Of a stretch of 64,000 bases of DNA, positions 1 to 64,000 are shown piece by piece (position 1 is the first letter of the stretch; the number at the start of each line of letters is the position of its first letter). The notes beneath the pieces are model-generated. The model saw only the letters and a list, made by a program, of their open reading frames with translations, was not told where the DNA came from and did no database searches. This DNA comes from Campylobacteraceae bacterium (GTDB lineage Bacteria; Campylobacterota; Campylobacteria; Campylobacterales; Campylobacteraceae): NCBI GenBank assembly GCA_031263195.1, contig JAISGD010000022.1, positions 1 through 64,000 of the forward strand, given 5' to 3'. Both the position numbers and the translations under genes were made by a program.

Positions 1-1
1 G

Positions 2-88
2 GAAGAGCCCGGACTAAAACCTTTTTACCTCAAACTCAAAAAACAGTGCGAAAATAAAAATATAGATAAAAAACAATTAAAAGGATAA
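2..88 (+). CDS. Possible 3' end of a gene entering from the left
   Basis: An open frame enters at base 2 and stops with TAA at 86-88, giving about 28 lysine-rich codons. It is the only long frame at this edge. Nothing in it identifies a family. It could be the C-terminus of a protein coded further left, or chance. Confidence 0.3.
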   Translation, partial: EEPGLKPFYLKLKKQCENKNIDKKQLKG

Positions 89-134
89 AAGCTATTAGTA
101 TTCTTATCTTAAGATAGTAGGACATTAGTTAGGG

Positions 135-521
135 TTACTCTATTTTACATATCTCTTTATACCCTTTATAAAAAATAGACGGCATTATCCAAATTACTAT
201 TAAGAAAGAAAATGTAAAAATACCGAACAAGATAGTTATCCCATAACCATCTTGTTCCAACATTTTTATATACAGTCCGTCTAAAATATCTCTTATAATT
301 AACCATACCCAAAACACAGAAAGCAATAGTGGGAAAAACCAGTAGATAATTTTCATAAAAAACTTATAGATTATTTGAGCTGTCTTAGTCTGCCTTATTT
401 TGTCAAACATATCACTAGACATATTAACAACACCATATTTCTCATCAATAGCCATAATTAAAGCAAAAATAAAGTCTAGGCTTTTCATAAAATTTCTACT
501 ATCGTTATACATAATCAGCAT
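135..521 (-). CDS. Hypothetical two-helix membrane protein, 128 aa
   Basis: I do not recognise this protein. Two strongly hydrophobic segments (about residues 58-75 and 92-113) predict a small inner-membrane protein with a soluble N-terminal 50 residues. There is no clear ribosome binding site before the first ATG, and in-frame ATGs at residues 4 and 12 are alternatives. The codons for its N-terminus (around 471-505) are repeated with a few changes at 2995-3030, on the far side of acs, suggesting local rearrangement. It is isolated and divergent from acs. Confidence 0.5.
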   Translation of the reverse strand: MLIMYNDSRNFMKSLDFIFALIMAIDEKYGVVNMSSDMFDKIRQTKTAQIIYKFFMKIIYWFFPLLLSVFWVWLIIRDILDGLYIKMLEQDGYGITILFGIFTFSFLIVIWIMPSIFYKGYKEICKIE

Positions 522-747
522 TAAAGATTATACTTGATAAGTTATTGTAACTGTATTTCTTTTTTTAAAAATAATATTTCTATTGTATTTACTTTACAAT
601 TATCAAAACTATTTTGTTACAAAACTACTCACTTGAAAAGTAATAGTATTACCAAAAGTTACATATACCTTTAAAATTTCTTTTGCTATGCATTTTGCAT
701 CTATAATAGAAGAAGCAACGAAAGTAATTTATAAGGAGTGTTACAAA

Positions 748-2697
748 ATGTCACTAATTTATCAACCAAATCGCGCTTTCAGTAAAGAGGCGCGTGTTAA
801 GAATATGTGCGAGTATAAAGAGTTATGCTTGCAGGCTGAAGATGATTATACGGGATATTGGGCGAAATTAGCGCGCGAAAAAATAGAATGGTTTGAACCA
901 TTCCATACCGTATTGGACGAAAGTAACGCGCCGTTTTATAAATGGTTTGTAGGCGGCAAACTAAATGTGACTCATCAATGCTTGAGGCGTCACTTGGGTG
1001 TTAGAAAGAATAAAGCGGCGATTATTTGGGAAAGTGAATTTGGCGATAAACGTATCATTACATATTTGCAACTATTTTACCGCGTAAATCGTATGGCGAA
1101 CTTGATGAAAAACAAGTTTGACATTAAAAAAGGCGATCGCGTGGTTTTATATATGCCGATGATTCCGGAAGCTGTTTTTGCAATGCTTGCTTGCGCTAAA
1201 ATAGGCGCAATTCACTCTGTAGTTTTTGGCGGATTTTCAGCCGAAGCTTTAAGAGACAGGATAATAGACGCCGAAGCGAAACTTGTTATAACGGCGGACG
1301 GCGCGTTTAGACGCGGAAAGCCTTACATGTTAAAACCTATAGTTGATGAGGTATTAAGCGTAGGTTGCGAATGCTGCAAAAAAGTTTTAATGGTAGAGAG
1401 AAATAAAGAACCTGTTAATTACGTAAGAGGCAGAGATTATATATACAACGAGCTTGTTATGCAAGAGTCCCAATACTGCGACCCTGAACCTATGGATAGC
1501 GAAGATCCGCTATTTTTACTATATACGTCTGGCAGTACGGGCAAACCAAAAGGTGTGCAGCATTCGGGCGCTGGTTACATTCTTTGGGCGCAATATACGA
1601 TGGAAAACGTATTTGACGTAAAAGAAAATGATACGTTTTGGTGCACCGCCGATGTAGGTTGGATAACCGGACATACATATACGGTATATGGACCGCTCGC
1701 CATAGGCGCTACGACTTTTATATACGAAGGTACTCCAACATATCCTGATACAGGGCGTTTTTGGAAAAATATAGAAGAGCATAGAATAAATCAATTTTAT
1801 ACATCACCAACAGCTATTAGAATGCTTCACAAAGAAGGACCTAACGAACCTTCAAAATACGACCTTAGCAGTTTAAAAGTATTAGGAACTGTGGGTGAAC
1901 CGATAGATCCTGACGCATGGCTATGGTTTAGAGAAGTCATAGGGAACAATAAATGTTCAATTGTGGATACTTGGTGGCAAACGGAAACCGGTGGACATAT
2001 GATATCTCCATTGCCCGGAGCTACTCCTCAAAAACCAGGATACGCTACTTTCCCACTTCCCGGAATTTGCGCTGAAATTGTGGATAATGACGGTAATTCT
2101 GTACCTCGCGGCGAAAAAGGGTTGCTTTGCATAACAAAACCTTGGCCTTCAATGATAAGAACTATTTGGAACGACCCTGAACGTTTTGTGAAAGCATATT
2201 TTGGCGATGTCAAGAAAGACGGCAAACCGGTATATTTTTCAGGCGATGGCGCGATAATGGATAAAGACGGATATATTATGATAACTGGACGAACCGACGA
2301 TGTTATTAATGTGTCCGGTCATAGACTGGGAACTGCTGAAATAGAGGCAGTTTTAGCGCATCACGAAAATGTTTCCGAGGTTGCAGTTGTTGGCAAGCCA
2401 AACCAAATAAAAGGCGAGGGGATATTTGCGTATATTGTGCTTAAAAATGCAAACAATAATATAGGCGAAGAGATAGAGATGATTCAAGAGCTTAATAAAT
2501 TAATAGTTAAGCAAATAGGTGCTATAGCAAAACTTGACGCTATTAAGTTTGTGCCAGGACTTCCAAAAACCAGAAGCGGCAAAATAGTAAGGCGAATTTT
2601 GCGCTCCATCGCCAAAAATGAGGAGATAAATCAAGATATTTCAACGCTAGAGGATCCTACTATAGTAGAACAAATTCAGATGTTGGAAGTAAATTAG
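748..2697 (+). CDS. acs: Acetyl-CoA synthetase (AMP-forming)
   Basis: Activates acetate to acetyl-CoA through acetyl-AMP in the cytoplasm, for acetate assimilation. It is a 649-aa ANL-superfamily enzyme of typical Acs length. The P-loop-like motif [11 protein letters not shown] lies near residues 257-268. The A5 region WWQTETGGH and the hinge and C-terminal motifs [14 protein letters not shown] are present. The catalytic, acetylation-sensitive lysine is in PKTRSGK near residue 612. An upstream in-frame ATG at 688 exists, but the ATG at 748 has an AAGGAG site at correct spacing, so I chose it. Monocistronic; a GC-rich hairpin follows. Confidence 0.95.
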
Positions 2698-2704
2698 TTT
2701 TGAA

Positions 2705-2726
2705 GCGCGCCTCTATTTTGGCGCGC
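2705..2726 (+). terminator. GC-rich hairpin after acs
   Basis: A perfect 7-bp stem (GCGCGCC at 2705-2711, GGCGCGC at 2720-2726) with an 8-nt loop starts 7 bases after the acs stop codon. The following sequence is only moderately T-rich, so termination is likely but not certain. Confidence 0.55.
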
Positions 2727-3518
2727 CCTTGTTATGTTTTTATTGACATTATCTTGCAATCTGTTTACCTTATCATATACATTTGCGCTATAAGATGTGA
2801 GCTATTTTTTACATAACAAAGGTTGGTCTTAATTTTTTATGTTTGTTTTAACAAATGGTATTATATTATGATGTTATCGGTTCTTTAGCATATAAATATC
2901 AAACTCTTCATATTAAAGGCGGGGTAAATATGTTTTTTAGTAAAAGTAAAAAACATATTGAAATGTCGATATTCTTTATGCTATATTATACATGTAGAGT
3001 CTAGACTTTTCATAAAATTTCTACTATTGTAGATAAACACTTCTGTGCAATTGTTTTTAAAATCGTCTAGACAAAAGCTTCTCAACAGTACGTATCCTCT
3101 GTTTAGACTCTTTACTAATAGAACTATAAAAATAGTATATATCACACTTTCAATCTTCATACTTTGATCTTAACTATTATATTGCATATATTAATTTTAT
3201 ATAATATAAAAAATTGTATCTTTAGACAGTTTTAAGATATAAAAAACAGTAAATTAAGTATAAAATTATAGAAAAATATATTCTGTGAAACTTAAATATA
3301 TATTAAAATCGTACTCTTAAAGAGCTGATTAATTTATTTTTGATAGCATATCAAGTATCCATTTTGCAATAAACGCGAAAAAATGGGCGGATATATTGCT
3401 GCAAAAAAATTTTAATTCCCGCTTTCACAGCGTGAAAAAGATGTGAAAAACTTTAAAAATTTTTTCACGCCATCAAATAAAACTTTAAACCTTTATATGT
3501 ATAATACTCATTTGGTTT
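2727..3518. other. AT-rich intergenic region with a remnant ORF, hairpin and partial duplication
   Basis: About 790 bases without a convincing gene. A 24-codon ORF at 2930-3004 follows a purine-rich AAAGGCGGGG site. Its first codons lie in a perfect 13-bp inverted repeat (2927-2939 with 2947-2959). It ends just where a diverged copy of bases 471-505 begins (2995-3030). This looks like a deletion or rearrangement scar with a truncated gene start. The rest is low-complexity AT sequence leading to tRNA-Pro. Confidence 0.5.
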
Positions 3519-3596
3519 CGGGGTGTAGCGCAGCCTGGCTAGCGCGCTATCTTGGGGTGGTAGAGGTCGCGGGTTCAAGTCCCGTCACCCCGACCA
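3519..3596 (+). tRNA. tRNA-Pro (anticodon GGG)
   Basis: Complete cloverleaf. Acceptor CGGGGTG pairs with CACCCCG, the D stem GCGC pairs with GCGC, the anticodon stem CTATC pairs with GGTAG around the loop TTGGGGT, and the T arm contains GGGTTCAAGTCCC. CCA is encoded at 3594-3596. The anticodon GGG reads proline CCC/CCU. Confidence 0.95.
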
Positions 3597-3722
3597 TTTG
3601 TCCACTTTACGCACTTGAAAAAAATTATAATTTTTCATGTATTTTTACGAGTTATAAATGATAAAATCACTCCTTTTACATAATCATTTTCAACGAATAA
3701 AAATTATTCACATATATAAAAT

Positions 3723-4478
3723 TTATTCACGATTTACACCTACTTTATGTTTTATGGGACCGTTTCCTTTGCCCAGATTAGGAGCATTTTTTATAGCATT
3801 ATAAATATAATTTTTACTGTTTTGTATCGCGTCTTCAAGTGTAAATCCAAGTGCCAGATTACAAGCTATAGCCATAGAATATGTGCAACCGGTACCGTGG
3901 GTATTATTTTTTTGCGCGAATGGCGTTTCAAAATCTCTTACAAAGTTACCTTTTAAAAAAAGCCTGTCCACCGCAGCGTCGCTATTAGAAAATATATTTT
4001 TTATCAAAAAATTACATTCAGGAAGTTTTGCATTTATATTTGTACTAAGTCCAAAATATTCAGCCTCAAAATGATTAGGCGTAACTATATCAGCTAACGG
4101 AAAAAGCTTTATTAAAGCCGCCTTTGCACTATCGTCTAAAAGTCTTGAACCTGCACGCGAAATAGCTACCGGATCTAATACTATCGGTTTTCTAAAATCT
4201 TTTAGTATACCCATCAGTGTGTTTGCTATCTCATGACTTCCAAGCATACCTATCTTTATCGCACTTACATCAAAATCGTTCAATACCGCTTCAATTTGTT
4301 TAACTACAAATTCTGTTTTTATACTTAAAACACCGTTAACCCCTTGAGTATTTTGCGCCGTTATGGCAGTAATAGCGCTTACAGCAAATACTCCATATGC
4401 TTCTGATGTTTTTATATCCGCCTGCATACCAGCTCCGCCACCACTATCAGAACCTGCGATACTCAAAACTACTCTCAT
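3723..4478 (-). CDS. thiD: Hydroxymethylpyrimidine/phosphomethylpyrimidine kinase
   Basis: Phosphorylates HMP and HMP-phosphate to HMP-diphosphate, the pyrimidine half of thiamine, in the cytoplasm. It is a 251-aa ribokinase-fold protein. The N-terminus has [15 protein letters not shown], the substrate-binding signature. PIVLDPV is mid-protein, and the C-terminal anion hole has HGTGCTYS with the family cysteine. Length is slightly below the usual 260-270 aa. No other thiamine genes are adjacent; it stands alone between two tRNA genes. Confidence 0.93.
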
Positions 4479-4932
4479 GCTACTCCAATGATAAAATTTA
4501 AAAATGATAGCCGTGAAGCACTTAAAATCCGCTATATTTTTAAATCGTATTATAATCTCACATTTAAGCTAATAGCATGCAGTCTTTTATGAATAATTAC
4601 CAGAAACCTATCCAGTTACGAAGTAAACGCTTATATTTGCACAATAAACAGCATGAAAACATAAAGCTAGACAAGATTTTCTGTACAACAAATAAAAAAT
4701 ACTAAAAGGTTTTATTGATACATTTTTAGTTTCGTACTAAAATGTGGGATTTAACCAAATAATACTCTTTCACAATTTCACTTTCAATTCTGTAAATTCA
4801 ACACTGTTTCAATATTTTTTTGGAAAAGAGTATGGGTTTTTTAATCAATTAATTTAAACTCAAGAGTAATATTGGTATATTTCTATCTTCAAATTACACA
4901 ATGGCATAAAAATACGCATGTGTTTTACTAAT

Positions 4933-5022
4933 AGAGAGGTGTCCGAGTGGTTTAAGGAGCACGCCTGGAACGCGTGTGTGGGGTAACACTCACCGAGGGT
5001 TCGAATCCCTTCCTCTCTGCCA
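4933..5022 (+). tRNA. tRNA-Ser (anticodon GGA)
   Basis: A 90-nt class II tRNA with a long variable arm. Acceptor AGAGAGG pairs with CCTCTCT, anticodon stem CACGC pairs with GCGTG around CTGGAAC (anticodon GGA), the T arm is AGGGTTCGAATCCCT, and CCA is encoded at 5020-5022. Confidence 0.95.
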
Positions 5023-6017
5023 TACAAAAATCATCAAAACTTAAATGACTTCAAAAGCTACCAAAAGCCCCTTAAAATCACACTTTATAATTAAAGCGAC
5101 AAAACATATGTGACATTAAATTACCTCAAATTATGATATAGAGTAACTATTGGGTAATCTAAAATAAGGTAAGGGTTTGAAAACAAAGATTTGACTTATT
5201 ACATCAATTACAAGCTAAATAGTAAAAAGCAATAGGTGTGTATCGACAAAAAGAGCGATGGTATAAATATACCATACTGCCATCAAATAAGAAATGACAT
5301 TATCGATAAAACCGAATTCGACAATGACGCCCCAATCGTCAAATACAGAAAACGAAGTGACATTACATTTCAAGAGATAATAGAATGTCACTCAGCTGTC
5401 AAAAAATCATACTTACACTATATGTTTGGGCAAGTTGCCGAGGATTGTCTATTTTGTTATAAGATTATAGGCCATTATATTTATAAATAATTTTTTTGAT
5501 ACAATAATAAGCTAATTTTGCAATCAAGTTTATGGCTACTATTTGAAAGATAAAACATTGAGCAACATTGCTCACGAATTTATAAATAATCGAATATAAA
5601 TTGCATTAATTTGAACTTTTTAGGACATAAAAATAATTATAACGATTATTGGGGTAGGTGGAAATTTAAAATCTCAAAATATATCTTTTGTAAGCTATCA
5701 TAATTACCAAAAAATATAGTTAAAGGTTCTATCAATATCTTTCTTAAGTAAAATTAAAATATTCTATTATATATTTAAAGCCTTTCAATATCGTATATTT
5801 TATTTAACTATTATATAAATAATTTTTTAGAATTTTTACTATTGGATAGTCTAAAAATTTTATTGTGAGTTTATATCTATAAAAATATTACAAAAAGTTA
5901 CAAAAGAAGTAAAGAAATAGATTTTTGTAAAATATTTGCATAAATTGCAAAAAAATATTGCTTTATTTCAAAAACTCTAATATAATGCGTGCAAAATTTT
6001 TTCATAAAGGAGTGCAA
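5023..6017. other. Long intergenic region downstream of tRNA-Ser
   Basis: Nearly 1 kb of AT-rich DNA. The only sizeable frame is an 84-codon ORF at 5236-5490 starting with GTG. It has no convincing ribosome binding site or recognisable family, so I do not call it. The position directly 3' of a tRNA gene is typical for degraded integrated elements, but I see no integrase remnant or repeat of the tRNA 3' end. Confidence 0.4.
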
Positions 6018-6227
6018 ATGGCAATCAATCTTGAAAACAGGACACCGCATGAATTGAAAAATCTGCTGGATCAAGTAAAAGTGTCCGATTTGCCGTTTGA
6101 TGAGAAAAAGAGATTTATTGAGCAAATTCAAGCCTTGCTTACAGGTGCGCAGACTATCAGACAGTCCCAAATACTACGGGATATCGACGAAGGTCAAGGC
6201 GATATGAATGACATTGGCGGTGAATAA
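6018..6227 (+). CDS. Small conserved helical protein beside the NFACT gene, 69 aa
   Basis: Function unknown. The protein is hydrophilic and predicted helical, with repeated charged and leucine positions suggesting a short coiled coil. I place the start at the ATG at 6018 because AAAGGAG lies 6 bases upstream; a longer in-frame ORF from 5958 lacks this. From memory, C. jejuni carries a small coiled-coil protein (Cj1348) at the same place beside the NFACT gene, so this is probably its counterpart. It heads the operon running through cdsA and dxr. Confidence 0.7.
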   Translation: MAINLENRTPHELKNLLDQVKVSDLPFDEKKRFIEQIQALLTGAQTIRQSQILRDIDEGQGDMNDIGGE

Positions 6228-6266
6228 AAGCCACTGAATTATCTCCAAAATTTTCTGCTTCTTATA

Positions 6267-7619
6267 ATGAAATATTATGAACTACTAAAATGCGCTCAAT
6301 TTTTACAGGATTTTAAACATATCAACTCCATTTTGAGGGTAGAAGACAATACAATTAAAATAGATTTTCAGGGTTTAGCGATTTATGCCAATCTCAAAAG
6401 AGGAGAAAGTTCGCTTTTCATGTGTAGTCACTTTGTTACCGCTAAACAATATCGCGCTCCATTTGATACCATACTGGCAAAGAGATTTACAAATACAGCG
6501 GTGGAGAGTTTAAGCATAGGCCCAAACGATCGAGTGCTGATAATAAAAGTTTGTCAAAAAAATAGCTATAAAACAACTACTTCGACGCTTCTTTTGGAAT
6601 TTACAGGAAAAAATACGAATGCTATAATTTTAAATGAAAAAGAAACGGTAGCGGAAGCACTGCGCCACGTAGATGAAAGTGTTTCGTACAGAGCAGTTAA
6701 AGTAGGTGAGAAGTTAGCCGATCTGCCTCCTTTTAAGATAAAAGAACAACCAACGGATATATGTGATACAGAAGCTTTTTTATATGATGCATATAAAAAG
6801 AGAATAGACAAAGAGTTGGATAGTTTTAAAACTGCCAAGTCAAGTATTTTGCGAAAAAAGATAGAAAAACTTCAAAATCTGTTTGATGGATTAGGAAGCG
6901 AAGATGAGTTGCAAAAAAGAGCAGATGAAGAAAATCAAAAAGCGGATTTGCTGATGATGCACAGATACTCTTTAAGAGATTACGAGGGAGAATGCGAATT
7001 AAAAGATATTGACGGTAGAAGTCATAAAATTACTATTACTACAGGAGTACAAGAGAGAATAGATGAACTTTTCGGCATTTCAAAAAAGTTAAAACAAAAA
7101 GCAAAATCACTCCATAAAGAGAGGAAAAATCTAGCCGAAAAACTTGAATTCACAAAGCACCTCTTAAGCGCTTTTATGGAGACCAAAAGCAAAGAAGAGG
7201 CGGCGATATTGTTGCCGAAAAAAAGCGCAGCAGACAAAAAAAATGATAGTGGAGCAGACTTTAGTGTATTTTTTGTTGAAGGTTACAAAGTAATGGTAGG
7301 CAAAAATGAGCACGGCAATGAACAACTTTTAAAATCAGCTAAAAAAAATGATATTTGGCTTCATATGAAAGATATCCCTTCATCACACGTGATACTAAAA
7401 ACCGACAAAACCGCTGTTTCGACGAATGTACTCGAATTTTGTGCGAAACTTTGTGTGAATTTCAGCGTTTTTGGTACAGGAGTATATGAAGTGGATTACA
7501 CCCAAAGACGCAATGTGAAAGTTATAAGCGGCGCACATGTAGCATATACTAATTACAAAACTATCTCCATTCTTAAATCGCAGGATAGTTCTTTAGGCAA
7601 AACTCAAGCGCAAGTTTGA
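6267..7619 (+). CDS. NFACT-family protein (fibronectin-binding/RqcH-like)
   Basis: A 450-aa member of the NFACT (FbpA/RqcH/Rqc2) family. An N-terminal NFACT-N region (to about residue 190) precedes a helical coiled-coil stretch (about 195-310). A C-terminal NFACT-R domain carries DIWLHMKDIPSSHV near residues 365-380, matching the family DxWxHxxDxPGSH signature. Family members bind 50S-peptidyl-tRNA complexes in ribosome quality control; Campylobacter homologues were named for fibronectin binding. It is shorter than typical RqcH (about 560 aa), so whether it adds alanine tails is open. It lies 23 bp before cdsA. Confidence 0.85.
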   Translation: MKYYELLKCAQFLQDFKHINSILRVEDNTIKIDFQGLAIYANLKRGESSLFMCSHFVTAKQYRAPFDTILAKRFTNTAVESLSIGPNDRVLIIKVCQKNSYKTTTSTLLLEFTGKNTNAIILNEKETVAEALRHVDESVSYRAVKVGEKLADLPPFKIKEQPTDICDTEAFLYDAYKKRIDKELDSFKTAKSSILRKKIEKLQNLFDGLGSEDELQKRADEENQKADLLMMHRYSLRDYEGECELKDIDGRSHKITITTGVQERIDELFGISKKLKQKAKSLHKERKNLAEKLEFTKHLLSAFMETKSKEEAAILLPKKSAADKKNDSGADFSVFFVEGYKVMVGKNEHGNEQLLKSAKKNDIWLHMKDIPSSHVILKTDKTAVSTNVLEFCAKLCVNFSVFGTGVYEVDYTQRRNVKVISGAHVAYTNYKTISILKSQDSSLGKTQAQV

Positions 7620-7642
7620 TATGATAAGGTTTAAAAAAGGAT

Positions 7643-8482
7643 ATGAAAATGGTCAATAATTTTATTCACAATGAACGGCTTGTTACAGGATTAGTCCTGC
7701 TTGTCGCCGCTTTATTTATAGTTTGGCTTGACTGGACTTTTATAACTTGGGCGATACTTGGCGCGATACTTGGCATTACGATTTATGAAACGGTAAAGAT
7801 ATTGAAGATTGAAGAATCTTTGATGATATATGTTTACGCCGGTGCTGCATGGATATTGGCATATTTTTGCGTGCAGCCGCAAACACTTGTTTTCGGACTT
7901 TTGGTATTAGCTATAAGTTCTATGGTATTTAAAAATAATATAAACTACAAATCACTGTTTCCGCTTCTTTATCCGCTGGCACCCATGCTTTTTATCCTCT
8001 CTTTGCCTCAGGATTTTGGTATGAAATATCTTGTATGGCTCGTATTTATCGTGGCTATTACTGATACGGCAGCATTTTACGCGGGGAAAACGATAGGTTC
8101 GACACCATTTTCGCCTGTATCTCCGAAAAAAACTTGGGAAGGCGTTTATTCTGGATTAGTTGCCGGCACGATATTTGGTGTTATAATAGGCATCATTATA
8201 GATGTGAGTTTTTTTGTCGCTCTTTTCATATCTTTACTTGTTTCTGCTGCGTCTATTTTTGGGGATCTGTTTGAAAGTTATCTGAAAAGAAGTGCGGGTG
8301 TTAAAGACAGCGGCAATATACTTCCGGGTCATGGCGGTATGTTGGATAGAGCCGACGGATATCTTTTTGGTGCGGTTATAATGGTAATACTTTTAAATCT
8401 ATTTTCTGTTGTAACTCCCGATAATGTTGACGCAACCTCTGTCATACAAATATTGGAAGATGCGCTGAAAACTCTTCAATAA
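7643..8482 (+). CDS. cdsA: Phosphatidate cytidylyltransferase
   Basis: Makes CDP-diacylglycerol from phosphatidic acid and CTP at the inner membrane, the branch point for phospholipids. It is a 279-aa polytopic protein with about seven hydrophobic segments. The C-terminal CdsA signature is complete: SYLKRSAGVKDSGN followed by LPGHGGMLDRADG, with the Lys-Asp and HGG-x-x-DR metal/CTP residues. ATG at 7643 follows an AAAAAGGAT site. Its stop overlaps the dxr start (TAATG), so the two are translationally coupled. Confidence 0.95.
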   Translation: MKMVNNFIHNERLVTGLVLLVAALFIVWLDWTFITWAILGAILGITIYETVKILKIEESLMIYVYAGAAWILAYFCVQPQTLVFGLLVLAISSMVFKNNINYKSLFPLLYPLAPMLFILSLPQDFGMKYLVWLVFIVAITDTAAFYAGKTIGSTPFSPVSPKKTWEGVYSGLVAGTIFGVIIGIIIDVSFFVALFISLLVSAASIFGDLFESYLKRSAGVKDSGNILPGHGGMLDRADGYLFGAVIMVILLNLFSVVTPDNVDATSVIQILEDALKTLQ

Positions 8483-9558
8483 TGGTAGTTTTGGGTTCTA
8501 CGGGTTCTATCGGACGCAATACGCTTTTTATCGCCAAAAAGCTTAATCTCAAAGTGGATGCTCTATGTGCCAATAAAAACAGTGAGCTTTTAAACCGCCA
8601 GATAGAGGAGTTTTCACCGGAATTTGTCGCGATAGGTGATGAAACAAAAGCAAAAGAGATAAATCATCCTCACGTATTTGCTGGATTTAACGGCATTTTA
8701 GAAATGATAGATGCCACATATAAAAAAGATGCTATTTTGGTAAATGCTCTTGTTGGATTTTCAGGACTTTGCCCAACCATAAAGGCTCTTGAAAAAGGTT
8801 ACAAAGTCGCGCTGGCAAATAAAGAGTCGTTAGTAATAGCCGGAGAGTTTTTGGATATTTCATGCATTAGCCCTATAGACAGTGAACATTTCGGTCTTTG
8901 GTATCTTTTGGGCGGACGAAAACCCACAAAACTAATTTTAACAGCAAGCGGAGGAGCTTTTCGCGACACTCCTTTAAAAGAGTTGAGCAGAGTAAGTTTA
9001 AGTGAAACATTAAATCACCCTAATTGGCAAATGGGTCAAAAGATAACGATAGACAGCGCGACAATGGTCAATAAACTATTTGAGATTTTAGAGGCGCATT
9101 GGCTCTTTGGCTCTCAAGATATAGATGCGATTATAGAAACAAAATCAATCATTCACGCTCTTGTGCAATTCGCAGACGGCAGCACAACAGCACATTTGGC
9201 AAACGCGGATATGAAACTGCCTATCGCTTTCGCGCTTTTGGGTGAAATCAGCGAACCAATACTCCCGGCTTTGAACCTCTCGCAAATAAAAAATATAGAG
9301 TTTCGAGATATAGACTTGAAGCGTTATCCTGTGTGGCAGCTTCATGAAAAACTGCTTCAAAAGCCATATTTGGGAGTAGTATTAAACGCTGCCAATGAAG
9401 TTGCTATCGAACTTTTTTTGGAAAATAAAATAGCCTTTACCGATATGTCCTCTTATGTGCTAAAAGCTATGATAGAGTTTGAAAATACACGTGCACTTAG
9501 TCTTGACGAATTGTTCATGATAGATAAAGAGGTGAGAATGTTTTGCGCTAAAATGTGA
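8482..9558 (+). CDS. dxr: 1-deoxy-D-xylulose 5-phosphate reductoisomerase
   Basis: Converts DXP to MEP with NADPH, the committed step of non-mevalonate isoprenoid synthesis. The 358-aa protein opens with the NADPH-binding VVLGSTGSIG. It has the metal and substrate residues in PIDSEHF and SGGAFRDTP, the conserved MGQKITIDSATMVNK and the flexible-loop HP-W. It overlaps cdsA by one base, an arrangement common in this phylum. Slightly shorter than E. coli Dxr (398 aa). Confidence 0.95.
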   Translation: MVVLGSTGSIGRNTLFIAKKLNLKVDALCANKNSELLNRQIEEFSPEFVAIGDETKAKEINHPHVFAGFNGILEMIDATYKKDAILVNALVGFSGLCPTIKALEKGYKVALANKESLVIAGEFLDISCISPIDSEHFGLWYLLGGRKPTKLILTASGGAFRDTPLKELSRVSLSETLNHPNWQMGQKITIDSATMVNKLFEILEAHWLFGSQDIDAIIETKSIIHALVQFADGSTTAHLANADMKLPIAFALLGEISEPILPALNLSQIKNIEFRDIDLKRYPVWQLHEKLLQKPYLGVVLNAANEVAIELFLENKIAFTDMSSYVLKAMIEFENTRALSLDELFMIDKEVRMFCAKM

Positions 9559-9591
9559 TATTATCCATTGTTTTAAATATTAAGGTAGAGA

Positions 9592-10773
9592 ATGAGAAGA
9601 CAATTATTAACAACAAGTGCCAGAGCATTAAATCTTATAAAAGAGTTTATACAGCTTGAGAGTTTTGGCGGCATACTGTTGCTATTTACGACTATTGCAG
9701 CATTAATCGCGGCAAATATAACAGGAATTGGCGATATATATCATAAATTTTGGCAAAGCTCTTTTGGAGTAGTATTCGGCGAATTCAACGCATCTTTGAC
9801 AATGCAAGAGTGGGTAAACGATGTATTGATGGCAGTATTTTTCCTCTCTATAGGTCTTGAGATAAAAAAGGAGATGCTCATAGGCAATCTCGCATCCGTT
9901 AAAAAGGCGGCGTTTCCGATCATAGCGGCATTTGGAGGTATGATTATACCTATTTGTATATATTTTAGTCTGAATATCGGCGGAGAATATGTTAAAGGTT
10001 TTGGTATCCCGATGGCTACGGATATAGCGTTTGCACTCGGTGTTTTAATGCTGCTCGGAAAGCGTGTACCGCTCGAGTTGAAAATCTTTTTGGTAACTCT
10101 GGCTGTTGTCGATGACTTGGGTGCCATAGTGGTTATAGCCCTGTTTTATTCAAGTGGTGTGGCGTTTAGCTATCTAATATTGGCAGCAATAACAATCTTA
10201 ATACTGTTTATACTTAATAAATGCGGTTTTAAAAATATTTTTATCTATCTTTTTGTCGGTGTATTTTTATGGTATTTTATTCATCACAGCGGTATACACG
10301 CCACAATCGCAGGCGTCCTGCTCGCATTTACTGTGCCATTGAAAGAAGCTGATAACACAAGTCCGCTTATAAGACTGGAACGTACACTAAATCCTATGAG
10401 CGCTTACTTTATAATGCCGATATTTGCATTTGCAAATGCGGGCATTACAATCGGCGGAGAATTTAAGCTAAATAATGTTACTTTTGGTATCATACTTGGT
10501 CTTATTATCGGTAAACCTATAGGTATTTTTCTTTTTACGTTTCTTTCCGAAAAATTTAAAGTAGCAAAAAAACCTGACTCTCTTTCGTGGCTTCATATAT
10601 TGGGGGCCGGATTTTTGGGTGGGATCGGGTTTACGATGTCTATATTTATCTCTACGCTTACATTTAAAGGTGCGCTTCTGGAAGAGGCTAAATTGGCAAT
10701 TATGCTGAGTTCGCTTTTGGCTACTGTCATAGGCGTATTATTTTTTAAATTGGTACTCTTCAAAAGCAAATAG
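9592..10773 (+). CDS. nhaA: Na+/H+ antiporter NhaA
   Basis: Electrogenic sodium/proton antiporter of the inner membrane for pH and sodium homeostasis. The protein has 393 aa and twelve hydrophobic segments. The paired transport aspartates are in AVVDDLGAIVVIA (about residues 174-175) and the discontinuous-helix motif is in PMATDIAFALG. Length matches E. coli NhaA (388 aa). It follows dxr by 33 bp and may be cotranscribed or have its own promoter. Confidence 0.95.
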   Translation: MRRQLLTTSARALNLIKEFIQLESFGGILLLFTTIAALIAANITGIGDIYHKFWQSSFGVVFGEFNASLTMQEWVNDVLMAVFFLSIGLEIKKEMLIGNLASVKKAAFPIIAAFGGMIIPICIYFSLNIGGEYVKGFGIPMATDIAFALGVLMLLGKRVPLELKIFLVTLAVVDDLGAIVVIALFYSSGVAFSYLILAAITILILFILNKCGFKNIFIYLFVGVFLWYFIHHSGIHATIAGVLLAFTVPLKEADNTSPLIRLERTLNPMSAYFIMPIFAFANAGITIGGEFKLNNVTFGIILGLIIGKPIGIFLFTFLSEKFKVAKKPDSLSWLHILGAGFLGGIGFTMSIFISTLTFKGALLEEAKLAIMLSSLLATVIGVLFFKLVLFKSK

Positions 10774-10931
10774 CGACTGTCTGTCCTTTTTGTTCTTTAA
10801 AATAACAATTTTATCTGTTTCATAAAGTAACATGAAAAAGTTCTTTTGATAGAAGCATAATAGTTTAATGCTCTTTTTTGTCAACTAAATTTATAATAAT
10901 TATCTATCAAATAAATATAAAGGAGAGTTTT

Positions 10932-11924
10932 ATGAAAAGTTTTCTAAAGATTTTATTAGGAATTGCTATTGCTGCGACTGTATCAAATGCAGCTGAATAC
11001 ACTATCAAAGTATCACACGTTGTCAGCGCCGGCACTCCAAAAGGTAAAGCAGCTGACTTTTTTGCCAAAAGAGTTGAAGAGTTGACCGAAGGTAAAGTAA
11101 AAGTTGAAGTTTTCCCAAGCGCACAGCTGAGCAAAGATGAAGATGTTTTAAGAAAACTTCAAATTGGAAACGTGCAAATTGCTATGCCGAGCCTTTCTGT
11201 TTTTACAAGAATAACACCCGAGATGCAGCTTTTTGATTTACCGTTTATCTTCAGAGATAAAGAACATTTGTATAAAGTAATGGATGGCTCTGTAGGCGAC
11301 AAACTAAAACGAAAAGTGGAGAGTAAAGAATTTATAGCTATGGAGTACTGGGACGCAGGCTTTAAAAACTTTTCATCAAGCAAAAAGGCTATTATAGAGC
11401 CTGGGGATGCCAAGGGACAAAAGTTTCGCTCTATGAGTTCAAAAGTACTTGAAGCACAGTTTAAAGCCATAGGCGGCAATCCCCAAATACTGCCTTTTTC
11501 AGAAGTTTATTCCGCTTTGCAGCAAGGTGTTGTTGATGCTGCTGAAAATCCGTATGCAAATTTCTATAACTCAAAATTTCACGAAGTACAATCAAGCTAT
11601 ACTATAAGCGATCACGGTTATTTAGGATATCTTGTCATCATGAGTAAAAAATTTTGGGATAACTTCCCTGATGATTTAAAACTATTGGTCACGCAGGCCA
11701 TGAGGGATGCTACTATTTATGAACGCGAAGAAGCAGCCAAAGACGATGAGAGAATTTTAGGGCTTTTAAAAGAGTATGAAGCAAATTCTAAGGGCAAATT
11801 TAAAATATACACCTTAACGGAAGAGCAAAAAGCTAATTGGAGAAAAGTTATGCAGCCTGTTTATTCTCAATTTTATAAGATAGTCGGCGAAGATCTGATA
11901 AAAGAGACTATAGATACAAAATAA
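10932..11924 (+). CDS. dctP: TRAP transporter solute-binding protein DctP
   Basis: Periplasmic binding protein of a tripartite ATP-independent transporter, probably for C4-dicarboxylates or another organic acid. I chose the ATG at 10932, which has AAGGAGAG upstream and starts a clean signal peptide (about residues 1-20, cleavage after SNA), over an earlier in-frame ATG at 10878. The 330-aa product has DctP-family features: the AEYTIKVSHVVS start, the conserved arginine region GQKFRSM for carboxylate binding, and ALQQGVVDAAENP. First of a dctPQM cluster. Confidence 0.92.
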   Translation: MKSFLKILLGIAIAATVSNAAEYTIKVSHVVSAGTPKGKAADFFAKRVEELTEGKVKVEVFPSAQLSKDEDVLRKLQIGNVQIAMPSLSVFTRITPEMQLFDLPFIFRDKEHLYKVMDGSVGDKLKRKVESKEFIAMEYWDAGFKNFSSSKKAIIEPGDAKGQKFRSMSSKVLEAQFKAIGGNPQILPFSEVYSALQQGVVDAAENPYANFYNSKFHEVQSSYTISDHGYLGYLVIMSKKFWDNFPDDLKLLVTQAMRDATIYEREEAAKDDERILGLLKEYEANSKGKFKIYTLTEEQKANWRKVMQPVYSQFYKIVGEDLIKETIDTK

Positions 11925-12022
11925 TCTTTTTAGTGTTGTAATAGTTTTAAAATTTTACGGTTTAAAATAGGTGCTGAGTTCATTTTTAGAGCTTTTGCAC
12001 CTTAACTTTTAAAAGGTATTTT

Positions 12023-12658
12023 ATGTTTAAAAAAGTATTTGATTTCGTAGATAACATTGTAGTTACTATGAATAAAACTATCGCTGTAGGCGGTATGGTT
12101 TTAGGTGTTTTACTGGCATTTATCAATGTTGTATTGCGTTATGGCTGGACCAATCTGTGTTTGATTGCAAGCGATGATACAACATTGAAAGGTAAAATAT
12201 TGGGAATGTTTCTCAATTATCCTTGTTCAGTATTTGACGGCAGTCTTTCATGGGCAGGAGAAATGACAAATTATCTATTCATCTGGTCTGCACTTTTCGG
12301 CGCGGCGTATGGCTTTAAAAAAGGCATACACATTTCTGTTACAATATTGCTGCACCTCTTTCCTATTAAAATCGCAAAACTATTTGTTATATTCTCAAGT
12401 GCATTTTCGTGTCTGTTTTTGCTATTTATGGCATATTACGGAGGGGAGCTTTTACTGCTTACGGCAAGTTTTGGCGAAGTAAGTCCGGATTTATGGAATA
12501 TGCCTATGTGGATACCGATGATAGTCCTTCCGCTATCGTTTGCTGCTGCGTCATTTAGAGCAGGTGAAAAAGTATATGAATTTGCAAGAACACCTGCCAA
12601 TGAGATACTAAAAACAAGCGAAGATGAGTTGATACACGACTCTGCTGTGAAAGAGTAG
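12023..12658 (+). CDS. dctQ: TRAP transporter small membrane subunit DctQ
   Basis: Four-helix small permease subunit that pairs with DctM. At 211 aa it is longer than the usual 160-190. The extra residues lie between helices 1 and 2 (about 45-75), a hydrophilic loop with two cysteines that could form a periplasmic disulfide. The conserved W-A-G-E-M-T-N-Y-L-F motif precedes helix 2. It lies 98 bp after dctP and 9 bp before dctM. Confidence 0.9.
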   Translation: MFKKVFDFVDNIVVTMNKTIAVGGMVLGVLLAFINVVLRYGWTNLCLIASDDTTLKGKILGMFLNYPCSVFDGSLSWAGEMTNYLFIWSALFGAAYGFKKGIHISVTILLHLFPIKIAKLFVIFSSAFSCLFLLFMAYYGGELLLLTASFGEVSPDLWNMPMWIPMIVLPLSFAAASFRAGEKVYEFARTPANEILKTSEDELIHDSAVKE

Positions 12659-12667
12659 GATAAAACT

Positions 12668-13987
12668 ATGATGATATTTACACTATTGGTTTTACTGTTT
12701 GCCTTAATGCTTGTCGGCGTTCCTGTATCGGTTGCGCTTGGCGCAAGTACGATCATAACGGCTCTTATGTTTACGGATTTAGACGCTATGGGCCTTACAA
12801 TGCATGTATTTGACGGACTTAATACATATACACTTATGGCTATACCGATGTTTATTTTGGCGGGTTCGTTCCTCTCTAAAGGAAGTGCGGCGCACAGGAT
12901 AGTGAATTTCGCCAAAGCTATAGTAGGGCATCTTCCGGGTGGTCTTCCCATATCGGCGATATTTGCTTGTATGGTATTCGCAGCTGTAAGCGGTTCATCT
13001 CCTGCAACGGTAGTTGCTATCGGTTCGGTTATGTACGGCGCTATAAAAGAGGCCGGATATCCCGCTAAATATGCTATAGGAACGATTGCGACAAGCGGGA
13101 GCCTGGGTATTTTGATACCGCCTTCCGTCGTTTTTATCGTCTACGGCGTAACTGCTGAGCAATCCATAGGGGATCTGTTTATAGCAGGTATCATTCCGGG
13201 TATTATGCTTGGCTGCATGCTAATGGCGGTTGCCTTTTTCGGAGCAAAAAAACTTGGTTTTAAAGGAACTAAGCCACTAAGTTTCAAAGAGAGACTTAAA
13301 GCTTTTAAAGATGCTTTTTGGGCGCTTTTGATTATCGTTATAGTCATCGGCGGTATATACGGCGGTATATTTACGCCAACTGAAGCCGGAGCCGTATGCG
13401 CTGTTTATGCTTTTATAGTTTCGTTTTTCATATATAAAGATATTAAGTTAAAAGATGTATATAACATTGTGCTTGATTCGGCAATGACCACCTCTATGAT
13501 ATTTTTCATTATTGCCAATGCTATGATTTTTGCACACTTTTTGACTGACCAGACAATTCCTCATCAGATTACGCAAATGATTTTAGACGCCAGTGTCGGA
13601 CCTATCACATTTCTAATTATCATAAATATACTGCTTCTGATTATGGGGCAGTTTATGGAACCATCATCTGTTGTCATGATAACAACGCCGTTGCTGCTTC
13701 CTATCGCTGTTGCGCTTGGTATTCATCCTGTGCATCTTGGTGTTATTATGATAGTCAATATGGAGATAGGAATGCTAACACCGCCTGTAGGGCTCAACCT
13801 ATTCGTTGCAAGCGCGATAACAGGGCTTAGTCTTAAAGATGTTGTTGTAGCATCACTGCCATGGGTTGCTACGATATTTATAGGACTTATTTTTATCACT
13901 TATATACCAAGTATCTCTCTATGGCTTCCATATGAGTTTCCACAACATCTTGAAGCTTTTAAACAGTTTATAGGCGGATTGTTTTAG
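12668..13987 (+). CDS. dctM: TRAP transporter large permease DctM
   Basis: Large membrane subunit (439 aa, about 12 helices) that carries out sodium-driven uptake of the ligand delivered by DctP. Family motifs are present: SGSSPATVVAIGSVM, LGILIPPSVVFIVYG, FTPTEAGAVCAVYA and MLTPPVGLNLFV. Length and order are standard. It ends the dctPQM operon; about 210 AT-rich bases separate it from the next transporter gene. Confidence 0.95.
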   Translation: MMIFTLLVLLFALMLVGVPVSVALGASTIITALMFTDLDAMGLTMHVFDGLNTYTLMAIPMFILAGSFLSKGSAAHRIVNFAKAIVGHLPGGLPISAIFACMVFAAVSGSSPATVVAIGSVMYGAIKEAGYPAKYAIGTIATSGSLGILIPPSVVFIVYGVTAEQSIGDLFIAGIIPGIMLGCMLMAVAFFGAKKLGFKGTKPLSFKERLKAFKDAFWALLIIVIVIGGIYGGIFTPTEAGAVCAVYAFIVSFFIYKDIKLKDVYNIVLDSAMTTSMIFFIIANAMIFAHFLTDQTIPHQITQMILDASVGPITFLIIINILLLIMGQFMEPSSVVMITTPLLLPIAVALGIHPVHLGVIMIVNMEIGMLTPPVGLNLFVASAITGLSLKDVVVASLPWVATIFIGLIFITYIPSISLWLPYEFPQHLEAFKQFIGGLF

Positions 13988-14199
13988 TTCTTAATATGAT
14001 ATGGGAGCAACTCTCATATCATATATTTTTAAATATAGCTTAAAAATAATACTATTTTTTATTTGTTTGTTACAAAAAGTAACTTCACTAAATTAAAAAA
14101 TGCTTTTTTGTAACTATGTCATATTGAAATCGTTTCTCTTATCTATAATAAATCTTTTTAAAGGGTAAAGATTTTTAAGTTTGTAAGGAATAAGATTTT

Positions 14200-15987
14200 A
14201 TGAGAAAGACAAAAAGATGGAGCGATTATACTGTTAAAAGTTTAGTTTTTTGGGTCATTTTAGGTATTAGCACAGGCGTATTATGCGGGTATTTTTTTAC
14301 CGACAGACAAAAGAGTGATATTGCCGCTTTTAAAAGTTCAAATAATAGTGCTTTAGTTACGGTAATACTGCCAAAGGATTCTCAAAAAAGCGTAGAGCTA
14401 TCTCTAACCGAAAACTCAACAGGTAGCATCAGCGGTACAATAGATCACAAAAACGGCACTTACAGCGCAATTATAACTTCCGAAGAAGTTGGTAAAGCGA
14501 CAGTAACATACGCTTATAGTTTTAAAACTTTAACAACTCTTGAAAAAATCATCTATTCCACATATGAAAATACTCAAAAGGATGGATTGTACACTATTCC
14601 AAGCGAAGCAAAACTTCATGTAACCTTCGGTTCAAACGGCAATGTTGATAGATTTGAAACCAATGATGCGCAAAATGGCTATTCGCACAATACTACCGAT
14701 GCTTTTGGTATCGGCGTAAAAGTCAAAAAAGGTATAGACTTATTTATATGGGTATTGAAACTTTTAGTAGGACCGATTATATTTTTGACAATAATATTGG
14801 GCATTATCGGACTTGAGAGTCTGAAAAAAGTTGGTTCTATCGGACTTAAAGCATTTATTTATTTCGAGATTATAAGTACATTCGCTTTGGCTATAGGCAT
14901 ACTTTTCGGCAATCTTTTGTCACCGGGCGCCGGTATGGACATAAATATGAGCGCGCTTGACACATCAATCGCCGTATCAGGGGTAAGCGGCGAGATAAGC
15001 GTTTGGGCTGAAGTAAAAATGATACTTAAAAACGCTATGCCGGTCTATTATATGGCAAGCGAAAACGGCTGGTTTAATTTTATGCAAGACGGCGCGCTTG
15101 TTAAAGGGTGGATTATTCCCGACCCAATACATCCGTTTACGGAAGGCAAAACATTACAAGTTTTAGTGATGGCGCTGACTTTTGCGATAGCTATATCTGC
15201 ATTTGCCGGAAAAATTAAGGTAAAAATATTAAAACCACTTGGGGTAGCACAGGATTTTTTCTTTTTCATTTTAAAGGTCTTAATGTGGTTTAGTCCTGTC
15301 GCCGCTTTTTGCGCAATGTCATTTTTGATAGGAAAATTCGGTGTGGAAACTATCATCAATATGGGATGGCTGCTGTTAGTTATGCTTATTTCGTGTTTGG
15401 TATTTATATTTGTGATTCTTGGACTTATTATGCATATTTTCTTTAAAATAAGTATCTTTAAATTCATGTATTATATCCACAAAGAGGTACTTGTAGTGTT
15501 CGCAACTTCTTCAAGCGAGAGCGCTTTGGGACCACTGATGAAGCGATTGGAACAAGCTGGTATTAGCAGGGGTGTAACAGGACTTGTCATACCGACAGGA
15601 TATTCATTCAATCTTGATTGTACAAATATCTATTTGGCTCTCTCTATCATCTTTTTATCACAAGCGACCGGCGTTAATCTCACACTGTTTCAGCAACTGA
15701 CTATTTTGGTGATTTTGATGATTACATCTAAAGGTGCGGTGGGCGTTACAGGCTCTGGGTTTATAGTATTGGCAGGAACTTTACAAGCAGTGGATTCCGG
15801 TATCGCACCGGCAGTAGTAGCGATACTTTTAGGCGTGGATAAATTTATGAGCGAGATGAGAGCTGTTGGAAATCTTTGCGGAAATGCTGTTGCGGCAGTT
15901 GTCATCGGAGCATGGGACAAACAGATAGAGATGAAAAAATTTAAACATACATTAGACAATCCGGATAGTGTGCATAGCATTTTATAA
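14200..15987 (+). CDS. Dicarboxylate/amino acid:cation symporter with periplasmic insert
   Basis: DAACS/SLC1-family secondary transporter of the inner membrane. The C-terminal two thirds contain the hallmark serine-rich hairpin (FATSSSESALGPLM), the PTGYSFNLDCTNIYLAL substrate region and the second hairpin GAVGVTGSGFIVLAGTL. The protein is 595 aa rather than about 430. The excess is a hydrophilic segment at about residues 36-175, between the first and second hydrophobic helices, predicted periplasmic. ATG at 14200 follows TAAGGAATAAG. The substrate (dicarboxylate, glutamate/aspartate or cystine) cannot be told from sequence. Confidence 0.88.
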   Translation: MRKTKRWSDYTVKSLVFWVILGISTGVLCGYFFTDRQKSDIAAFKSSNNSALVTVILPKDSQKSVELSLTENSTGSISGTIDHKNGTYSAIITSEEVGKATVTYAYSFKTLTTLEKIIYSTYENTQKDGLYTIPSEAKLHVTFGSNGNVDRFETNDAQNGYSHNTTDAFGIGVKVKKGIDLFIWVLKLLVGPIIFLTIILGIIGLESLKKVGSIGLKAFIYFEIISTFALAIGILFGNLLSPGAGMDINMSALDTSIAVSGVSGEISVWAEVKMILKNAMPVYYMASENGWFNFMQDGALVKGWIIPDPIHPFTEGKTLQVLVMALTFAIAISAFAGKIKVKILKPLGVAQDFFFFILKVLMWFSPVAAFCAMSFLIGKFGVETIINMGWLLLVMLISCLVFIFVILGLIMHIFFKISIFKFMYYIHKEVLVVFATSSSESALGPLMKRLEQAGISRGVTGLVIPTGYSFNLDCTNIYLALSIIFLSQATGVNLTLFQQLTILVILMITSKGAVGVTGSGFIVLAGTLQAVDSGIAPAVVAILLGVDKFMSEMRAVGNLCGNAVAAVVIGAWDKQIEMKKFKHTLDNPDSVHSIL

Positions 15988-15998
15988 GTGACAAATAC

Positions 15999-16030
15999 AG
16001 AGCTTGAGCGCGAATCCCGGCTCAAGCTCT
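15999..16030 (+). terminator. Hairpin after the symporter gene
   Basis: A perfect 11-bp stem (AGAGCTTGAGC at 15999-16009 with its complement at 16020-16030) and a 10-nt loop lies 11 bases after the stop codon. No strong T tract follows, so efficiency is uncertain. Confidence 0.6.
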
Positions 16031-16057
16031 ACATCAAATTCCAACATAATATTTAAA

Positions 16058-16213
16058 TTATCGGGCTTGAATAGCAAACATTAGTTCATTGTTATAGATC
16101 GCATCCAATATAATGTGTATCATTTTTGCACCTGCCAACCGTTTACGTTTAGTTGCTTTAGCCCTGTCAAATAAGCCTCTTTGATATTTAATCTTCCATA
16201 AAAATTTTTTCAT
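16058..16213 (-). CDS. Possible small basic protein, 51 aa
   Basis: An uninterrupted frame starts at ATG (16213) and ends TAA (16058). The product is basic in its first half and ends in a helical stretch, with host-like codon use. Only a weak GAGA site precedes it. A short hairpin (CTGTCA/TGACAG, 16222-16239) lies just upstream. No family recognised; it may be a remnant. The following stretch up to 16595 is AT-rich with nothing else I can support. Confidence 0.35.
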   Translation of the reverse strand: MKKFLWKIKYQRGLFDRAKATKRKRLAGAKMIHIILDAIYNNELMFAIQAR

Positions 16214-16595
16214 TATCTCAGCTGTCAAATACATGACAGGCTTTTACTTGGCATATTAATAGTATTTTATTATTGGCGAAGTGCGATAATTCACTTTTTA
16301 TTTATTTTGCATTTTTATCTATAAAAATCCAATAATGCAAAACACTGAAAAAGCAAATAGTTGTGTTTTTATTATGTTTATTTTTGTTACTGTCATAATT
16401 CCTTTTAAAATTATTTCAGTAATTTATAAATACTTGTCAGTATTGTATAAGTCTGTAATTAACTGCTTTATTTTTCATATCGCCATTGAGAAGTAACAAA
16501 AAAAAGAGAATTTGCGTGTTGTTAAAATTGTTTTGTTAAACTTCACCGCAATGTTTACGATTAGACTGATGATTTTGTTTAGACAATAAAGAGTT

Positions 16596-17090
16596 TCAGT
16601 CTATTTCTACACCTTCAAGTTCCAGTAAAAATCGTTTTTTATCAAGTCCGCCCGCATATCCTGTAAGTGTACCGTCTGCTCCTATAACTCTATGACATGG
16701 AATAAGTATGGATATGGGATTGTGCCCTACCGCGCCACCAACTGCTTGAGAGGAGACGCGCGCACCGTTATGTGCCAACTCCTTAGCTATTTTGCCGTAA
16801 GCAGTTGTATGTCCGTATGAAATATCGGCAAGTATATTCCAAACTCTCATCTGGAAAGGTGTTCCGGCAAGAGATAATGTAAAATTATGTGTCTTTTTTC
16901 TACCCGCGAAATATTCATCAAGCCAAATTTTTAGAGTTTTAAAAACATCATACTCTTTTGTCTCTATCCATTTGCTTGTATCGGGATAATATTTTTGCCC
17001 TTCAAACCAAAGCCCCGTTATAGCGTCATTCTCTGCTGCAGCTCTCATATTGCCAATCGACGTTTCAAATCTACATGTATAAATACTCAT
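16596..17090 (-). CDS. ogt: Methylated-DNA--[protein]-cysteine S-methyltransferase
   Basis: Removes alkyl groups from O6-alkylguanine in DNA by one-way transfer to its own cysteine. The active site is in ILIPCHRVIG near residue 134. It is preceded by the winged-helix core with TPFQMRVWNILADISYG, and GYAGGLDKKRFLLELE follows. I start at the ATG at 17090 (164 aa) because GGAG lies 7 bases upstream; the longer frame would use a TTG. Monocistronic. About 360 AT-rich bases upstream hold no gene I can support. Confidence 0.93.
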   Translation of the reverse strand: MSIYTCRFETSIGNMRAAAENDAITGLWFEGQKYYPDTSKWIETKEYDVFKTLKIWLDEYFAGRKKTHNFTLSLAGTPFQMRVWNILADISYGHTTAYGKIAKELAHNGARVSSQAVGGAVGHNPISILIPCHRVIGADGTLTGYAGGLDKKRFLLELEGVEID

Positions 17091-17454
17091 TCTTTTCTCC
17101 AAATAGGCGATATTTTATACAGCCCGAAAGCGTTTATATTACCAAAATTCGGCACTCTTTACGCGACCTCTGATATCATTGCTATCTCAAACGGTCTGGA
17201 TTATCTCCTTATCATTTGCATTCACAGTAGTTATTTTATCATTAATAACATAAACAAATATATTATTTTCAAGTAGCTTTAGACTCTTATATAATTTATC
17301 AAAGAGTTTATTCTGTTTTTTAACTTTATATTTTAATGACATAATATAACAATCGTAATACTATTTGCTTTCAAACTATGTAAAATATTTTTTTGAATAG
17401 TTATCTCTATCTTGTCGGCAAGCATCTCTCCTAATCAAAATATTAGATATTGCA

Positions 17455-18093
17455 TTATCCATTATACATATACAAAACTAATTTTTTGCCAGGACTTACG
17501 ACAATCAAACCAATCCGTCCGTAAGCGTAATAGCTGCCCTCGCTATTAACAATCTCCGTCGCCTGCTTCACCACCGCATCGTCGATTTTAATACAAAATC
17601 CATAAACGCAAATGTAATCATAAATATCTAACGCGCCCGTTTCTTCCTTTGGTTGCCATCGGTCATTTACGCCTGTCGGCGTTTGATACCACTTTTCGTA
17701 CTTTCCGTTCCATCCTCGATTTTTCTGATTTTTATTTGGCGGTAAATTATTAAAAAATTCGATGCCTTGCCGTAATATTTCATCTGCGACATTTGCCGGA
17801 AGCGGGTAAACCCTGATACCGGCTTCATTACCGCTTGGTCCAAACCCCCAAGATTCTTCTTTGCTATATGAGATTGAATTTACATGCAGAGCATCCGGAA
17901 CAGCATCCAGCATAAAGCCTCTTTCATATATTTTGAAAAAGGTGAAAGGAATTGCAATAAGTGAGAAAAGCAGCAAAAAGAAATGAGGGCGGGAAAGCTT
18001 TTTGTAAGCATAGATAAATCCATTGATTACCGTTATTGGTATTAGTACCAAAACTATCAGCAAAATAATAAATTCCGTATACCGCATTTGCAC
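17455..18093 (-). CDS. Hypothetical membrane-anchored protein, 212 aa
   Basis: I do not recognise this family. Two hydrophobic helices (about residues 8-30 and 37-55) anchor a roughly 150-residue soluble domain rich in aromatic residues, glycine and proline. The start is the ATG at 18093 (an in-frame ATG lies two codons later). It is the first of a run of small minus-strand genes, two of them decayed, which looks like an accessory island. A link to interbacterial competition is possible from context but not shown. Confidence 0.6.
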   Translation of the reverse strand: MQMRYTEFIILLIVLVLIPITVINGFIYAYKKLSRPHFFLLLFSLIAIPFTFFKIYERGFMLDAVPDALHVNSISYSKEESWGFGPSGNEAGIRVYPLPANVADEILRQGIEFFNNLPPNKNQKNRGWNGKYEKWYQTPTGVNDRWQPKEETGALDIYDYICVYGFCIKIDDAVVKQATEIVNSEGSYYAYGRIGLIVVSPGKKLVLYMYNG

Positions 18094-18249
18094 CTCTATT
18101 TAATATAACGGCTTCAAGCATCATCAAGCTTTTTGTTGATAGGCTTTAATGTAACATTGTAACATAAATAAATATGCTCAATGGACGCGCAAGATTATAA
18201 GTTTTAATCTATTGGTTGCAAACAGGTGATGAACCATAGGTTACGCTTA

Positions 18250-18738
18250 CTATTTTGAAGCGTCCGTGTTGATTGTAGAGTTAGATATTCCTGCCTGTTC
18301 AGTGATTTTATTTACGATGAAGTGCACTTTATCTTTACCGATATCCCTATGTTGTTTTTGCAGTTTTATGAGTTCAAGGCACTCTTCAGGCGATTGCGGG
18401 TCCATTGGTCTAATTTTTTTACCAATTTCATCAAGCGCTTTGTCATACGCTATTGTTTCCGGCGTAGAAAAGTCCATGACTTCTTTAAGGGCTTGGTCAA
18501 AATTCAGCCCTTTAATCATTATTAAAAAGTCCACTATCTTCTCAAGTTGAGCAGCACTTTCAGACATTGAGGCTTGAAAGTCCGCACTACTGTTTTTGTA
18601 CTCGGAAGAATCGAAACAATTTTCCGAAAAGCATGGTGTGACAACTGTAAACAATATAACCATAGCAAGCAGATTTTTTATTGTTTTTCCGTAAAATCCA
18701 TTCACAGTTCCTATGTGACTGGTTTGATCTATTTTCAT
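18250..18738 (-). CDS. Hypothetical secreted or anchored protein, 162 aa
   Basis: Function unknown. A hydrophobic segment at residues 21-38 preceded by lysines looks like a signal peptide or uncleaved anchor, followed by a mostly helical, charged domain of about 120 residues with three cysteines. ATG at 18738 follows an AGAGAGGTAATT site. In the same orientation as its island neighbours, with gaps of more than 100 bp on both sides. Confidence 0.6.
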   Translation of the reverse strand: MKIDQTSHIGTVNGFYGKTIKNLLAMVILFTVVTPCFSENCFDSSEYKNSSADFQASMSESAAQLEKIVDFLIMIKGLNFDQALKEVMDFSTPETIAYDKALDEIGKKIRPMDPQSPEECLELIKLQKQHRDIGKDKVHFIVNKITEQAGISNSTINTDASK

Positions 18739-18856
18739 AATAATTACCTCTCTATAATTTTATGACTTTTGATGTGCCAGTCATGTTCGTCTTTAAAAAG
18801 TTTCACCCTACCTTCAACCCCTTCATTATAATTTTTGAAAATTCCAGATAAGGGCG

Positions 18857-19116
18857 TTAGTTTGCTTCAAGTTCTTCGCGAGAGATATATTGAACGCTTT
18901 CGCCGAATTTAACAAGGGGGGGTTCTAATTCAATATATGTATTTTTCAGTATCAATAAATGTTTTCTCTCCGCCAACTCTTCATGAAAATATCTATCCAG
19001 AATGTTTAATCTATTGTAAGTTCACAAACTTCCTGCAACTCCTATTGAGTGCTTGCTATAGCGCCTTTGACAGAGAGGAACAAAAATGCGATCAAATAAA
19101 GCAGGAACTTCCCCAT
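18857..19116 (-). pseudogene. Broken small secreted-protein gene
   Basis: A good AAAGGA site precedes an ATG (19116-19114) encoding a typical signal peptide of about 22 residues ending AIAST. The frame then hits TAG after 24 codons. Reading on through the stop gives about 11 plausible residues, then a shift to another frame continues for about 50 sensible charged residues to a TAA at 18857-18859. The simplest reading is one nonsense change plus one frameshift in an about 85-aa secreted protein. A run of seven C on the coding strand (18917-18922 region) is not at the shift point. Confidence 0.6.
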
Positions 19117-19118
19117 GA

Positions 19119-19697
19119 TTAATCCTTTGATTGAGTTGTATTGCTAAGTTGAGTCGGCTTTGATGAATTATTATAAGCTGCAAAGTACTGCTCTATAAGC
19201 GTCACAAGTTCGTCAAAGCTGATTGACAACGAGTTAGAGTTGATTGCGACTGGGCTGGTAACAATTCGCCGATTGGCTTTTAGAAGCGCTTGTTTAACTA
19301 TCCCGAGTTTGGAAATGTACGCATCGGGATCTTTGAGAAGTATGCACAAAAAACGCTGCCATTGAACTTGACAGATTTCAAAGCCCGATATATCAGACCA
19401 AGGGATTAGACCTAAGGAAAATGCAGCGGAATTGTCTGTGATGCCAAACTCATCCATGATGAGACCTGCCGCAGGATCGGCAAGCCTACGGACAATCGCA
19501 ATGACACAAAATACGCCCAATATCGCCGACATAAGCCCGATACCATGTACTAAAAAAGGGTTATTAAATCTTCGATTGGATTCGATATACGCCGTGTCCA
19601 GACCAAATACCCAATAACCGATAGTAATAAATAGAACCGATACTGTGAAAAGGAGAATCATTTTGGATTTGCTCAGAGGTATAATGACTTTTTGCAT
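19119..19697 (-). CDS. STM3941-like two-helix membrane protein
   Basis: 192 aa. Two N-terminal membrane helices (about residues 12-30 and 50-68) precede a cytoplasmic domain with IPWSDISGFEI and a C-terminal helix. This layout and the LIMDEFGITDNS...IPWSDI pattern match, as I recall, the STM3941 family of uncharacterised proteins, some encoded near toxin-immunity loci. The downstream pseudogene starts 2 bases after its stop, so the two formed one operon. Function not demonstrated. Confidence 0.65.
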   Translation of the reverse strand: MQKVIIPLSKSKMILLFTVSVLFITIGYWVFGLDTAYIESNRRFNNPFLVHGIGLMSAILGVFCVIAIVRRLADPAAGLIMDEFGITDNSAAFSLGLIPWSDISGFEICQVQWQRFLCILLKDPDAYISKLGIVKQALLKANRRIVTSPVAINSNSLSISFDELVTLIEQYFAAYNNSSKPTQLSNTTQSKD

Positions 19698-19725
19698 ACT
19701 TTGCTCCTAATGCTTGGATGATTTG

Positions 19726-20322
19726 TTAGGCATTTTCCTCGTTCCATTGGTCAATATTAAATATTTTCTTAAACTCTATATATTCGCGCTCCAAATCATT
19801 GGCAAAAATTTCTAAATCCTGACGACTTACTATCATTTGTAGCAAAAACCCCTGTCCGTAGTACGCATCCGCTTCTTTAAAATTATATGCGTCTACAAAG
19901 ACAATAAATGTATACTCATCATCAGGAAGCTTGCCTTTTTCTTTTTTTAATTTTTTTCTGACTTCTTCTTCTCTTTTTAATTTCTCACTCTCATATATAA
20001 TGGTTGCGTGAGACTTTAAAAACGGAAAATAACTATCGGGGTAAATCGCTATTGTAATGTCAGGTTCGATTGGTGTCCAATAATCAGCTTTATCACTTTC
20101 AAGAAGCTCTTTCAAAAACAGCAGAAGACCATCCTCTTCATATGAGCTTGCCAAAAATGCACTTTTTGAGTGATTATTCCGATATTCATTCCATTTTTTG
20201 ATAGATTCATCTTTGATAATAGATTCATCTTTCCATAAAAAGAAAAATTGGTATCGAATCCAGCCATACTCAAAGTTTGTAAACTCAAATCTCCTGATCG
20301 CAATATAGCCACGGCTTATCAC
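19726..20322 (-). CDS. Hypothetical soluble protein, 198 aa
   Basis: Not recognised. No signal peptide or membrane helix; rich in aromatic and charged residues, with a lysine/glutamate helix at about 110-125. The first possible start is GTG at 20322 without an obvious ribosome binding site, so the true start may be further in or the gene may be 5'-truncated. It ends 28 bp before the STM3941-like gene and probably shares its transcript. Confidence 0.5.
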   Translation of the reverse strand: MISRGYIAIRRFEFTNFEYGWIRYQFFFLWKDESIIKDESIKKWNEYRNNHSKSAFLASSYEEDGLLLFLKELLESDKADYWTPIEPDITIAIYPDSYFPFLKSHATIIYESEKLKREEEVRKKLKKEKGKLPDDEYTFIVFVDAYNFKEADAYYGQGFLLQMIVSRQDLEIFANDLEREYIEFKKIFNIDQWNEENA

Positions 20323-20387
20323 CTAACACTTAATGTATACTTTGGTAAGCATATAATTATCTTTCAAAAAAGCTATAATAAAAAATA

Positions 20388-20524
20388 GCATATTTCATTT
20401 CCTTGATATATTTGTCTTTGGTGGAAGTGAGGAGAATTGAACCCATGTCCACTGTCAAATTATTAGATTAGCTTTGTTGACATTTTAATTGCGGTATTAT
20501 ATCATAAATTTATTTTATAATAAT
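20388..20524. repeat. Copy 1 of a duplicated intergenic block
   Basis: A 20-bp segment (20388-20407) is identical to 21354-21373, and a 30-bp segment (20495-20524) matches 21475-21504 with three differences. The middles differ; copy 1 contains the ssrA-like fragment. The pair brackets the 207-aa gene at 20651-21274. Confidence 0.65.
20419..20450 (-). other. tmRNA (ssrA) 3'-end remnant, possible old att site
   Basis: Read on the minus strand, the 32 bases match the pattern of tmRNA 3' termini: GGAC, then GGGTTCAA of the T arm, then TCCACCA. The T stem no longer pairs fully, and no tmRNA body lies upstream. Islands that integrate into ssrA leave such a 3' copy at their far end, so this may mark an old island border. 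A tRNA 3' fragment is the alternative. Confidence 0.5.
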
Positions 20525-20650
20525 GCATTACGATAGTGTGAATACCCAATTGACTATCATCTAAAAATTTTTTAAATAATCATCATTGCGGAGAGCTTTA
20601 GCATAAATCTGTTCAATTATCTGGTAGAGGGAAAGATCAAAATTTAAAGG

Positions 20651-21274
20651 CTAGAAAAGTGCAGGATCCACTTTATCTATTTTCCAAAAGAAATTGTTGT
20701 CTACCAGCAACGGCTCAAACAAATAGTCGTCAGGCTCGCTCTCATTCCATATTAAAGCAAGTGGCATTTCCTTTGAATAAATAATCTTCTCGCGCCTAAT
20801 AAGGGTAGAAATAATTGAAAGGTCTATAACAGTAGCATCATCCAAAGTCAGCCAAACATGAGCATTTAAGGGTTTATCAATTACCATTCCCTCATTTAAC
20901 GTCCTCTTTAGCGAAGATTTGGAAATATTGAAAATATTTTCGCCCTTATAGAATATATTTCCAATTGTTACCGTTAGCGGGAATGCTCTAGCGAGTTCTA
21001 CTTCCTGCCATATATCCAGAAATTCTTGCGATAGAGAGTGACATTGGTTAGCAAATACTTCGGGACCGTCAAAGTGGTCAAGGTAGGAATTAGCTAAAAG
21101 TCTTAACTTTCCTCGTAGCACTTCGTACTCCGATTTAAGATCTATCATGTTGGACATAAATACTCTTTTGATCTCGTCAAAGTCAGGTTGTGTTTTTCGA
21201 TATGCTTTATCCAATTTTGCTAAAAAGCGAAATGCATCTACAAATTGATTAAGATATGTAGTTTGAGTATTCAT
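20651..21274 (-). CDS. Hypothetical soluble protein, 207 aa
   Basis: Not recognised. The N-terminal half is helical; the C-terminal half has HVWLTLDDATVIDLSI, reminiscent of a papain-like or immunity-type beta sheet, but no catalytic set is evident. No signal or membrane helix. It sits alone between the two copies of the duplicated block, like a mobile single-gene cassette. Confidence 0.55.
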   Translation of the reverse strand: MNTQTTYLNQFVDAFRFLAKLDKAYRKTQPDFDEIKRVFMSNMIDLKSEYEVLRGKLRLLANSYLDHFDGPEVFANQCHSLSQEFLDIWQEVELARAFPLTVTIGNIFYKGENIFNISKSSLKRTLNEGMVIDKPLNAHVWLTLDDATVIDLSIISTLIRREKIIYSKEMPLALIWNESEPDDYLFEPLLVDNNFFWKIDKVDPALF

Positions 21275-21353
21275 AGGACAAAAGTCCTCTCAAGTTCAGT
21301 GGATACATTGGAAGGTGTATATTCTACTTCAAAAAGGATTATAACATAAAACT

Positions 21354-21504
21354 GCATATTTCATTTCCTTGATTACATTCAACTTCGCTCATCATGTTAA
21401 AAAACAAAACTTATCTCATTTCTCAAATAGTTGGGTTAACTTCTTGAACATTCTTAATCTATCGTATTATAGCGTAAATTTATTTTATAATAATCGGCGG
21501 CGGG
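21354..21504. repeat. Copy 2 of the duplicated intergenic block
   Basis: Partner of 20388-20524: the same 20-bp start and 30-bp end motif around an unrelated centre of about the same length. It lies just upstream of the 207-aa gene. Confidence 0.6.
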
Positions 21505-21534
21505 GCGCGGCAATTCGCATATCAGCTTAATTTC

Positions 21535-22017
21535 TCAAATGAGCGCAAGAGTTTGCATGAGAAAGCTTAATTTGCGTAGAGGTTTTACTTTATTACAAGA
21601 TTTTCTTATTTGAGCTTTTGCGTAATCTGAAAGATTTTTGTCTTCGTCACTTTGCCGAAAGGATAATCGTACATTCTACTATCGGGATTTTTTAAATATA
21701 TATCCATGCGCATAATCGCCGAACGAACCGTCGATATAAAGTATGCCCAGATTGTTGTACATCGGATGCTCCTCGTTTTGCGGCTTTGAGATACCATTTT
21801 AGAGCCTCTTTATTTCATTGCTCTATATGTTCGTTTTCGTATTTTTTCGCAAGCTCATACTGCACTTGAATATCCCCGCCTTTTGATTTTTTTAAAAGAT
21901 TGTACCCATTCTTCTGTTTCCGCATCGGCAAAGCGTCTGCCCGCAATGTAATTGGGAATCTCTGCTGTACGCGTTTGCAAAGCAGTAGAGCGTGAAAATC
22001 AAAATCAACCCCTTCAT
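21535..22017 (-). pseudogene. Decayed Sel1-repeat protein gene
   Basis: Starts at ATG 22017 with TAGGAG upstream and a signal peptide. Pieces in different frames then read as a Sel1/TPR-like protein: GGDIQVQYELAKKYENEH, a TGA stop, NKEALKWYLKAAKRGAS, then YNNLGILYIDGSFGDYA, and a tail ending TGA at 21535. At least three frameshifts and one nonsense codon are needed to join them. Sel1 proteins scaffold protein complexes. It follows the WG-repeat gene by 20 bp, so both belonged to one operon. Confidence 0.65.
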
Positions 22018-22037
22018 GCAGCTCCTAAACATATTTG

Positions 22038-22840
22038 TTAATTAGTAACGCACTCTATGATATTGCAAGAGTTCAGCGTTATTTTATCGCAAACAGGCGG
22101 AATTATCTCTTTGGCGTTGATATCCATGAGAGCAGTTTTGTCGTTTATCTGATGGGAAAATAGATCGTCGCCAATACTTTTTAAATTATTGTATGTTTTA
22201 TCATATAACTTATTGCCGTTATAATCATACAATGTACCATTGCCTCTTGAGTTTGCGATAAAAAACTTATCGTGAAACTTAATCTTACTAGCTTCCAAAT
22301 CAAATAATATTTTCTTGGAGTAATCAAAAACCGTTACCCTATCTATCTGGTAGACAACGAAAAGATTATCTTGAAAATCAACTTTGTGGAAGTTATCTGT
22401 AATTGGCTTTAGTTCCAAATCAAGTAGTTCATGTTTATGATCTTGTTTGTTGTAGCCAATCACAAATCCCTTGTATGATCCGCGAAAATCATATTCGCTT
22501 TGATAATCTACAACGATATTTCCATCAAAATCAATCAATCCGCTTTTGTCGTCCTTGATAACTACTAATAAATCATGCTTATTGTTGACAGAAAATAAGT
22601 TGTCTGACTGTATATCATCAGCCGTAAATAGAATTTTTTTGTTATCTGCGTCATATAAAAAGGCTTCAGTTTGTTTTAGTTTGTGGTCTTTAACGGATTG
22701 CACATAAAAACGACTTTCATTTATTTTTGCAAATCTGCTTAAATCGCCAAAAATCAAATTCCTGTCTTTATCATACAGATAATATCTCTTATATGGAATT
22801 TCTATCATATATCCGAACGGCGGAAAAATTGATATCTTTG
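22038..22840 (-). pseudogene. WG-repeat protein, 3' part, cut off by the prophage
   Basis: Contains three or more WG-type repeats, for example KSGLIDFDGNIVVDY and KTALMDINAKEIIPP, a predicted beta-rich fold of unknown role. Reading starts only from a TTG inside the prophage end. When the prophage and one CTTTG copy are removed, the frame joins exactly to the open frame at 63359-64000 (…NSSK then ISIFPP…). The intact gene therefore coded for at least 479 residues plus whatever lies beyond the window. The remaining 3' piece is probably not expressed as a functional protein. Confidence 0.85.
22836..22840. repeat. Target-site duplication CTTTG, left copy
   Basis: Five bases identical to 63359-63363 flank the TG...CA ends of the prophage, the expected product of Mu-type transposition. 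Confidence 0.9.
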
Positions 22841-22847
22841 TGTAGAA

Positions 22848-22899
22848 CCGCAAAAATTATGATACTTTTTCCTTAAAAATCCGCAAAAATTATGATACT
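22848..22899 (+). repeat. Tandem end-type repeats (transposase sites) at the prophage right end
   Basis: The 19-bp sequence CCGCAAAAATTATGATACT occurs at 22848-22866 and exactly again at 22881-22899, 33 bp apart. The opposite terminus has the same core inverted (63334-63349), and a related copy lies at 63254-63271. They are the natural candidates for MuA-type binding sites. Confidence 0.75.
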
Positions 22900-22968
22900 G
22901 TTTGCTTATGCAACACTTAAGCAATGTAAGATTATGGGTATTTTGTTATGGGGGATAATAATATAGCA

Positions 22969-22989
22969 GGCAGAGGTCTTACCCCTGCC
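22969..22989 (-). terminator. Hairpin at the end of the right-end cassette
   Basis: On the minus strand GGCAGGGG and CCTCTGCC form an 8-bp stem with one mismatch directly after the zinc-ribbon gene stop, near the prophage end. A T tract is lacking. Confidence 0.45.
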
Positions 22990-23210
22990 TATTTAGTCTT
23001 TGAATACTTGACTCTTGCGCCGTCTTTTATTCTGTATTGTGTTCTTAAGCGCGTAAGTTCGCTTTTTTGCACATTACTTACTAATGCAAGCGTGCCATTG
23101 CAATGTCTGCAGATACAACTATGCGCTATGTTTATATTACTTTCAAATCCGCATGTTAAGCAAATAGTTTTGGCGCAGTATGCGCCTATTTTCCCTGCTC
23201 CTGCTTTCAT
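22989..23210 (-). CDS. Small zinc-ribbon protein (Com-like position), 73 aa
   Basis: Two CxxC knuckles (CLTCGF and CICRHC, with another cysteine before each) predict a structural zinc site; the C-terminal half is basic. In Mu, the small zinc protein Com, a translational activator of the mom modification gene, lies at the same end. Here the protein is the last gene of a right-end cassette that includes a methylase pseudogene. The start overlaps the stop of the gene upstream (ATGA). Com-like function is inference from position and fold only. Confidence 0.6.
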   Translation of the reverse strand: MKAGAGKIGAYCAKTICLTCGFESNINIAHSCICRHCNGTLALVSNVQKSELTRLRTQYRIKDGARVKYSKTK

Positions 23211-23404
23211 TTGGCTTCTCCTGTTGGAATATTTAATTCATCAATGACTATGACCTCATCATCGTTTCGTAAATCCCAAATTTTATTAAGGTAATTTTGT
23301 ATTTTTTCTACAACAACTCCATGCGAGCAATAGCTGATTATTTCCCACTTACCGTCTATTTTTTCAAAGTGATAAGATTGATGTTGAACATTAATTTTTG
23401 CCAT
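23207..23404 (-). CDS. Small hypothetical phage protein, 65 aa
   Basis: Acidic C-terminal half, no membrane helix, no known family. The ATG at 23404 follows AGAGGGTAAAA, and its stop overlaps the start of the zinc-ribbon gene, so the two are coupled. Confidence 0.6.
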   Translation of the reverse strand: MAKINVQHQSYHFEKIDGKWEIISYCSHGVVVEKIQNYLNKIWDLRNDDEVIVIDELNIPTGEAK

Positions 23405-23431
23405 TTTTTACCCTCTTATATGGTATAATGC

Positions 23432-23455
23432 GGGCTGGAGTTTGCGCTCCAGCCC
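23432..23455. terminator. 9-bp hairpin between cassette genes
   Basis: GGGCTGGAG (23432-23440) and CTCCAGCCC (23447-23455) form a perfect stem with a 6-nt loop just after the 44-aa gene. T-rich sequence follows on the plus side only, so it may act as an attenuator or RNA-stability element for the minus transcript. Confidence 0.5.
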
Positions 23456-23470
23456 TTTGTTTAGAAAGCT

Positions 23471-23605
23471 TTAAGCTTTCGCCGTGGGTTTCTGTCTGGG
23501 GAGTTTGTTCGCATAGTGAAATAATCTTGCAAACTCCCCGATGGTTGTTATCTTACCCTCTCGGACAAGCCTAAAAGCCATCTCCCTGCATTTCTTTCTT
23601 GTCAT
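23471..23605 (-). CDS. Small basic hypothetical protein, 44 aa
   Basis: I chose the ATG at 23605, which has AAAGGAG eight bases upstream; a longer frame from 23725 would start inside the promoter. The product is basic and predicted helical, with no recognised family. It is the first gene downstream of the promoter at 23693-23721. Confidence 0.5.
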   Translation of the reverse strand: MTRKKCREMAFRLVREGKITTIGEFARLFHYANKLPRQKPTAKA

Positions 23606-23692
23606 GCCGGATTCTCCTTTCCCGCTTTCGCGGTTGGATTTTGTAAAAAGTGAAAGAACTCGTAAAAAGCTTTTCAACTCTTTACAGTGATA

Positions 23693-23721
23693 ACTATATC
23701 GCAATTTGCTAAGTTTGTCAA
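23693..23721 (-). promoter_or_regulatory. Sigma-70-like promoter with operator in spacer
   Basis: On the minus strand TTGACA (23721-23716) and TATAGT (23698-23693) are 17 bases apart. The spacer contains TTAGCAAATTGCGATAT, a motif found at other places around the HTH gene (23771, 24072, 24123). A palindromic variant TATAGCAATATGCTATA lies at 23729-23745. Confidence 0.65.
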
Positions 23722-23785
23722 GCATTTTTATAGCAATATGCTATAAAATAATTACTTTTTTTCGCTTTTTGCGATATTTTTGTAG

Positions 23786-24028
23786 TTAAATAAACTGTGA
23801 CCTTTTTATGTGTTTTTCTACGCTCTTAACTATTTCCTTATAATCAAGCGAGATTTCATATAGCTCCAGCCAACTTTCCACCCACACCGGAATTGGTTTT
23901 GATTTCCAATTCAGTACGGTTGTATAGCTGTAGCCGCTCTTTGCGGCAAAATCCTGCTTAGAGAGTTTTAACTCTTTAAGCTTTGCAATAAATTCCTCGT
24001 ACTCGAGGGGAATTTGCTCTTCCGGCAT
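23786..24028 (-). CDS. Small HTH transcriptional regulator, 80 aa
   Basis: Residues about 20-45 (LSKQDFAAKSGYSYTTVLNWKSKP) form a helix-turn-helix of the Cro/CI type. A start with TAAGGAG at proper spacing supports ATG 24028. Its own promoter (TTGACA at 24085-24080, TAAAAT 17 bases on) has the same GCGATAT-type motif in the spacer as the promoter of the next genes, so it probably controls itself and the right-end cassette. Confidence 0.7.
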   Translation of the reverse strand: MPEEQIPLEYEEFIAKLKELKLSKQDFAAKSGYSYTTVLNWKSKPIPVWVESWLELYEISLDYKEIVKSVEKHIKRSQFI

Positions 24029-24056
24029 CTTTTACTCCTTATAATTTTATGCTGCT

Positions 24057-24137
24057 ATTTTATATCATTTTGCGATATTTGTCAAGATATTTTTAGCATA
24101 TTGATTAAATATTTGACATTTTTTAGCAAATTGCGAG
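24057..24137 (-). promoter_or_regulatory. Promoter and repeated operator motif upstream of the HTH gene
   Basis: TTGACA at 24085-24080, a 17-base spacer with ATATCGCAA, and TAAAAT on the minus strand. A further motif copy, TTAGCAAATTGCGAG, lies at 24123-24137. These match the site in the spacer of the 23693-23721 promoter. Confidence 0.6.
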
Positions 24138-24159
24138 GGGGATTGCTCCCCAAGATTGA

Positions 24160-24841
24160 TTAAAAGTTCTTGATTATAAACTCCTTTGTCTTTACTTGAC
24201 GAGGGGCGTTAATGCCGTAGGTTACATCTATCTCCTGCATGTTGTAAGTCTTATATAAGTCCTTTACGACGTCGCATACATTATAGGAAAGCACAAATTT
24301 GCCTTTTATGCCCTTTAAATCGCTTGCAAGACGCTCATGATCCTTGATACCAAATCCGCCTTTTAACGAACCTTTATAGTAGTTTTCTGTGCCTACGTAA
24401 GGTGGGTCTGCATAAAAGAGGGTTGTGTCCGCATCATAATTTTTGATGAGGTTTGAGAAGTCCATGTTTTCTATGCAGACGCCTTTTAAGCGGTCATGAA
24501 ACGGCTTAAAACTGCCGTAGATATTCCTCACGGCGCGCCTTTTCTTTGGCATAGCAAAATTATCTCCCTTGCTCCCGAATGATAAAACGGTTCGATAGAA
24601 ATAAAAGGCTGCCCTCTCTATGTCGTTTCTCGGTGTTAGTTTTTCGCTCCGCAAATTCGGATATTATCCTGTCTGCAAGTTTACTCTTGCCGCCTACCCA
24701 ACCGAACGCGGGCTTGCGGGGATTACGCCGGTAATTCTCTGCTCTCTCCGGAAGAGGCGGATAAAAGTTTTCCTCTTCCGGTTTGACCGCATTTTTTGCG
24801 GCAACATTTAATGCCTTAAGTACATGTTCTGCACTTCCCAT
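24160..24841 (-). pseudogene. Dam-type (D12 class) adenine methylase, internally deleted and frameshifted
   Basis: The N-terminal part (from ATG 24841) has the D12 motif PAFGWVGGKSKLADRIISEF. The C-terminal part, in another frame, has LTPRNDIERAAFYFYRTVLSFG, the catalytic FYADPPYVGTENYY and a normal end. The region that should hold VE-F-GGA and the ND motif between them is missing, so about 60 or more residues were deleted with loss of frame near 24640-24660. The intact enzyme would have methylated adenine in phage or host DNA. Confidence 0.8.
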
Positions 24842-24970
24842 TTTGTTCCTTTTTTTGACTTTTTTGCGCGCTGGAAAAGCCTATTTTGTGGTATGTAAAA
24901 TAATCTAAACAAATGTTTAGAAAAGTTTAGATATAGTTTTCGCGTTTTGTTCTTACGTGGATAAAACAAC

Positions 24971-25001
24971 GGGGCGGGCGCGCTAACGCCCGTTCTGCCC
25001 C
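24971..25001 (-). terminator. Terminator at the end of the late (tail fibre) operon
   Basis: On the minus strand GGGGC and CGGGCG pair with CGCCCG and CCCC across a small bulge, followed by GTTGTTTT. It starts right after the stop of the DUF1353 gene and separates it from the methylase cassette. Confidence 0.7.
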
Positions 25002-25478
25002 TTATTTTCTTCTAATGTAGTATCTGAAAAATCCAAAGTAGATAGTAGAATAGAGCCTTACAGCTAAGAAAAACAGTTTGCAGCGCAATCGCCTGTTATT
25101 TATTCGCAGAGCATCATAGAACCAGTTATCTGCGTCCCTAAACGCTTCCATTGCCGCGTTTTTAAGCACTTTGTTTCGGTTTTTTACTGCGCTTTGAAAT
25201 ATTTTTATGGCAGCGTTATACTTTACATCATGCCCAATGCATTGTGCAATAATAGCCGGGCTGAACGGATGCACGCCAAGCAGCGAACATAAAAACAGAG
25301 GTATGCTGCCTCCATCCGTTTTTACACCCTTTTTAACTAAAAAGTCATGTATTACAAAATCCTCCACGACTTCGTAAAAAATTTGTTTTTGATGCACATA
25401 AGGACGAATTACGGGCGAAACCGAAATAAGTCTTTTAGGTTTACTGAACCATTTTACAAAGAAACCAATGATTGCCAT
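25002..25478 (-). CDS. DUF1353-family phage protein, 158 aa
   Basis: Matches the DUF1353 pattern: VKTDGGSIP (residues about 45-53), then IGHDVKYNAA (about 76-85) with the conserved His-Asp pair, and a later AFRDADNWFYDALR. Family members occur in prophages, often near tail or lysis genes; the biochemical role is not established. It begins 2 bases after the fibre gene stop, so it is coexpressed with late genes. Confidence 0.75.
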   Translation of the reverse strand: MAIIGFFVKWFSKPKRLISVSPVIRPYVHQKQIFYEVVEDFVIHDFLVKKGVKTDGGSIPLFLCSLLGVHPFSPAIIAQCIGHDVKYNAAIKIFQSAVKNRNKVLKNAAMEAFRDADNWFYDALRINNRRLRCKLFFLAVRLYSTIYFGFFRYYIRRK

Positions 25479-25480
25479 TT

Positions 25481-28400
25481 TTACTCCTGTATTAATGTTA
25501 TCCCGGCACCATGTGTGCTATTTGCATTAAAGCGCATGTAACCGGAATTGGTATCATCAAATTCTATTTCTTGTTGCGTGCCATTTTCATTCCAAAAAAT
25601 AGAGAGTACTCCTTCCCATCCTAATCCGTCATACCCGACGTTCAGCAAAATCTCCCCTTCGTAGCCGGTTGTGTCCGGGTCAATCTGCGCGCCCTCTAAG
25701 ACAGAACACACTATTACTGCTCCTCTACCTGTAAGAACAAAGGTGTTTTTTATCGTAATGCTGCCCTGAAATGCGCCGTCTTTGTACACAATTGCGCCCG
25801 GTTCGAAATACCCTGTCGGATCTACTTTTAGCCGGAAAGCATTCTTGTTTACGTACATTCCTATGTCGCCCTGTGCAGTTGTTACCGTACTGTTACCCGT
25901 CCAGATGTAATTGTTTTGATTAATAAAATAGAGAACGTTTGGATTAATATTTGTAAGCGCGAAATATTGCTCTGCTGTACCTCTCCAGATTTTTATGTCG
26001 TTTTCCTCCGGATTCTGGTTCGCAACGTCTCCTGCAGAGCTTGCGCTGTAGGGGGCAAGTATGCCGTTTTGATACTGCATAGGAACGCCTATGTTCATAA
26101 AATTAATCGTATTCGCGTTATCGCCTACCACGCCGATTGGAATGTATACTTTATTATCTACAGTGGTTGGAGTTACGGTTGTATACCAGCTTGTTGCATT
26201 TGTCTTGTCTAACATAAAACCGCCTCCCGCTATCGTTCCGACCAAAAAAACCGGCTTGTTAAAATCCGCGGATGTAAAACCGTTAAAGGCGTACTGTATA
26301 TTTCCGGATGCAAAGTATATTTGCATATACATACCATTTGTCGCCTTTGCTGCTGCGGCAAGCGTGCCGGAGTTATACCACCACAACACAGGAAAAAACG
26401 GATCAAAAACCCTTGTGCTTGCCGTTTTTGTTGCAGTAGTTACATCACCCACGCACAAAGGATACAGTTTACCGTCCAAGCCTTTCATGCAGATTTTATA
26501 TCTTGTTATCTGTTCGCCTGCGATAAGGTTATTGCCCCCGATATTCGTGTTTGCGATAGTATCGTTGTCGGTCCAATCCGCGTTGTAGGGGAACTCCCAT
26601 GCTGTTCCCGTGTATGTAAGCAGAGTTATCTGGTTAAGCGGGATAGTGTAATACGCGCTGCCGGTTAAATTAGCGCCCCTGAATTGCAAGGGATACGTAA
26701 CGCTGTTGATGCTAAGTGTTGGGCTTGCAACGCTGTTTGCGACTGTCCACTTTAACTGCAGACTATCCCCGATCATGGGCGTATAATCCGCGGGCAGACC
26801 ACTTACTACCTTATTTACCGTAGCCGCGGCAGTTGCCACCGTGCCGTAATATACAGTCGGTCTAAGGTTTTGCCACGTGGCGGTGCCGGAACTGCCTCCG
26901 TACCCCAATACCTGTCCGGTTGCTCCTCCCGAGGGCACATGCTTATTGCCGGCGGTTGTGGGGTGTGTATAATTATTCGCATTTGCGGCTATGCCGTCCA
27001 ACTTTGTTTTTAACGTATCCGTAAAATCGTTTGCAGATAAGTCTTTGCCAGTTACCTTGTCTACTTTGTTGCTAAGCACAGTTACAATGCTATTAATAGC
27101 ATTAACTATACTTGTTTTTACGTTTGTTGTGAGGGAGCTAAGAACACCCATAGCTGTTTCTAACGTTTTACCTCTGCTGCCTGAAAACGCAGTAGAATCC
27201 GTCTCTCCTATTGCAAGGCTTTCGGATATAACCGCATATTCGCTGCCGCTCCATCTGTACGTCTTATTCGTATCAAGCGCAATGTAAATCTTTCCGCTCT
27301 CTCCGGGCGTTGGGAAGGCGGCGAAATTGGCGTATTCGTGGACATCGTCCACATACGAGGGAAGTTGCGCCGCAGGGACTTTTCCGTCTGTTCCAAGAGA
27401 CGCAACGCCGTTTGCCGCTCCCTTTTGCGTTGCAGGAATGCCTCCGGTGTCGTTTGTGCTTATAGTTCCCCACACTGCAGTGCCGTCTGCGCTCCATTTT
27501 AAAAACTGCCCCAATGCGCCGCCTGCAGGAATATGTTTATTACCCGCAGTGGTAGGGTGTGTGTAGTTGTTTGCGCCCTCTGCTATACCGTCTAATTTTG
27601 GACTTATAAAGTGTATATACTCTTTTACTTTACCGCCCTTGTAATAATAGTATAGTAATCCATGCGCAAGCCCTAAGCTTACGTAATTACCCGTGCCTCT
27701 GTAGCCTATAAGCCTGTATACTTTGCCATTTTCGACTGTCGGGATTGCATTTGTATACCAGCTTGTTGCGCTTGTATTATCCAATACAAAATCGCCGGCA
27801 GTGTTAATAGTGCCTACAAGATAGATATTGCTCTTTTCCGTAATACTGCCGAAACCGTTAAATCCGTAAGTAAATATATTCGCACTGTTTTGAGTCGTTT
27901 GTAATTGCAACAAGTTAGATGCTGTATTGGCGTTTGAGGCAATAGTTGTGCTGGAACTCCAGCAAAACAGTTTACCGTTAAATTTTAGAGGCTGCGTTTG
28001 TGCCGACTTTGTCGTCGCTGTACTATTCTCTAATACAAGCGGATACAGCTTGCCGTCTGCACCTTCCGCAACTATTTTATAACCATAGATAGGGTTTGCT
28101 CCATTTGTCAACTGTATGGTCGACAAATGGATATGCTGCGCAGCATCGTTAGCGTCTGTATTACGGTATGAACCGATTTGATTAAAATTCGTTCCGTCAA
28201 AAACATATAAAACCTGCGTATTAATCGGATACCCTGCAGTCGTTGTGTTTATGTTCGCACCCGCAAATTTGACCGGGTATGCAACGCCGTTAATGCTTAA
28301 CGTTATATTAGCCGCAGAGTTTGCAACTAAAAATGTAACCGCAAGGAAATCTCTCGCTTGCGGCACATAGCCTGTGCCTATGCCGTCCACCACTTTGTTT

Positions 28401-28642
28401 ACTGTTGTAGCAGCAGTAGAAGTACTGCCTGCGCAGTAATTCGCGAGGTTACTGTCGGGGAGTATTATCTCTCCATCTTTCGTAAGCTTGCCTACATTTA
28501 TTGTCGGGACCGCAAGGTTTTTACCTTCGCCGCCCGGCACAATATGCGCCGCAAAACTCTCCCCGTCCGTAACGTCCACAACGCTTAAAGCCATGTTGTC
28601 GCCGTTAGCGTCTTTTACTAATTTTATCTTATAGTCTGCCAT
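25481..28642 (-). CDS. Tail fibre protein with duplicated module, 1053 aa
   Basis: Presumed receptor-binding fibre: very long, rich in Ser/Thr/Asn/Gly, late position and followed upstream by a fibre-chaperone-like gene. Two paralogous modules occur: one begins VNKVVDGIGTGYVPQARD (about residue 60) and the other VNKVVSGLPADYTPMIGD (about 605). Each continues through LSIN-V-YP, GKLYPL, YGFNGF/YAFNGF, ATSWYT and a closing GI. Collagen-like spacers NNYTHPTTAGNKH appear twice. I start at ATG 28642 (GGGAG upstream), not at 28669. Host receptor unknown. Confidence 0.8.
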   Translation of the reverse strand: MADYKIKLVKDANGDNMALSVVDVTDGESFAAHIVPGGEGKNLAVPTINVGKLTKDGEIILPDSNLANYCAGSTSTAATTVNKVVDGIGTGYVPQARDFLAVTFLVANSAANITLSINGVAYPVKFAGANINTTTAGYPINTQVLYVFDGTNFNQIGSYRNTDANDAAQHIHLSTIQLTNGANPIYGYKIVAEGADGKLYPLVLENSTATTKSAQTQPLKFNGKLFCWSSSTTIASNANTASNLLQLQTTQNSANIFTYGFNGFGSITEKSNIYLVGTINTAGDFVLDNTSATSWYTNAIPTVENGKVYRLIGYRGTGNYVSLGLAHGLLYYYYKGGKVKEYIHFISPKLDGIAEGANNYTHPTTAGNKHIPAGGALGQFLKWSADGTAVWGTISTNDTGGIPATQKGAANGVASLGTDGKVPAAQLPSYVDDVHEYANFAAFPTPGESGKIYIALDTNKTYRWSGSEYAVISESLAIGETDSTAFSGSRGKTLETAMGVLSSLTTNVKTSIVNAINSIVTVLSNKVDKVTGKDLSANDFTDTLKTKLDGIAANANNYTHPTTAGNKHVPSGGATGQVLGYGGSSGTATWQNLRPTVYYGTVATAAATVNKVVSGLPADYTPMIGDSLQLKWTVANSVASPTLSINSVTYPLQFRGANLTGSAYYTIPLNQITLLTYTGTAWEFPYNADWTDNDTIANTNIGGNNLIAGEQITRYKICMKGLDGKLYPLCVGDVTTATKTASTRVFDPFFPVLWWYNSGTLAAAAKATNGMYMQIYFASGNIQYAFNGFTSADFNKPVFLVGTIAGGGFMLDKTNATSWYTTVTPTTVDNKVYIPIGVVGDNANTINFMNIGVPMQYQNGILAPYSASSAGDVANQNPEENDIKIWRGTAEQYFALTNINPNVLYFINQNNYIWTGNSTVTTAQGDIGMYVNKNAFRLKVDPTGYFEPGAIVYKDGAFQGSITIKNTFVLTGRGAVIVCSVLEGAQIDPDTTGYEGEILLNVGYDGLGWEGVLSIFWNENGTQQEIEFDDTNSGYMRFNANSTHGAGITLIQE

Positions 28643-28646
28643 TTTT

Positions 28647-29165
28647 TTACTCCCATTTGATTTTCTCAAGCGCGGCTTTGTTAGCTTTATCTATCGCGTC
28701 TTTTTTTTCTCTGCCTTTTGCAACAAGCGCACTGCTTCTTTGCGCTATCGTAACACCTAAACCCACAATTTCCGCTACAGATAAGGTTACGCGCTTATTA
28801 TCTGCCGTCCACCAATCGTAAGTTGTCAATCCTGCCGCCTGACAAAGCAGAACGGCGGAAGTTAGTTTGTTTTGGCTGTCGGCATCAGCTTGATAAACAT
28901 TGTTTAGATATGTAATATCCGCATGTTCCGCAGCCTCTTTTTTTGCGTTTATCTCTGCCTTTTTTTGCGCTTTTAACTCTTCAAGGGGGATTTCGGGCGT
29001 GGTTTTGACAATCAATTTTCCGTCCACGATGTCCCATAGTTCGCTGTCTGTATCGGGCAGGTCTGCCATGCTGTTTATTTTTACATAGCCCTCTTGTTTT
29101 ATATAGTCCACATCGGCTTCTAACAAAGAAACCTGTCCTAAAATATTTTTAACTGCATATAGCAT
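28647..29165 (-). CDS. DUF4376-like tail fibre chaperone, 172 aa
   Basis: Likely fibre-assembly protein. The C-terminal part (about residues 65-170) has the DUF4376 pattern: basic helix KAEINAKKEAAE, a central FLNNVYQADADSQNKL-like stretch and TTYDWWTADNKRVTLS. Such proteins lie beside fibre genes in many prophages. Start chosen at ATG 29165 with AAAAGGA upstream rather than 29210. Four bases separate it from the fibre gene. Confidence 0.7.
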   Translation of the reverse strand: MLYAVKNILGQVSLLEADVDYIKQEGYVKINSMADLPDTDSELWDIVDGKLIVKTTPEIPLEELKAQKKAEINAKKEAAEHADITYLNNVYQADADSQNKLTSAVLLCQAAGLTTYDWWTADNKRVTLSVAEIVGLGVTIAQRSSALVAKGREKKDAIDKANKAALEKIKWE

Positions 29166-29175
29166 TAGTGTCCTT

Positions 29176-29916
29176 TTATCCGTAGTAGTAATTATAGTCG
29201 TGTATAACATAAGGAGTTGAGCTTGGCACGGCTATGCGCGAAAACATAATAATGCTGTTAATGTCCACGTAAAGCATAAGAGAGGGCGGATAATATTCGC
29301 CGCCGCTGGTACTGCCCCCGTCATAAATGCTTATTACATCTCCCGCGATTACTGTTATATCCATGCTTTTTGCGGTTGCATTATTAGCAGATGTTAGGTT
29401 GGTCCCGTTTAGGCGCAACTGTGTAGTTATATATTGTCCGGATTGCCCATTCTTGCTTGCGCTAAAGGTTGCCCTTATTTTGCCCCCGACAAGCATCGTA
29501 TAACTTCCGTAACCAGTGCGAATACTATAAGAATGCGCGATGGTGCCAACAGGTTGGTTGTATCCCGGCAGCGCGCCTGCGAGATTTTGCTGAAATATGG
29601 GATAAATCCCCGGCTGAACGCCACCCAGCACAGGATATTGTATTGACGGGATGTTTGGTATCGCTCCGTTCGCAAAAGCTATTAGATCTTGTGTTGTTAG
29701 AATAAGATTTTTAACGTAAGCCGCCGGATTTACGTTTGTTTTCCACTCCATAAAGCCAACGCCCACGACAAAAATTAATTCTTCCTGTTTGGTGGATGGG
29801 ACGGTAGCATATACCGGTATGCCTCCACCTTGAGCGTTAAGAAGAGCAAAGTTATAATTAATTATCTCCCTCCATGCTGTAACGCCCAAGGGTAAATCTA
29901 ATATCTCTGCTGCCAT
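29176..29916 (-). CDS. Structural tail/fibre-associated protein, 246 aa
   Basis: Not assigned to a family. The N-terminal LPLGVTAWREIINYNFALLN is typical for phage fibre-attachment or baseplate-distal proteins, and the C-terminal half looks like a beta-sandwich (SASKNGQSGQYITTQLRLNGTN). Between the tail-tip J-like protein and the fibre, it probably connects or decorates the tip. ATG 29916 follows AAAGGAATAAAAAA. Confidence 0.65.
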   Translation of the reverse strand: MAAEILDLPLGVTAWREIINYNFALLNAQGGGIPVYATVPSTKQEELIFVVGVGFMEWKTNVNPAAYVKNLILTTQDLIAFANGAIPNIPSIQYPVLGGVQPGIYPIFQQNLAGALPGYNQPVGTIAHSYSIRTGYGSYTMLVGGKIRATFSASKNGQSGQYITTQLRLNGTNLTSANNATAKSMDITVIAGDVISIYDGGSTSGGEYYPPSLMLYVDINSIIMFSRIAVPSSTPYVIHDYNYYYG

Positions 29917-29928
29917 TTTTTTATTCCT

Positions 29929-32193
29929 TTATATTGTTATTTTTACGCTCGCGCTTATGTAAGCACCTATGACGGATTTAATGCTGTATTCTCTTACTAC
30001 AGCGTCCGTTCTTATAAATTTTGGTTCGGTTACTATCGTCTCTCCTCCGCTCCAGCTTACTATCCACCGTCCCTCATACTCTCCCTCGTTTTCGCCGCAC
30101 AAGATATTATCGGCGTTGCGATAATTTGCGCCTGCAAGCCTTTTGCATGCGTGCCAAGTAATCGTTATGTCGCTGCCCTCTCTTGCCGCTTTTATATTTG
30201 CGGGCAGATAGGGGGTTTCTACAGAGTAGTCATAGGTGTGGTCTACACTTACGGTATCGCCTATCAAGCTAAAATTTTTCGGTGTTAGGTGGATTGTTGG
30301 GTTTGGAGAGATAATAGGCAGTATGGGCATATCGTTACCGTCTACCGTTGCAAACCAAACCCTCTCTCCTGCTGTGTGCGCGGTAATAGGAGTGTTATTT
30401 AAGCCTCTTATAATTTCTCTTACCTTATAAGTGCCGTCCGCTTGCAGCAGTCTGTATCTGTAGCCTATCTGCTCGTCTCCTATGTAAGCCACATATTTAA
30501 GCCTTGTCCATGCTTCGTAAGCCCCCGCAACATTCCACATAACAGTTACGGGAGTTACCGTAAATCCGTCTCCCATATCTATCACGCTGCCTTTTACAAG
30601 TGTTGGATTGTAATTTTCTTTAAGTGTTCCCAATAAGCAGTCCGACGCTTCTATTGCTCTGCCGCTAAGCCCATCTTTTGCCTCCACGCTTTGCACAAAG
30701 CCTTCTGGGAATGCGACAAGAGGGATAACTGCGCGCAGCGTTGCTTGCTCGGGTTTTGCATTTTTTATATCGTAATAAAGGAGTTCCCCGATGTTTAAAT
30801 CGTTTGGAATGCCCAACGGAGGTTGATTGCCGCTTATAACCATGTTGCCGAGCGCAAATACATCTTCTACCGCTTCTATTTCTACTGTCTGCTCATCTTC
30901 TTTGTCCGCTCCTAAAGAGACTATACGAATTCCCATGTTCTGCAGACCGAAAGAGGTGTTTGAGAAATTTAGGACATCTCCTATCATTAAATTAGGAAAG
31001 TCTTTAACGCTTACACTGAATTTTACAGACGCAAGCGGGTAAGAGAGTTTTTGAAAGAGGCGGGACATAACCATATTTGCCGTCTTTGCGGAGGTAATAG
31101 ACATGTACTCTATCGTTTGGCTTTTTTCATATCCGAGTGCGAGTTTAGCGGCTTCGTTTATGCCCGTGATACTTGCCTCTGCAAATGTATCTGTATATTT
31201 AACCGTAATGCGATTAACCGTATCTTCCCAGCTTTTGCGCTCGAAGGTTACATTTTTTACATGCGAGTCATTGACCTGCGGCACAAGATTTAAGTTGTAA
31301 TCATCGCGCAAAAGGCGTATGCCAAGCTTGCCGGTGGCGGGGTTTATATGCCATACGGCGTCTATCGTTCGCAGTATCTCTTCGCACCAGTCTTTTGCTT
31401 CATGCTCGCCGCTCATGGTCATGCTTATGCCCAACTCCTCCTGATAAAGCGCATGTCCGGCAGCTTGAAAAGAGTTTATGTCAAGCGCATCCAAAGGCAT
31501 TTTTGCGTGTTTTGTTAAAATGTAGTAGAGTATATGCGCAGGGTTAGCGTCCCCGTTTATGTCTGCATAACTCCAGTTTTCCATTAAGTTTGTTCTTTTT
31601 ACTCTTGCTGAGTAATTCGGCGCCGTTCTTACATTATCACCTATGAACACCTGTGGCATGACGATATAAGCTACATTTTTATAGGCTATCTGACTCCCTC
31701 TCCATGCGCTCACATCCGTATCAACAGTCGTTTGCGTGCCGAAATATACTTTTATCTTGCTTGTAGTATTGCCGCTGCCTGCGACTACCGCGCTTGTGCC
31801 TGTCTTAGCATAAAATTCATCTCCCGACTGGACGTTACGCAGAGAGGTTACGACTTCTCCGTCTATGCAGAATGCAATAAAGCTGTCTATTTTGGAACAG
31901 AGGGCATACGCTAAATCCAAAAAGTAAGCGTAACCTACCGTATAACTGCCGCTTTTACCGCCGCCTGACTGCCTTATCTCCCTTGAGGTTAAAACACCTG
32001 TGCTTATTACATTGCCGTGTATTTCCACTGTGCCGAATACCTCTGGGATGCAGCGCGCAGAAGAGTTTGTAGGAAAATCAAACTCGTCCAGCCCGGCTTT
32101 CTTTGCTCCCTCATTTTTAGGGGTAGGTGCGAAAATATACGCTGCGACCATCATAACGATAGTTACAATCGCCCAAACAATATACGTCGGCAT
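29929..32193 (-). CDS. Tail tip/host-specificity protein (J-like), 754 aa
   Basis: Large tail-tip protein. The N-terminus has a membrane-like helix and CIPEVFGTVEIHGNVISTGVL, the pattern of the tip attachment protein J family. The middle has HAKMPLDALDINSF and the region around WCEEILRTIDAVW, and Fn3-like beta segments are near the C-terminus. It would form the tail tip hub that contacts the host. It overlaps no neighbour but is one base from the next gene, so the tail module is tightly packed. Confidence 0.8.
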   Translation of the reverse strand: MPTYIVWAIVTIVMMVAAYIFAPTPKNEGAKKAGLDEFDFPTNSSARCIPEVFGTVEIHGNVISTGVLTSREIRQSGGGKSGSYTVGYAYFLDLAYALCSKIDSFIAFCIDGEVVTSLRNVQSGDEFYAKTGTSAVVAGSGNTTSKIKVYFGTQTTVDTDVSAWRGSQIAYKNVAYIVMPQVFIGDNVRTAPNYSARVKRTNLMENWSYADINGDANPAHILYYILTKHAKMPLDALDINSFQAAGHALYQEELGISMTMSGEHEAKDWCEEILRTIDAVWHINPATGKLGIRLLRDDYNLNLVPQVNDSHVKNVTFERKSWEDTVNRITVKYTDTFAEASITGINEAAKLALGYEKSQTIEYMSITSAKTANMVMSRLFQKLSYPLASVKFSVSVKDFPNLMIGDVLNFSNTSFGLQNMGIRIVSLGADKEDEQTVEIEAVEDVFALGNMVISGNQPPLGIPNDLNIGELLYYDIKNAKPEQATLRAVIPLVAFPEGFVQSVEAKDGLSGRAIEASDCLLGTLKENYNPTLVKGSVIDMGDGFTVTPVTVMWNVAGAYEAWTRLKYVAYIGDEQIGYRYRLLQADGTYKVREIIRGLNNTPITAHTAGERVWFATVDGNDMPILPIISPNPTIHLTPKNFSLIGDTVSVDHTYDYSVETPYLPANIKAAREGSDITITWHACKRLAGANYRNADNILCGENEGEYEGRWIVSWSGGETIVTEPKFIRTDAVVREYSIKSVIGAYISASVKITI

Positions 32194-32194
32194 T

Positions 32195-32923
32195 TCAGAA
32201 GCCCTCCGTCATCGGATTTTTAGCAGGAATATATGGAAATCCGCCGAAATTGCGCTCGTTGTTGTATTTAGCTCTGCAAGTATCAATTATTTTATCGCAG
32301 CCGGGATAAACTGTAATTGTTCCGGCAGCGGTTTGAAACGGATACAAAAGCTTAAGCTTATTGCCTGTATGCTCTTTTATGTAGTCGTATTCTCCGTTAG
32401 CTTCTATGTATCCGCCCGTATAGTATCCGCTTGTCTTTGCCATTAAGGCAGATGCTGTAAGTTCCGTTTTTGTGTCATTAAGCGTAAATGCTGTAAGGCT
32501 TAACTTATAGGCGTTTTTATTTACTTCGCACCCTTCCCCAAACAGAGAAAAACTGCAGGAGCGGCTGTAGGTTCTGTTAGGGATTTGTGTCTTTAAAATA
32601 CCTTGTATAGATATAAGTTTCAGCGTTGCCTCTGCTTTATCTACGTTATACGTGCAGCTTCCGATTTTACCCGCAAAGAGTTTAATGCCGTTTTCGTTCA
32701 TTATTGTAATGCCAACTACAGAGGAGGGATTCATAATGCGAAATTGCGGTGCTGGTTCCAAGTGCTGCGGAACGGTAATAGACGCCTCGTCGTAGTTAAA
32801 ATTTTTTTTTATTTCATTACGCGTAATACTCTGCGCGCTGTAGAGATTACCACCTAAAGTAACACTCTCGCCGCTCGAGTATCTGTATGTATTATTGTTA
32901 TATGTAAATTCGTACAGTTCCAT
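32195..32923 (-). CDS. Tail-tip protein, DUF2163/BR0599 family
   Basis: 242 aa. The C-terminus carries the BR0599 pattern: GEGCEVNKNAYKLSLT, then GCDKIIDTCRAKYNNERNFGGFPYIPAK with paired cysteines that in relatives bind a metal. In gene-transfer agents and siphophages these are baseplate hub proteins between Dit-like and J-like proteins, which is its position here. Confidence 0.8.
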   Translation of the reverse strand: MELYEFTYNNNTYRYSSGESVTLGGNLYSAQSITRNEIKKNFNYDEASITVPQHLEPAPQFRIMNPSSVVGITIMNENGIKLFAGKIGSCTYNVDKAEATLKLISIQGILKTQIPNRTYSRSCSFSLFGEGCEVNKNAYKLSLTAFTLNDTKTELTASALMAKTSGYYTGGYIEANGEYDYIKEHTGNKLKLLYPFQTAAGTITVYPGCDKIIDTCRAKYNNERNFGGFPYIPAKNPMTEGF

Positions 32924-33589
32924 TTATGTGCTCTCCTTTTGCAGCTCTACAAATTCCAGAGAGCTTTCCATCCAGACGCTGTCGCGTTTAGATAAATTAA
33001 ATTCGTCCGAAGCAAAGCGGACAAGGAACAGGTTCATAATCAAATTTGTTTTTTGCTTTATAAGAATCGCATCCAAAAAAGGATAAAAGAGGTCGTAAAA
33101 ATCAACTTCAAAAATTTTATTCCACTCTGTATTATCGGGTTCCAATCCGTCCGGCAGAGGTTTATTCAAGGTTATGATTTCTCTGCCGTTTTGGAGTTGG
33201 GTGAAGGTAACTTTCGCAGCAAAATTAAGAGCTGGAATATAAATATGTCTTATTTGGTTATATGTGCCTTCTCCTCTTTGCGCGTATTTCGCAACAAAGG
33301 CGTTAATATTGTTTTGGTGATAAGAAATAAATTCAACGTCGCGCTTGTGGCTCGGCAGCCAAAAAGTGCCGAAGCGTCCGAAATTAGCCCTGAAAAACGC
33401 TCTTAACTCCCTTGCCTCATCCCTTGTTTTTAGTGCGTATGTCCACCTGAATTTGCGAGCCGCAGGTTCAAAAATGAATTTTTCCTGTTTTTTATAATCC
33501 TTGCCGACAAGGACATAGTTATTGTTTATAGCCTGCTCGTTTTCGCTCAAGGGCGTCTTATCAAATATCTCTTTTTCAAGGTACTTCAT
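32924..33589 (-). CDS. Probable distal tail protein, 221 aa
   Basis: Predicted beta-rich. The stretch FIFEPAARKFRWTYALKTRDEARELRAFF followed by GRFGTFWLPS resembles the DUF2460/Dit-like tail proteins that join the tube to the tip. It starts four bases inside the end of the preceding gene (ATGA-type overlap). Assignment rests on this resemblance and on order. Confidence 0.6.
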   Translation of the reverse strand: MKYLEKEIFDKTPLSENEQAINNNYVLVGKDYKKQEKFIFEPAARKFRWTYALKTRDEARELRAFFRANFGRFGTFWLPSHKRDVEFISYHQNNINAFVAKYAQRGEGTYNQIRHIYIPALNFAAKVTFTQLQNGREIITLNKPLPDGLEPDNTEWNKIFEVDFYDLFYPFLDAILIKQKTNLIMNLFLVRFASDEFNLSKRDSVWMESSLEFVELQKEST

Positions 33590-34122
33590 AATAACTCCTT
33601 AAAGTTCAACTGCCATTTGCTAAACCTGCTCGTAGTAAAGTTGTAAGATAAAGACTTGTCAGGCGTTGCTTTTATAAGAGGCAGTATAACCATGCCCTCT
33701 TCAAGCGTTACGGAGTTCTCAAGCGTTACACTATTATCTGTTATCGCCGTAATTTTTTCGCAGTAAAAAGTATAAAAGTCGCGGCGTGCAAGCGCGTAAT
33801 TGCCGACTTTAAAATCGCTTTTTGTTGTGTCGCACTGTATTACGGTTGCACTGCCGGCGTTTTGTATTTTAGCCTCGCTAAACCAGAGCGGGTGCAGGCA
33901 GTTGTATTTCAGTGCGTATGTAAGTATCTCCTCGAGCGTGTCTGCCGTCTGCTCCTCCGTTGTGTATGCGCTGTAGCTTATCGTACGCTTCAGAGTGTTT
34001 GTCTTTTTTGCTCTTTTTTCTGTACCATCAAGAGCGTTAAATATGTCCGTTGAGAAACTCTCGCCCTCTGTATAGTCATCTGCAGGCAGGATATTAAGAA
34101 TTATAAAACCGTCTTTTATCAT
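33586..34122 (-). CDS. Tail-tip-proximal hypothetical protein, 178 aa
   Basis: No family recognised. Beta-rich composition and its place between tape measure and Dit-like protein suggest a minor tail protein that caps the tube. It is separated from the tape measure gene by one base and overlaps the following gene. Confidence 0.6.
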   Translation of the reverse strand: MIKDGFIILNILPADDYTEGESFSTDIFNALDGTEKRAKKTNTLKRTISYSAYTTEEQTADTLEEILTYALKYNCLHPLWFSEAKIQNAGSATVIQCDTTKSDFKVGNYALARRDFYTFYCEKITAITDNSVTLENSVTLEEGMVILPLIKATPDKSLSYNFTTSRFSKWQLNFKELL

Positions 34123-34123
34123 T

Positions 34124-36940
34124 TTATCCCTCCCTGATTACTTTTTTTATAAGGGTGGAACCCTTACGCGAATTAACATAATTCTCAAACGCCTGTCTAT
34201 CGTCCAGCAATACAACTTCCACGCTTGTATTGGCGCCTATGTTGCCGTTGTTTATATTGTCAAGCGCGTTCACACCCTGACGGGATACTACATATTCTCC
34301 CCTTTGCAGTACTGCAGGCACCTCGTCGGATGCACCCGTGACATAACCGCCTGTGTGGAATTTCTGCGCCTTGATTTGCACCACCTGCGCCATTCCTTGC
34401 GCAATAGCAAGAGCTGCCATTACCGCACCAAGATAAGGGTTCTTTGCTTCTGCATACGCATTAGATGCAGATAGATAAGCATTCATTGTCGCCTGCGCTA
34501 TCGCGAGGGCTTGGTATGCTCTTAACGCCTCTTTGCTTTTGCCGCCACTTGCATCGTAAAACATTTTTGCAAGAGTCGCCATCGTCCCGAACCCCGCACT
34601 CGCAGTTGCGGCAGCGGAGTTAAACTGCATTCTTAAAATCTCTGCTTTTGCTTCGGCGTTTTCTCTCGCTGCCTGTTCGTCTAAATCGTAATACTCTTTT
34701 ATCCTCTCAAGTTCCGCACTCTTAAACGCTTCTATTAGGCTAAGTCTGTTTGTCAGTTCGGTAGCAAGAGAAGATGTTGCACCTATGCCGCTTTGCAGTG
34801 TGTCATTGTTCCCTTTTTGTAGTATATTGTTTATATCCTCTTTGTCGACTCCCTGTTGCTTTAGCTCCAACACTTCTCTTTGTATTCTTTGCAGGTTCGC
34901 GCTTGCGCTGTCGCCTATAGCTTTATAGTATTTTTCCCAGTGCTTCAGACTCTCTATTTTTGCGTTTATTTCGTAGTCAAATTGCTCTTTAGTTATTAAT
35001 TCCTGTTTTTGCGCGCTTGATAAATTTAAGTTCTCTATCTCTTCTAAAAATCGTTTCTGCTCTATCGCTCTTGTCTGTTCCTTATCTCCTATTGCCTTAT
35101 AATACTTTAGTTCCGCATCCTCTTTTTTCTTCAAAAGCTCTTTTTGCGCCTCAAGCTGTATGCGTTCTATCTTTTCCGTATAGGCTTTTGTAATTTGTTC
35201 TTTTTGCACATTAGATAACTGCTCAAGTTCAAGCATCTTTGCGTATTTTTCGGTTTCTGTGTAAATTTCTTTATCAAATCTATCTTCTATGCCGTCCTTA
35301 TGCATATCAGTAAGATAGTTATTAACCGTCTTTGTTGTTTTTTCTATTATTTTTTGCACCTCTTCGCTTATTTTTTTTACGCCGTTTGTTACCGCGTTTG
35401 AAGCATCTATTTTTAACTCTTTGGGCGTTGTATCTTCCCATATTTCTTTAAGCGTTTTTGACATTGCTGCCGCAGTGTTTTGCATCTCTTTTTGTACATT
35501 TTCGTAATGCTCTTTTACACCGTTTGCTATGTTTGTTCCGAAGTTTACCTCTCCTACTGTTATCTCTTCTTTACCAAGCAGACTTCTTATCTTGTTTATG
35601 CCAGCCGCTGTGCCTTGCACTGCCGCATTTGTCACATCAGACATTGCTTTTGTTGCAGCATTAATAAGTTCAGGGAACATAAGTATTATTTCTAAAAATT
35701 TAGAGTATATAAGCTCCACATAATAGATTACGCCAAGCCCCATCATTTCCAGAGCGCGCCATGCATCTCTGCCTGCTTCTACTATTATCTCCTTATTGTT
35801 GCTAATAGCTTCAGACCAGTAGGTTATTGTGTCTGACATTCCTTTTGCGCTGCCTGTTGCTTTTTCCGTATATCCTACTAAATCTAAAATAGAGTTTTTT
35901 ACCTGTTCTATACTTTGCCCGACAGTTTTAGGCATTTTCTGGAACTCTGCATCTACTTTTGTGCTCTCTTTTATTATTGCGTTGTAAACGGCTTCGGCGC
36001 TAAGTTTTCCCTCTTCTCCAAGTTTTCTTAGCTGTCCTATACTTACACCCATGCCTTCCGCTATCATTTGCGCAAGGCGCGGGGTTTGCTCCATAACGGA
36101 GTTTAGCTCCTGTCCTCTTAGTGCGCCTGCAGCAAATCCCTGTCCAAGTTGTATCAAGGCGCCTGATGCGCTTGCAGCGCTGCCTCCCGATATAATTAAA
36201 GCCTTATTTATTGCCTCTGTTACCTGCAAATTATCTTTTTGCGATTTGGCAAGAGGGGCGGTAACCCTTGCGATACGCGCGTATAGGTCTGCCGTCTGCG
36301 CATAACTCTGCCTTGTATCCTGCGCGATTCTAAACAGCGCCTGTTCGCTTGCGATAAGTTCGTTTTCGCTTTTGGCTACAAGTTTTAATCTGCCTTCCAT
36401 AAGTATATATGTATCGGATAGTTCTGTGTATTGTTTTGCAAGATAGCCGACAGATACAAAAGCGAATACCCTTTTTAGTATGCTGCCAAATGCGCTTGTA
36501 GATTTCGTGAGTTTCGTTGTGGATTTATCGGCTGCATCTAATTGCGATTTGATTTTTGTAATATAACCCTTATTTATAATGTTTGTGTACTCTTTACCGT
36601 AATCGGAGTTATCTATGAGCTTATTTGCGTATCTTGTATCTAATATACCTAACTTATTTGCTACTCCTCCCTCGAGCGTTTTATTCAGCGCGGCGCGTTC
36701 GGTTTTTAACCTTTGCATGCTTGTGTTTATCTCGTCTATTTGGGCTTTTATCTGATTTCGCCCTGATATGCCGCCTGAGAGTTCGGCTTTTAATCTTTTA
36801 AGTTCTGCAGTGTTTTGTTTTTCTTCTTCTTTGAGTTCTGCAAGCTGTTCTTCTGCACGCATAACAGAGGCACGGAATGCGTCAAATTCGCTTGTAGCTT
36901 CGTTTTTTGCCCTTATTCGTACGCTTAACTCTTTTTCCAT
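34124..36940 (-). CDS. Tail tape measure protein, 938 aa
   Basis: Sets tail length and is ejected with DNA. Contains the tape-measure domain signature MEQTPRLAQMIAEGMGVSIGQLRKLGEEGKLSAEAV split over residues about 285-320, long coiled coils (1-75 and 540-740), hydrophobic segments near 390-440 and a glycine/alanine-rich end with FHTGGYVTG and QRGEYVVSR. It overlaps the GT frameshift extension by 16 bp. A length of about 940 aa is consistent with a long siphovirus tail. Confidence 0.88.
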   Translation of the reverse strand: MEKELSVRIRAKNEATSEFDAFRASVMRAEEQLAELKEEEKQNTAELKRLKAELSGGISGRNQIKAQIDEINTSMQRLKTERAALNKTLEGGVANKLGILDTRYANKLIDNSDYGKEYTNIINKGYITKIKSQLDAADKSTTKLTKSTSAFGSILKRVFAFVSVGYLAKQYTELSDTYILMEGRLKLVAKSENELIASEQALFRIAQDTRQSYAQTADLYARIARVTAPLAKSQKDNLQVTEAINKALIISGGSAASASGALIQLGQGFAAGALRGQELNSVMEQTPRLAQMIAEGMGVSIGQLRKLGEEGKLSAEAVYNAIIKESTKVDAEFQKMPKTVGQSIEQVKNSILDLVGYTEKATGSAKGMSDTITYWSEAISNNKEIIVEAGRDAWRALEMMGLGVIYYVELIYSKFLEIILMFPELINAATKAMSDVTNAAVQGTAAGINKIRSLLGKEEITVGEVNFGTNIANGVKEHYENVQKEMQNTAAAMSKTLKEIWEDTTPKELKIDASNAVTNGVKKISEEVQKIIEKTTKTVNNYLTDMHKDGIEDRFDKEIYTETEKYAKMLELEQLSNVQKEQITKAYTEKIERIQLEAQKELLKKKEDAELKYYKAIGDKEQTRAIEQKRFLEEIENLNLSSAQKQELITKEQFDYEINAKIESLKHWEKYYKAIGDSASANLQRIQREVLELKQQGVDKEDINNILQKGNNDTLQSGIGATSSLATELTNRLSLIEAFKSAELERIKEYYDLDEQAARENAEAKAEILRMQFNSAAATASAGFGTMATLAKMFYDASGGKSKEALRAYQALAIAQATMNAYLSASNAYAEAKNPYLGAVMAALAIAQGMAQVVQIKAQKFHTGGYVTGASDEVPAVLQRGEYVVSRQGVNALDNINNGNIGANTSVEVVLLDDRQAFENYVNSRKGSTLIKKVIREG

Positions 36941-37745
36941 CTCTTTAAACTCTCTTTATTTGCTTCTTGTAACATTGCGCTTAGCACATCATGCGTCTCA
37001 AGGATATTTATCTCCTCTTTTTCGCACCAAAGTTCTACTAATCTAAAGTTTAGTTTCAGTGCGTTTTCGCCGCTCTCAACTGAGCGTAAAAATAAAGAAG
37101 CTATAAAATCTTCCCAATTATCCTGCAGTATCGTTATGCCGCGCTCTTCGTATAGTGCTATGCCCTGCTCATCAAGCGTGCTTCGGCGCGGCGGGGCTTC
37201 ATTGTTTCTTACTACGCACAAAGCCCATCTTGCAAGGCGCGCTATTTTTTTTCGTACTCCTTATTAGCCTCTTTGCTTATCTCTTCCCAAAGCGTCGTAA
37301 AGCTTACTCCTTCGCTTTCGCAAGCAGTTTTCAAAGCCTCTTTATCATCTCCGCTTATAAGCAGGTCAAATTTATATCTGTTTAGCTTCTCAAGCGTGTC
37401 GCTTGCAAGCCTTATATCTATCTCTTTTATACCCGCTTTCTCTTTTTTCAATTCGGCTATTCTTTTGTTTAATGACTTGTTTTCAAGGAGCAAAGAGAGC
37501 TTGTCGGTTATCTTGCTTTCCTTAATCAACTCTTTGTTAATCTCGAGCGCGTTTGCCAACTCTTCTATTTCAGCGTCAATTTCGGCTTTTTTCTTCTCCT
37601 CTTCCACTCTCTGTTTAAGAGGAGCTAACTTATCTTCAGCTTCTTTCTCCAGCTTAATTTTTTCGCTTCCGCTCGGGTCTTTAACATTTACGACATAGGT
37701 TTTATCGTTTATCTCTATCGTTACTTTATATTTTGTTGTAATCAT
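36925..37745 (-). CDS. Tail assembly chaperone GT, -1 frameshift product
   Basis: The G gene ends GAA AAA AAA TAG (eight A). A -1 slip on A AAA AAA reads on as AAA ATA GCG CGC and enters, without a stop, the frame that reaches 36925. The extension adds about 105 residues. A fused G-GT chaperone from a slippery site between tail tube and tape measure genes is standard in long-tailed phages; the downstream frame has no good start of its own (only a TTG at 37221). Efficiency is unknown. Confidence 0.75.
37242..37745 (-). CDS. Tail assembly chaperone G-like, 167 aa
   Basis: Very charged, helical protein with a long coiled coil (about residues 25-110), between the tail tube and tape measure genes. 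It has the role and position of lambda gpG, chaperoning the tape measure during tail assembly. I start at ATG 37745 with AAGGAC upstream; an upstream frame to 37814 overlaps the tube gene and is unlikely. See the GT frameshift entry. Confidence 0.75.
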   Translation of the reverse strand: MITTKYKVTIEINDKTYVVNVKDPSGSEKIKLEKEAEDKLAPLKQRVEEEKKKAEIDAEIEELANALEINKELIKESKITDKLSLLLENKSLNKRIAELKKEKAGIKEIDIRLASDTLEKLNRYKFDLLISGDDKEALKTACESEGVSFTTLWEEISKEANKEYEKK

Positions 37746-37755
37746 TTTTTTGTCC

Positions 37756-38673
37756 TTACACCGTGTAATGCTCAAGGCTAAAGTTATCGTCCCCGCTTGT
37801 CGCACGCGCGGCAAACTCTCTGCTTAAGACAAATATTCCCTCCGCATCTTCGTATGAAGGAGAGGAGGAGAGTTTTAGTTTAGGGCATTTTAAAGCCCAT
37901 CTGTCATCGCCGCCGCCATCTATAAAAGTAGCTACAAAGGACAGAGCTTCGCCCGCTTGGAACTTAGCAAACCCATCTTCTGCACCTGCCTCAAGTCTCA
38001 CTTTAAGAGTTATTTTCGGATCAAAGTCGGCTAAATGATATTCCCCGATATTCGTGAATTTTTCATAACTAATTGTACTTCCCATGTCAAACTCTATACT
38101 CTGCACATTCAAAGCTGTGCCGTCTAATGTCGTAACTGTAGCTCTGTGAAGTACTATAAATTCTTCTGCAGAGGGCATAGTAAGCGTTTGGTTTGCAATA
38201 GCTTGTGCGTCAAAACTGCCGCTTGCGGAGAACGTTGCCTTGATTATTTCGCCTACATTTGCCGTTAATTTCAAATTTGCTTTCGCACCCTTAAATGCAA
38301 ATTTGCGGTCAGGCAATAGCACATCTATGCTTGCCGTGTCTGTCATATTTGTTGTAGGGGTAAACTTAAACCCTGCCGCCGGCGTTGTAATCGCAGCCTT
38401 TTTAAGATTGCAAATCGCAAACAGCGTTTCGAACTGCGCAAGGGTTTTGGTTAGAGACGTTTCTATGTCAAACGTTCCGCGTCCCCAATCCGCTATCGTT
38501 ATGCTATCTTTTGTGCCGCTAAGAAAGCCGAAGTTGGGCGTTTCGGGGTTATCAAATTCTATTTGCGGAATTACTATACCTTCGTTTTTTACTACTACTG
38601 TTGGGGTTACATAAGTGCCCGGCACCGTCTCTTTCGTTATCCTTATTCCTACTTTACTAAGTACTCTTGCCAT
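37756..38673 (-). CDS. Major tail tube protein, 305 aa
   Basis: Phage tail tube family: the N-terminus VGIRITKETVPGTYVTPT and beta-rich body, followed by SITIADWGRGTFDIETSLT. It sits immediately before the G-like gene. No sheath gene accompanies it, which argues for a non-contractile tail. Some relatives carry an extra Ig-like domain at the C-terminus; here the end (EDAEGIFVLSREFAARA) looks like plain tube. Confidence 0.8.
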   Translation of the reverse strand: MARVLSKVGIRITKETVPGTYVTPTVVVKNEGIVIPQIEFDNPETPNFGFLSGTKDSITIADWGRGTFDIETSLTKTLAQFETLFAICNLKKAAITTPAAGFKFTPTTNMTDTASIDVLLPDRKFAFKGAKANLKLTANVGEIIKATFSASGSFDAQAIANQTLTMPSAEEFIVLHRATVTTLDGTALNVQSIEFDMGSTISYEKFTNIGEYHLADFDPKITLKVRLEAGAEDGFAKFQAGEALSFVATFIDGGGDDRWALKCPKLKLSSSPSYEDAEGIFVLSREFAARATSGDDNFSLEHYTV

Positions 38674-38676
38674 TTT

Positions 38677-38979
38677 TTATACTCCTGTTTTTCTTTTTAG
38701 ATATTCAAAAATTATTGTCTTAAGCGCGATTAGTGCATCTGTTCCCATCCACGCCGCAATGCCGGCAACAGATACTGCAACCCTGACATTTTCGAAATAG
38801 CCGTAAACGAACTCAAATGTTAGGTAGGCAGTAAAAACACTGCCGATTAACCCTATACAAAACTCCGTAATACGCTGTCTCGCGTCTTTAGGTTTTTCTT
38901 TCCTGCTCATAAGCCTTAACGCCCCGCCTATAATTGCAACAGTTAAAAGCCAAATTGCCGTTATTTTGTCAAGGTTCAT
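38677..38979 (-). CDS. Phage holin, 100 aa
   Basis: Short inner-membrane protein with hydrophobic helices at about residues 8-22, 42-62 and 68-85 and a charged C-terminus (KRK): a three-helix holin layout. I start at ATG 38979, which overlaps the o-spanin stop (ATGA); the longer frame from 39099 runs through the spanin gene. Holins form lesions that release the endolysin; it is part of an endolysin, i-spanin, o-spanin, holin cassette. Confidence 0.75.
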   Translation of the reverse strand: MNLDKITAIWLLTVAIIGGALRLMSRKEKPKDARQRITEFCIGLIGSVFTAYLTFEFVYGYFENVRVAVSVAGIAAWMGTDALIALKTIIFEYLKRKTGV

Positions 38980-39263
38980 TTTTTCGCTCCACAAAATACT
39001 GCTGCAGCTTCTGCCTTTTCTGCATACTGCGCAATGTTTTTTACATCCGTTACTATTTCGCCGTTCTTTTCGGGGCGGTTTGTCAAATTTAGCGCGCATA
39101 TTTGCGGCACAAGATAAGGCACAGGTTTCTCTATTGTTACAGTCTGTGTGCAGCCTGTTATAAGCAGTGAAAGGAAAGAGTAAATAACAAGGGAGAGCAG
39201 CGCAAAGAGTATCGCTTTAGCCATTCCTGCGCAGCACTTTTTCATTTTAATCGCTTTCTGCAT
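38976..39263 (-). CDS. Outer-membrane spanin (Rz1-like lipoprotein), 95 aa
   Basis: Lipoprotein with a lipobox LLITGCTQ (lipidated cysteine near residue 38) after a hydrophobic signal. ATG 39263 has a perfect GGAGG site four bases away. It overlaps the end of the Rz-like gene in another frame, as Rz1 does with Rz. With the i-spanin it would join inner and outer membranes at lysis. The mature part is about 57 residues. Confidence 0.75.
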   Translation of the reverse strand: MQKAIKMKKCCAGMAKAILFALLSLVIYSFLSLLITGCTQTVTIEKPVPYLVPQICALNLTNRPEKNGEIVTDVKNIAQYAEKAEAAAVFCGAKK

Positions 39264-39606
39264 AAAACACCTCCACAACTTCTTTTATCGCTTCCAGCTT
39301 GCTTTCGCACGTATCGGCTGCCAATTTTATGTTTTTATACTTCCTATCTATCTCTTTGTTTGTTGCTTGCAGCGTCTTCTTGGCACTGTCTAAATCCAGC
39401 TCAAACTGTTTTATCTGTGCGCTCTGCAAACTCAAAGCCGCTTCGTATCCCGCACTCTCTTTTTGTTTTAATTCCAACTTTATTTCTAAACTCTTGTTTA
39501 GATTTTCAAGCGCATTAATTTTGCTCGTCATGCTCCAGCTCGTAAGTGCCCAGCCTACAAGAGATAAAACCAATGCAGCCGATAATATTTTGCTTATAAG
39601 GTTCAT
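39247..39606 (-). CDS. Inner-membrane spanin (Rz-like), 119 aa
   Basis: One N-terminal membrane helix (about 6-24) and a periplasmic coiled coil of about 70 residues (KINALENLNKSLEIKLELK and on): the Rz architecture. Lies right after the endolysin and overlaps the o-spanin gene. Spanins complete lysis of Gram-negative hosts by fusing the membranes. Confidence 0.8.
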   Translation of the reverse strand: MNLISKILSAALVLSLVGWALTSWSMTSKINALENLNKSLEIKLELKQKESAGYEAALSLQSAQIKQFELDLDSAKKTLQATNKEIDRKYKNIKLAADTCESKLEAIKEVVEVFYAESD

Positions 39607-39957
39607 TTAGTACCTCCACTCCGCTATCGATAGGTCGGGATCTACATCTACATGTACAAAGTTTTTCGCTATACCTATGCGATTAAATTCTTTGCGCAAC
39701 GCTTGGATAATAATCACTCTGTTATAGTCGGTCAGCGCAATGTCCGCCGCATAACCTTTCACGTGAGAGCTATTCGCAACTCCGCCTACTGCAGCGTTAT
39801 GCTTTGCACATCTGCAGCCTGAGGTAATAACAAACTTAACCCCGCAGGCTTTGCGTACGCGTTCTAATTTCTCTACTAATAATCTGCTTATATTATTAAG
39901 CCCACACCCGCATTTGCAGGTAAACTCGTTGTTATCAAAGTGTGCCGTCAATTTCAT
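39607..39957 (-). CDS. Endolysin, peptidase M15A family, 116 aa
   Basis: Cell-wall-cleaving zinc peptidase. Motifs: FTCKCGCG at the N-terminus, VITSGCRCAKHNAAVGG, then SSHVKGYAADI with metal ligands His and Asp, and FVHVDVDPD with the third His. Length is typical for phage M15A (about 115-130 aa). I use ATG 39957 with GGAG upstream. No secretion signal, so it needs the holin. First gene of the lysis cassette. Confidence 0.9.
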   Translation of the reverse strand: MKLTAHFDNNEFTCKCGCGLNNISRLLVEKLERVRKACGVKFVITSGCRCAKHNAAVGGVANSSHVKGYAADIALTDYNRVIIIQALRKEFNRIGIAKNFVHVDVDPDLSIAEWRY

Positions 39958-39962
39958 TTTTT

Positions 39963-40262
39963 CTACTCCAAACATATTATTGCCTGCAGCTCAAAATCTA
40001 CAGTTCTTAGCTGCTTTTCGGGGATTATTGTCAGGTAGCTTCTTACAAGCTTTACCTCTTCGCCTTGAATAAAAAGTTTCATAAGCTCTTTACTCAAGGC
40101 TTCTATATTTGTCTCAGGCAAAACCCTTAAAACAATTGTCGCTACGTATTCGCCCGCGCGTGGGAAATTTCGTTCGGATACAAACAGTTCGTAGCTTCTT
40201 TTGTCAGGCGTATTTAGCTTTGCTTTTACGTCGTTTATCAGGTCTATCTCGCGTATATACAT
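39963..40262 (-). CDS. Putative tail completion/terminator protein, 99 aa
   Basis: Short mixed alpha/beta protein, no recognised motif. Position after two head-joining genes and before lysis and tail tube suggests a tail terminator (gp37/DUF1834-like place in Mu relatives). ATG 40262 follows GGAG. Function inferred from order only. Confidence 0.5.
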   Translation of the reverse strand: MYIREIDLINDVKAKLNTPDKRSYELFVSERNFPRAGEYVATIVLRVLPETNIEALSKELMKLFIQGEEVKLVRSYLTIIPEKQLRTVDFELQAIICLE

Positions 40263-40606
40263 TAGACAGCTCCCCACTTCGCAAATCCGCTTTTACTTTT
40301 TGCAGTCGTATCGTTTCTCTCAAGTATTCCCTCAAGTCTTTTCTGCCAAGCTTCACAAAAACTATCCATGTCCGAATATCTTGCGTATATCGTTTCGTAT
40401 CCGGGGAAGTTTGTCATGCCTCTTGCCCATAGTATAGGTGCAACATTAATAATCGTTTGACACGCAACGGCTTCCACATAATCGGCAGCAGACGCAAAAT
40501 TTGAAGATGTAAAATTCCTGAGCGCGCTCTCAAGGTGCGCCTGAATTTCCGTATCTTCCACCCCTGCGAGGGGGTGATATTTCCTTACATCCGCTACCGC
40601 TACCAT
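40262..40606 (-). CDS. Putative head-tail connector, 114 aa
   Basis: N-terminal YHPLAG-DTEIQAHLESALRNF and following helices resemble the DUF1320/gp36-type adaptor proteins of Mu-like phages, mostly helical. One base shared with the following gene start. Assigned by layout and weak similarity. Confidence 0.5.
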   Translation of the reverse strand: MVAVADVRKYHPLAGVEDTEIQAHLESALRNFTSSNFASAADYVEAVACQTIINVAPILWARGMTNFPGYETIYARYSDMDSFCEAWQKRLEGILERNDTTAKSKSGFAKWGAV

Positions 40607-40608
40607 AA

Positions 40609-40956
40609 TTACGCCTCTACAATCGCGCCGATTTTTAAGAGCAGATCAATAGCGTCTTGCTCTATCTTATCCGTTACATCTTCACCTGTGGCGTACACAG
40701 TGCCGGAGTGAAGTACTGATTGCTCAACAATGTACTTCTTTGCAGGTTTTGTTATCGGAGGAGTTGGCGCGCCCCCTTTTTTCTCTGCCGGCACAAGAGC
40801 GTCAATTCGTTTTTTTATTTCCGTTATTACGTCAGCCCTTAAGCTGCCGTCTTTTTTATAACTTTCCTCTTTTTCCAAATCCGAAAAATCAAGAGAGTCT
40901 ATACTCTCAACTCCAGCCGTTACCTTGTATTCATTCGCGTACACTACTATTGGCAT
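40609..40956 (-). CDS. Hypothetical head protein, 115 aa
   Basis: Not recognised. N-terminal charged helix then a proline-rich linker (about residues 60-72) and a C-terminal beta domain of 40 residues (YIVEQSVLHSGTVYATGEDV), a shape found in small capsid-associated proteins. Lies between capsid and connector genes. Confidence 0.5.
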   Translation of the reverse strand: MPIVVYANEYKVTAGVESIDSLDFSDLEKEESYKKDGSLRADVITEIKKRIDALVPAEKKGGAPTPPITKPAKKYIVEQSVLHSGTVYATGEDVTDKIEQDAIDLLLKIGAIVEA

Positions 40957-40966
40957 CTTATCTCCT

Positions 40967-41887
40967 TTAAATTACGTCTTTTAACAAGAAACCTACGTCT
41001 TTTGCGACTATAAGTTCTTTAACACTCTCCGCGCTTCGAGCCAGCATACTGCCGTTGATGCCCGCGTCTACCTCTTTTGCGCCTGCTTTCTTATCTTCGT
41101 ACTGCGCCGTAAGAGTAAACGTAATTCCGCCCTGCGTTGTAGCAAGAGGGTTAAGATACGTAAGGGAAATGTGGTTGCCCCAGACTCTTTGCAGCGTAGC
41201 TTCCTGTCCTTTTTTAGCGCTGTTTATATAGCTTGCGCCTATGTAAATAGCGTTAAGCTCAAACAGTTCTGCTACCGCCTGTACAGTCGCGATACCGCTG
41301 TCTCCCAAGTTCCTATTAATAGATTTAATAATTTCCGGGTGACGGCTAAGTTTGCTCCATGCGCCGCGCCCGATTGTCATTGTGTTTGGGCGAATTAGAG
41401 GCGTATCCAACGCTTCAGCTATTACGCCTACAGGGTGTGAATTTGTATAGTCGGAAAATTTGCTCGTGCCGCTTAGGGCTAACTGCTTATTGCTCGCGTA
41501 AGATGCAGAGTTAAAGAGTAACTGCGCCACTCTATTCTCTCTATCCAGTGCGACCAAATCCGTAAGAGTTTGCACTGCAAACGCCAGAGGGTTTATTCTT
41601 TTTGGAGCGTTTAGAATGTCATCATTGCTTATAATGTCCTGCAAGCCGTAATCCTCTACTTTTTCAGCCCTGATAATCGCGTTAAAATCTACCTCGTTAG
41701 GCTGCCCTTTTTTAGGGTAGAGTGTGTTAGGCACTGTGTAACCTTCCGCAAGAGGATACTCGCTCCACTTAAACTCTCTCAATCCCACCGGTACGCGCGG
41801 AGATACGTTATCCGCTATGTAAACAAGATTCTTGAATGCTATCGCGATAGCTGTGTATTCTTCCGTATAGGGAAATTTGTGATTCAT
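40967..41887 (-). CDS. Major capsid protein, 306 aa
   Basis: Forms the head shell. Located after protease/scaffold and decoration genes; motifs VSPRVPVGLREFKW, PKRINPLAFAVQTLTDLVALDRE and TMTIGRGAWSKLSRHPEI fit the HK97-fold capsids of Mu-like and related phages, with RVWGNHISLTYL in the C-terminal part. Size matches mature capsid proteins without a delta domain, consistent with a separate scaffold. Confidence 0.8.
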   Translation of the reverse strand: MNHKFPYTEEYTAIAIAFKNLVYIADNVSPRVPVGLREFKWSEYPLAEGYTVPNTLYPKKGQPNEVDFNAIIRAEKVEDYGLQDIISNDDILNAPKRINPLAFAVQTLTDLVALDRENRVAQLLFNSASYASNKQLALSGTSKFSDYTNSHPVGVIAEALDTPLIRPNTMTIGRGAWSKLSRHPEIIKSINRNLGDSGIATVQAVAELFELNAIYIGASYINSAKKGQEATLQRVWGNHISLTYLNPLATTQGGITFTLTAQYEDKKAGAKEVDAGINGSMLARSAESVKELIVAKDVGFLLKDVI

Positions 41888-41890
41888 TTT

Positions 41891-42235
41891 TTATCCTTTA
41901 ATCAGTATTGAAATAATGTCGCCTACTGCGCCGCTTTCCAGCGCGATACCTAAAGCGATCCCCTCATCCAGCGCGACGGCTTTACCGTTTGCGTCACTCT
42001 CTACAGCACCTCCGGCACTTACTCCCCCGGTTCCTACAATTACCTCCGCAATGCCTAAATGCATTACGTCTATTCGCTCACCGGCTTTTGCTGTACCTTC
42101 GCTAACACCCACAGCGTAAGAGCCTGCGCTTGCATGCGCTAATGTGTAATCGCCTGTGACCTTAAGAAACCTGTACTCCTCTATATTCGCCCCTGCCGTA
42201 TATGCAGAGATTAAAACCGTTTTTTTACCAGCCAT
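41891..42235 (-). CDS. Capsid decoration protein, DUF2190-like, 114 aa
   Basis: Beta-rich protein with many Gly/Ala/Val and no charged clusters: KVTGDYTLAHASAGSYAVGVSE, and VGTGGVSAGGAVESDANGKA typical of DUF2190 capsid cement proteins. Encoded between protease/scaffold and capsid, three bases from each, as expected. Confidence 0.75.
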   Translation of the reverse strand: MAGKKTVLISAYTAGANIEEYRFLKVTGDYTLAHASAGSYAVGVSEGTAKAGERIDVMHLGIAEVIVGTGGVSAGGAVESDANGKAVALDEGIALGIALESGAVGDIISILIKG

Positions 42236-42238
42236 TTT

Positions 42239-43111
42239 TTATTCTCCTTTAGTTACTTTCATAACTGCTTCGGCAACGCTTACGGTGTTGCCCTCTTCAG
42301 CCTCTTTTTTTATATACTCGCGTGCTGCTTTTATAATCGTCTCTACCTTACTTGTGTCCGGAGACGGTTCAGTTGCCTGTTTAGACTTAGTAAGCAGAAC
42401 TTTAAGCTCGTCTCTTTCTTTCGTTAGCACAGTAACATCGCTCTCTGCTTTTGTTAGTTTCGTTTGAAGCTCGGTTTTTTCCTTTAGGATAGGTTCGAGC
42501 TGCTCCTTGATAGCTTTCTCTATCTCCTCTTTGTTCAGCTCGCCTGCCGTGTTTTTCTCGCTTGCAAAGGACTTAGCAATAGATGTAAAGATGCTCTTAA
42601 TCGTTTCAACTACACCTTTGTCATCGGCAGCTTTTTGCACATCTTCTTTGATTGCTGTTCCCGCCATACTCAAACCCTCAAACTCGCCGTTTTTAACAGA
42701 CTTTTTAATCGCGTCGGATTCCAACTGTATGGCTACAGCCCATGTTCCCTCTTTTGCATCCGGAAATAATGTGTCGCCTTTTCTTACGATCCAACTCTCC
42801 GCAACGTAGGCATCCACACCTTTAAAAGCGTGATTCTTGTCAACGTTACGGTTATTTAAAGCTTTCATAAATCCGTAAGCTGCCTTTTGTATCTCTTCCG
42901 CCGTTGCGAAATCGCCTTGCGCGTCCACTGTATCAGGTTCGTACACGATTCCGTACACGATGCCTTTTTCTACATCCTGCTTTGCAATCTGCACGATGTT
43001 TTCGTACGCAGGATCAGCTGCTTTAGACTTATAAATAAAAGTCCTATTGTTAGCTCCCGCTTTAACAAGAGAGATATGGGTTATCTCTATGTTTTTGAGT
43101 TTTTTTGCCAT
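42239..43111 (-). CDS. Prohead protease-scaffold, XkdF-like, 290 aa
   Basis: N-terminal protease domain (about 1-150) with the XkdF-type features YGIVYEPDTVDAQGDFATAEEI and NRNVDKNHAFKG, and GLSMAGTAIKED. A linker and a long coiled coil (about 195-250) follow, which would act as internal scaffold before being digested. Divergently transcribed from the portal gene across a 128-bp gap. Confidence 0.78.
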   Translation of the reverse strand: MAKKLKNIEITHISLVKAGANNRTFIYKSKAADPAYENIVQIAKQDVEKGIVYGIVYEPDTVDAQGDFATAEEIQKAAYGFMKALNNRNVDKNHAFKGVDAYVAESWIVRKGDTLFPDAKEGTWAVAIQLESDAIKKSVKNGEFEGLSMAGTAIKEDVQKAADDKGVVETIKSIFTSIAKSFASEKNTAGELNKEEIEKAIKEQLEPILKEKTELQTKLTKAESDVTVLTKERDELKVLLTKSKQATEPSPDTSKVETIIKAAREYIKKEAEEGNTVSVAEAVMKVTKGE

Positions 43112-43239
43112 GTTTTAACTCCATTCCAAAATTTGCCCAAATCTTATTACTTCCCTTTCTTAAAATCACTCAAAATATACATATATAGAGTGTTTTAAAA
43201 AAAAATTTGATTTATCATTCAGAAAACTTCAGAAGGCAG
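43112..43239. promoter_or_regulatory. Divergent late control region
   Basis: Separates the leftward head-tail operon from the rightward portal-terminase pair. It holds a near-perfect inverted repeat, TAAAATCACTC at 43161-43171 and GAGTGTTTTA at 43188-43197, around an AT-rich centre. No clear sigma-70 promoter is seen on either strand, so an activator-dependent late promoter (Mu C or Ogr type) is likely; I did not recognise the activator. Confidence 0.5.
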
Positions 43240-44328
43240 ATGATGGAAAGTGCAAAAGTTATCAAAGGCATATCAAGTGAGCAGATTGTAACAGTAGACA
43301 AATTAGCCTCGTTTAACGGGATAATAGAACCTTTCTTTGACTTTGATAAGGTGCTTAAACTCTACTATGCAAACCCGTATCACAGGCTTTGCATAAATAT
43401 AAAAAGCCGTGTTCTTAGTCTTTCGGAAGAGAGCGACCTTGAGAAATATCTGCCGAACTCTACAGTAAAACGCTTCTTAAGGGATTCCATAAGAGACCTT
43501 GAGATATTCGGAAATATGTTCACAGAGATAGAGGGGGCGGGTAAATACAGAGCCTTCTATTATATGCCGGCGCGAGAAGCAAGGCTTGATAACGACTTCA
43601 AAATCTATCAGGTTAATGGATACAAAAAAAAGGAGATTCCGGGTTCTTACTACAGTTACAGTTCTCCCATGTCGCGCCATTACGGCGAACCCGATTATCT
43701 TGCTTCAATTAATCAAATACTTACAGTTCAGGATATTAACCTTTATAACAACCTTTTTTTCAAAAACGGCGCAACGCCAAGACTTGCGGTCATATTTGAA
43801 AATTCAGAACCAACTCAAGAACAAATAGATGCATTCAGCGAGTTTTTCGGTTCGTCTTTCAGGGGCGTGGAGAATGCACACAAAACTCTTATTATCTCCT
43901 CCGGAACAAACTTAGAGGGCAAGGATGCAAAGATAAGAGTTGAGAAGCTCTCTGCAGATGATGATTTGAGTTTTGAGAAGTTGCGGGAGATAAGCAGGAA
44001 TGAGATAATAGCGGCGCATTCCGTGCCTCCAAGACTTGTTGGCATTGTAAACACCGGAGGTTGGGGCGGACAGAGCGAACTGATAGGTCAGCTGCATCTG
44101 TTTAACGAAACAGTTATTAAGCCGAAGCAGGAGGAGATAGAAGAGTATTTCGGAAGTTTAGGCGTAAAGCTTGTACTTAAACCCTTTGACATTACAAACT
44201 TCAAAGATGACAGCGAGGTACTGCCTAATCTTATTCAGGCAGGTATCCTAAGTGTAGCTGAAGCGAGAGAAATTCTCGGGTGGCAGAAAAACATCGCGGG
44301 CATTAATAACGGCAATAAAGATGTTTAG
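43240..44328 (+). CDS. Portal protein (P2 Q/PBSX family), 362 aa
   Basis: Dodecameric portal at one head vertex. Family features: FFDFDKVLKLYYANPYHRLC, FLRDSIRDLEIFGNMF, the HYGEPDYLASINQIL motif and NEIIAAHSVPPRLVG, with WGGQSE and a helical tail. I take ATG 43240 (AGAAGG upstream); the longer frame would start with TTG in the control region. Together with terminase it is transcribed away from the capsid genes, as in phage P2. Confidence 0.85.
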   Translation: MMESAKVIKGISSEQIVTVDKLASFNGIIEPFFDFDKVLKLYYANPYHRLCINIKSRVLSLSEESDLEKYLPNSTVKRFLRDSIRDLEIFGNMFTEIEGAGKYRAFYYMPAREARLDNDFKIYQVNGYKKKEIPGSYYSYSSPMSRHYGEPDYLASINQILTVQDINLYNNLFFKNGATPRLAVIFENSEPTQEQIDAFSEFFGSSFRGVENAHKTLIISSGTNLEGKDAKIRVEKLSADDDLSFEKLREISRNEIIAAHSVPPRLVGIVNTGGWGGQSELIGQLHLFNETVIKPKQEEIEEYFGSLGVKLVLKPFDITNFKDDSEVLPNLIQAGILSVAEAREILGWQKNIAGINNGNKDV

Positions 44329-44408
44329 ACAGCGTTTAGATTTCACGATAAGGCTCTCGGTGCTATCCAACTACCTTTTTATCAAAAAAATTGATTGTAG
44401 GGCAAAAA

Positions 44409-45974
44409 ATGTACTCTAAGAAATTAAAGCAAAGAGTATTAGCCTTAATCAATTCTGCTATACCCGTTACGGAGATAGCAAAAGAACTAAAAATCTCGCG
44501 CTTAACGGTGCAAAGATGGAAAAAGCAACAGACGATAGAGCAGCAGGATACTCGAGCGACTATCAAAAATCTTAAAAAGCAGCTTGCAATCCTAAGCAAA
44601 CGCAACCCTACAGAAGCAGTATCTCGCAAAATAGCGATGATAAGCAAAGCCTTAGCAACGCAAGAGAGGATAGAGACAAAAGAGGAAAAGGCAAAAACTC
44701 CTAAGCCTTATATCGCCTTAGAAGTAGTAGGAGGACTAAGAGAGAGGGCGCTAAAAGAAGCAGAATTATATAGCTACCAATCCGCTTTCCTGAAAGACGA
44801 GGCGCAATTTCGTATTATTTTAAAATCCCGACAAATCGGGTTTTCTTATGTTGCCGCGCTGGACGCTCTTTGTGCTGCGCACGATAACGGGCGCAATCAA
44901 TTATTTTTATCAGCTTCAGAGGAACAAGCGTTAATCCTCATGTCCTATCTAACGATGTGGGCAAACAAGTTCGGAGTAACGTTTAAGAAGAATACAGACA
45001 CGGAAAAAGTCCTACAAAACGGTGCAGTCATAAAAGCACTTGCGCATAACTTCAGAACCGTACAAGGTTTCACGGGGGATGTTTGGATGGACGAGTTCGC
45101 TTGGTATCCGAACCCTAAAAAGATTTGGCATGCGTTTGTTCCGTCCATTGGCGCAATACAAGGACGCCTTACAATTCTTAGCACGCCCTTTGAAGAGGCT
45201 GCACTGTTCCATAATTTGTGGTCGGACGATGCGAAATATTATATGTTCAGCCACCACCGCGTAGATATTTATACTGCAATGCGGGATGGTTTAAAATTTG
45301 ATTTGGAGATTATGCGTGCGCTGTTCGATGCGGACACATGGGCAAGTGCTTATGAGTGCCAATTCATTGATGATGAGTCTGCATTATTCTCAATCGCATT
45401 GATAAAATCTTGTGTAGATGTACAGGCGCGTTATTATACGCCACACCATCTTGCGCCGTTAATCGCAGGCTACGATGTGGGACGAATAAAAGACTCCAGC
45501 GCATTAGCAGTGCTGAGCGCGAAAGATGGCGGCAAGTATGATTTGTGTATTTTAGATGTGCTAAGAAAAGCGAAGTTCGATGAGCAGAAAATGCACTTAA
45601 AAGCATTTATGAGTACGAATGTATTTGCAAGGCTGCGTTTAGATAAGACAGGTATTGGTATGAATTTAACGGAAGATATAACGAAAGAATATAAGAGCAG
45701 AGCGCAGGGAGTGTATTTTACTGCCGTGCAAAAGGAAGCTATGTCGCTTAACCTCAAGAAGATGTTTGAAGACAAATTAATAACTATCCCCAATGATCCG
45801 TTGCTCATCGCAGATATACATGCTATAAAACGCAAAGCGGGAGCAAAAGGATTTCTTTATGATGCCGACCGTAACGAACACGGACATGCGGATAGATACT
45901 GGGCTATGGCACTTGCTGCCAGCCATGCGGAAATCCTGCAGGTAAAACGCGGCGGCAGAGCTTATCTTATTTAA
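44409..45974 (+). CDS. Terminase large subunit with N-terminal HTH (P2 gpP-like), 521 aa
   Basis: DNA-packaging motor. An N-terminal helix-turn-helix (about residues 5-35, VTEIAKELKISRLTVQRWKK) is followed by an ATPase with the P2-type motif ILKSRQIGFSYVAAL and Walker B DVWMDEFAW. A nuclease domain with GYDVGRIKDSSALAVL and the C-terminal HGHADRYWAMALA completes it. The HTH may replace a separate small subunit, which I do not find. Starts at ATG 44409 with AGGG upstream. Confidence 0.85.
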   Translation: MYSKKLKQRVLALINSAIPVTEIAKELKISRLTVQRWKKQQTIEQQDTRATIKNLKKQLAILSKRNPTEAVSRKIAMISKALATQERIETKEEKAKTPKPYIALEVVGGLRERALKEAELYSYQSAFLKDEAQFRIILKSRQIGFSYVAALDALCAAHDNGRNQLFLSASEEQALILMSYLTMWANKFGVTFKKNTDTEKVLQNGAVIKALAHNFRTVQGFTGDVWMDEFAWYPNPKKIWHAFVPSIGAIQGRLTILSTPFEEAALFHNLWSDDAKYYMFSHHRVDIYTAMRDGLKFDLEIMRALFDADTWASAYECQFIDDESALFSIALIKSCVDVQARYYTPHHLAPLIAGYDVGRIKDSSALAVLSAKDGGKYDLCILDVLRKAKFDEQKMHLKAFMSTNVFARLRLDKTGIGMNLTEDITKEYKSRAQGVYFTAVQKEAMSLNLKKMFEDKLITIPNDPLLIADIHAIKRKAGAKGFLYDADRNEHGHADRYWAMALAASHAEILQVKRGGRAYLI

Positions 45975-46459
45975 GCCAAAGCAGGGTAAAGCATAATTGG
46001 TAAATTCATAAGTGTACCTACGACATTATTAATAGCCGCTTCTTTTATTATATCAATTGCGCGTCTATTTTTACCGTTATTTAATACCTCTTTTTCTAAG
46101 GCCGCAAGCCCTTTATTTGTAATTGCTACTTCAAAAAATACACCACCGTATTTGGTTGTTGATTTTTCGTCAGGTTTTGTAAAAGTTATAAAACCTTCAT
46201 CCTTAAGCCACCATATTGCACCAGCACATAGCATATTGTAAACCCTATCTTGCGGAACGATATTATCTTCGTAATTAGGTTCGCCTAATTGCAAATTTTT
46301 AAAACTTTCAGGGTCATAATATGTCTCGAATATTTCTTTATCCATATCTTCTTTTTCAACAATGTTATGTGTTTTCATATTTGCTATAACAGGATTATCA
46401 TAAAGATATGCTAATACTTTTGCTATATATAGATTTAACTTCTCTCTCTTTTCAGTCAT
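45971..46459 (-). CDS. Hypothetical accessory protein, 162 aa
   Basis: Not recognised. Mostly helical, with ITNKGLAALEKEVLNN and WWLKDEGFITF suggesting a winged-helix-like core, and a hydrophobic C-terminal segment (about 140-162). ATG 46459 has AGAAGGA upstream. It converges with the terminase gene (stops overlap by four bases) and diverges from the small membrane gene pair, so it lies inside a cargo segment that interrupts the head module. Confidence 0.5.
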   Translation of the reverse strand: MTEKREKLNLYIAKVLAYLYDNPVIANMKTHNIVEKEDMDKEIFETYYDPESFKNLQLGEPNYEDNIVPQDRVYNMLCAGAIWWLKDEGFITFTKPDEKSTTKYGGVFFEVAITNKGLAALEKEVLNNGKNRRAIDIIKEAAINNVVGTLMNLPIMLYPALA

Positions 46460-46527
46460 ATTTTCATCCTTCTTTATTATTTCGTATATTATATCAATTT
46501 TTCTAAACAATATTAAACATTTTTTGA

Positions 46528-46555
46528 TATAATATCCTAAAATTTTTTAGGATAT
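46528..46555 (+). promoter_or_regulatory. Promoter with palindromic operator for the small membrane-gene pair
   Basis: A TATAAT box at 46528-46533 is followed directly by a perfect inverted repeat with 11-bp arms (46532-46542 and 46545-46555) over the expected transcription start. The same palindrome could form a stem at the mRNA 5' end just upstream of the first gene. Confidence 0.6.
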
Positions 46556-46560
46556 GCGTA

Positions 46561-46728
46561 TTGGAAATATTAAGTTTGATTGCCGATTTAGCTGGGATTT
46601 TTGGATTTATAATGTCGGTACTTGGCTTGTTTTTAATCAGACGGATAAATATCAAAATTAATACTAATAATATTGATAGTCTAAAACAAATGCACACTGG
46701 CATAGGAAACAACGAGGTAAAATTATGA
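46561..46728 (+). CDS. Small membrane protein of cargo pair, 55 aa
   Basis: Starts with TTG at 46561, seven bases after AGGAT. One hydrophobic helix (about residues 3-25), a basic RRINIK stop-transfer and a polar tail containing KQMHTGIGNNEV. Its stop overlaps the next ATG (ATGA), implying coupled translation. The tail motif recurs in the neighbour. Too short for usual ORF cut-offs; function unknown. Confidence 0.5.
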   Translation: MEILSLIADLAGIFGFIMSVLGLFLIRRINIKINTNNIDSLKQMHTGIGNNEVKL

Positions 46729-47012
46729 TTACGCAAGAGCATAGCGGATATGGGAATAATACTGTAGACAATAGTCAAATAAATTATGATTATGAAATAG
46801 GAAATAGCATTACAAGTAATTATGTAGATAGCAGAGTAGCAAATTTTAAGCAAGATAATAATTGTTGTAACAACACATATATTACAAATAATATTACTAA
46901 TATTCAGATAAACATCAAAAATGTTATTGTTATTACGGGTAGTCTTTTATGCGCATATATAGTAAAAAGTGTGTTTGATAATATCATATTGCCCCGCCTT
47001 TGCAATAGGTAA
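46725..47012 (+). CDS. Asn-rich single-helix membrane protein of cargo pair, 95 aa
   Basis: ATG 46725 preceded by GAGGT. The N-terminal 64 residues are polar and very rich in Asn, Thr and Ser, beginning TQEHSGYGNNTV, a motif matching the tail of the upstream protein. A C-terminal membrane helix (about 66-85) and a short basic end follow. No family recognised. Lying on the opposite strand to the flanking late genes with its own promoter, it is a candidate lysogeny-expressed exclusion or defence factor. Confidence 0.5.
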   Translation: MITQEHSGYGNNTVDNSQINYDYEIGNSITSNYVDSRVANFKQDNNCCNNTYITNNITNIQINIKNVIVITGSLLCAYIVKSVFDNIILPRLCNR

Positions 47013-47020
47013 TATTATTT

Positions 47021-47467
47021 TTATATCAGCTTCTTAAATATCCCCTCTACAGATATCGATAAATCTTTTACAACCTCATCTCCATATTCAGAGATTACTC
47101 TGTCTATTTCGGGGCTTTTAATCGCATTAGAAAAATAAGGTTGCGCTTTTGTCCCGGGATGTAAAACTTTTCGACGTACCATTCTATTATCGCCTCTACC
47201 CCAAGCCAGTGCCTTTTTATTTTTCGGTTCTATTGTGTGTGCAGCAGTACCTTCATGAACAAAGATAGGATATATAATATGTTCATGGTTGGCGGTAATA
47301 ACTGTCAGGCGGGCACTGTTCCCGTGCTTTACGGTTGCCTCTTCATCTGTTACGCTTGCCACTTCTATGCTTTGTCTTAATTCGCCTGTTACTTTCGGCG
47401 CAAGTTTTTGCGCCTCTTTTACAACTGTGCGGGCTAAATCGTCAAGAAGCTTTTTTGTCTTTGCCAT
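47021..47467 (-). CDS. HK97 gp10-like/virion morphogenesis protein, 148 aa
   Basis: Pattern of head-tail joining proteins: KLAPKVTGELRQSIEV, a central beta region, FVHEGTAAHTIEPKNKKAL, and HPGTKAQPYFSNAI near the C-terminus. Likely completes the tail or head-tail interface. Overlaps the gene upstream by 26 bases. Confidence 0.75.
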   Translation of the reverse strand: MAKTKKLLDDLARTVVKEAQKLAPKVTGELRQSIEVASVTDEEATVKHGNSARLTVITANHEHIIYPIFVHEGTAAHTIEPKNKKALAWGRGDNRMVRRKVLHPGTKAQPYFSNAIKSPEIDRVISEYGDEVVKDLSISVEGIFKKLI

Positions 47468-47771
47468 TTTCAGCCTTTAGCTTGTGTGCAATAAAAATAA
47501 GAGCATCTATAAAATCGCCCGTAAATGTTTCTTTGTTGCAAGAAAATTCACAAACTTCTAAAAACTCTTTCATTTTTTCTGCAACTTTCATTTGCGCTTC
47601 TGTAATAATAACGTCAAATAGATATTTTATGCGTCCGTTTTCGTCCCTATAACAAGTTGCGAATGGAGTTTCAAGAGCAGTATGCAAATGGTTCTTTTTT
47701 TTCTCTATTCCAATATCTATAAACCAGTCCCCCTCTTGATAGATTCTAATCGTTAACTTTCTTGTACCCAT
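47442..47771 (-). CDS. Hypothetical protein between MuF-like and gp10-like genes, 109 aa
   Basis: Not recognised. Mixed beta then helical; ends with a lysine-rich tail overlapping the next gene. Its start lies inside the end of the MuF-like gene. If that protein carries a C-terminal nuclease-like domain as I suspect, this gene could be its partner or inhibitor, but it could equally be a structural protein. Confidence 0.5.
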   Translation of the reverse strand: MGTRKLTIRIYQEGDWFIDIGIEKKKNHLHTALETPFATCYRDENGRIKYLFDVIITEAQMKVAEKMKEFLEVCEFSCNKETFTGDFIDALIFIAHKLKAENGKDKKAS

Positions 47772-48937
47772 TTTATTACCCTTTCTAAGAGGCTTTTTCT
47801 AACCTCATTATAGTATATTTCTCCTGTAGTGTTCAAGTAAGCTCTCAATCCGGCGCTTGGTTTATAAGCAGTTTCTATTTCACCATGCTCGCTTAAGATA
47901 ACCAGAACGCCATTTCTGCCCCATATGGTTCTTTTTCTCGGATCATTTATATGAACTCCCTCTTTTTCTATGCTACTCATGGTTTTTCTTATTAATTCTT
48001 CAGGAGTATTATACTTAGTTTCCCAAAGATGCTTAAACTCTATTTTTTCAAGCACTTCCTCGTTAATTTCGTATTCTCTGCCAAATTCGTCTAACATCAT
48101 TTCTTTTATTTGGATGCTGCTCATTTGCCTTAGAATAGTTCGGCAACCAAAATGATAAGGCGGAATGCCAAAATTTGCAGGGAGCTTCTTTGCCCATACT
48201 CCCTTGTTCGCATAGTTTAAATTGCTTGCAGTTTTTGCCTCGTCAACATTTTTAGCATTTATCAGGTTATTATATTGCTTTTCAATGTCGCCTGTTTTTA
48301 TAACTCGCAAATGCATAGAGCGGCAGATATTAGTAGTTTTATCGTCTATCACAGCCACGACCTGCAGATATTCGTCCTCATTTTCAAGGGCGCGGCTGAC
48401 AATACCTAAATTTCGCCCCTGTCTTAAGCTCAAATCCGCAGCTGCCGCGAGTTTATGCAGTTCAAGATTTTTATAATCCTCAAACTCTTCTCTCAACTTG
48501 TCCATTAATTTTTCATGGGTATATTTACCTCTGTAAACATCAGCAAAAATTTCTCTTAGTTTATTCACTGTTCGCTCGTCGCTATTCTCTTTTGTCCAAA
48601 GCAACTTTTGGGAGATAGCCTGTATTGCTTTTTCATTTGTAAAGCTAAATTTAGCTTTTAATGTGTTTAGGGATTTTTCATATATAAGAGGAATAAGAAT
48701 AGAAGATTTAGGCAGCGTTGCAACATTAGCGGCACGGGCGATAAAAAGCTCTTCTATCTGCTCTCTCGTTAGCTTATTGTCATATCGGTTCATAAAAATA
48801 AGGAGTTCGTCAAAAAGGTTATCAAGGCTTTGCGTAGTTTCGCTTACATAAAGTCTTATGTATTCATCTATCAGCTCTTCCATGCTCATATTTTCATACT
48901 TTTTCGTTTTTAGAAGTTTACTTAGTCTGCTATCCAT
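47753..48937 (-). CDS. MuF-like minor head protein with extra C-terminal domain, 394 aa
   Basis: Residues about 160-280 carry the MuF/SPP1 gp7 head-morphogenesis signature: AADLSLRQGRNLGIVSRA, VIDDKTTNICRSMHLRV and the end motif NFGIPPYHFGCRTIL. After it about 100 residues follow (RKTMSSIEKEGVHINDPRK, then WGRNGVLVILSEHGEIETAY) that resemble the phage-encoded PBECR-type RNase-like domains fused to minor head proteins. Such fusions are thought to be injected. Domain assignment of the tail is tentative. Confidence 0.75.
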   Translation of the reverse strand: MDSRLSKLLKTKKYENMSMEELIDEYIRLYVSETTQSLDNLFDELLIFMNRYDNKLTREQIEELFIARAANVATLPKSSILIPLIYEKSLNTLKAKFSFTNEKAIQAISQKLLWTKENSDERTVNKLREIFADVYRGKYTHEKLMDKLREEFEDYKNLELHKLAAAADLSLRQGRNLGIVSRALENEDEYLQVVAVIDDKTTNICRSMHLRVIKTGDIEKQYNNLINAKNVDEAKTASNLNYANKGVWAKKLPANFGIPPYHFGCRTILRQMSSIQIKEMMLDEFGREYEINEEVLEKIEFKHLWETKYNTPEELIRKTMSSIEKEGVHINDPRKRTIWGRNGVLVILSEHGEIETAYKPSAGLRAYLNTTGEIYYNEVRKSLLERVIKWVQES

Positions 48938-49139
48938 CTTGTTTATCCCTCTTTTCGAAATCTTTTTTATTAATCTCGCTAATATCTCTCAAATATTCTT
49001 TCCAAAACACATCAAATTTTATAGCTTCAATGGTCGGAAAAACGTATCCGCATTTTGTGCACCTACGCAGTCGTTCCCGAACCAAACCGCCCACACTGCC
49101 AATAACGCTTGTTTTACCTGCACACTTCGGACACATCAT
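48930..49139 (-). CDS. Small zinc-ribbon protein, 69 aa
   Basis: Cysteine pairs CPKC (residues 3-6) and CTKC (about 27-30) form a zinc ribbon; the C-terminal half is a charged helix. Similar short ribbons occur in Mu-like phages next to gp16/GemA genes. Probably nucleic-acid binding. Overlaps the MuF-like gene by 8 bases. Confidence 0.6.
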   Translation of the reverse strand: MMCPKCAGKTSVIGSVGGLVRERLRRCTKCGYVFPTIEAIKFDVFWKEYLRDISEINKKDFEKRDKQDG

Positions 49140-49143
49140 ATTT

Positions 49144-49617
49144 TTATCCCTCTTTCTTCCTGTGTGTTTTAAAACCTAAAAAATACTCGGAACCTGTTAT
49201 AAGCTTATTTGCCTGCTCTAATGTCAGACCGTTTATGTATATAGGTCTAAAATCCAACGTCCTGTTGCAAAAGTCGCTTAACTCTCGTGTCATAACAGTT
49301 AATCCTCTGCTATCAGCTTCCAAACTCCAAAGTTTTTTCAGGTAGGCTTCTTGCTTCTCTGTCAGGCGTTCCGTTCCGGTAATTTTTTTCTTTTTTGTTC
49401 GGGGGCGAATGCCGCTTACTCTCGCTTCTGCCTTACCGTTCATTACGTCTAATAAGTTATGCAACTCGTCAATGGACATTTCGGCGCAACTTCGCACGCA
49501 ATAAGAGTTAAACAGATAATCCCCCCACACCTCCAGCTCTTTTCGCTCTTGGCAAAAAGGGTGCATGTGTATCTTAGCAAGTAGCCCGCGCCTTAGAAAC
49601 TCTTGTTTTGGTGTCAT
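49144..49617 (-). CDS. GemA/gp16-like protein (DUF1018), 157 aa
   Basis: Mu gp16-type regulator. N-terminal LLAKIHMHPFCQERKELE, central MSIDELHNLLDVMN, and after a basic linker (RPRTKKKK) a second part with LTEKQEAYLKKLW. In Mu, GemA modulates host gyrase-related expression; for most relatives the role is unknown. Four bases shared with the methyltransferase gene stop. Confidence 0.75.
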   Translation of the reverse strand: MTPKQEFLRRGLLAKIHMHPFCQERKELEVWGDYLFNSYCVRSCAEMSIDELHNLLDVMNGKAEARVSGIRPRTKKKKITGTERLTEKQEAYLKKLWSLEADSRGLTVMTRELSDFCNRTLDFRPIYINGLTLEQANKLITGSEYFLGFKTHRKKEG

Positions 49618-50443
49618 GTTAATTCCTTTATTACAGCTTGTATGTTCTCAAGCCTTTTTAATGCTCCTTCGTAATACTCTTTTTCTATCTCGCAACCTAC
49701 AAAATCAAACCCTAATTCCTTGCAAGCGACAGCAGTTGTGCCGCTTCCTAAAAAAGGATCGAATACAATATCTCCCTCTTTTGTAGCAAGTTTTATTAGT
49801 TTTTTTATAAGCTCTAAAGGTTTTTGCGTGGGATGTATAAAATTGTAATGCTCTCTTTGCGCCGCAATAATCGTTGTTGTAAGAGTTCCTCTTTTATATT
49901 TATTATACGTCGCATAACCTCTATCAGCATTTTTTAGTCCTAAGGTTGCTGTTGTATTATGCTTTACAACTTTCTCTTTTACTTCTTTCTGCCAATCTTT
50001 GAAATCCGCATAGTTCTTTATTTTTTTAATAGAAGAGAGAAGTCGCTTGAAATCTTGGTTAACAACTTCGTCTTTTATCTCCTGTTCAAAAACTTTATTA
50101 ATTTTGCGATTGCGAGTAAAGACGTTTATTAATTCGTGTTTTCTGCCTATCGCGCCGCAAGGGTTGCTCATATTCCTTTTATCCCATACAATTTCTTCGG
50201 CAAAATTAAAATACTGATTTAATTCGCAAGCCATTTGTGCCAGCATTATGCCTCTGCCAAAATAAACGACTGTAGCTTTTTGCATACTCTATCTATCTCT
50301 TTACAAAAAAGCTCTATATCAAATTGCTTGTCTAACTTATGCTTTAAATACAAATAAGGAGGGTCTGTAATTACAACATCAAAAGTGTTATCGGGACATT
50401 CTTTCATATAATCAAAGCAATCGCAATTGTAAATGTTATTCAT
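49614..50443 (-). pseudogene. DNA methyltransferase (beta class, DPPY) with a one-base frameshift
   Basis: The first frame (from ATG 50443) has the catalytic motif FDVVITDPPYLYLKHK. It loses frame at a CAAAAAG run near 50278-50284. The second frame carries on without loss through YFGRGIMLAQMAC and EIVWDKRNMSNP to the SAM site FDPFLGSGTTAVACKELG. One extra A (or a -1 slip) restores a single 277-aa N4/N6 methyltransferase. Mutation, sequencing error and phase variation cannot be told apart here. The downstream piece could start at ATG 50285 but would lack DPPY. Confidence 0.8.
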
Positions 50444-50444
50444 T

Positions 50445-51134
50445 TTAACCCTCCAGATACTTTTTTAGACTGTCCTTAATTACATACTCTTTTCCGCGTT
50501 GCTTTAACAGCTTTTGCGCGTCTACGGTAAAAGCCTTCCAATCTATGTAAGACTTTTTGTAGTTTAGTTTTCCTACCGCCATCTTATCTACCCACCAGAG
50601 CTTCTCTATGTACTCCAGCACCTTTTCGGGATTTAGGACAGGCTCAAAGCTTATCCATGTGTTAATGCCTTTGTTCCACGCTTCTTTTAAGGCGTCTATC
50701 CTGTCGCTCTCTATCATAGCGTTATCATTGTTCTCCCCCGTAAGTGTCACGCCGAACCAGTCATTCTCGTCAAAATAAGGAAAATCTTGTGTTCTCGGAG
50801 CTTTTGTAAGAATTTGTACATAGTTGCCGCTGTCTTTTATTAGCTGTATTGCATAAGTTGTTGTATCATGGAACCCGTTTAGAGGATAGGGATCACACGT
50901 AAAACAAAGGTGTATTAACTGCTCTGTAAATTTGCCTTTGTCAAGCTGTTTTTTTAGCTCTACCAATATTCCGAACCGCTCCCAAATGTAGCTGTGAAAC
51001 TTTTCTTTGGTTATGTGTAATACCTGCGGCACATAACAATAAGGACATTTATGCGGACAGCCTGTGTACAGATTAAGTGCATACTTTGCATATTCTTTGG
51101 CTGCGCCTTTGGTTTCATATATAGGATCTATCAT
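50445..51134 (-). CDS. Radical SAM protein, 229 aa
   Basis: The CPHKCPYC motif (residues about 25-32, CxxxCxxC) binds a 4Fe-4S cluster and S-adenosylmethionine. HLCFTCDPYPLN and VQILTKAPR follow, as in SPL-like or phage Gp37/Gp68-type (DUF5131-like) radical SAM proteins. Substrate unknown. Its stop is next to the methyltransferase start, so both are coexpressed; a role in nucleotide or DNA modification is possible but unproven. Confidence 0.75.
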   Translation of the reverse strand: MIDPIYETKGAAKEYAKYALNLYTGCPHKCPYCYVPQVLHITKEKFHSYIWERFGILVELKKQLDKGKFTEQLIHLCFTCDPYPLNGFHDTTTYAIQLIKDSGNYVQILTKAPRTQDFPYFDENDWFGVTLTGENNDNAMIESDRIDALKEAWNKGINTWISFEPVLNPEKVLEYIEKLWWVDKMAVGKLNYKKSYIDWKAFTVDAQKLLKQRGKEYVIKDSLKKYLEG

Positions 51135-51135
51135 T

Positions 51136-51384
51136 TTATACTACCCCTCTTTTTATCTCACATATTCGCGAAACACTATCTTCGCTGTTTCTTATATAGA
51201 CTGTTGTGGTGTCATCAATAACATTGTAAAAATAGTTATATTTTGTACCGTCATATGCGGCACAGCCGTTTTCAAGGTAATAGACCTTTTTCAAACCTTC
51301 TATATATTCCATATTTTCCTGTATATTTGCATACAAAAAAAGTATTCCGTAAGCTCTCTTTTTCTGTTTCGCCGTCCATCTCAT
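51136..51384 (-). CDS. Hypothetical protein, 82 aa
   Basis: Not recognised. Tyrosine-rich, soluble, with a basic N-terminus (RWTAKQKKR). ATG 51384 follows GAAAGGAG. One base from the radical SAM gene, so cotranscribed with it. Confidence 0.55.
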   Translation of the reverse strand: MRWTAKQKKRAYGILFLYANIQENMEYIEGLKKVYYLENGCAAYDGTKYNYFYNVIDDTTTVYIRNSEDSVSRICEIKRGVV

Positions 51385-51446
51385 TTTTTTCTCCTTTCGC
51401 CACTCTTTACAACACTTGCATGCCGATACAATCGGGTTTTATAAGC

Positions 51447-51537
51447 AGTGTTGACAGTGTTGTCGGTGTTGTAGCGCCACAAAAAGATTTTTACCTTTAA
51501 AAAAATGGTTACAACACTTACAACACCCTCAACACTT
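51447..51537. repeat. Two inverted arrays of three 9-bp iterons
   Basis: Three adjacent 9-mers of the form (A/G)GTGTTG(A/T)(C/A) at 51447-51473 face three adjacent 9-mers of the complement form at 51511-51537, 37 bp apart. They lie in the non-coding gap between the ATPase gene and the 82-aa gene. They could be protein-binding iterons or fold into one large hairpin. Confidence 0.7.
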
Positions 51538-51554
51538 ATATCCAAGTCTCTATT

Positions 51555-52508
51555 TTAGGCACTTTTTGCCTCTATAGGTGTTGTTAAACTGTAAATTTTT
51601 GCTCTGTTTTTACCAACACTTACTTCCCAAAACCTGCCTGCATGTTTTTCAAGCAGTGTGATTTTTGCCTTATCGCCTTTATCAAGTTCAAGGCTTTCAA
51701 GGAGTTTGTTTTGGCTTAAACCCTCTTTTTCGTCAGAAAGCTTGTTTTTTACTTTCTCAACAAACTCTTTTTCACTCTCATTCATATCCGCTATGTCAAC
51801 ATCCAAGCTTGTAAGCTCATAAGTAGTCTTATTCATTGCAAATCCTATTTTTGCTATCTTGTCTATGCCAAGCCTGTATTTTTCAGGTTCGATCACATAG
51901 TTAAAAAGCTGTGCGCTTTCAGGTAGAACCTTCATCTGCCAGCATTCGTCCACGGCATCAATTAACCCCTGCCCACCCTTCATAGCGTCACCCTTCTTTG
52001 TCGCGTGGTTTATAACCCACACCATACCGCCGTTACGCCTTATCGCCTTGCAAAAGCTTATTAGCCTGTAGATTCTTCTCTCATCATACATTTCGCCATC
52101 AAGGAAAAATTTTAAACTATCCAGCACAAAAACACAGTTTTTATATATGTCGTTTTTAGCTTCAAGTCTTATCTTTTCTATTACTTCCATAATGCCGTCT
52201 TTTGCGCTGTCAAACATATCGGCGTTAATGTATTTCATTTTACCTCTGGCGTTTTCTATAAAGGTGTCGTAACCTCTCTCAATCAATATGTCGAGTCCAT
52301 TATCTACATCTATGTAAACTATCTCCTGTCCTTTTTCTAAAAAGAGTTTAGATATGCCAAACATAAATTCGGTCTTGCCGCTGCCGCTTGGCGCCCAAAT
52401 TATATTTATGCTGCGCGTGTAGGCAAATTTATCTATAATCGCCTCTTTTTTTCCAAGCAACCGCACATCATTTAGATTTACGCCTTGTATAAAATCAAGT
52501 TTGCTCAT
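51555..52508 (-). CDS. RecA-like AAA ATPase, 317 aa
   Basis: Walker A IIWAPSGSGKTEFMF near residues 36-50 and Walker B NCVFVLDSLKFF near 123-134, followed by VWVINHATKKGDAMKGGQGLIDAV, a RecA/DnaB-like core of the RepA (AAA_25) type. The C-terminal 80 residues look like a winged helix. Such proteins act as helicases or loaders in replication or recombination. In Mu-like phages with replicative transposition it may serve early DNA metabolism. Confidence 0.75.
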   Translation of the reverse strand: MSKLDFIQGVNLNDVRLLGKKEAIIDKFAYTRSINIIWAPSGSGKTEFMFGISKLFLEKGQEIVYIDVDNGLDILIERGYDTFIENARGKMKYINADMFDSAKDGIMEVIEKIRLEAKNDIYKNCVFVLDSLKFFLDGEMYDERRIYRLISFCKAIRRNGGMVWVINHATKKGDAMKGGQGLIDAVDECWQMKVLPESAQLFNYVIEPEKYRLGIDKIAKIGFAMNKTTYELTSLDVDIADMNESEKEFVEKVKNKLSDEKEGLSQNKLLESLELDKGDKAKITLLEKHAGRFWEVSVGKNRAKIYSLTTPIEAKSA

Positions 52509-52574
52509 TGTTTACCTTTATCTGTTTTGCTTACAAGCGCGCTTGTAATATTCTCTCTCAATGTTCATCTTTAA

Positions 52575-52892
52575 TTACACTCCGGCAATTACTATTTCAA
52601 ACTGCCCGTGCATTAGTTTCATATAGTAAAAAAGTTTGTCAACTTTGCCTTTGTAGCGCGGGCGGATAGTCGTAAAAGGGATGCGTTTATCTCCGAAAAA
52701 AAGCAGTTGCAAATACTCGCCTTTTTCAAGTTTGTAATGGTGTTTAAAAGAACCCTCATAATAAGTTGTATCATAATCGTACAAGCTTTCATTCATATCG
52801 TTCGGTAGCGTAAGCGTAAGTATCTGCACCAGTTCCGCACTCTTTTGCCCCCAAAGCTTGGGGTAGTTATGGCTAAATTTTATCTTGTTCAT
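52575..52892 (-). CDS. Hypothetical protein, 105 aa
   Basis: Not recognised. Soluble beta-rich protein rich in Tyr, Phe and Lys with PFTTIRPRYKGKVDKLFYYM, suggestive of a nucleic-acid-binding ASCH/PUA-like fold but without diagnostic residues. The start overlaps the gene upstream by four bases. Confidence 0.5.
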   Translation of the reverse strand: MNKIKFSHNYPKLWGQKSAELVQILTLTLPNDMNESLYDYDTTYYEGSFKHHYKLEKGEYLQLLFFGDKRIPFTTIRPRYKGKVDKLFYYMKLMHGQFEIVIAGV

Positions 52893-53071
52893 TTTTCCCC
52901 CCTTAATAATGCTAACTGTTTCTTGTGCAAAACACTGGACTTTTTATATAGCACACTCAATTTATCTTGAAGCTCTATAACTTCGGTTTCAAGTTTTTTT
53001 ATCTGCGCATCTATTTTGTCTACGCGTTTTTCGCGTGCGCGATACTCTTTTTCTTTTTCATAATCAAACAT
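52889..53071 (-). CDS. Short coiled-coil protein, 60 aa
   Basis: A 45-residue heptad pattern (VDKIDAQIKKLETEVIELQ) predicts a coiled coil. I take ATG 53071, with AAAAGGAGAG at the right distance; the longer frame to 53152 lies in the previous gene. Unknown role. Confidence 0.55.
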   Translation of the reverse strand: MFDYEKEKEYRAREKRVDKIDAQIKKLETEVIELQDKLSVLYKKSSVLHKKQLALLRGEK

Positions 53072-53324
53072 TTTCTCTCCTTTTCTCACATCTATCAAAG
53101 TCCCTGCACAGCAGGCATTCCCTTCTTTCACATTGCGCATGCGTAACACCAAAGGTTCTTAGATTATAATTCTCTATTAGTTTACTAATCTGCTTATCTG
53201 TCAAATTATCATTCAAATAATCCACGCGGTCACAATCTTCCTCCGTGCAAAATCCACAGAAACGAGTGTGATCCGCATGATACATAGTAATGAGGAATTC
53301 ATCTCGCTCGTTTGTATCTATCAT
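53064..53324 (-). CDS. Cysteine-rich hypothetical protein, 86 aa
   Basis: Six or more cysteines in two groups: FCGFCTEEDC and CERRECLLCRDFDRC, the second with spacing like a zinc or Fe-S site. No known family. ATG 53324 follows AGGAGGTTTT, a strong site. Confidence 0.55.
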   Translation of the reverse strand: MIDTNERDEFLITMYHADHTRFCGFCTEEDCDRVDYLNDNLTDKQISKLIENYNLRTFGVTHAQCERRECLLCRDFDRCEKRRENV

Positions 53325-53368
53325 CTAAAACCTCCTTTTAAACACTTTATAAAACCTTCAAAAAAATA

Positions 53369-53388
53369 GGCAGGCGGTTAAGCCTGCC
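53369..53388 (-). terminator. Strong intrinsic terminator
   Basis: On the minus strand GGCAGGC and GCCTGCC form a perfect 7-bp stem with a 6-nt loop followed by TATTTTTTT. It ends the transcript coming from the Gam region, before the cysteine-rich gene. Confidence 0.8.
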
Positions 53389-53539
53389 ATAGCCCTGTTT
53401 AATACGTAATCGCACAGGGCGACACGCTTATGCTGTCTTACTTAAGTAAGCGCATGCCCAACATAAGCTCCAAGAGGCACAAGTAATCACACTAAAAAAA
53501 ACCTGCGCCCGTTGCAACTTACACAAACACTTTATAAAA
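53389..53539 (-). ncRNA. Multi-hairpin element, possible small RNA or leader
   Basis: No ORF. Successive stems: GCCCTGT with ACAGGGC (53392-53420), GCTTATG with CATAAGC (53426-53468) enclosing a perfect 14-bp palindrome CTTACTTAAGTAAG (53437-53450), then the terminator at 53369-53388. A 24-bp sequence, AAACACTTTATAAAACC and seven more, occurs on both sides (from 53339 and from 53525). A terminator before and after could release a discrete RNA of about 150 nt. Confidence 0.4.
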
Positions 53540-53540
53540 C

Positions 53541-53556
53541 CCTCAAAAAGAGGGCT
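53541..53556 (-). terminator. Intrinsic terminator after small membrane ORF
   Basis: Minus strand CCCTC and GAGGG with a T5 loop, followed by TTTTAT; it lies about 10 bases after the stop of the 27-aa ORF. Confidence 0.65.
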
Positions 53557-53566
53557 TTAAAAACAT

Positions 53567-53650
53567 TTATTTAAAACTGCTAAATGCAAAAGCAGTTATA
53601 ACCATAAGCGCGCCGACACACATAAATAAAAACGCGTATAAAACAAACAT
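53567..53650 (-). CDS. Single-helix peptide, 27 aa
   Basis: ATG 53650 begins four bases after the stop of the gene before it. Almost the whole peptide is one membrane helix (FVLYAFLFMCVGALMVITAF). Small phage membrane peptides are common in early regions; this may be one or a fortuitous ORF. Confidence 0.4.
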   Translation of the reverse strand: MFVLYAFLFMCVGALMVITAFAFSSFK

Positions 53651-53654
53651 TGTT

Positions 53655-54044
53655 TTACACCCACGCCGGTTCAGGCACAAAACCTATATGTTTAAACATA
53701 CTTTGTTTTGTTATAGTGCCTTCGTCGTTTTGCCGCTCTAACACGATCCGTTGCGTAAAAGCATGTAGAGGCTGTAAGTCATACAGTGCAAGTTCAGCCT
53801 CAAGGTACTTTATAAGGAAAGGTGCGCCGCCAATCATCACAGCAAAGATGTTAGACAGATCATAATGTTCAGACACAAACCACATTATGTCTTTTGCTCT
53901 TTTCTCTGCATTCAAAGCCTCTTCTAACGTGTCAAATGTCAGTAACGCGCAAAGCTCTTTTCTCATATCGTCAGGGAGATCTATTACTCTTTGTTCCTTC
54001 TGCTCTTTTGTTGCTAAATGCTGCGTTAAATTCAGAATTTTCAT
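53655..54044 (-). CDS. Conserved phage protein of unknown function, 129 aa
   Basis: Begins MKILNLTQHLATKEQK, a start I recall from a protein common in transposable phages; possibly a Rossmann-like fold. HAFTQRIVLERQN is near the end. Role unknown. Overlaps the Gam stop by four bases, so it is in the early operon. Confidence 0.6.
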   Translation of the reverse strand: MKILNLTQHLATKEQKEQRVIDLPDDMRKELCALLTFDTLEEALNAEKRAKDIMWFVSEHYDLSNIFAVMIGGAPFLIKYLEAELALYDLQPLHAFTQRIVLERQNDEGTITKQSMFKHIGFVPEPAWV

Positions 54045-54541
54045 GCGGTTACTCCTGTAGTGTCAGCCACCTCTTCAATGCGCGGTTGGATTCGGAAGCT
54101 GTCCTTAATAGTCCTTTTTATCCCCAGCTTCGCGAAAGTCGTATCGTTTAGCTCGCAGATAGCGTCTTTGTCTATCTTCTCTTCGTACGCTATACAATCC
54201 TTTAGCCCAAGAGCTTTTATCGTTTTTATAAGGGCTTCTATTTTTTCTTTTGCCTTAGGAAGAGATAAGGATTTCACAATCCTAAATCCTATCGTCCCGA
54301 AGTTCAGGTCTTTAGAACGTTTGTCGGCAAATTCGTGTTTGTTTGCCTCGCAAAAAAGTGTGATTTGCTTTTCCAAAGCGTCTTTTTCTACCTGCAAAGG
54401 CGCTGCTTTGTCCACTGCTTCTTTTTTAATTTCATTTATTTTTACCGTGCTGTCGCCGTTTATCTTTGCTATCGCTACTTCCAGCTCCGCCAATCTCTTC
54501 AATGTATCGTCTACACCGTCCCAACTATCTATCTGTGTCAT
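54041..54541 (-). CDS. gam: Gam-like host-nuclease inhibitor, 166 aa
   Basis: Mu Gam family: binds double-strand DNA ends, Ku-like, and shields them from RecBCD-type nucleases. A long coiled coil (about residues 12-75) with LKRLAELEVAIAKINGD and the conserved FGTIGFRIVKSLSLPK, then a basic C-terminus. Length matches Mu Gam (174 aa). In the early operon downstream of the transposition genes as in Mu. Confidence 0.85.
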   Translation of the reverse strand: MTQIDSWDGVDDTLKRLAELEVAIAKINGDSTVKINEIKKEAVDKAAPLQVEKDALEKQITLFCEANKHEFADKRSKDLNFGTIGFRIVKSLSLPKAKEKIEALIKTIKALGLKDCIAYEEKIDKDAICELNDTTFAKLGIKRTIKDSFRIQPRIEEVADTTGVTA

Positions 54542-54602
54542 TTTTTTTCTTTCCTTTCGCTTTTTGTCTTTTAAAATTTCTTTGCCCTTTAGTTGTTTTC
54601 AT
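54525..54602 (-). CDS. Possible basic leader peptide before gam, 25 aa
   Basis: ATG 54602 starts within the end of the gene upstream and the frame ends with TAG overlapping the gam start. The peptide is almost all Lys, Arg and polar residues. It could couple translation to gam or be chance. Confidence 0.25.
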   Translation of the reverse strand: MKTTKGQRNFKRQKAKGKKKNDTDR

Positions 54603-54966
54603 TTTTCTCGCCTCCCAATTTGTCTATCATGTTCCTAACTCTATTTTTAAGCCCCTTAAAGCTTTTTTCTAAAATAGTGTTTAATTCCGGGTGCAGTTGC
54701 TGATCTTGTACTCCTAAAAGGTATGCGTCGTTTATAAGTACTATAATGCTATCTTCTAATTCGTCGATTATGTCAGCTGTCTTATTGTTCGCCCTAAAGA
54801 TAATTTCTTTTAAAAATCGCTTACTGTCTTTAGAATCAACAATAGCTTCCGCTACCAAACCAATATCCTCATCGTCAAAGCAGCCTCCTTTAATAATTTC
54901 GCAAAGCTCGCTTGCCCATATATCCGCGTCTTCTTGTAAATGCGTTGTATAAATAATTCCAGCCAT
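54589..54966 (-). CDS. Three-gene paralogue set, member 3, 125 aa
   Basis: Residues about 18-50 read SELCEIIKGGCFDDEDIGL then VAEAIVDS: the small helical domain shared by the two genes upstream (54971-55144 and 55147-55341). A further helical part of about 70 residues follows. Function unknown; acidic and possibly DNA-mimicking or regulatory. Start 54966 has GAGTT upstream, five bases after the preceding stop. Confidence 0.6.
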   Translation of the reverse strand: MAGIIYTTHLQEDADIWASELCEIIKGGCFDDEDIGLVAEAIVDSKDSKRFLKEIIFRANNKTADIIDELEDSIIVLINDAYLLGVQDQQLHPELNTILEKSFKGLKNRVRNMIDKLGGEKNENN

Positions 54967-54970
54967 TTTT

Positions 54971-55144
54971 TTAACTCCTCAACTCATCAATTTTTTCGAG
55001 TATTTCAAACCCGTTGTCACTATCCAAAAGAGCTTGCGCTACCCGCTCTATCTCATCTGCGTCAAATTCCCCATCTTCTATTATCCCAATTACGTCATCT
55101 ATCTCGACTGTAACACGTGCGTCAATGTCAATAATTCCAGTCAT
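54971..55144 (-). CDS. Three-gene paralogue set, member 2, 57 aa
   Basis: The minimal form of the shared domain: VIGIIEDGEFDADEIERV then AQALLDSDNG. ATG 55144 with AAAGGATAAAA; the longer frame to 55261 runs through the previous gene. Very acidic. Two bases separate it from member 1. Confidence 0.6.
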   Translation of the reverse strand: MTGIIDIDARVTVEIDDVIGIIEDGEFDADEIERVAQALLDSDNGFEILEKIDELRS

Positions 55145-55146
55145 TT

Positions 55147-55341
55147 TTATCCTTTCTTTTCTCTCTCCTGTTTTATTTTCGCAACAGTAAAAAGTATCTT
55201 TTTGCCCTCGTCGCTGTCCGCAAGGGCGAACGCTAATCTTTTTCTGTCCGCCTCTTTCCAATCTCCGTATTTAATTATGTCCACAACAGTCTCCGCGCTT
55301 ATAGGAATATTTGCGCCTATTTTAAATACCGCCGCCGCCAT
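55147..55341 (-). CDS. Three-gene paralogue set, member 1, 64 aa
   Basis: Carries VVDIIKYGDWKEADRKRL then AFALADSDEG, aligning with the other two members over about 33 residues (hydrophobic-II-x-x-G-x-aromatic, then A-x-A-hydrophobic-x-DS). ATG 55341 follows GAAAGGAAAAGAA. Confidence 0.6.
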   Translation of the reverse strand: MAAAVFKIGANIPISAETVVDIIKYGDWKEADRKRLAFALADSDEGKKILFTVAKIKQEREKKG

Positions 55342-55444
55342 TTCTTTTCCTTTCGTTTTGTTGTTTTTGTTTTCTTAACCCTTTACGCTTTTTAGCGCGC
55401 CTTAATCTCTGTTTTTCCATGTTTTTTTGTTTAAGCTCAGACAT
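55322..55444 (-). CDS. Small highly basic protein, 40 aa
   Basis: AGGAGG six bases before ATG 55444 is among the best ribosome sites in the region. The product is about 45% Lys/Arg/Gln (for instance RLRRAKKRKGLRKQKQQ) with a GGGG end, and overlaps the next gene. Probably binds nucleic acid. Confidence 0.5.
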   Translation of the reverse strand: MSELKQKNMEKQRLRRAKKRKGLRKQKQQNERKRNGGGGI

Positions 55445-55643
55445 TCTTTCCTCCTATAATTTTTTCTTCGGCTTCCCATACCGCGTTTGTATCGTCTTTG
55501 CTCTCTAAAGAGCAACTTCCAACATAGTTGTGTTTACGCTTAGAATATCGTTGTAAAGCGTATCCTTTCGCCGTTGCGATAACCCTGTACGTCCTTCTTT
55601 TTCCATTGTTAAGCTTATATGTACATTTGTCAACTATCCTCAT
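55437..55643 (-). CDS. Hypothetical basic protein, 68 aa
   Basis: Not recognised. Beta-like pattern with many Lys/Arg/Tyr (KRRTYRVIATAKGYALQRYS). Start overlaps the stop of the deoxyribosyltransferase-like gene (ATGA). Confidence 0.5.
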   Translation of the reverse strand: MRIVDKCTYKLNNGKRRTYRVIATAKGYALQRYSKRKHNYVGSCSLESKDDTNAVWEAEEKIIGGKNV

Positions 55644-55999
55644 ATTCCCGCTCCAAAATAATCAACCTGCGTTAGCCCGCACTGTTTAGCTATTTCAAGT
55701 TCCTTTTTTATGCCGTCAGAATACTTTGTATACTTATTGTCTACAACATAAATTTCGTCACAAATCGCAACAAGCGCGGCGCAAGCTTCCATTATCTGCG
55801 CCCGGTCAAAATATTCCTCATAGACTCCGTCAAACATTAACACAGGAGAAATGGGTACATGTCCGGCTTTCTTAACTCTTATTGCAGCAAAGGTCGCCAT
55901 TCTCTTCGCCTCTTTAAATCCCTCGCAAATATCTACGCTAAATCTTTCTACAACCGCCCGCACCGGACTTGCAATATAAACTAATTTTTGTTTATTCAT
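55640..55999 (-). CDS. Nucleoside 2-deoxyribosyltransferase-like protein (DUF4406), 119 aa
   Basis: Rossmann-like fold of the NDT/DUF4406 type: KLVYIASPVRA at the N-terminus, then GHVPISPVLMFDGVYEEYFDRA and a central CDEIYVVDNKYTKYSDGIKKELEIAKQ. In enzymes of this group a glutamate in the last helix attacks the nucleoside; E-L-E-I-A-K fits. Such proteins are frequent in phage early regions and may salvage or remodel nucleotides. I start at ATG 55999. Confidence 0.65.
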   Translation of the reverse strand: MNKQKLVYIASPVRAVVERFSVDICEGFKEAKRMATFAAIRVKKAGHVPISPVLMFDGVYEEYFDRAQIMEACAALVAICDEIYVVDNKYTKYSDGIKKELEIAKQCGLTQVDYFGAGI

Positions 56000-56207
56000 T
56001 TTCAAACTCCTTTGCAATCAGTGCATTTTTTATCTCGTCGCCTTTCTCTTTTTGCATCTCCGCAAGTATTGCGATAACAACATCGGGCGGCACTTTCATC
56101 TGCGCGGCTGTTATATGTATAACGGTTATTAGCTCTATCAGTATATCTTTCACTTTACCGCCCACTTCTACTTCTTCGCATCCCTGTGCGCAATCAATAT
56201 GTATCAT
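55992..56207 (-). CDS. Hypothetical protein, 71 aa
   Basis: Helical, with two short hydrophobic stretches and an acidic/basic C-terminus (EMQKEKGDEIKNALIAKEF). No family recognised. Overlaps the next gene by eight bases. Confidence 0.5.
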   Translation of the reverse strand: MIHIDCAQGCEEVEVGGKVKDILIELITVIHITAAQMKVPPDVVIAILAEMQKEKGDEIKNALIAKEFENE

Positions 56208-56216
56208 CTTGATTCT

Positions 56217-56768
56217 TTACGCGCTTTTTTTAGTGCAGGTAAAACCGTAGCTATCGCCTGTCTGTAGCTTTAGCTCATCTGTGATCCAGCCCGTCGCTCT
56301 GCATACTATTTTTCCCGTATCATTAACATAGTAGATAGTAGGAGAGTAATCAGCCCGCTTGCCCTTAAGCATTGTAGACATCAGTTTTACACCCTTAAAA
56401 TTTGCCGATTTTGCAGGCTGTTTTTTTGTTTCTACCTGCTCATGTGTGTATCTTATTTCCGCTCTTTGCTCTGCTGTTTGTAGGTACTTAAACACCTTTT
56501 TCTCCTTAGGTTTATATCTGTCTTTTGCTCTGCCGTCCTTGCCCCGTGCGGGTGCGCGAACACTCTTTTTTTGTAGCCTGTATATCTTGTCTCGGATATT
56601 TTTAGCGTTTTGTTCAAGGATTATGTATCCTGCTTTTTCCCAGCTCGCAAGATAATTAGTAACGCAATACATATGTATATCCGTTACAACGCTTATATCT
56701 CCAGCCCTGAAAACAGGATTTCTCCTTATATAATCCCAGATTATCTGGGATCTCTTGTATTTTTTCAT
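56217..56768 (-). CDS. HTH-containing early protein, 183 aa
   Basis: N-terminal winged-helix pattern (IIWDYIRRNPVFRAGDISVVT then NYLASWEKAGYIIL, about residues 8-50), basic middle (KKSVRAPARGKDGRAKDRYK) and a small C-terminal beta domain. A DNA-binding regulator of early genes is likely. Start at ATG 56768 (overlap with the previous stop) rather than 56798. Confidence 0.6.
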   Translation of the reverse strand: MKKYKRSQIIWDYIRRNPVFRAGDISVVTDIHMYCVTNYLASWEKAGYIILEQNAKNIRDKIYRLQKKSVRAPARGKDGRAKDRYKPKEKKVFKYLQTAEQRAEIRYTHEQVETKKQPAKSANFKGVKLMSTMLKGKRADYSPTIYYVNDTGKIVCRATGWITDELKLQTGDSYGFTCTKKSA

Positions 56769-57169
56769 GTTTTTGCTCCTGCCGGACAAAACGGGCACAT
56801 GTCTTTCGCCTGTGCGAACGCTGCGCCCTTAAGTATTTTTCCCTCTCTTATCGCAACTCTATACTGCCTGCATACTTGTAAATGTATCTCGCCTTTTATT
56901 CCGGGACACATAACTACGCCGTTCTCAAAGAAGTCATAAACTTTTTTAAGCTTCGCATAGAAAATTCGGTAGCTTCCGAAGTATTTTCCGCTCCTAATCA
57001 GAGAAGTAGTTGCTTTGCTGTAGCCTATTTTTTTTGCTACTGCACTTAGAGTGCCTTCGTGCCTTATCGCTTTTTTAAGCAGTGTCAGTACCTCTTCGTC
57101 TTTAGGTTCTGGTATTCTCGTTTGCTTTACCTCTTCCCTAAAGGCTTTTCTCTCTTTCTCGTCTATCAT
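56765..57169 (-). CDS. HTH and cysteine-containing early protein, 134 aa
   Basis: HTH at about residues 35-60 (GTLSAVAKKIGYSKATTSLIRSG) and a C-terminal cysteine set (MCPGIKGEIHLQVC, MCPFC), an arrangement I recall from Mu-like phages downstream of MuB. Probably a DNA-binding regulator with a structural metal. ATG 57169 overlaps the MuB-like stop by four bases. Confidence 0.65.
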   Translation of the reverse strand: MIDEKERKAFREEVKQTRIPEPKDEEVLTLLKKAIRHEGTLSAVAKKIGYSKATTSLIRSGKYFGSYRIFYAKLKKVYDFFENGVVMCPGIKGEIHLQVCRQYRVAIREGKILKGAAFAQAKDMCPFCPAGAKT

Positions 57170-57876
57170 ATTGCTTTTCCCTCCTCCTCTATGCGCAAAG
57201 AGGTAAATGTTTTTAGATTGCAAGCTGTAAGATTGTTGCGTTTGGCAGCGTTTTCAAGTCTTATCAGAAGGACTCGGATTTGCCTTAAATTCGGATACTT
57301 TTTTGCAAAGTAGTCGCATAAGTCATCTTCTATCTTTATCTTATCGCTAAGCTCGCAAAACCTTTTAACATCATCCAAAACGATAGGTTTAAATTCCACA
57401 AATTCAACTATCCTGCTGTAGAAGTGTCTGTGCTTCTTTAATTTTGCGTTGGCTTCTTCCATTCCTATAAGGAATAACACAATGTTCGTTTCGTCATGTA
57501 TGTCGCGCAATAACTCAAGCACTTCAAATTTTTGACTCCTGAGCAGTGCGTCTATCTCGTCTATTATAAGAATGCGTCTGTTTTGCAGTAACTCGTCTAC
57601 AATTCGTTCGTACATCCGGCTTGCGCCGCCGGATACGTCCAAGCTAAGCTCAAGGCAAAGTTTCTCAAGGAAGCTTTTTTTGCTCCATGTTTGCACAGCT
57701 CTCAATAGTATTGCGTGCGTATTTGCCGCAATGCGTTCAAGGGCAAAAGTTTTGCCCAAACCAAAATTACCATAGCCAAGCCCCATTTTTGGAGCTGTTA
57801 CAGGCAAATTAGCAAGCCTTGCAAAAGCCTCGCTAAGTTTGCTATAATTCCTCGTTTCTATAAATGTTTCTAACAT
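57166..57876 (-). CDS. MuB-like AAA ATPase, transposition target selector, 236 aa
   Basis: ATP-dependent DNA-binding partner of the transposase, brings target DNA and gives target immunity. Walker A GYGNFGLGKTFALE (about 34-47), Walker B RILIIDEIDALLR (about 101-113), then LFLIGMEE sensor-like and FYSRIVEFVEF. It lacks the N-terminal HTH domain of Mu B (312 aa), like many shorter homologues. Follows MuA with one small ORF between. Confidence 0.88.
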   Translation of the reverse strand: MLETFIETRNYSKLSEAFARLANLPVTAPKMGLGYGNFGLGKTFALERIAANTHAILLRAVQTWSKKSFLEKLCLELSLDVSGGASRMYERIVDELLQNRRILIIDEIDALLRSQKFEVLELLRDIHDETNIVLFLIGMEEANAKLKKHRHFYSRIVEFVEFKPIVLDDVKRFCELSDKIKIEDDLCDYFAKKYPNLRQIRVLLIRLENAAKRNNLTACNLKTFTSLRIEEEGKAI

Positions 57877-57954
57877 TTAAACACCTCTCCTGTTAAGTTT
57901 TAGCACCTTCCAAGCGCTTAATAGGAGAGCTTCTAACAAGCCCCCCGATAAACG

Positions 57955-58041
57955 CTATCCCACAGCCAGTTTCAATATGTACACCACTGCCGCAAACGCC
58001 ACCGATATAAACAAAATCATCCAAACATCTTCCTTGTTCAT
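57955..58041 (-). CDS. Single-helix peptide between MuA and MuB genes, 28 aa
   Basis: ATG 58041 overlaps the MuA stop (ATGA). Nearly the whole peptide is one membrane helix (WMILFISVAFAAVVYILKLA). Tight coupling suggests it is real though very short. Confidence 0.45.
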   Translation of the reverse strand: MNKEDVWMILFISVAFAAVVYILKLAVG

Positions 58042-60050
58042 CCTGCCTGCTCCTTATAGATTACCTCTCTTTTTGCCACTTCATAGAGTTCTGCGCGTTC
58101 AGATATTAGATCTGCAAATTCAGCTTCTCTGTTATTCTCAATAGCCCAAACCAAAGCATCAAAATCAGATGTAAACAGAGGTCTGTCACCGTTCATTACG
58201 ACTTCCTGCGTATCCGGCGTCTCTATCTCAACCTTATGCGCTTGTGTGCGTTTTCGTAGTTTCATCGCTGTTTTCGCAGAGGTGGATATAATGTCTTTCA
58301 CTGTAGGATCATTAAGCTTTCTTGCAAGCTCATCAGCTCTTTGCGTTAGTTTTAAGCTCTCGCTTTCAATCTTTCGCATCTCTCTGCTTATGTTACGCAT
58401 TGCCTCTCTGCTTATTCCCTCAAGGCTTGCGTCTGTCGCTACGCATATCGGCGCCATTTCGCTGTCATACACACATATTTCACCCATGTTTGCGCCAAGA
58501 GCTACGTATACTCTCTCTCCTATATGTCCAATAAGGGCTGTGTGCGTATATTGCGCCTCTTTGCCGTCGCGACGGATTACAATGCCATCCTTGCCTACGG
58601 TTCTCTCTTCCCACTCGCCTAAAAGTATGTCAAGCGTTTGCTCATCTTCTACGCTTCTCGCAGGAGTTATATCTGTAGCGTATTTCTGCACAGGCGTCGT
58701 ATCTATGCTGCTATGCTTACGCTGCTCATATACATTTTCTACCCAGCCGTCAAGATAAGCTCTTAGCTCTTTAGGAGTCAGAGGTACAAAAACGCCAAGA
58801 GTATTATTTTTGTCCAGCATCGCTCGGACAAAACTCTTCTCTGTATATTTCTGTGATCTCCATCGCTTTCGCGCCTCTTGCTTTTTCTCAAAAGAGAGGC
58901 TGTTTTGTATTGCAGAGCGTTCTGCAACATTGTGTCCGCAAAATCCCTCAAGCCCCCTGAAAAGCTCCCTCATCATCGTTCCGAAAAATCTCTCAATGTG
59001 CGGTTTGCACCATCCCGAGTAAGGCGGAACCTCTTCCTTATTTATATGTAAGAGCTGGCAGACACTCTCAAAATGGTTACTTTTGTAGTCTCTGCCGTTA
59101 TCAGTCACCACATTCTCAGGGACGCCGAGCTTCAAGATCCCAGCTCTCAAATTCCTTGCCAGTGCGTAAGAACTGCTTGTAGGCTCCAGTGTCAAAACGA
59201 CTCTGCGGCTGTATATGTCTATCGCGCCTATTATCGTCCATCTTTTGCCGTCGCTTGTTATAACATCCGCCGGCGTACCATCAAGCTCCCAGTAATGGTT
59301 TTTATATCTTGCTTTTTCGCTTGTATTGCCAAACGCGGCGCGGTATTTACCTCTTGCGCGGTCGGGGTCTTTTGCGTAAGCAACCAAAACTTTATTTTCC
59401 TCTCGGTATCGTTTCAAGTATCTGCATACAGTGTCGCAGGATGGCAATGCATCCTTAAAAGCATGCTTCATTAATGTATAAATGCCTACATCGTTAGGAT
59501 GTATATCCCGCCTCAAGATGTACCTCTGCGCCATTTCTTGCATTTCGGTTGTCATCTTTAGCCTGCCTTTTGGTCTGCCTCGCTTGTCGCAAAAAAGCTC
59601 AAGCACATTCTGCTCTTTTATGCCTTTTTTATACAGTCCTACAAGCCGCAAAAAATGGGACTTTGTAGGTAAGATTTTACCATCGCTCCACTGTTCGTAA
59701 CTCACCCACTTTTCGCGTCTTACATAGCTCTTTATAAGTTCAATCCTTTGTAGCACTTCAGCCTGTTTGGACTTTGTAAGTTTTAAGAAGTTGTTTGTCC
59801 TTACAATAGGTTTAGCAGATAACTTTTTAGGTTCCGTGTGTTGTTTTATCACATGCGTTTGTGCAACATGTGCAGCCTCATCGTTCACCCAAATTTCAAG
59901 TGTTCTGCCACCGCGACCACCTTTTGTATTTATGTATCTGTAAGTGTAAGGCGAGTCTTTAGCAGCAGATAAAGCCCGTTCTATTACTATTCGTATAGTC
60001 CGTTCGCTTTTGCCAAGCCGCTCTGCAGCTTCTTTTGTTTTTAGCCACAT
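58038..60050 (-). CDS. MuA-type DDE transposase, 670 aa
   Basis: Catalyses replicative/integrative transposition of the phage. N-terminal Mu-type winged helix (about 1-60), a second DNA-binding region (about 65-230), then the RNase-H-like core with the catalytic triad: Asp in YWELDGTP (about 257), Asp in VVTDNGRDY (about 317) and Glu in KPHIERFFG (about 353). The Mu C-terminal beta-barrel and MuB-contact tail follow. Length matches Mu A (663 aa). Its binding sites are expected at the prophage ends. Confidence 0.95.
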   Translation of the reverse strand: MWLKTKEAAERLGKSERTIRIVIERALSAAKDSPYTYRYINTKGGRGGRTLEIWVNDEAAHVAQTHVIKQHTEPKKLSAKPIVRTNNFLKLTKSKQAEVLQRIELIKSYVRREKWVSYEQWSDGKILPTKSHFLRLVGLYKKGIKEQNVLELFCDKRGRPKGRLKMTTEMQEMAQRYILRRDIHPNDVGIYTLMKHAFKDALPSCDTVCRYLKRYREENKVLVAYAKDPDRARGKYRAAFGNTSEKARYKNHYWELDGTPADVITSDGKRWTIIGAIDIYSRRVVLTLEPTSSSYALARNLRAGILKLGVPENVVTDNGRDYKSNHFESVCQLLHINKEEVPPYSGWCKPHIERFFGTMMRELFRGLEGFCGHNVAERSAIQNSLSFEKKQEARKRWRSQKYTEKSFVRAMLDKNNTLGVFVPLTPKELRAYLDGWVENVYEQRKHSSIDTTPVQKYATDITPARSVEDEQTLDILLGEWEERTVGKDGIVIRRDGKEAQYTHTALIGHIGERVYVALGANMGEICVYDSEMAPICVATDASLEGISREAMRNISREMRKIESESLKLTQRADELARKLNDPTVKDIISTSAKTAMKLRKRTQAHKVEIETPDTQEVVMNGDRPLFTSDFDALVWAIENNREAEFADLISERAELYEVAKREVIYKEQAG

Positions 60051-60051
60051 T

Positions 60052-60264
60052 TTATGCCTTTTGTTTAGTTTCTACAGCAAATCCTTGCTCTTCAAGAAGT
60101 TTAATTATCTCTTTTGCTTGCGTATTTATAATGCCGTTGCGCTTTTTAGCGCTTATTTGCAACAAAATTTGATATGAGATATTATGCTTTTCCGACCAAG
60201 CAATCATGCTAAGACCGCGCTGCCTAAATTGTTTAGATAAGCTATGTATAAATTTCTTTGCCAT
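60052..60264 (-). CDS. Ner-like/BcepMu gp16-type DNA-binding protein, 70 aa
   Basis: Short HTH protein, SIAWSEKHNISYQILLQIS-like helix at about residues 19-40 (actual start of the motif is SMIAWSEKHN), with basic N-terminus. Such proteins precede the transposase gene in BcepMu-like phages and repress or modulate early transcription. One base before the transposase gene. Confidence 0.75.
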   Translation of the reverse strand: MAKKFIHSLSKQFRQRGLSMIAWSEKHNISYQILLQISAKKRNGIINTQAKEIIKLLEEQGFAVETKQKA

Positions 60265-60355
60265 TGTTTCACTCCTTATTTTTATTTTTTGTTACTTTAA
60301 AAGCCCCTCGTGGTATAATTTATGTGCTAACAAAATTACTCAAGGAGCTATTAAA

Positions 60356-60712
60356 ATGTACGCTATTTGGATTAATGTAATACTCACAGGACTTATTGCT
60401 ATTTTTACATTTGCAAATGTATGGTGTTCTTGGCATATGTCAAAAACAGCAAAACAGCAACTCAAAGACAATAAGCCTATCTATGTATATAAACAAGATA
60501 ACGTTTTATACAGGATTATAAGGCTCGGTAAAATTGTAGGTTTTAATGTAACCAACGGGTTCAAAAAAAGCGACGAGTTCTTTTTATATGCGTTTGAAGA
60601 AACGCGCCTGTTTTTTGAAATAAAATTAAGAAACGCAAAAGACACTCCCGAAAAATATTTTTCTGATATTGTAGAGGGAAAAATAGATAAAATTTACACT
60701 ATTAACTCATAA
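60356..60712 (+). CDS. Membrane-anchored hypothetical protein, 118 aa
   Basis: An N-terminal membrane helix (about 5-24) and a soluble domain of about 90 residues. It has its own signals: TATAAT at 60313-60318 and AAGGAG before ATG 60356. Transcribed against the surrounding early genes, so it may be expressed in the lysogen and act in exclusion or signalling; not recognised. Confidence 0.6.
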   Translation: MYAIWINVILTGLIAIFTFANVWCSWHMSKTAKQQLKDNKPIYVYKQDNVLYRIIRLGKIVGFNVTNGFKKSDEFFLYAFEETRLFFEIKLRNAKDTPEKYFSDIVEGKIDKIYTINS

Positions 60713-61028
60713 GGTTTATTACAGCAATAAATAGTATTATCGCGCAGATAAACACTCCTGCCGAACATAACAACAAGCCTATATCCATCATTAAACCATT
60801 AGAATATCTCATCTTATACGCCTTTTGACAATTTGTAACAAATTCATCCGTTTGTTCTTTCGTCCACTTACTAAAATCTACTTCTGTTGCACCTGCCGGT
60901 ATTTTTCTGTTTTTCGTTTTACGCAATTCGCTTATCTCTTCTCTCATCATTCCGCAGGTATAGGGTTTCCTGCCTGCACTAAATATTTTAGCCTGCAAAA
61001 TTGCAAGTTGTTTTTTGTTCTTTTTCAT
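60702..61028 (-). CDS. Hypothetical tail-anchored protein, 108 aa
   Basis: Basic N-terminal half (KKNKKQLAILQAK, ELRKTKNRK), then a C-terminal membrane helix (about 82-103, LLLCSAGVFICAIILFIAVI). Encoded in the early transcript and starts two bases after the 58-aa gene. Function unknown. Confidence 0.6.
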   Translation of the reverse strand: MKKNKKQLAILQAKIFSAGRKPYTCGMMREEISELRKTKNRKIPAGATEVDFSKWTKEQTDEFVTNCQKAYKMRYSNGLMMDIGLLLCSAGVFICAIILFIAVINLMS

Positions 61029-61030
61029 CT

Positions 61031-61207
61031 TTACTCCTCCACGTTGTAACTATCTATAAACGCTTTAGCGTTCTCTATAGTCTCGATCTCCCATTCTACA
61101 TCGCGGTAGCCCTTAGGTTGTTCCATTTGTTCAGGCGTAAACAGAAAATACATCTCTTCTACCCCGTCCCATTCGCAGAACCAGCCTTTGTATTTAAAAC
61201 TTTTCAT
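61031..61207 (-). CDS. Small acidic protein, 58 aa
   Basis: First gene of the early transcript. Clean frame from ATG 61207 to TAA 61031, with WFCEWDGVEEMYFLFTPEQM and an acidic end; its final codons form the GGAGGAG ribosome site of the next gene. Not recognised, but codon use and coupling support it. Confidence 0.6.
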   Translation of the reverse strand: MKSFKYKGWFCEWDGVEEMYFLFTPEQMEQPKGYRDVEWEIETIENAKAFIDSYNVEE

Positions 61208-61585
61208 TTTTCAGTCCTTAAAAAAATTGGTTTGTTTGAAGAGGAGGATCAGGTTTGCCGCTACGATGCACCATCTACCACAGTAGAAATTTTTCAAAAG
61301 GAGAAAATATGAAATCCTCCTCAAAAAAGCCAATTTATAGTTATCACAATGCGCCGGCACGCACTCTGATAATTGCTTATATTTTGCCAATCCGCATAAG
61401 CAAAACGGACTAAAGCCAAACAGGTTCCTGTGGTCAACCTGCAAAGAGGAGCTTAGTTTTACTTAAGTTCCCTCACCCGCGCGAATCAATCCCATCGCTG
61501 ACCCTAACTTAGGGCTATTAAAAAAATTTAAACTTTTCTAAAACAAAAAAGGTTTAGAATTGTTTAAAAGATTTAAACAATGACA
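61208..61585. other. Early leader/control region
   Basis: About 380 bases without a firm gene. A perfect 9-bp inverted repeat (GAGGAGGAT at 61241-61249, ATCCTCCTC at 61314-61322) and an inverted repeat TTGTTTAAA-AGA-TTTAAACAA (61560-61580) occur. A plus-strand 34-codon ORF (61309-61413) has a good AAGGAG site but no recognisable product. Probably the 5' leader of the early transcript and operators. Confidence 0.45.
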
Positions 61586-61654
61586 ATCATAACTCATTTT
61601 GAAACTTTTGTCAAGTCAAAATGAGTTTATTTTTAGAAAAAAGGTTCAAAATGA
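61586..61654 (-). promoter_or_regulatory. Early lytic promoter covered by repressor operators
   Basis: Minus strand TTGACA (61614-61609), 17-base spacer and TATGAT (61591-61586): a near-consensus sigma-70 promoter aimed at the transposition genes. Half sites TCAAAATGA lie in the spacer (inverted, 61594-61602), just upstream (61616-61624) and at the repressor start (61646-61654). The first two form a perfect 11-bp inverted repeat ACTCATTTTGA/TCAAAATGAGT. Likely c-repressor operators. Confidence 0.75.
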
Positions 61655-62274
61655 ATTTATTAAGTCCAGACGATATAACTGTTGACTGGTTAACAAAAAA
61701 ATATGAAGCTAATAATGATAAGGAATTAGGCGACAAAATGACTTGTCCTGTTAATACAATTAAAACATGGAGAGCAAGAGGTGTGCCGGATAGGGTAAAA
61801 ATAGATATATTTAAAAAGTTTCAAAATGAAATACACAAGAAAGAATATACAGATGCCTCAAGCACAATAAATATTACCATATTATCGCATAATGTATCTG
61901 CAGGAACAGACACCGATGTGACAGATATTGAAGTGCTTGATACAAATGATGTCATAACTGTATCGTTAAATCTTTTTAAAACACCACAAAATAGTAAATT
62001 TTTAAGAGCTGCAAAGGTGGATGGATATAGTATGATACCAATACTTATGCCTGACAGTATCGTTATTTTTGACACACATAAAAATGTTTTTGCAGGAGAT
62101 GGGCTATATGTCCTTATTTGGCGTAATGTTATGATGGTCAAGATTTTACAACTCACAAATAAAGGACAGTTGTTAATATTGTCAAAAAATCAAGATTATC
62201 AAAGTTGGGAAATAGATCCTGACGACCAAAGCGTATTCAAAATTTTAGGTAAGGTTGTAAAAACAATAATATAA
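61651..62274 (+). CDS. S24-type phage repressor, 207 aa
   Basis: Keeps the prophage silent. An N-terminal CI-like HTH (about residues 20-50, with MTCPVNTIKTWRARGVPD) is joined to a C-terminal LexA/CI-like S24 domain. Catalytic Ser in GYSMIPI and Lys in MMVKIL suggest RecA-stimulated self-cleavage, so induction by DNA damage is possible. I prefer ATG 61651 (AAAAGG upstream) to 61621, which lies in the operator. Divergent from the early operon. Confidence 0.85.
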   Translation: MNLLSPDDITVDWLTKKYEANNDKELGDKMTCPVNTIKTWRARGVPDRVKIDIFKKFQNEIHKKEYTDASSTINITILSHNVSAGTDTDVTDIEVLDTNDVITVSLNLFKTPQNSKFLRAAKVDGYSMIPILMPDSIVIFDTHKNVFAGDGLYVLIWRNVMMVKILQLTNKGQLLILSKNQDYQSWEIDPDDQSVFKILGKVVKTII

Positions 62275-62308
62275 AAATATACTACTACATTAATTAAATA
62301 TTTTGTAT

Positions 62309-62314
62309 TATAAT
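62309..62314 (+). promoter_or_regulatory. -10 box before the lipoprotein gene
   Basis: TATAAT 24 bases before the ATG, in the gap after the repressor gene. It suggests transcription of the lipoprotein independent of lytic genes. A clear -35 box is not seen. Confidence 0.4.
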
Positions 62315-62337
62315 AAGCATTTAAAAAGGGGGTAAAA

Positions 62338-63021
62338 ATGAAAAAGTTTCAGACTGTATTGTTTGCTTGCTTATTTATATTGTTTGTTGGTTGCGGTGGT
62401 GGTGGAAGCGATGAGGGTGACAATGGCGGAGGCAACAACCTTAATAGTGGTTTCCCAACGCTTGACAATGTATTCCCTGCGTTTAATCACGCCAACCAAA
62501 CTTGGATTACAAAAAGAATCGGTTATGGTAATGTTACTGCAGACTATATGGAAGAGTACAGAGACCAACTAATGTCACTTGGTTTTGGCTGTGGAGGCGG
62601 TAGCCTGACATATATTCAATGTTATAAATTACCTCCGATAGAAGATAATGTAAATCCGTATGCTGTTTTTAATGAAATAAACTCTCAAATCTATGATTTT
62701 ACATTGAGGTTAAGCAAAGACATTGATTTTAGTGTCTCTCTATTTAATAGGATATTTCCTGCGGTCAATCTAACACCATTGCTGCATGGTCTCGAAAAAA
62801 GATACAGTATTAATATAGCAGCTGATCTTGAAAGCTACATAAACGACATCGGCTTTATACTCAGCTCTACCGAATATTATGCAGGTGGGACATATACTAA
62901 AACCTATATCAAGAGAATGAATAGCAATGTATATATTTTTCGCCATACTGCAGATATCTCCTATTCTACTGCATATTGGGAAATATATGACGCCGCTTAC
63001 TATGACGCATACATACGGTAA
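62338..63021 (+). CDS. Prophage-encoded lipoprotein, 227 aa
   Basis: A signal peptide with lipobox LFVGCGGGG gives a lipid-anchored protein at about Cys19, followed by a Gly/Asn/Asp-rich linker (about 20-38) and a domain of about 185 residues rich in Tyr, Asn and Ile with two more cysteine pairs. No family recognised. GGGGGT ribosome site. Beside the repressor, in the same orientation and with its own -10 box, it is a candidate lysogenic-conversion or superinfection-exclusion gene. Confidence 0.7.
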   Translation: MKKFQTVLFACLFILFVGCGGGGSDEGDNGGGNNLNSGFPTLDNVFPAFNHANQTWITKRIGYGNVTADYMEEYRDQLMSLGFGCGGGSLTYIQCYKLPPIEDNVNPYAVFNEINSQIYDFTLRLSKDIDFSVSLFNRIFPAVNLTPLLHGLEKRYSINIAADLESYINDIGFILSSTEYYAGGTYTKTYIKRMNSNVYIFRHTADISYSTAYWEIYDAAYYDAYIR

Positions 63022-63050
63022 TCAAAAATAGACTAAGTTATAACAACTAT

Positions 63051-63106
63051 AGAAAGGAACATTTGTTCCTTTCTAATTCTGTTCCTTTCTAATTCTGTTC
63101 CTTTCT
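63051..63106 (+). terminator. Terminator-like hairpin with triplicated 3' arm
   Basis: AGAAAGGAAC (63051-63060) pairs perfectly with GTTCCTTTCT (63065-63074). The right arm is repeated at 63081-63090 and 63097-63106, each with AATTCT between, so three alternative stems are possible. Lies 30 bases after the lipoprotein gene. Confidence 0.6.
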
Positions 63107-63358
63107 CATATTTTACAACTGTTGCGATTCACAGCAAAAAAATCGCGCAAATTACCAAGTATCAAAGCTTTTAAACAACTGATCACAGTAAATTTTAAAA
63201 ACTTGAGAAAGTGACAAAGTAACAGAAACGAGCAGAAACCTTAAACTATCAAACCGCAAAAAATATGCTACTAAAACCCTCACAAACAACGATTTTATCG
63301 CTATTTCATTTGACTAAGTTACAAAATACAAAAGTATCATAATTATTGCATTTCCACA
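63107..63358. other. Prophage left-end non-coding region
   Basis: No gene. Contains CCGCAAAAAATATGCTAC at 63254-63271 (two differences from the right-end repeat) and the terminal inverted copy GTATCATAATTATTGC (63334-63349), candidate transposase sites. The element ends with CCACA at 63354-63358. Confidence 0.6.
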
Positions 63359-63363
63359 CTTTG
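63359..63363. repeat. Target-site duplication CTTTG, right copy
   Basis: Identical to 22836-22840. The two copies flank the exact ends of the prophage. Confidence 0.9.
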
Positions 63364-64000
63364 ACGAATTTTTGTTCTCTAGATAAAACTTGCTTTTTGC
63401 TAACTTTTCCGTGTTCTTATCTATATGCTGCGTAACTATAGTTTTATTTGCAGCCGCTTTTATAGACAGAGTACTGTAATTAAACCCTTCCGCTATGGCT
63501 GCTTTATCGCAAGTATCATAAGGGAAAAATACTTTTCTGTACGCTTTATCTGTCAATTTATTGCCGTTTTTATCATAAAGCTTTTTTTTTTCGTCTGCAA
63601 AATTTGCTCTTCTATCGACTATTTTGCCTTCTTTAAGCGTTAGAAGTTCAGAATTAATAAAATCCCCGTTTCTGTTTTGCCAAAATCCAATCAAAACTTC
63701 ACCAAGCTTATAGTGATATATTTTATTAGTATTACTGTTATTAAAATGACATTTATATCGCTGTTCCTCTTTTAATCTTCTAATAGCGGATATTTCATTC
63801 TCTTCCGTTGTAGTATTAAGCATTTTGCAGTATTTGTTTTTCATTACTTGCATGTAGATAACTTGCTGGGTTGATTTTTTATAGTTATCAATGCATGCAT
63901 TGTTATTTTTGCAAATGTAGGCGATATATTGTTTATCTGCTATCCCGCTTCCCGATGAAGCGTAATTACTATGATAAATCTTATAAACGCCGTTTAATTG
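63359..64000 (-). pseudogene. WG-repeat protein gene, 5' part, cut by the prophage and running off the window
   Basis: Open for 214 codons from the window edge (64000) to the target duplication. Sequence includes FWQNRNGDFINSELLTLKEG and KKLYDKNGNKLTDKAY, WG-like strands matching the style of the 3' part. After …ENKNSSK it continues into prophage bases for 14 codons and stops at 63314. Removal of the prophage joins it in frame to 22835-22038. The start codon lies beyond the window. Confidence 0.85.

Follow-up and report, generated by a model that had tools for sequence, protein, structure and literature searches.

P2-like phages and P4 satellites carry prophage cargo hotspots, including defence-type systems (PMC9122126), in which a small, highly variable gene content lies between two conserved phage genes. 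The locus described here, found in a window of 64,000 nucleotides (the whole stretch of DNA analysed), has the same arrangement; it differs in that the slot lies between terminase and gp10-like genes of Mu-like Campylobacterales prophages, and in that slot promoters with repressor-like operators occur in three prophages of the same genus. In the transposable phage Fc02, gene 10 is a small gene of a repressed early operon that gives exclusion when expressed (PMC9936078), and it provides a precedent for exclusion by such a gene in a transposable phage. Like the two genes considered here (P1 and P2), the exclusion genes gene 10 and olg1 of Fc02 are small accessory genes carried by a transposable phage, but they occupy another genome position. 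In bacterial BASS pairs, composed of a Bell effector and an NLR (PMC7889193, PMC12261475), the C-terminus of a membrane protein shares a motif with the N-terminus of its neighbour and the genes overlap, which is also the geometry of P1–P2. On the other hand, the present locus has neither an NLR nor a Bell domain, its motif spans 11–13 residues and its proteins are tiny and phage-borne; the pair is not classed as BASS because the defining NLR and effector domains are absent. Finally, the stoperators of L5-type mycobacteriophages (PMC9283540) are, like the operator-like sites described below, repressor sites outside the immunity region; here, however, the sites are few, lie over promoter -35 regions and not inside transcription units, and the repressor is of a different type.

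The locus belongs to a Mu-like prophage (transposase at 58038–60050). Its slot is bounded on the left by the gene for the terminase large subunit (44391–45974, plus strand) and on the right by an HK97 gp10-like/Neck1 gene (47021–47467, minus strand), both convergent with the cassette, and the G+C content of the cassette patch is 28.6% vs. about 40% around it. Comparison of 20 syntenic prophages reveals that the slot is either empty or filled with other cargo: an SDH-type protease and an 83-residue protein in G001, a SMEK + DUF2326 candidate defence system, PDC-M68-like in PADLOC, in G101 (L090, G101:C7), a nuclease and a PH-domain protein in G056, and phrog_2266 genes, lipoproteins and others elsewhere. 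This slot is a cargo hotspot, and the P1–P2 locus is a real, unusual prophage moron or cargo cassette; the cargo character proposed in a preliminary description of this DNA is borne out by the cassette's own promoter, its position between conserved phage genes and contents that vary among related prophages. The pair had also been placed on the strand opposite the late genes, which holds with respect to most phage genes and fails for the portal and terminase genes (43207–45974), located on the same strand as the pair.

Two tightly packed plus-strand open reading frames make up the pair, as first described: P1 (46561–46728, 55 residues, TTG start) and P2 (46725–47012, 95 residues), whose ATG start overlaps the P1 stop codon in the sequence ATGA (46725–46728). 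The longest plus-strand frame of the locus exceeds chance expectation (p = 0.004), and the two-frame arrangement is reached in 0 of 3000 shuffles. P1 most likely starts at the TTG at 46561, the ATG at 46554 sitting in another frame, since an AGGA, its likely Shine-Dalgarno sequence (46549–46552, plus strand), lies 8 nt upstream and the relative found in prophage G007 also begins with TTG-GA; the same Shine-Dalgarno spacing is seen in that relative. Hydrophobicity predicts one membrane helix per product, N-terminal in P1 and C-terminal in P2, in agreement with the original reading. P1 comprises, in order, a membrane helix (residues ~3–26), RR, a β-like tract INIKINTNNI and the C-terminal motif QMHTGIGNNEV, and P2 the N-terminal motif QEHSGYGNNTV, an Asn-rich middle, the tract NNITNIQINIKN and the membrane helix (residues ~67–83); in the AlphaFold2 model of P2 only this C-terminal helix reaches a confidence of 70–90. 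Neither protein matches a known Pfam domain, be it NLR (NB-ARC/NACHT), Bell or other effector domain, or gives a convincing match to a defence family, and described families matching the pair were not found, consistent with the earlier view that no known system has this form.

The motif Q-x-H-[ST]-G-x-G-N-N-x-V is indeed present in both products, encoded at 46687–46719 for the P1 C-terminus and at 46734–46766 for the P2 N-terminus (both on the plus strand). The two copies share 18 of 33 nucleotides (55% identity as DNA), and five of the seven codons for identical amino acids differ at synonymous positions; this synonymous divergence fits the peptide as the selected level and not a recent duplication, so that conservation seems to act on the peptide. 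Alignment of the P1 tail with the P2 head beats shuffled sequences with p = 0.0005 (p = 0.029 for the whole proteins), and in 397 Campylobacterota genomes a relaxed DNA pattern of the motif has no matches beyond the P1 and P2 sites. The strict motif was not found in viral contigs, where the DNA pattern of the motif pair likewise gave no true gene pair among the 84 matches read (at least 120 stretches).

Homologous pairs elsewhere, whose absence had been named beforehand as evidence against the proposal, were not recovered by searches of viral contigs, phages, plasmids and Campylobacterota genomes; these yielded no more than a relative with a single gene in the corresponding slot. This relative lies in G007, a prophage of the same genus whose slot holds a winged-helix gene 53% identical to that of the window, the same promoter region and a single 66-residue protein, which lacks the GNN motif and has QIINNINITIDGN between its two helices. 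The resemblance of this protein to P1 and P2 is based on position, start, helices and tract, the sequence comparisons being not significant (p = 0.08 vs. P1 and p = 0.55 vs. P2). Close relatives of P1 or P2 were absent from viral contigs, phages and plasmids, a search in which the BLAST low-complexity filter may hide relatives of the Asn-rich P2. A candidate relative, L014, proved to be a chance match, and weak matches to P2 within the genus corresponded to an unrelated protein and to Asn-rich or repeat proteins.

A divergent gene, absent from the preliminary description, shares the promoter region with P1–P2. It encodes a winged-helix-like protein of 162 residues (45971–46459, minus strand), which matches the phrog_2266 profile over most of its length (residues 3–153, E = 2.8e-7); its structural model resembles the winged helices of PadR, MarR and SSV1 F93 with moderate confidence, no E-value falling below 0.08. 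Close relatives of this protein were not found in viral contigs, phages or plasmids. The idea that phrog_2266 proteins are constant partners of small membrane genes was rejected, most family members having no such neighbour; P2-like phages have as divergent partner a small protein in which no membrane helix is obvious. At three loci of P2-like phages (L103, L104 and L106) the phrog_2266 genes lie close to the portal gene and next to genes for Fic or reverse transcriptase, and the start of a small divergent gene overlaps that of the phrog_2266 gene.

Between the two divergent genes, the TATAAT box reported for P1–P2 is present at 46528–46533 (plus strand), preceded by TG and with a promoter match of 10/12, and a second TG-extended TATAAT serves the winged-helix gene (46488–46493, minus strand). 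The perfect 11-bp inverted repeat was also confirmed (46532–46542/46545–46555); its arms are 2 nt apart and it covers the expected start site. Its absence from G007 rules it out as a conserved operator. What is kept in G007, unlike the palindrome, are the -10 elements and a repressor-type operator-like sequence. This sequence, CTAAACAATATTAAAC (46503–46518, plus strand), lies between the divergent promoters, centred near -30 and over the -35 region of both.

The sequence resembles the sites upstream of the S24-type repressor gene of the prophage (61621–62274, plus strand; Peptidase_S24, E = 4.6e-15), the proposed controller of the cassette. The array beside this gene (61528–61567) contains the exact sites 61528–61543 (plus strand) and 61552–61567 (minus strand), TTAAACTTTTCTAAAA and TTAAACAATTCTAAAC, with the consensus YTAAACWWTTCTAAAM. 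Only three exact copies of the consensus exist in the 1.79-Mb genome, all of them in this prophage: the two beside the repressor and a third (24915–24930, minus strand) that precedes a cargo gene for a D12-type methylase, which we propose from the site as a second member of the regulon. In six genomes of the same genus there are two exact copies, one in the repressor region of G001 and one at the same place as CTAAACAATATTAAAC in the cassette promoter of G007. The window copy differs from the consensus by two mismatches and retains both half-sites at the 10-bp spacing; taken on its own this resemblance is weak, being one of 79 such two-mismatch matches in the genome, and the argument for an operator is based on the window, G007 and G001 slots taken together. 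A matrix trained on the repressor-region sites only gives p = 0.0048 for the slot promoter of the window, p = 0.0004 for that of G001, where the site precedes cargo unrelated to P1–P2, and for G007 a score reached in 0 of 5000 trials. A repressor of the G007 prophage was looked for and not found, and a crude 16-mer test for a site shared between slot and early region gave nothing clear in ten Campylobacter prophages. In G001 (L072, G001:C76), two operator-like sites lie at about 4794–4826, upstream of the gene for the 83-residue protein and the SDH-type protease cargo. A perfect CTAAACTCTTGTTTAG inverted half-site pair is also present within the late genes of the window (39486–39501).

Both methylase genes of the prophage look frame-broken or possibly phase-variable, judging from their reading frames. 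The D12-type adenine methylase is encoded in two frames that overlap (24560–24841 and 24160–24654, minus strand), and just upstream of it the exact repressor-type operator is combined with the palindrome CTAAAC-AAAT-GTTTAG (24905–24930). The second, an N6_N4_Mtase gene (49614–50443), is likewise divided between two overlapping frames.

We read CTAAACAATATTAAAC as a single predicted operator that would occlude both divergent promoters. From an operator-like sequence over both -35 regions we predict that the repressor silences the pair in the lysogen, and that expression follows induction or entry into a new cell. This prediction bears on the proposal that the pair is expressed during lysogeny, which is not supported by the promoter layout and is probably wrong. 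The related explanation, a superinfection-exclusion or anti-phage module that is active in the prophage and stops other phages at the membrane, appears unlikely to us. It would account for a good -10 element of the cassette's own on the minority strand, and it agrees with the presence of the PADLOC candidate in the same slot of G101 and with the frequency of anti-phage systems in prophage hotspots between conserved genes (PMC9122126); the operator-like sequence, exact in G007 and repeated before unrelated cargo in G001, argues against it, as does the failure of P1 and P2 to match a defence family convincingly. An anti-phage or exclusion function in itself is possible, by analogy, since the slot in another prophage holds a candidate defence system.

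Similarly improbable is that the locus represents a decaying remnant, in which a gene for a two-helix protein like that of G007 has been split, the halves having no joint function and the motif likeness reflecting coincidence or an old local duplication. The AT-rich, fast-evolving character of the locus, the single gene at the same place in G007 and the lack of a homologous pair in the searches speak for this explanation. Yet both frames are open beyond chance, with good start signals and a tight ATGA overlap, and the motif copies have diverged synonymously with the key amino-acid positions unchanged. An amyloid-signalling-like pair, with the motif as a prion-like unit passed between P1 as membrane effector and P2 as sensor, is very unlikely: the BASS-like placement of the motif, C-terminal in a membrane protein and N-terminal in the product of the overlapping gene (PMC7889193), and the resemblance of Q...G-x-G-N-N-x-V to the strand-arc-strand curlin unit N-x-V-x-x-x-Q (PMC10192328), have to be set against the absence of NLR, Bell or other effector domains, a motif shorter than the 21–40 residues of known BASS (PMC12261475) and a loose curlin likeness in which neither the Pfam profile PF07012 (up to E = 10) nor the N-x-Psi-x-Psi-x-Q repeat is matched.

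The reading we prefer, to which we give about an even chance, is that of a repressor-silenced cargo cassette of a Mu-like prophage, composed of the divergent winged-helix gene and the genes of two motif-paired membrane proteins with an early, membrane-acting accessory role. P1 and P2 would be made from one short mRNA as mirror images, helix–β tract–motif and motif–β tract–helix, with the polar end of each probably in the cytoplasm, to judge from the charges (RR following the P1 helix, lysines in the loop of the G007 protein). The two proteins would probably associate by way of the motif they have in common, acting as a strand-turn-strand-like unit, and so restore from two chains the helix-loop-helix shape seen in the single G007 protein; such pairing would be the simplest reason for the motif to be kept in both. 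In the lysogen, the prophage repressor would shut off both divergent promoters from one operator, and its loss, when the prophage is induced or the phage enters a non-immune cell, would switch on the pair together with the early genes. The most likely role would then be an early accessory function at the membrane, such as exclusion of competitors, host takeover or membrane stress; a toxin would be another candidate. The most specific form of the model, a helix-loop-helix protein split in two, with a matched strand-turn-strand motif of amyloid type joining the halves again, which the repressor silences and which assembles only on the exit of the phage from lysogeny, is distinctly less probable and must be seen as a long shot.

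If the preferred reading is true, a Mu-like prophage wires the unrelated cargo of one slot to its own repressor, and the slot cargo acts at the end of lysogeny, not during it. Hotspot genes of this sort would then need to be assayed on induction and not in lysogens alone. Moreover, P1 and P2, tiny membrane proteins with matching motifs, would represent a simple form of short-motif pairing outside NLR systems.
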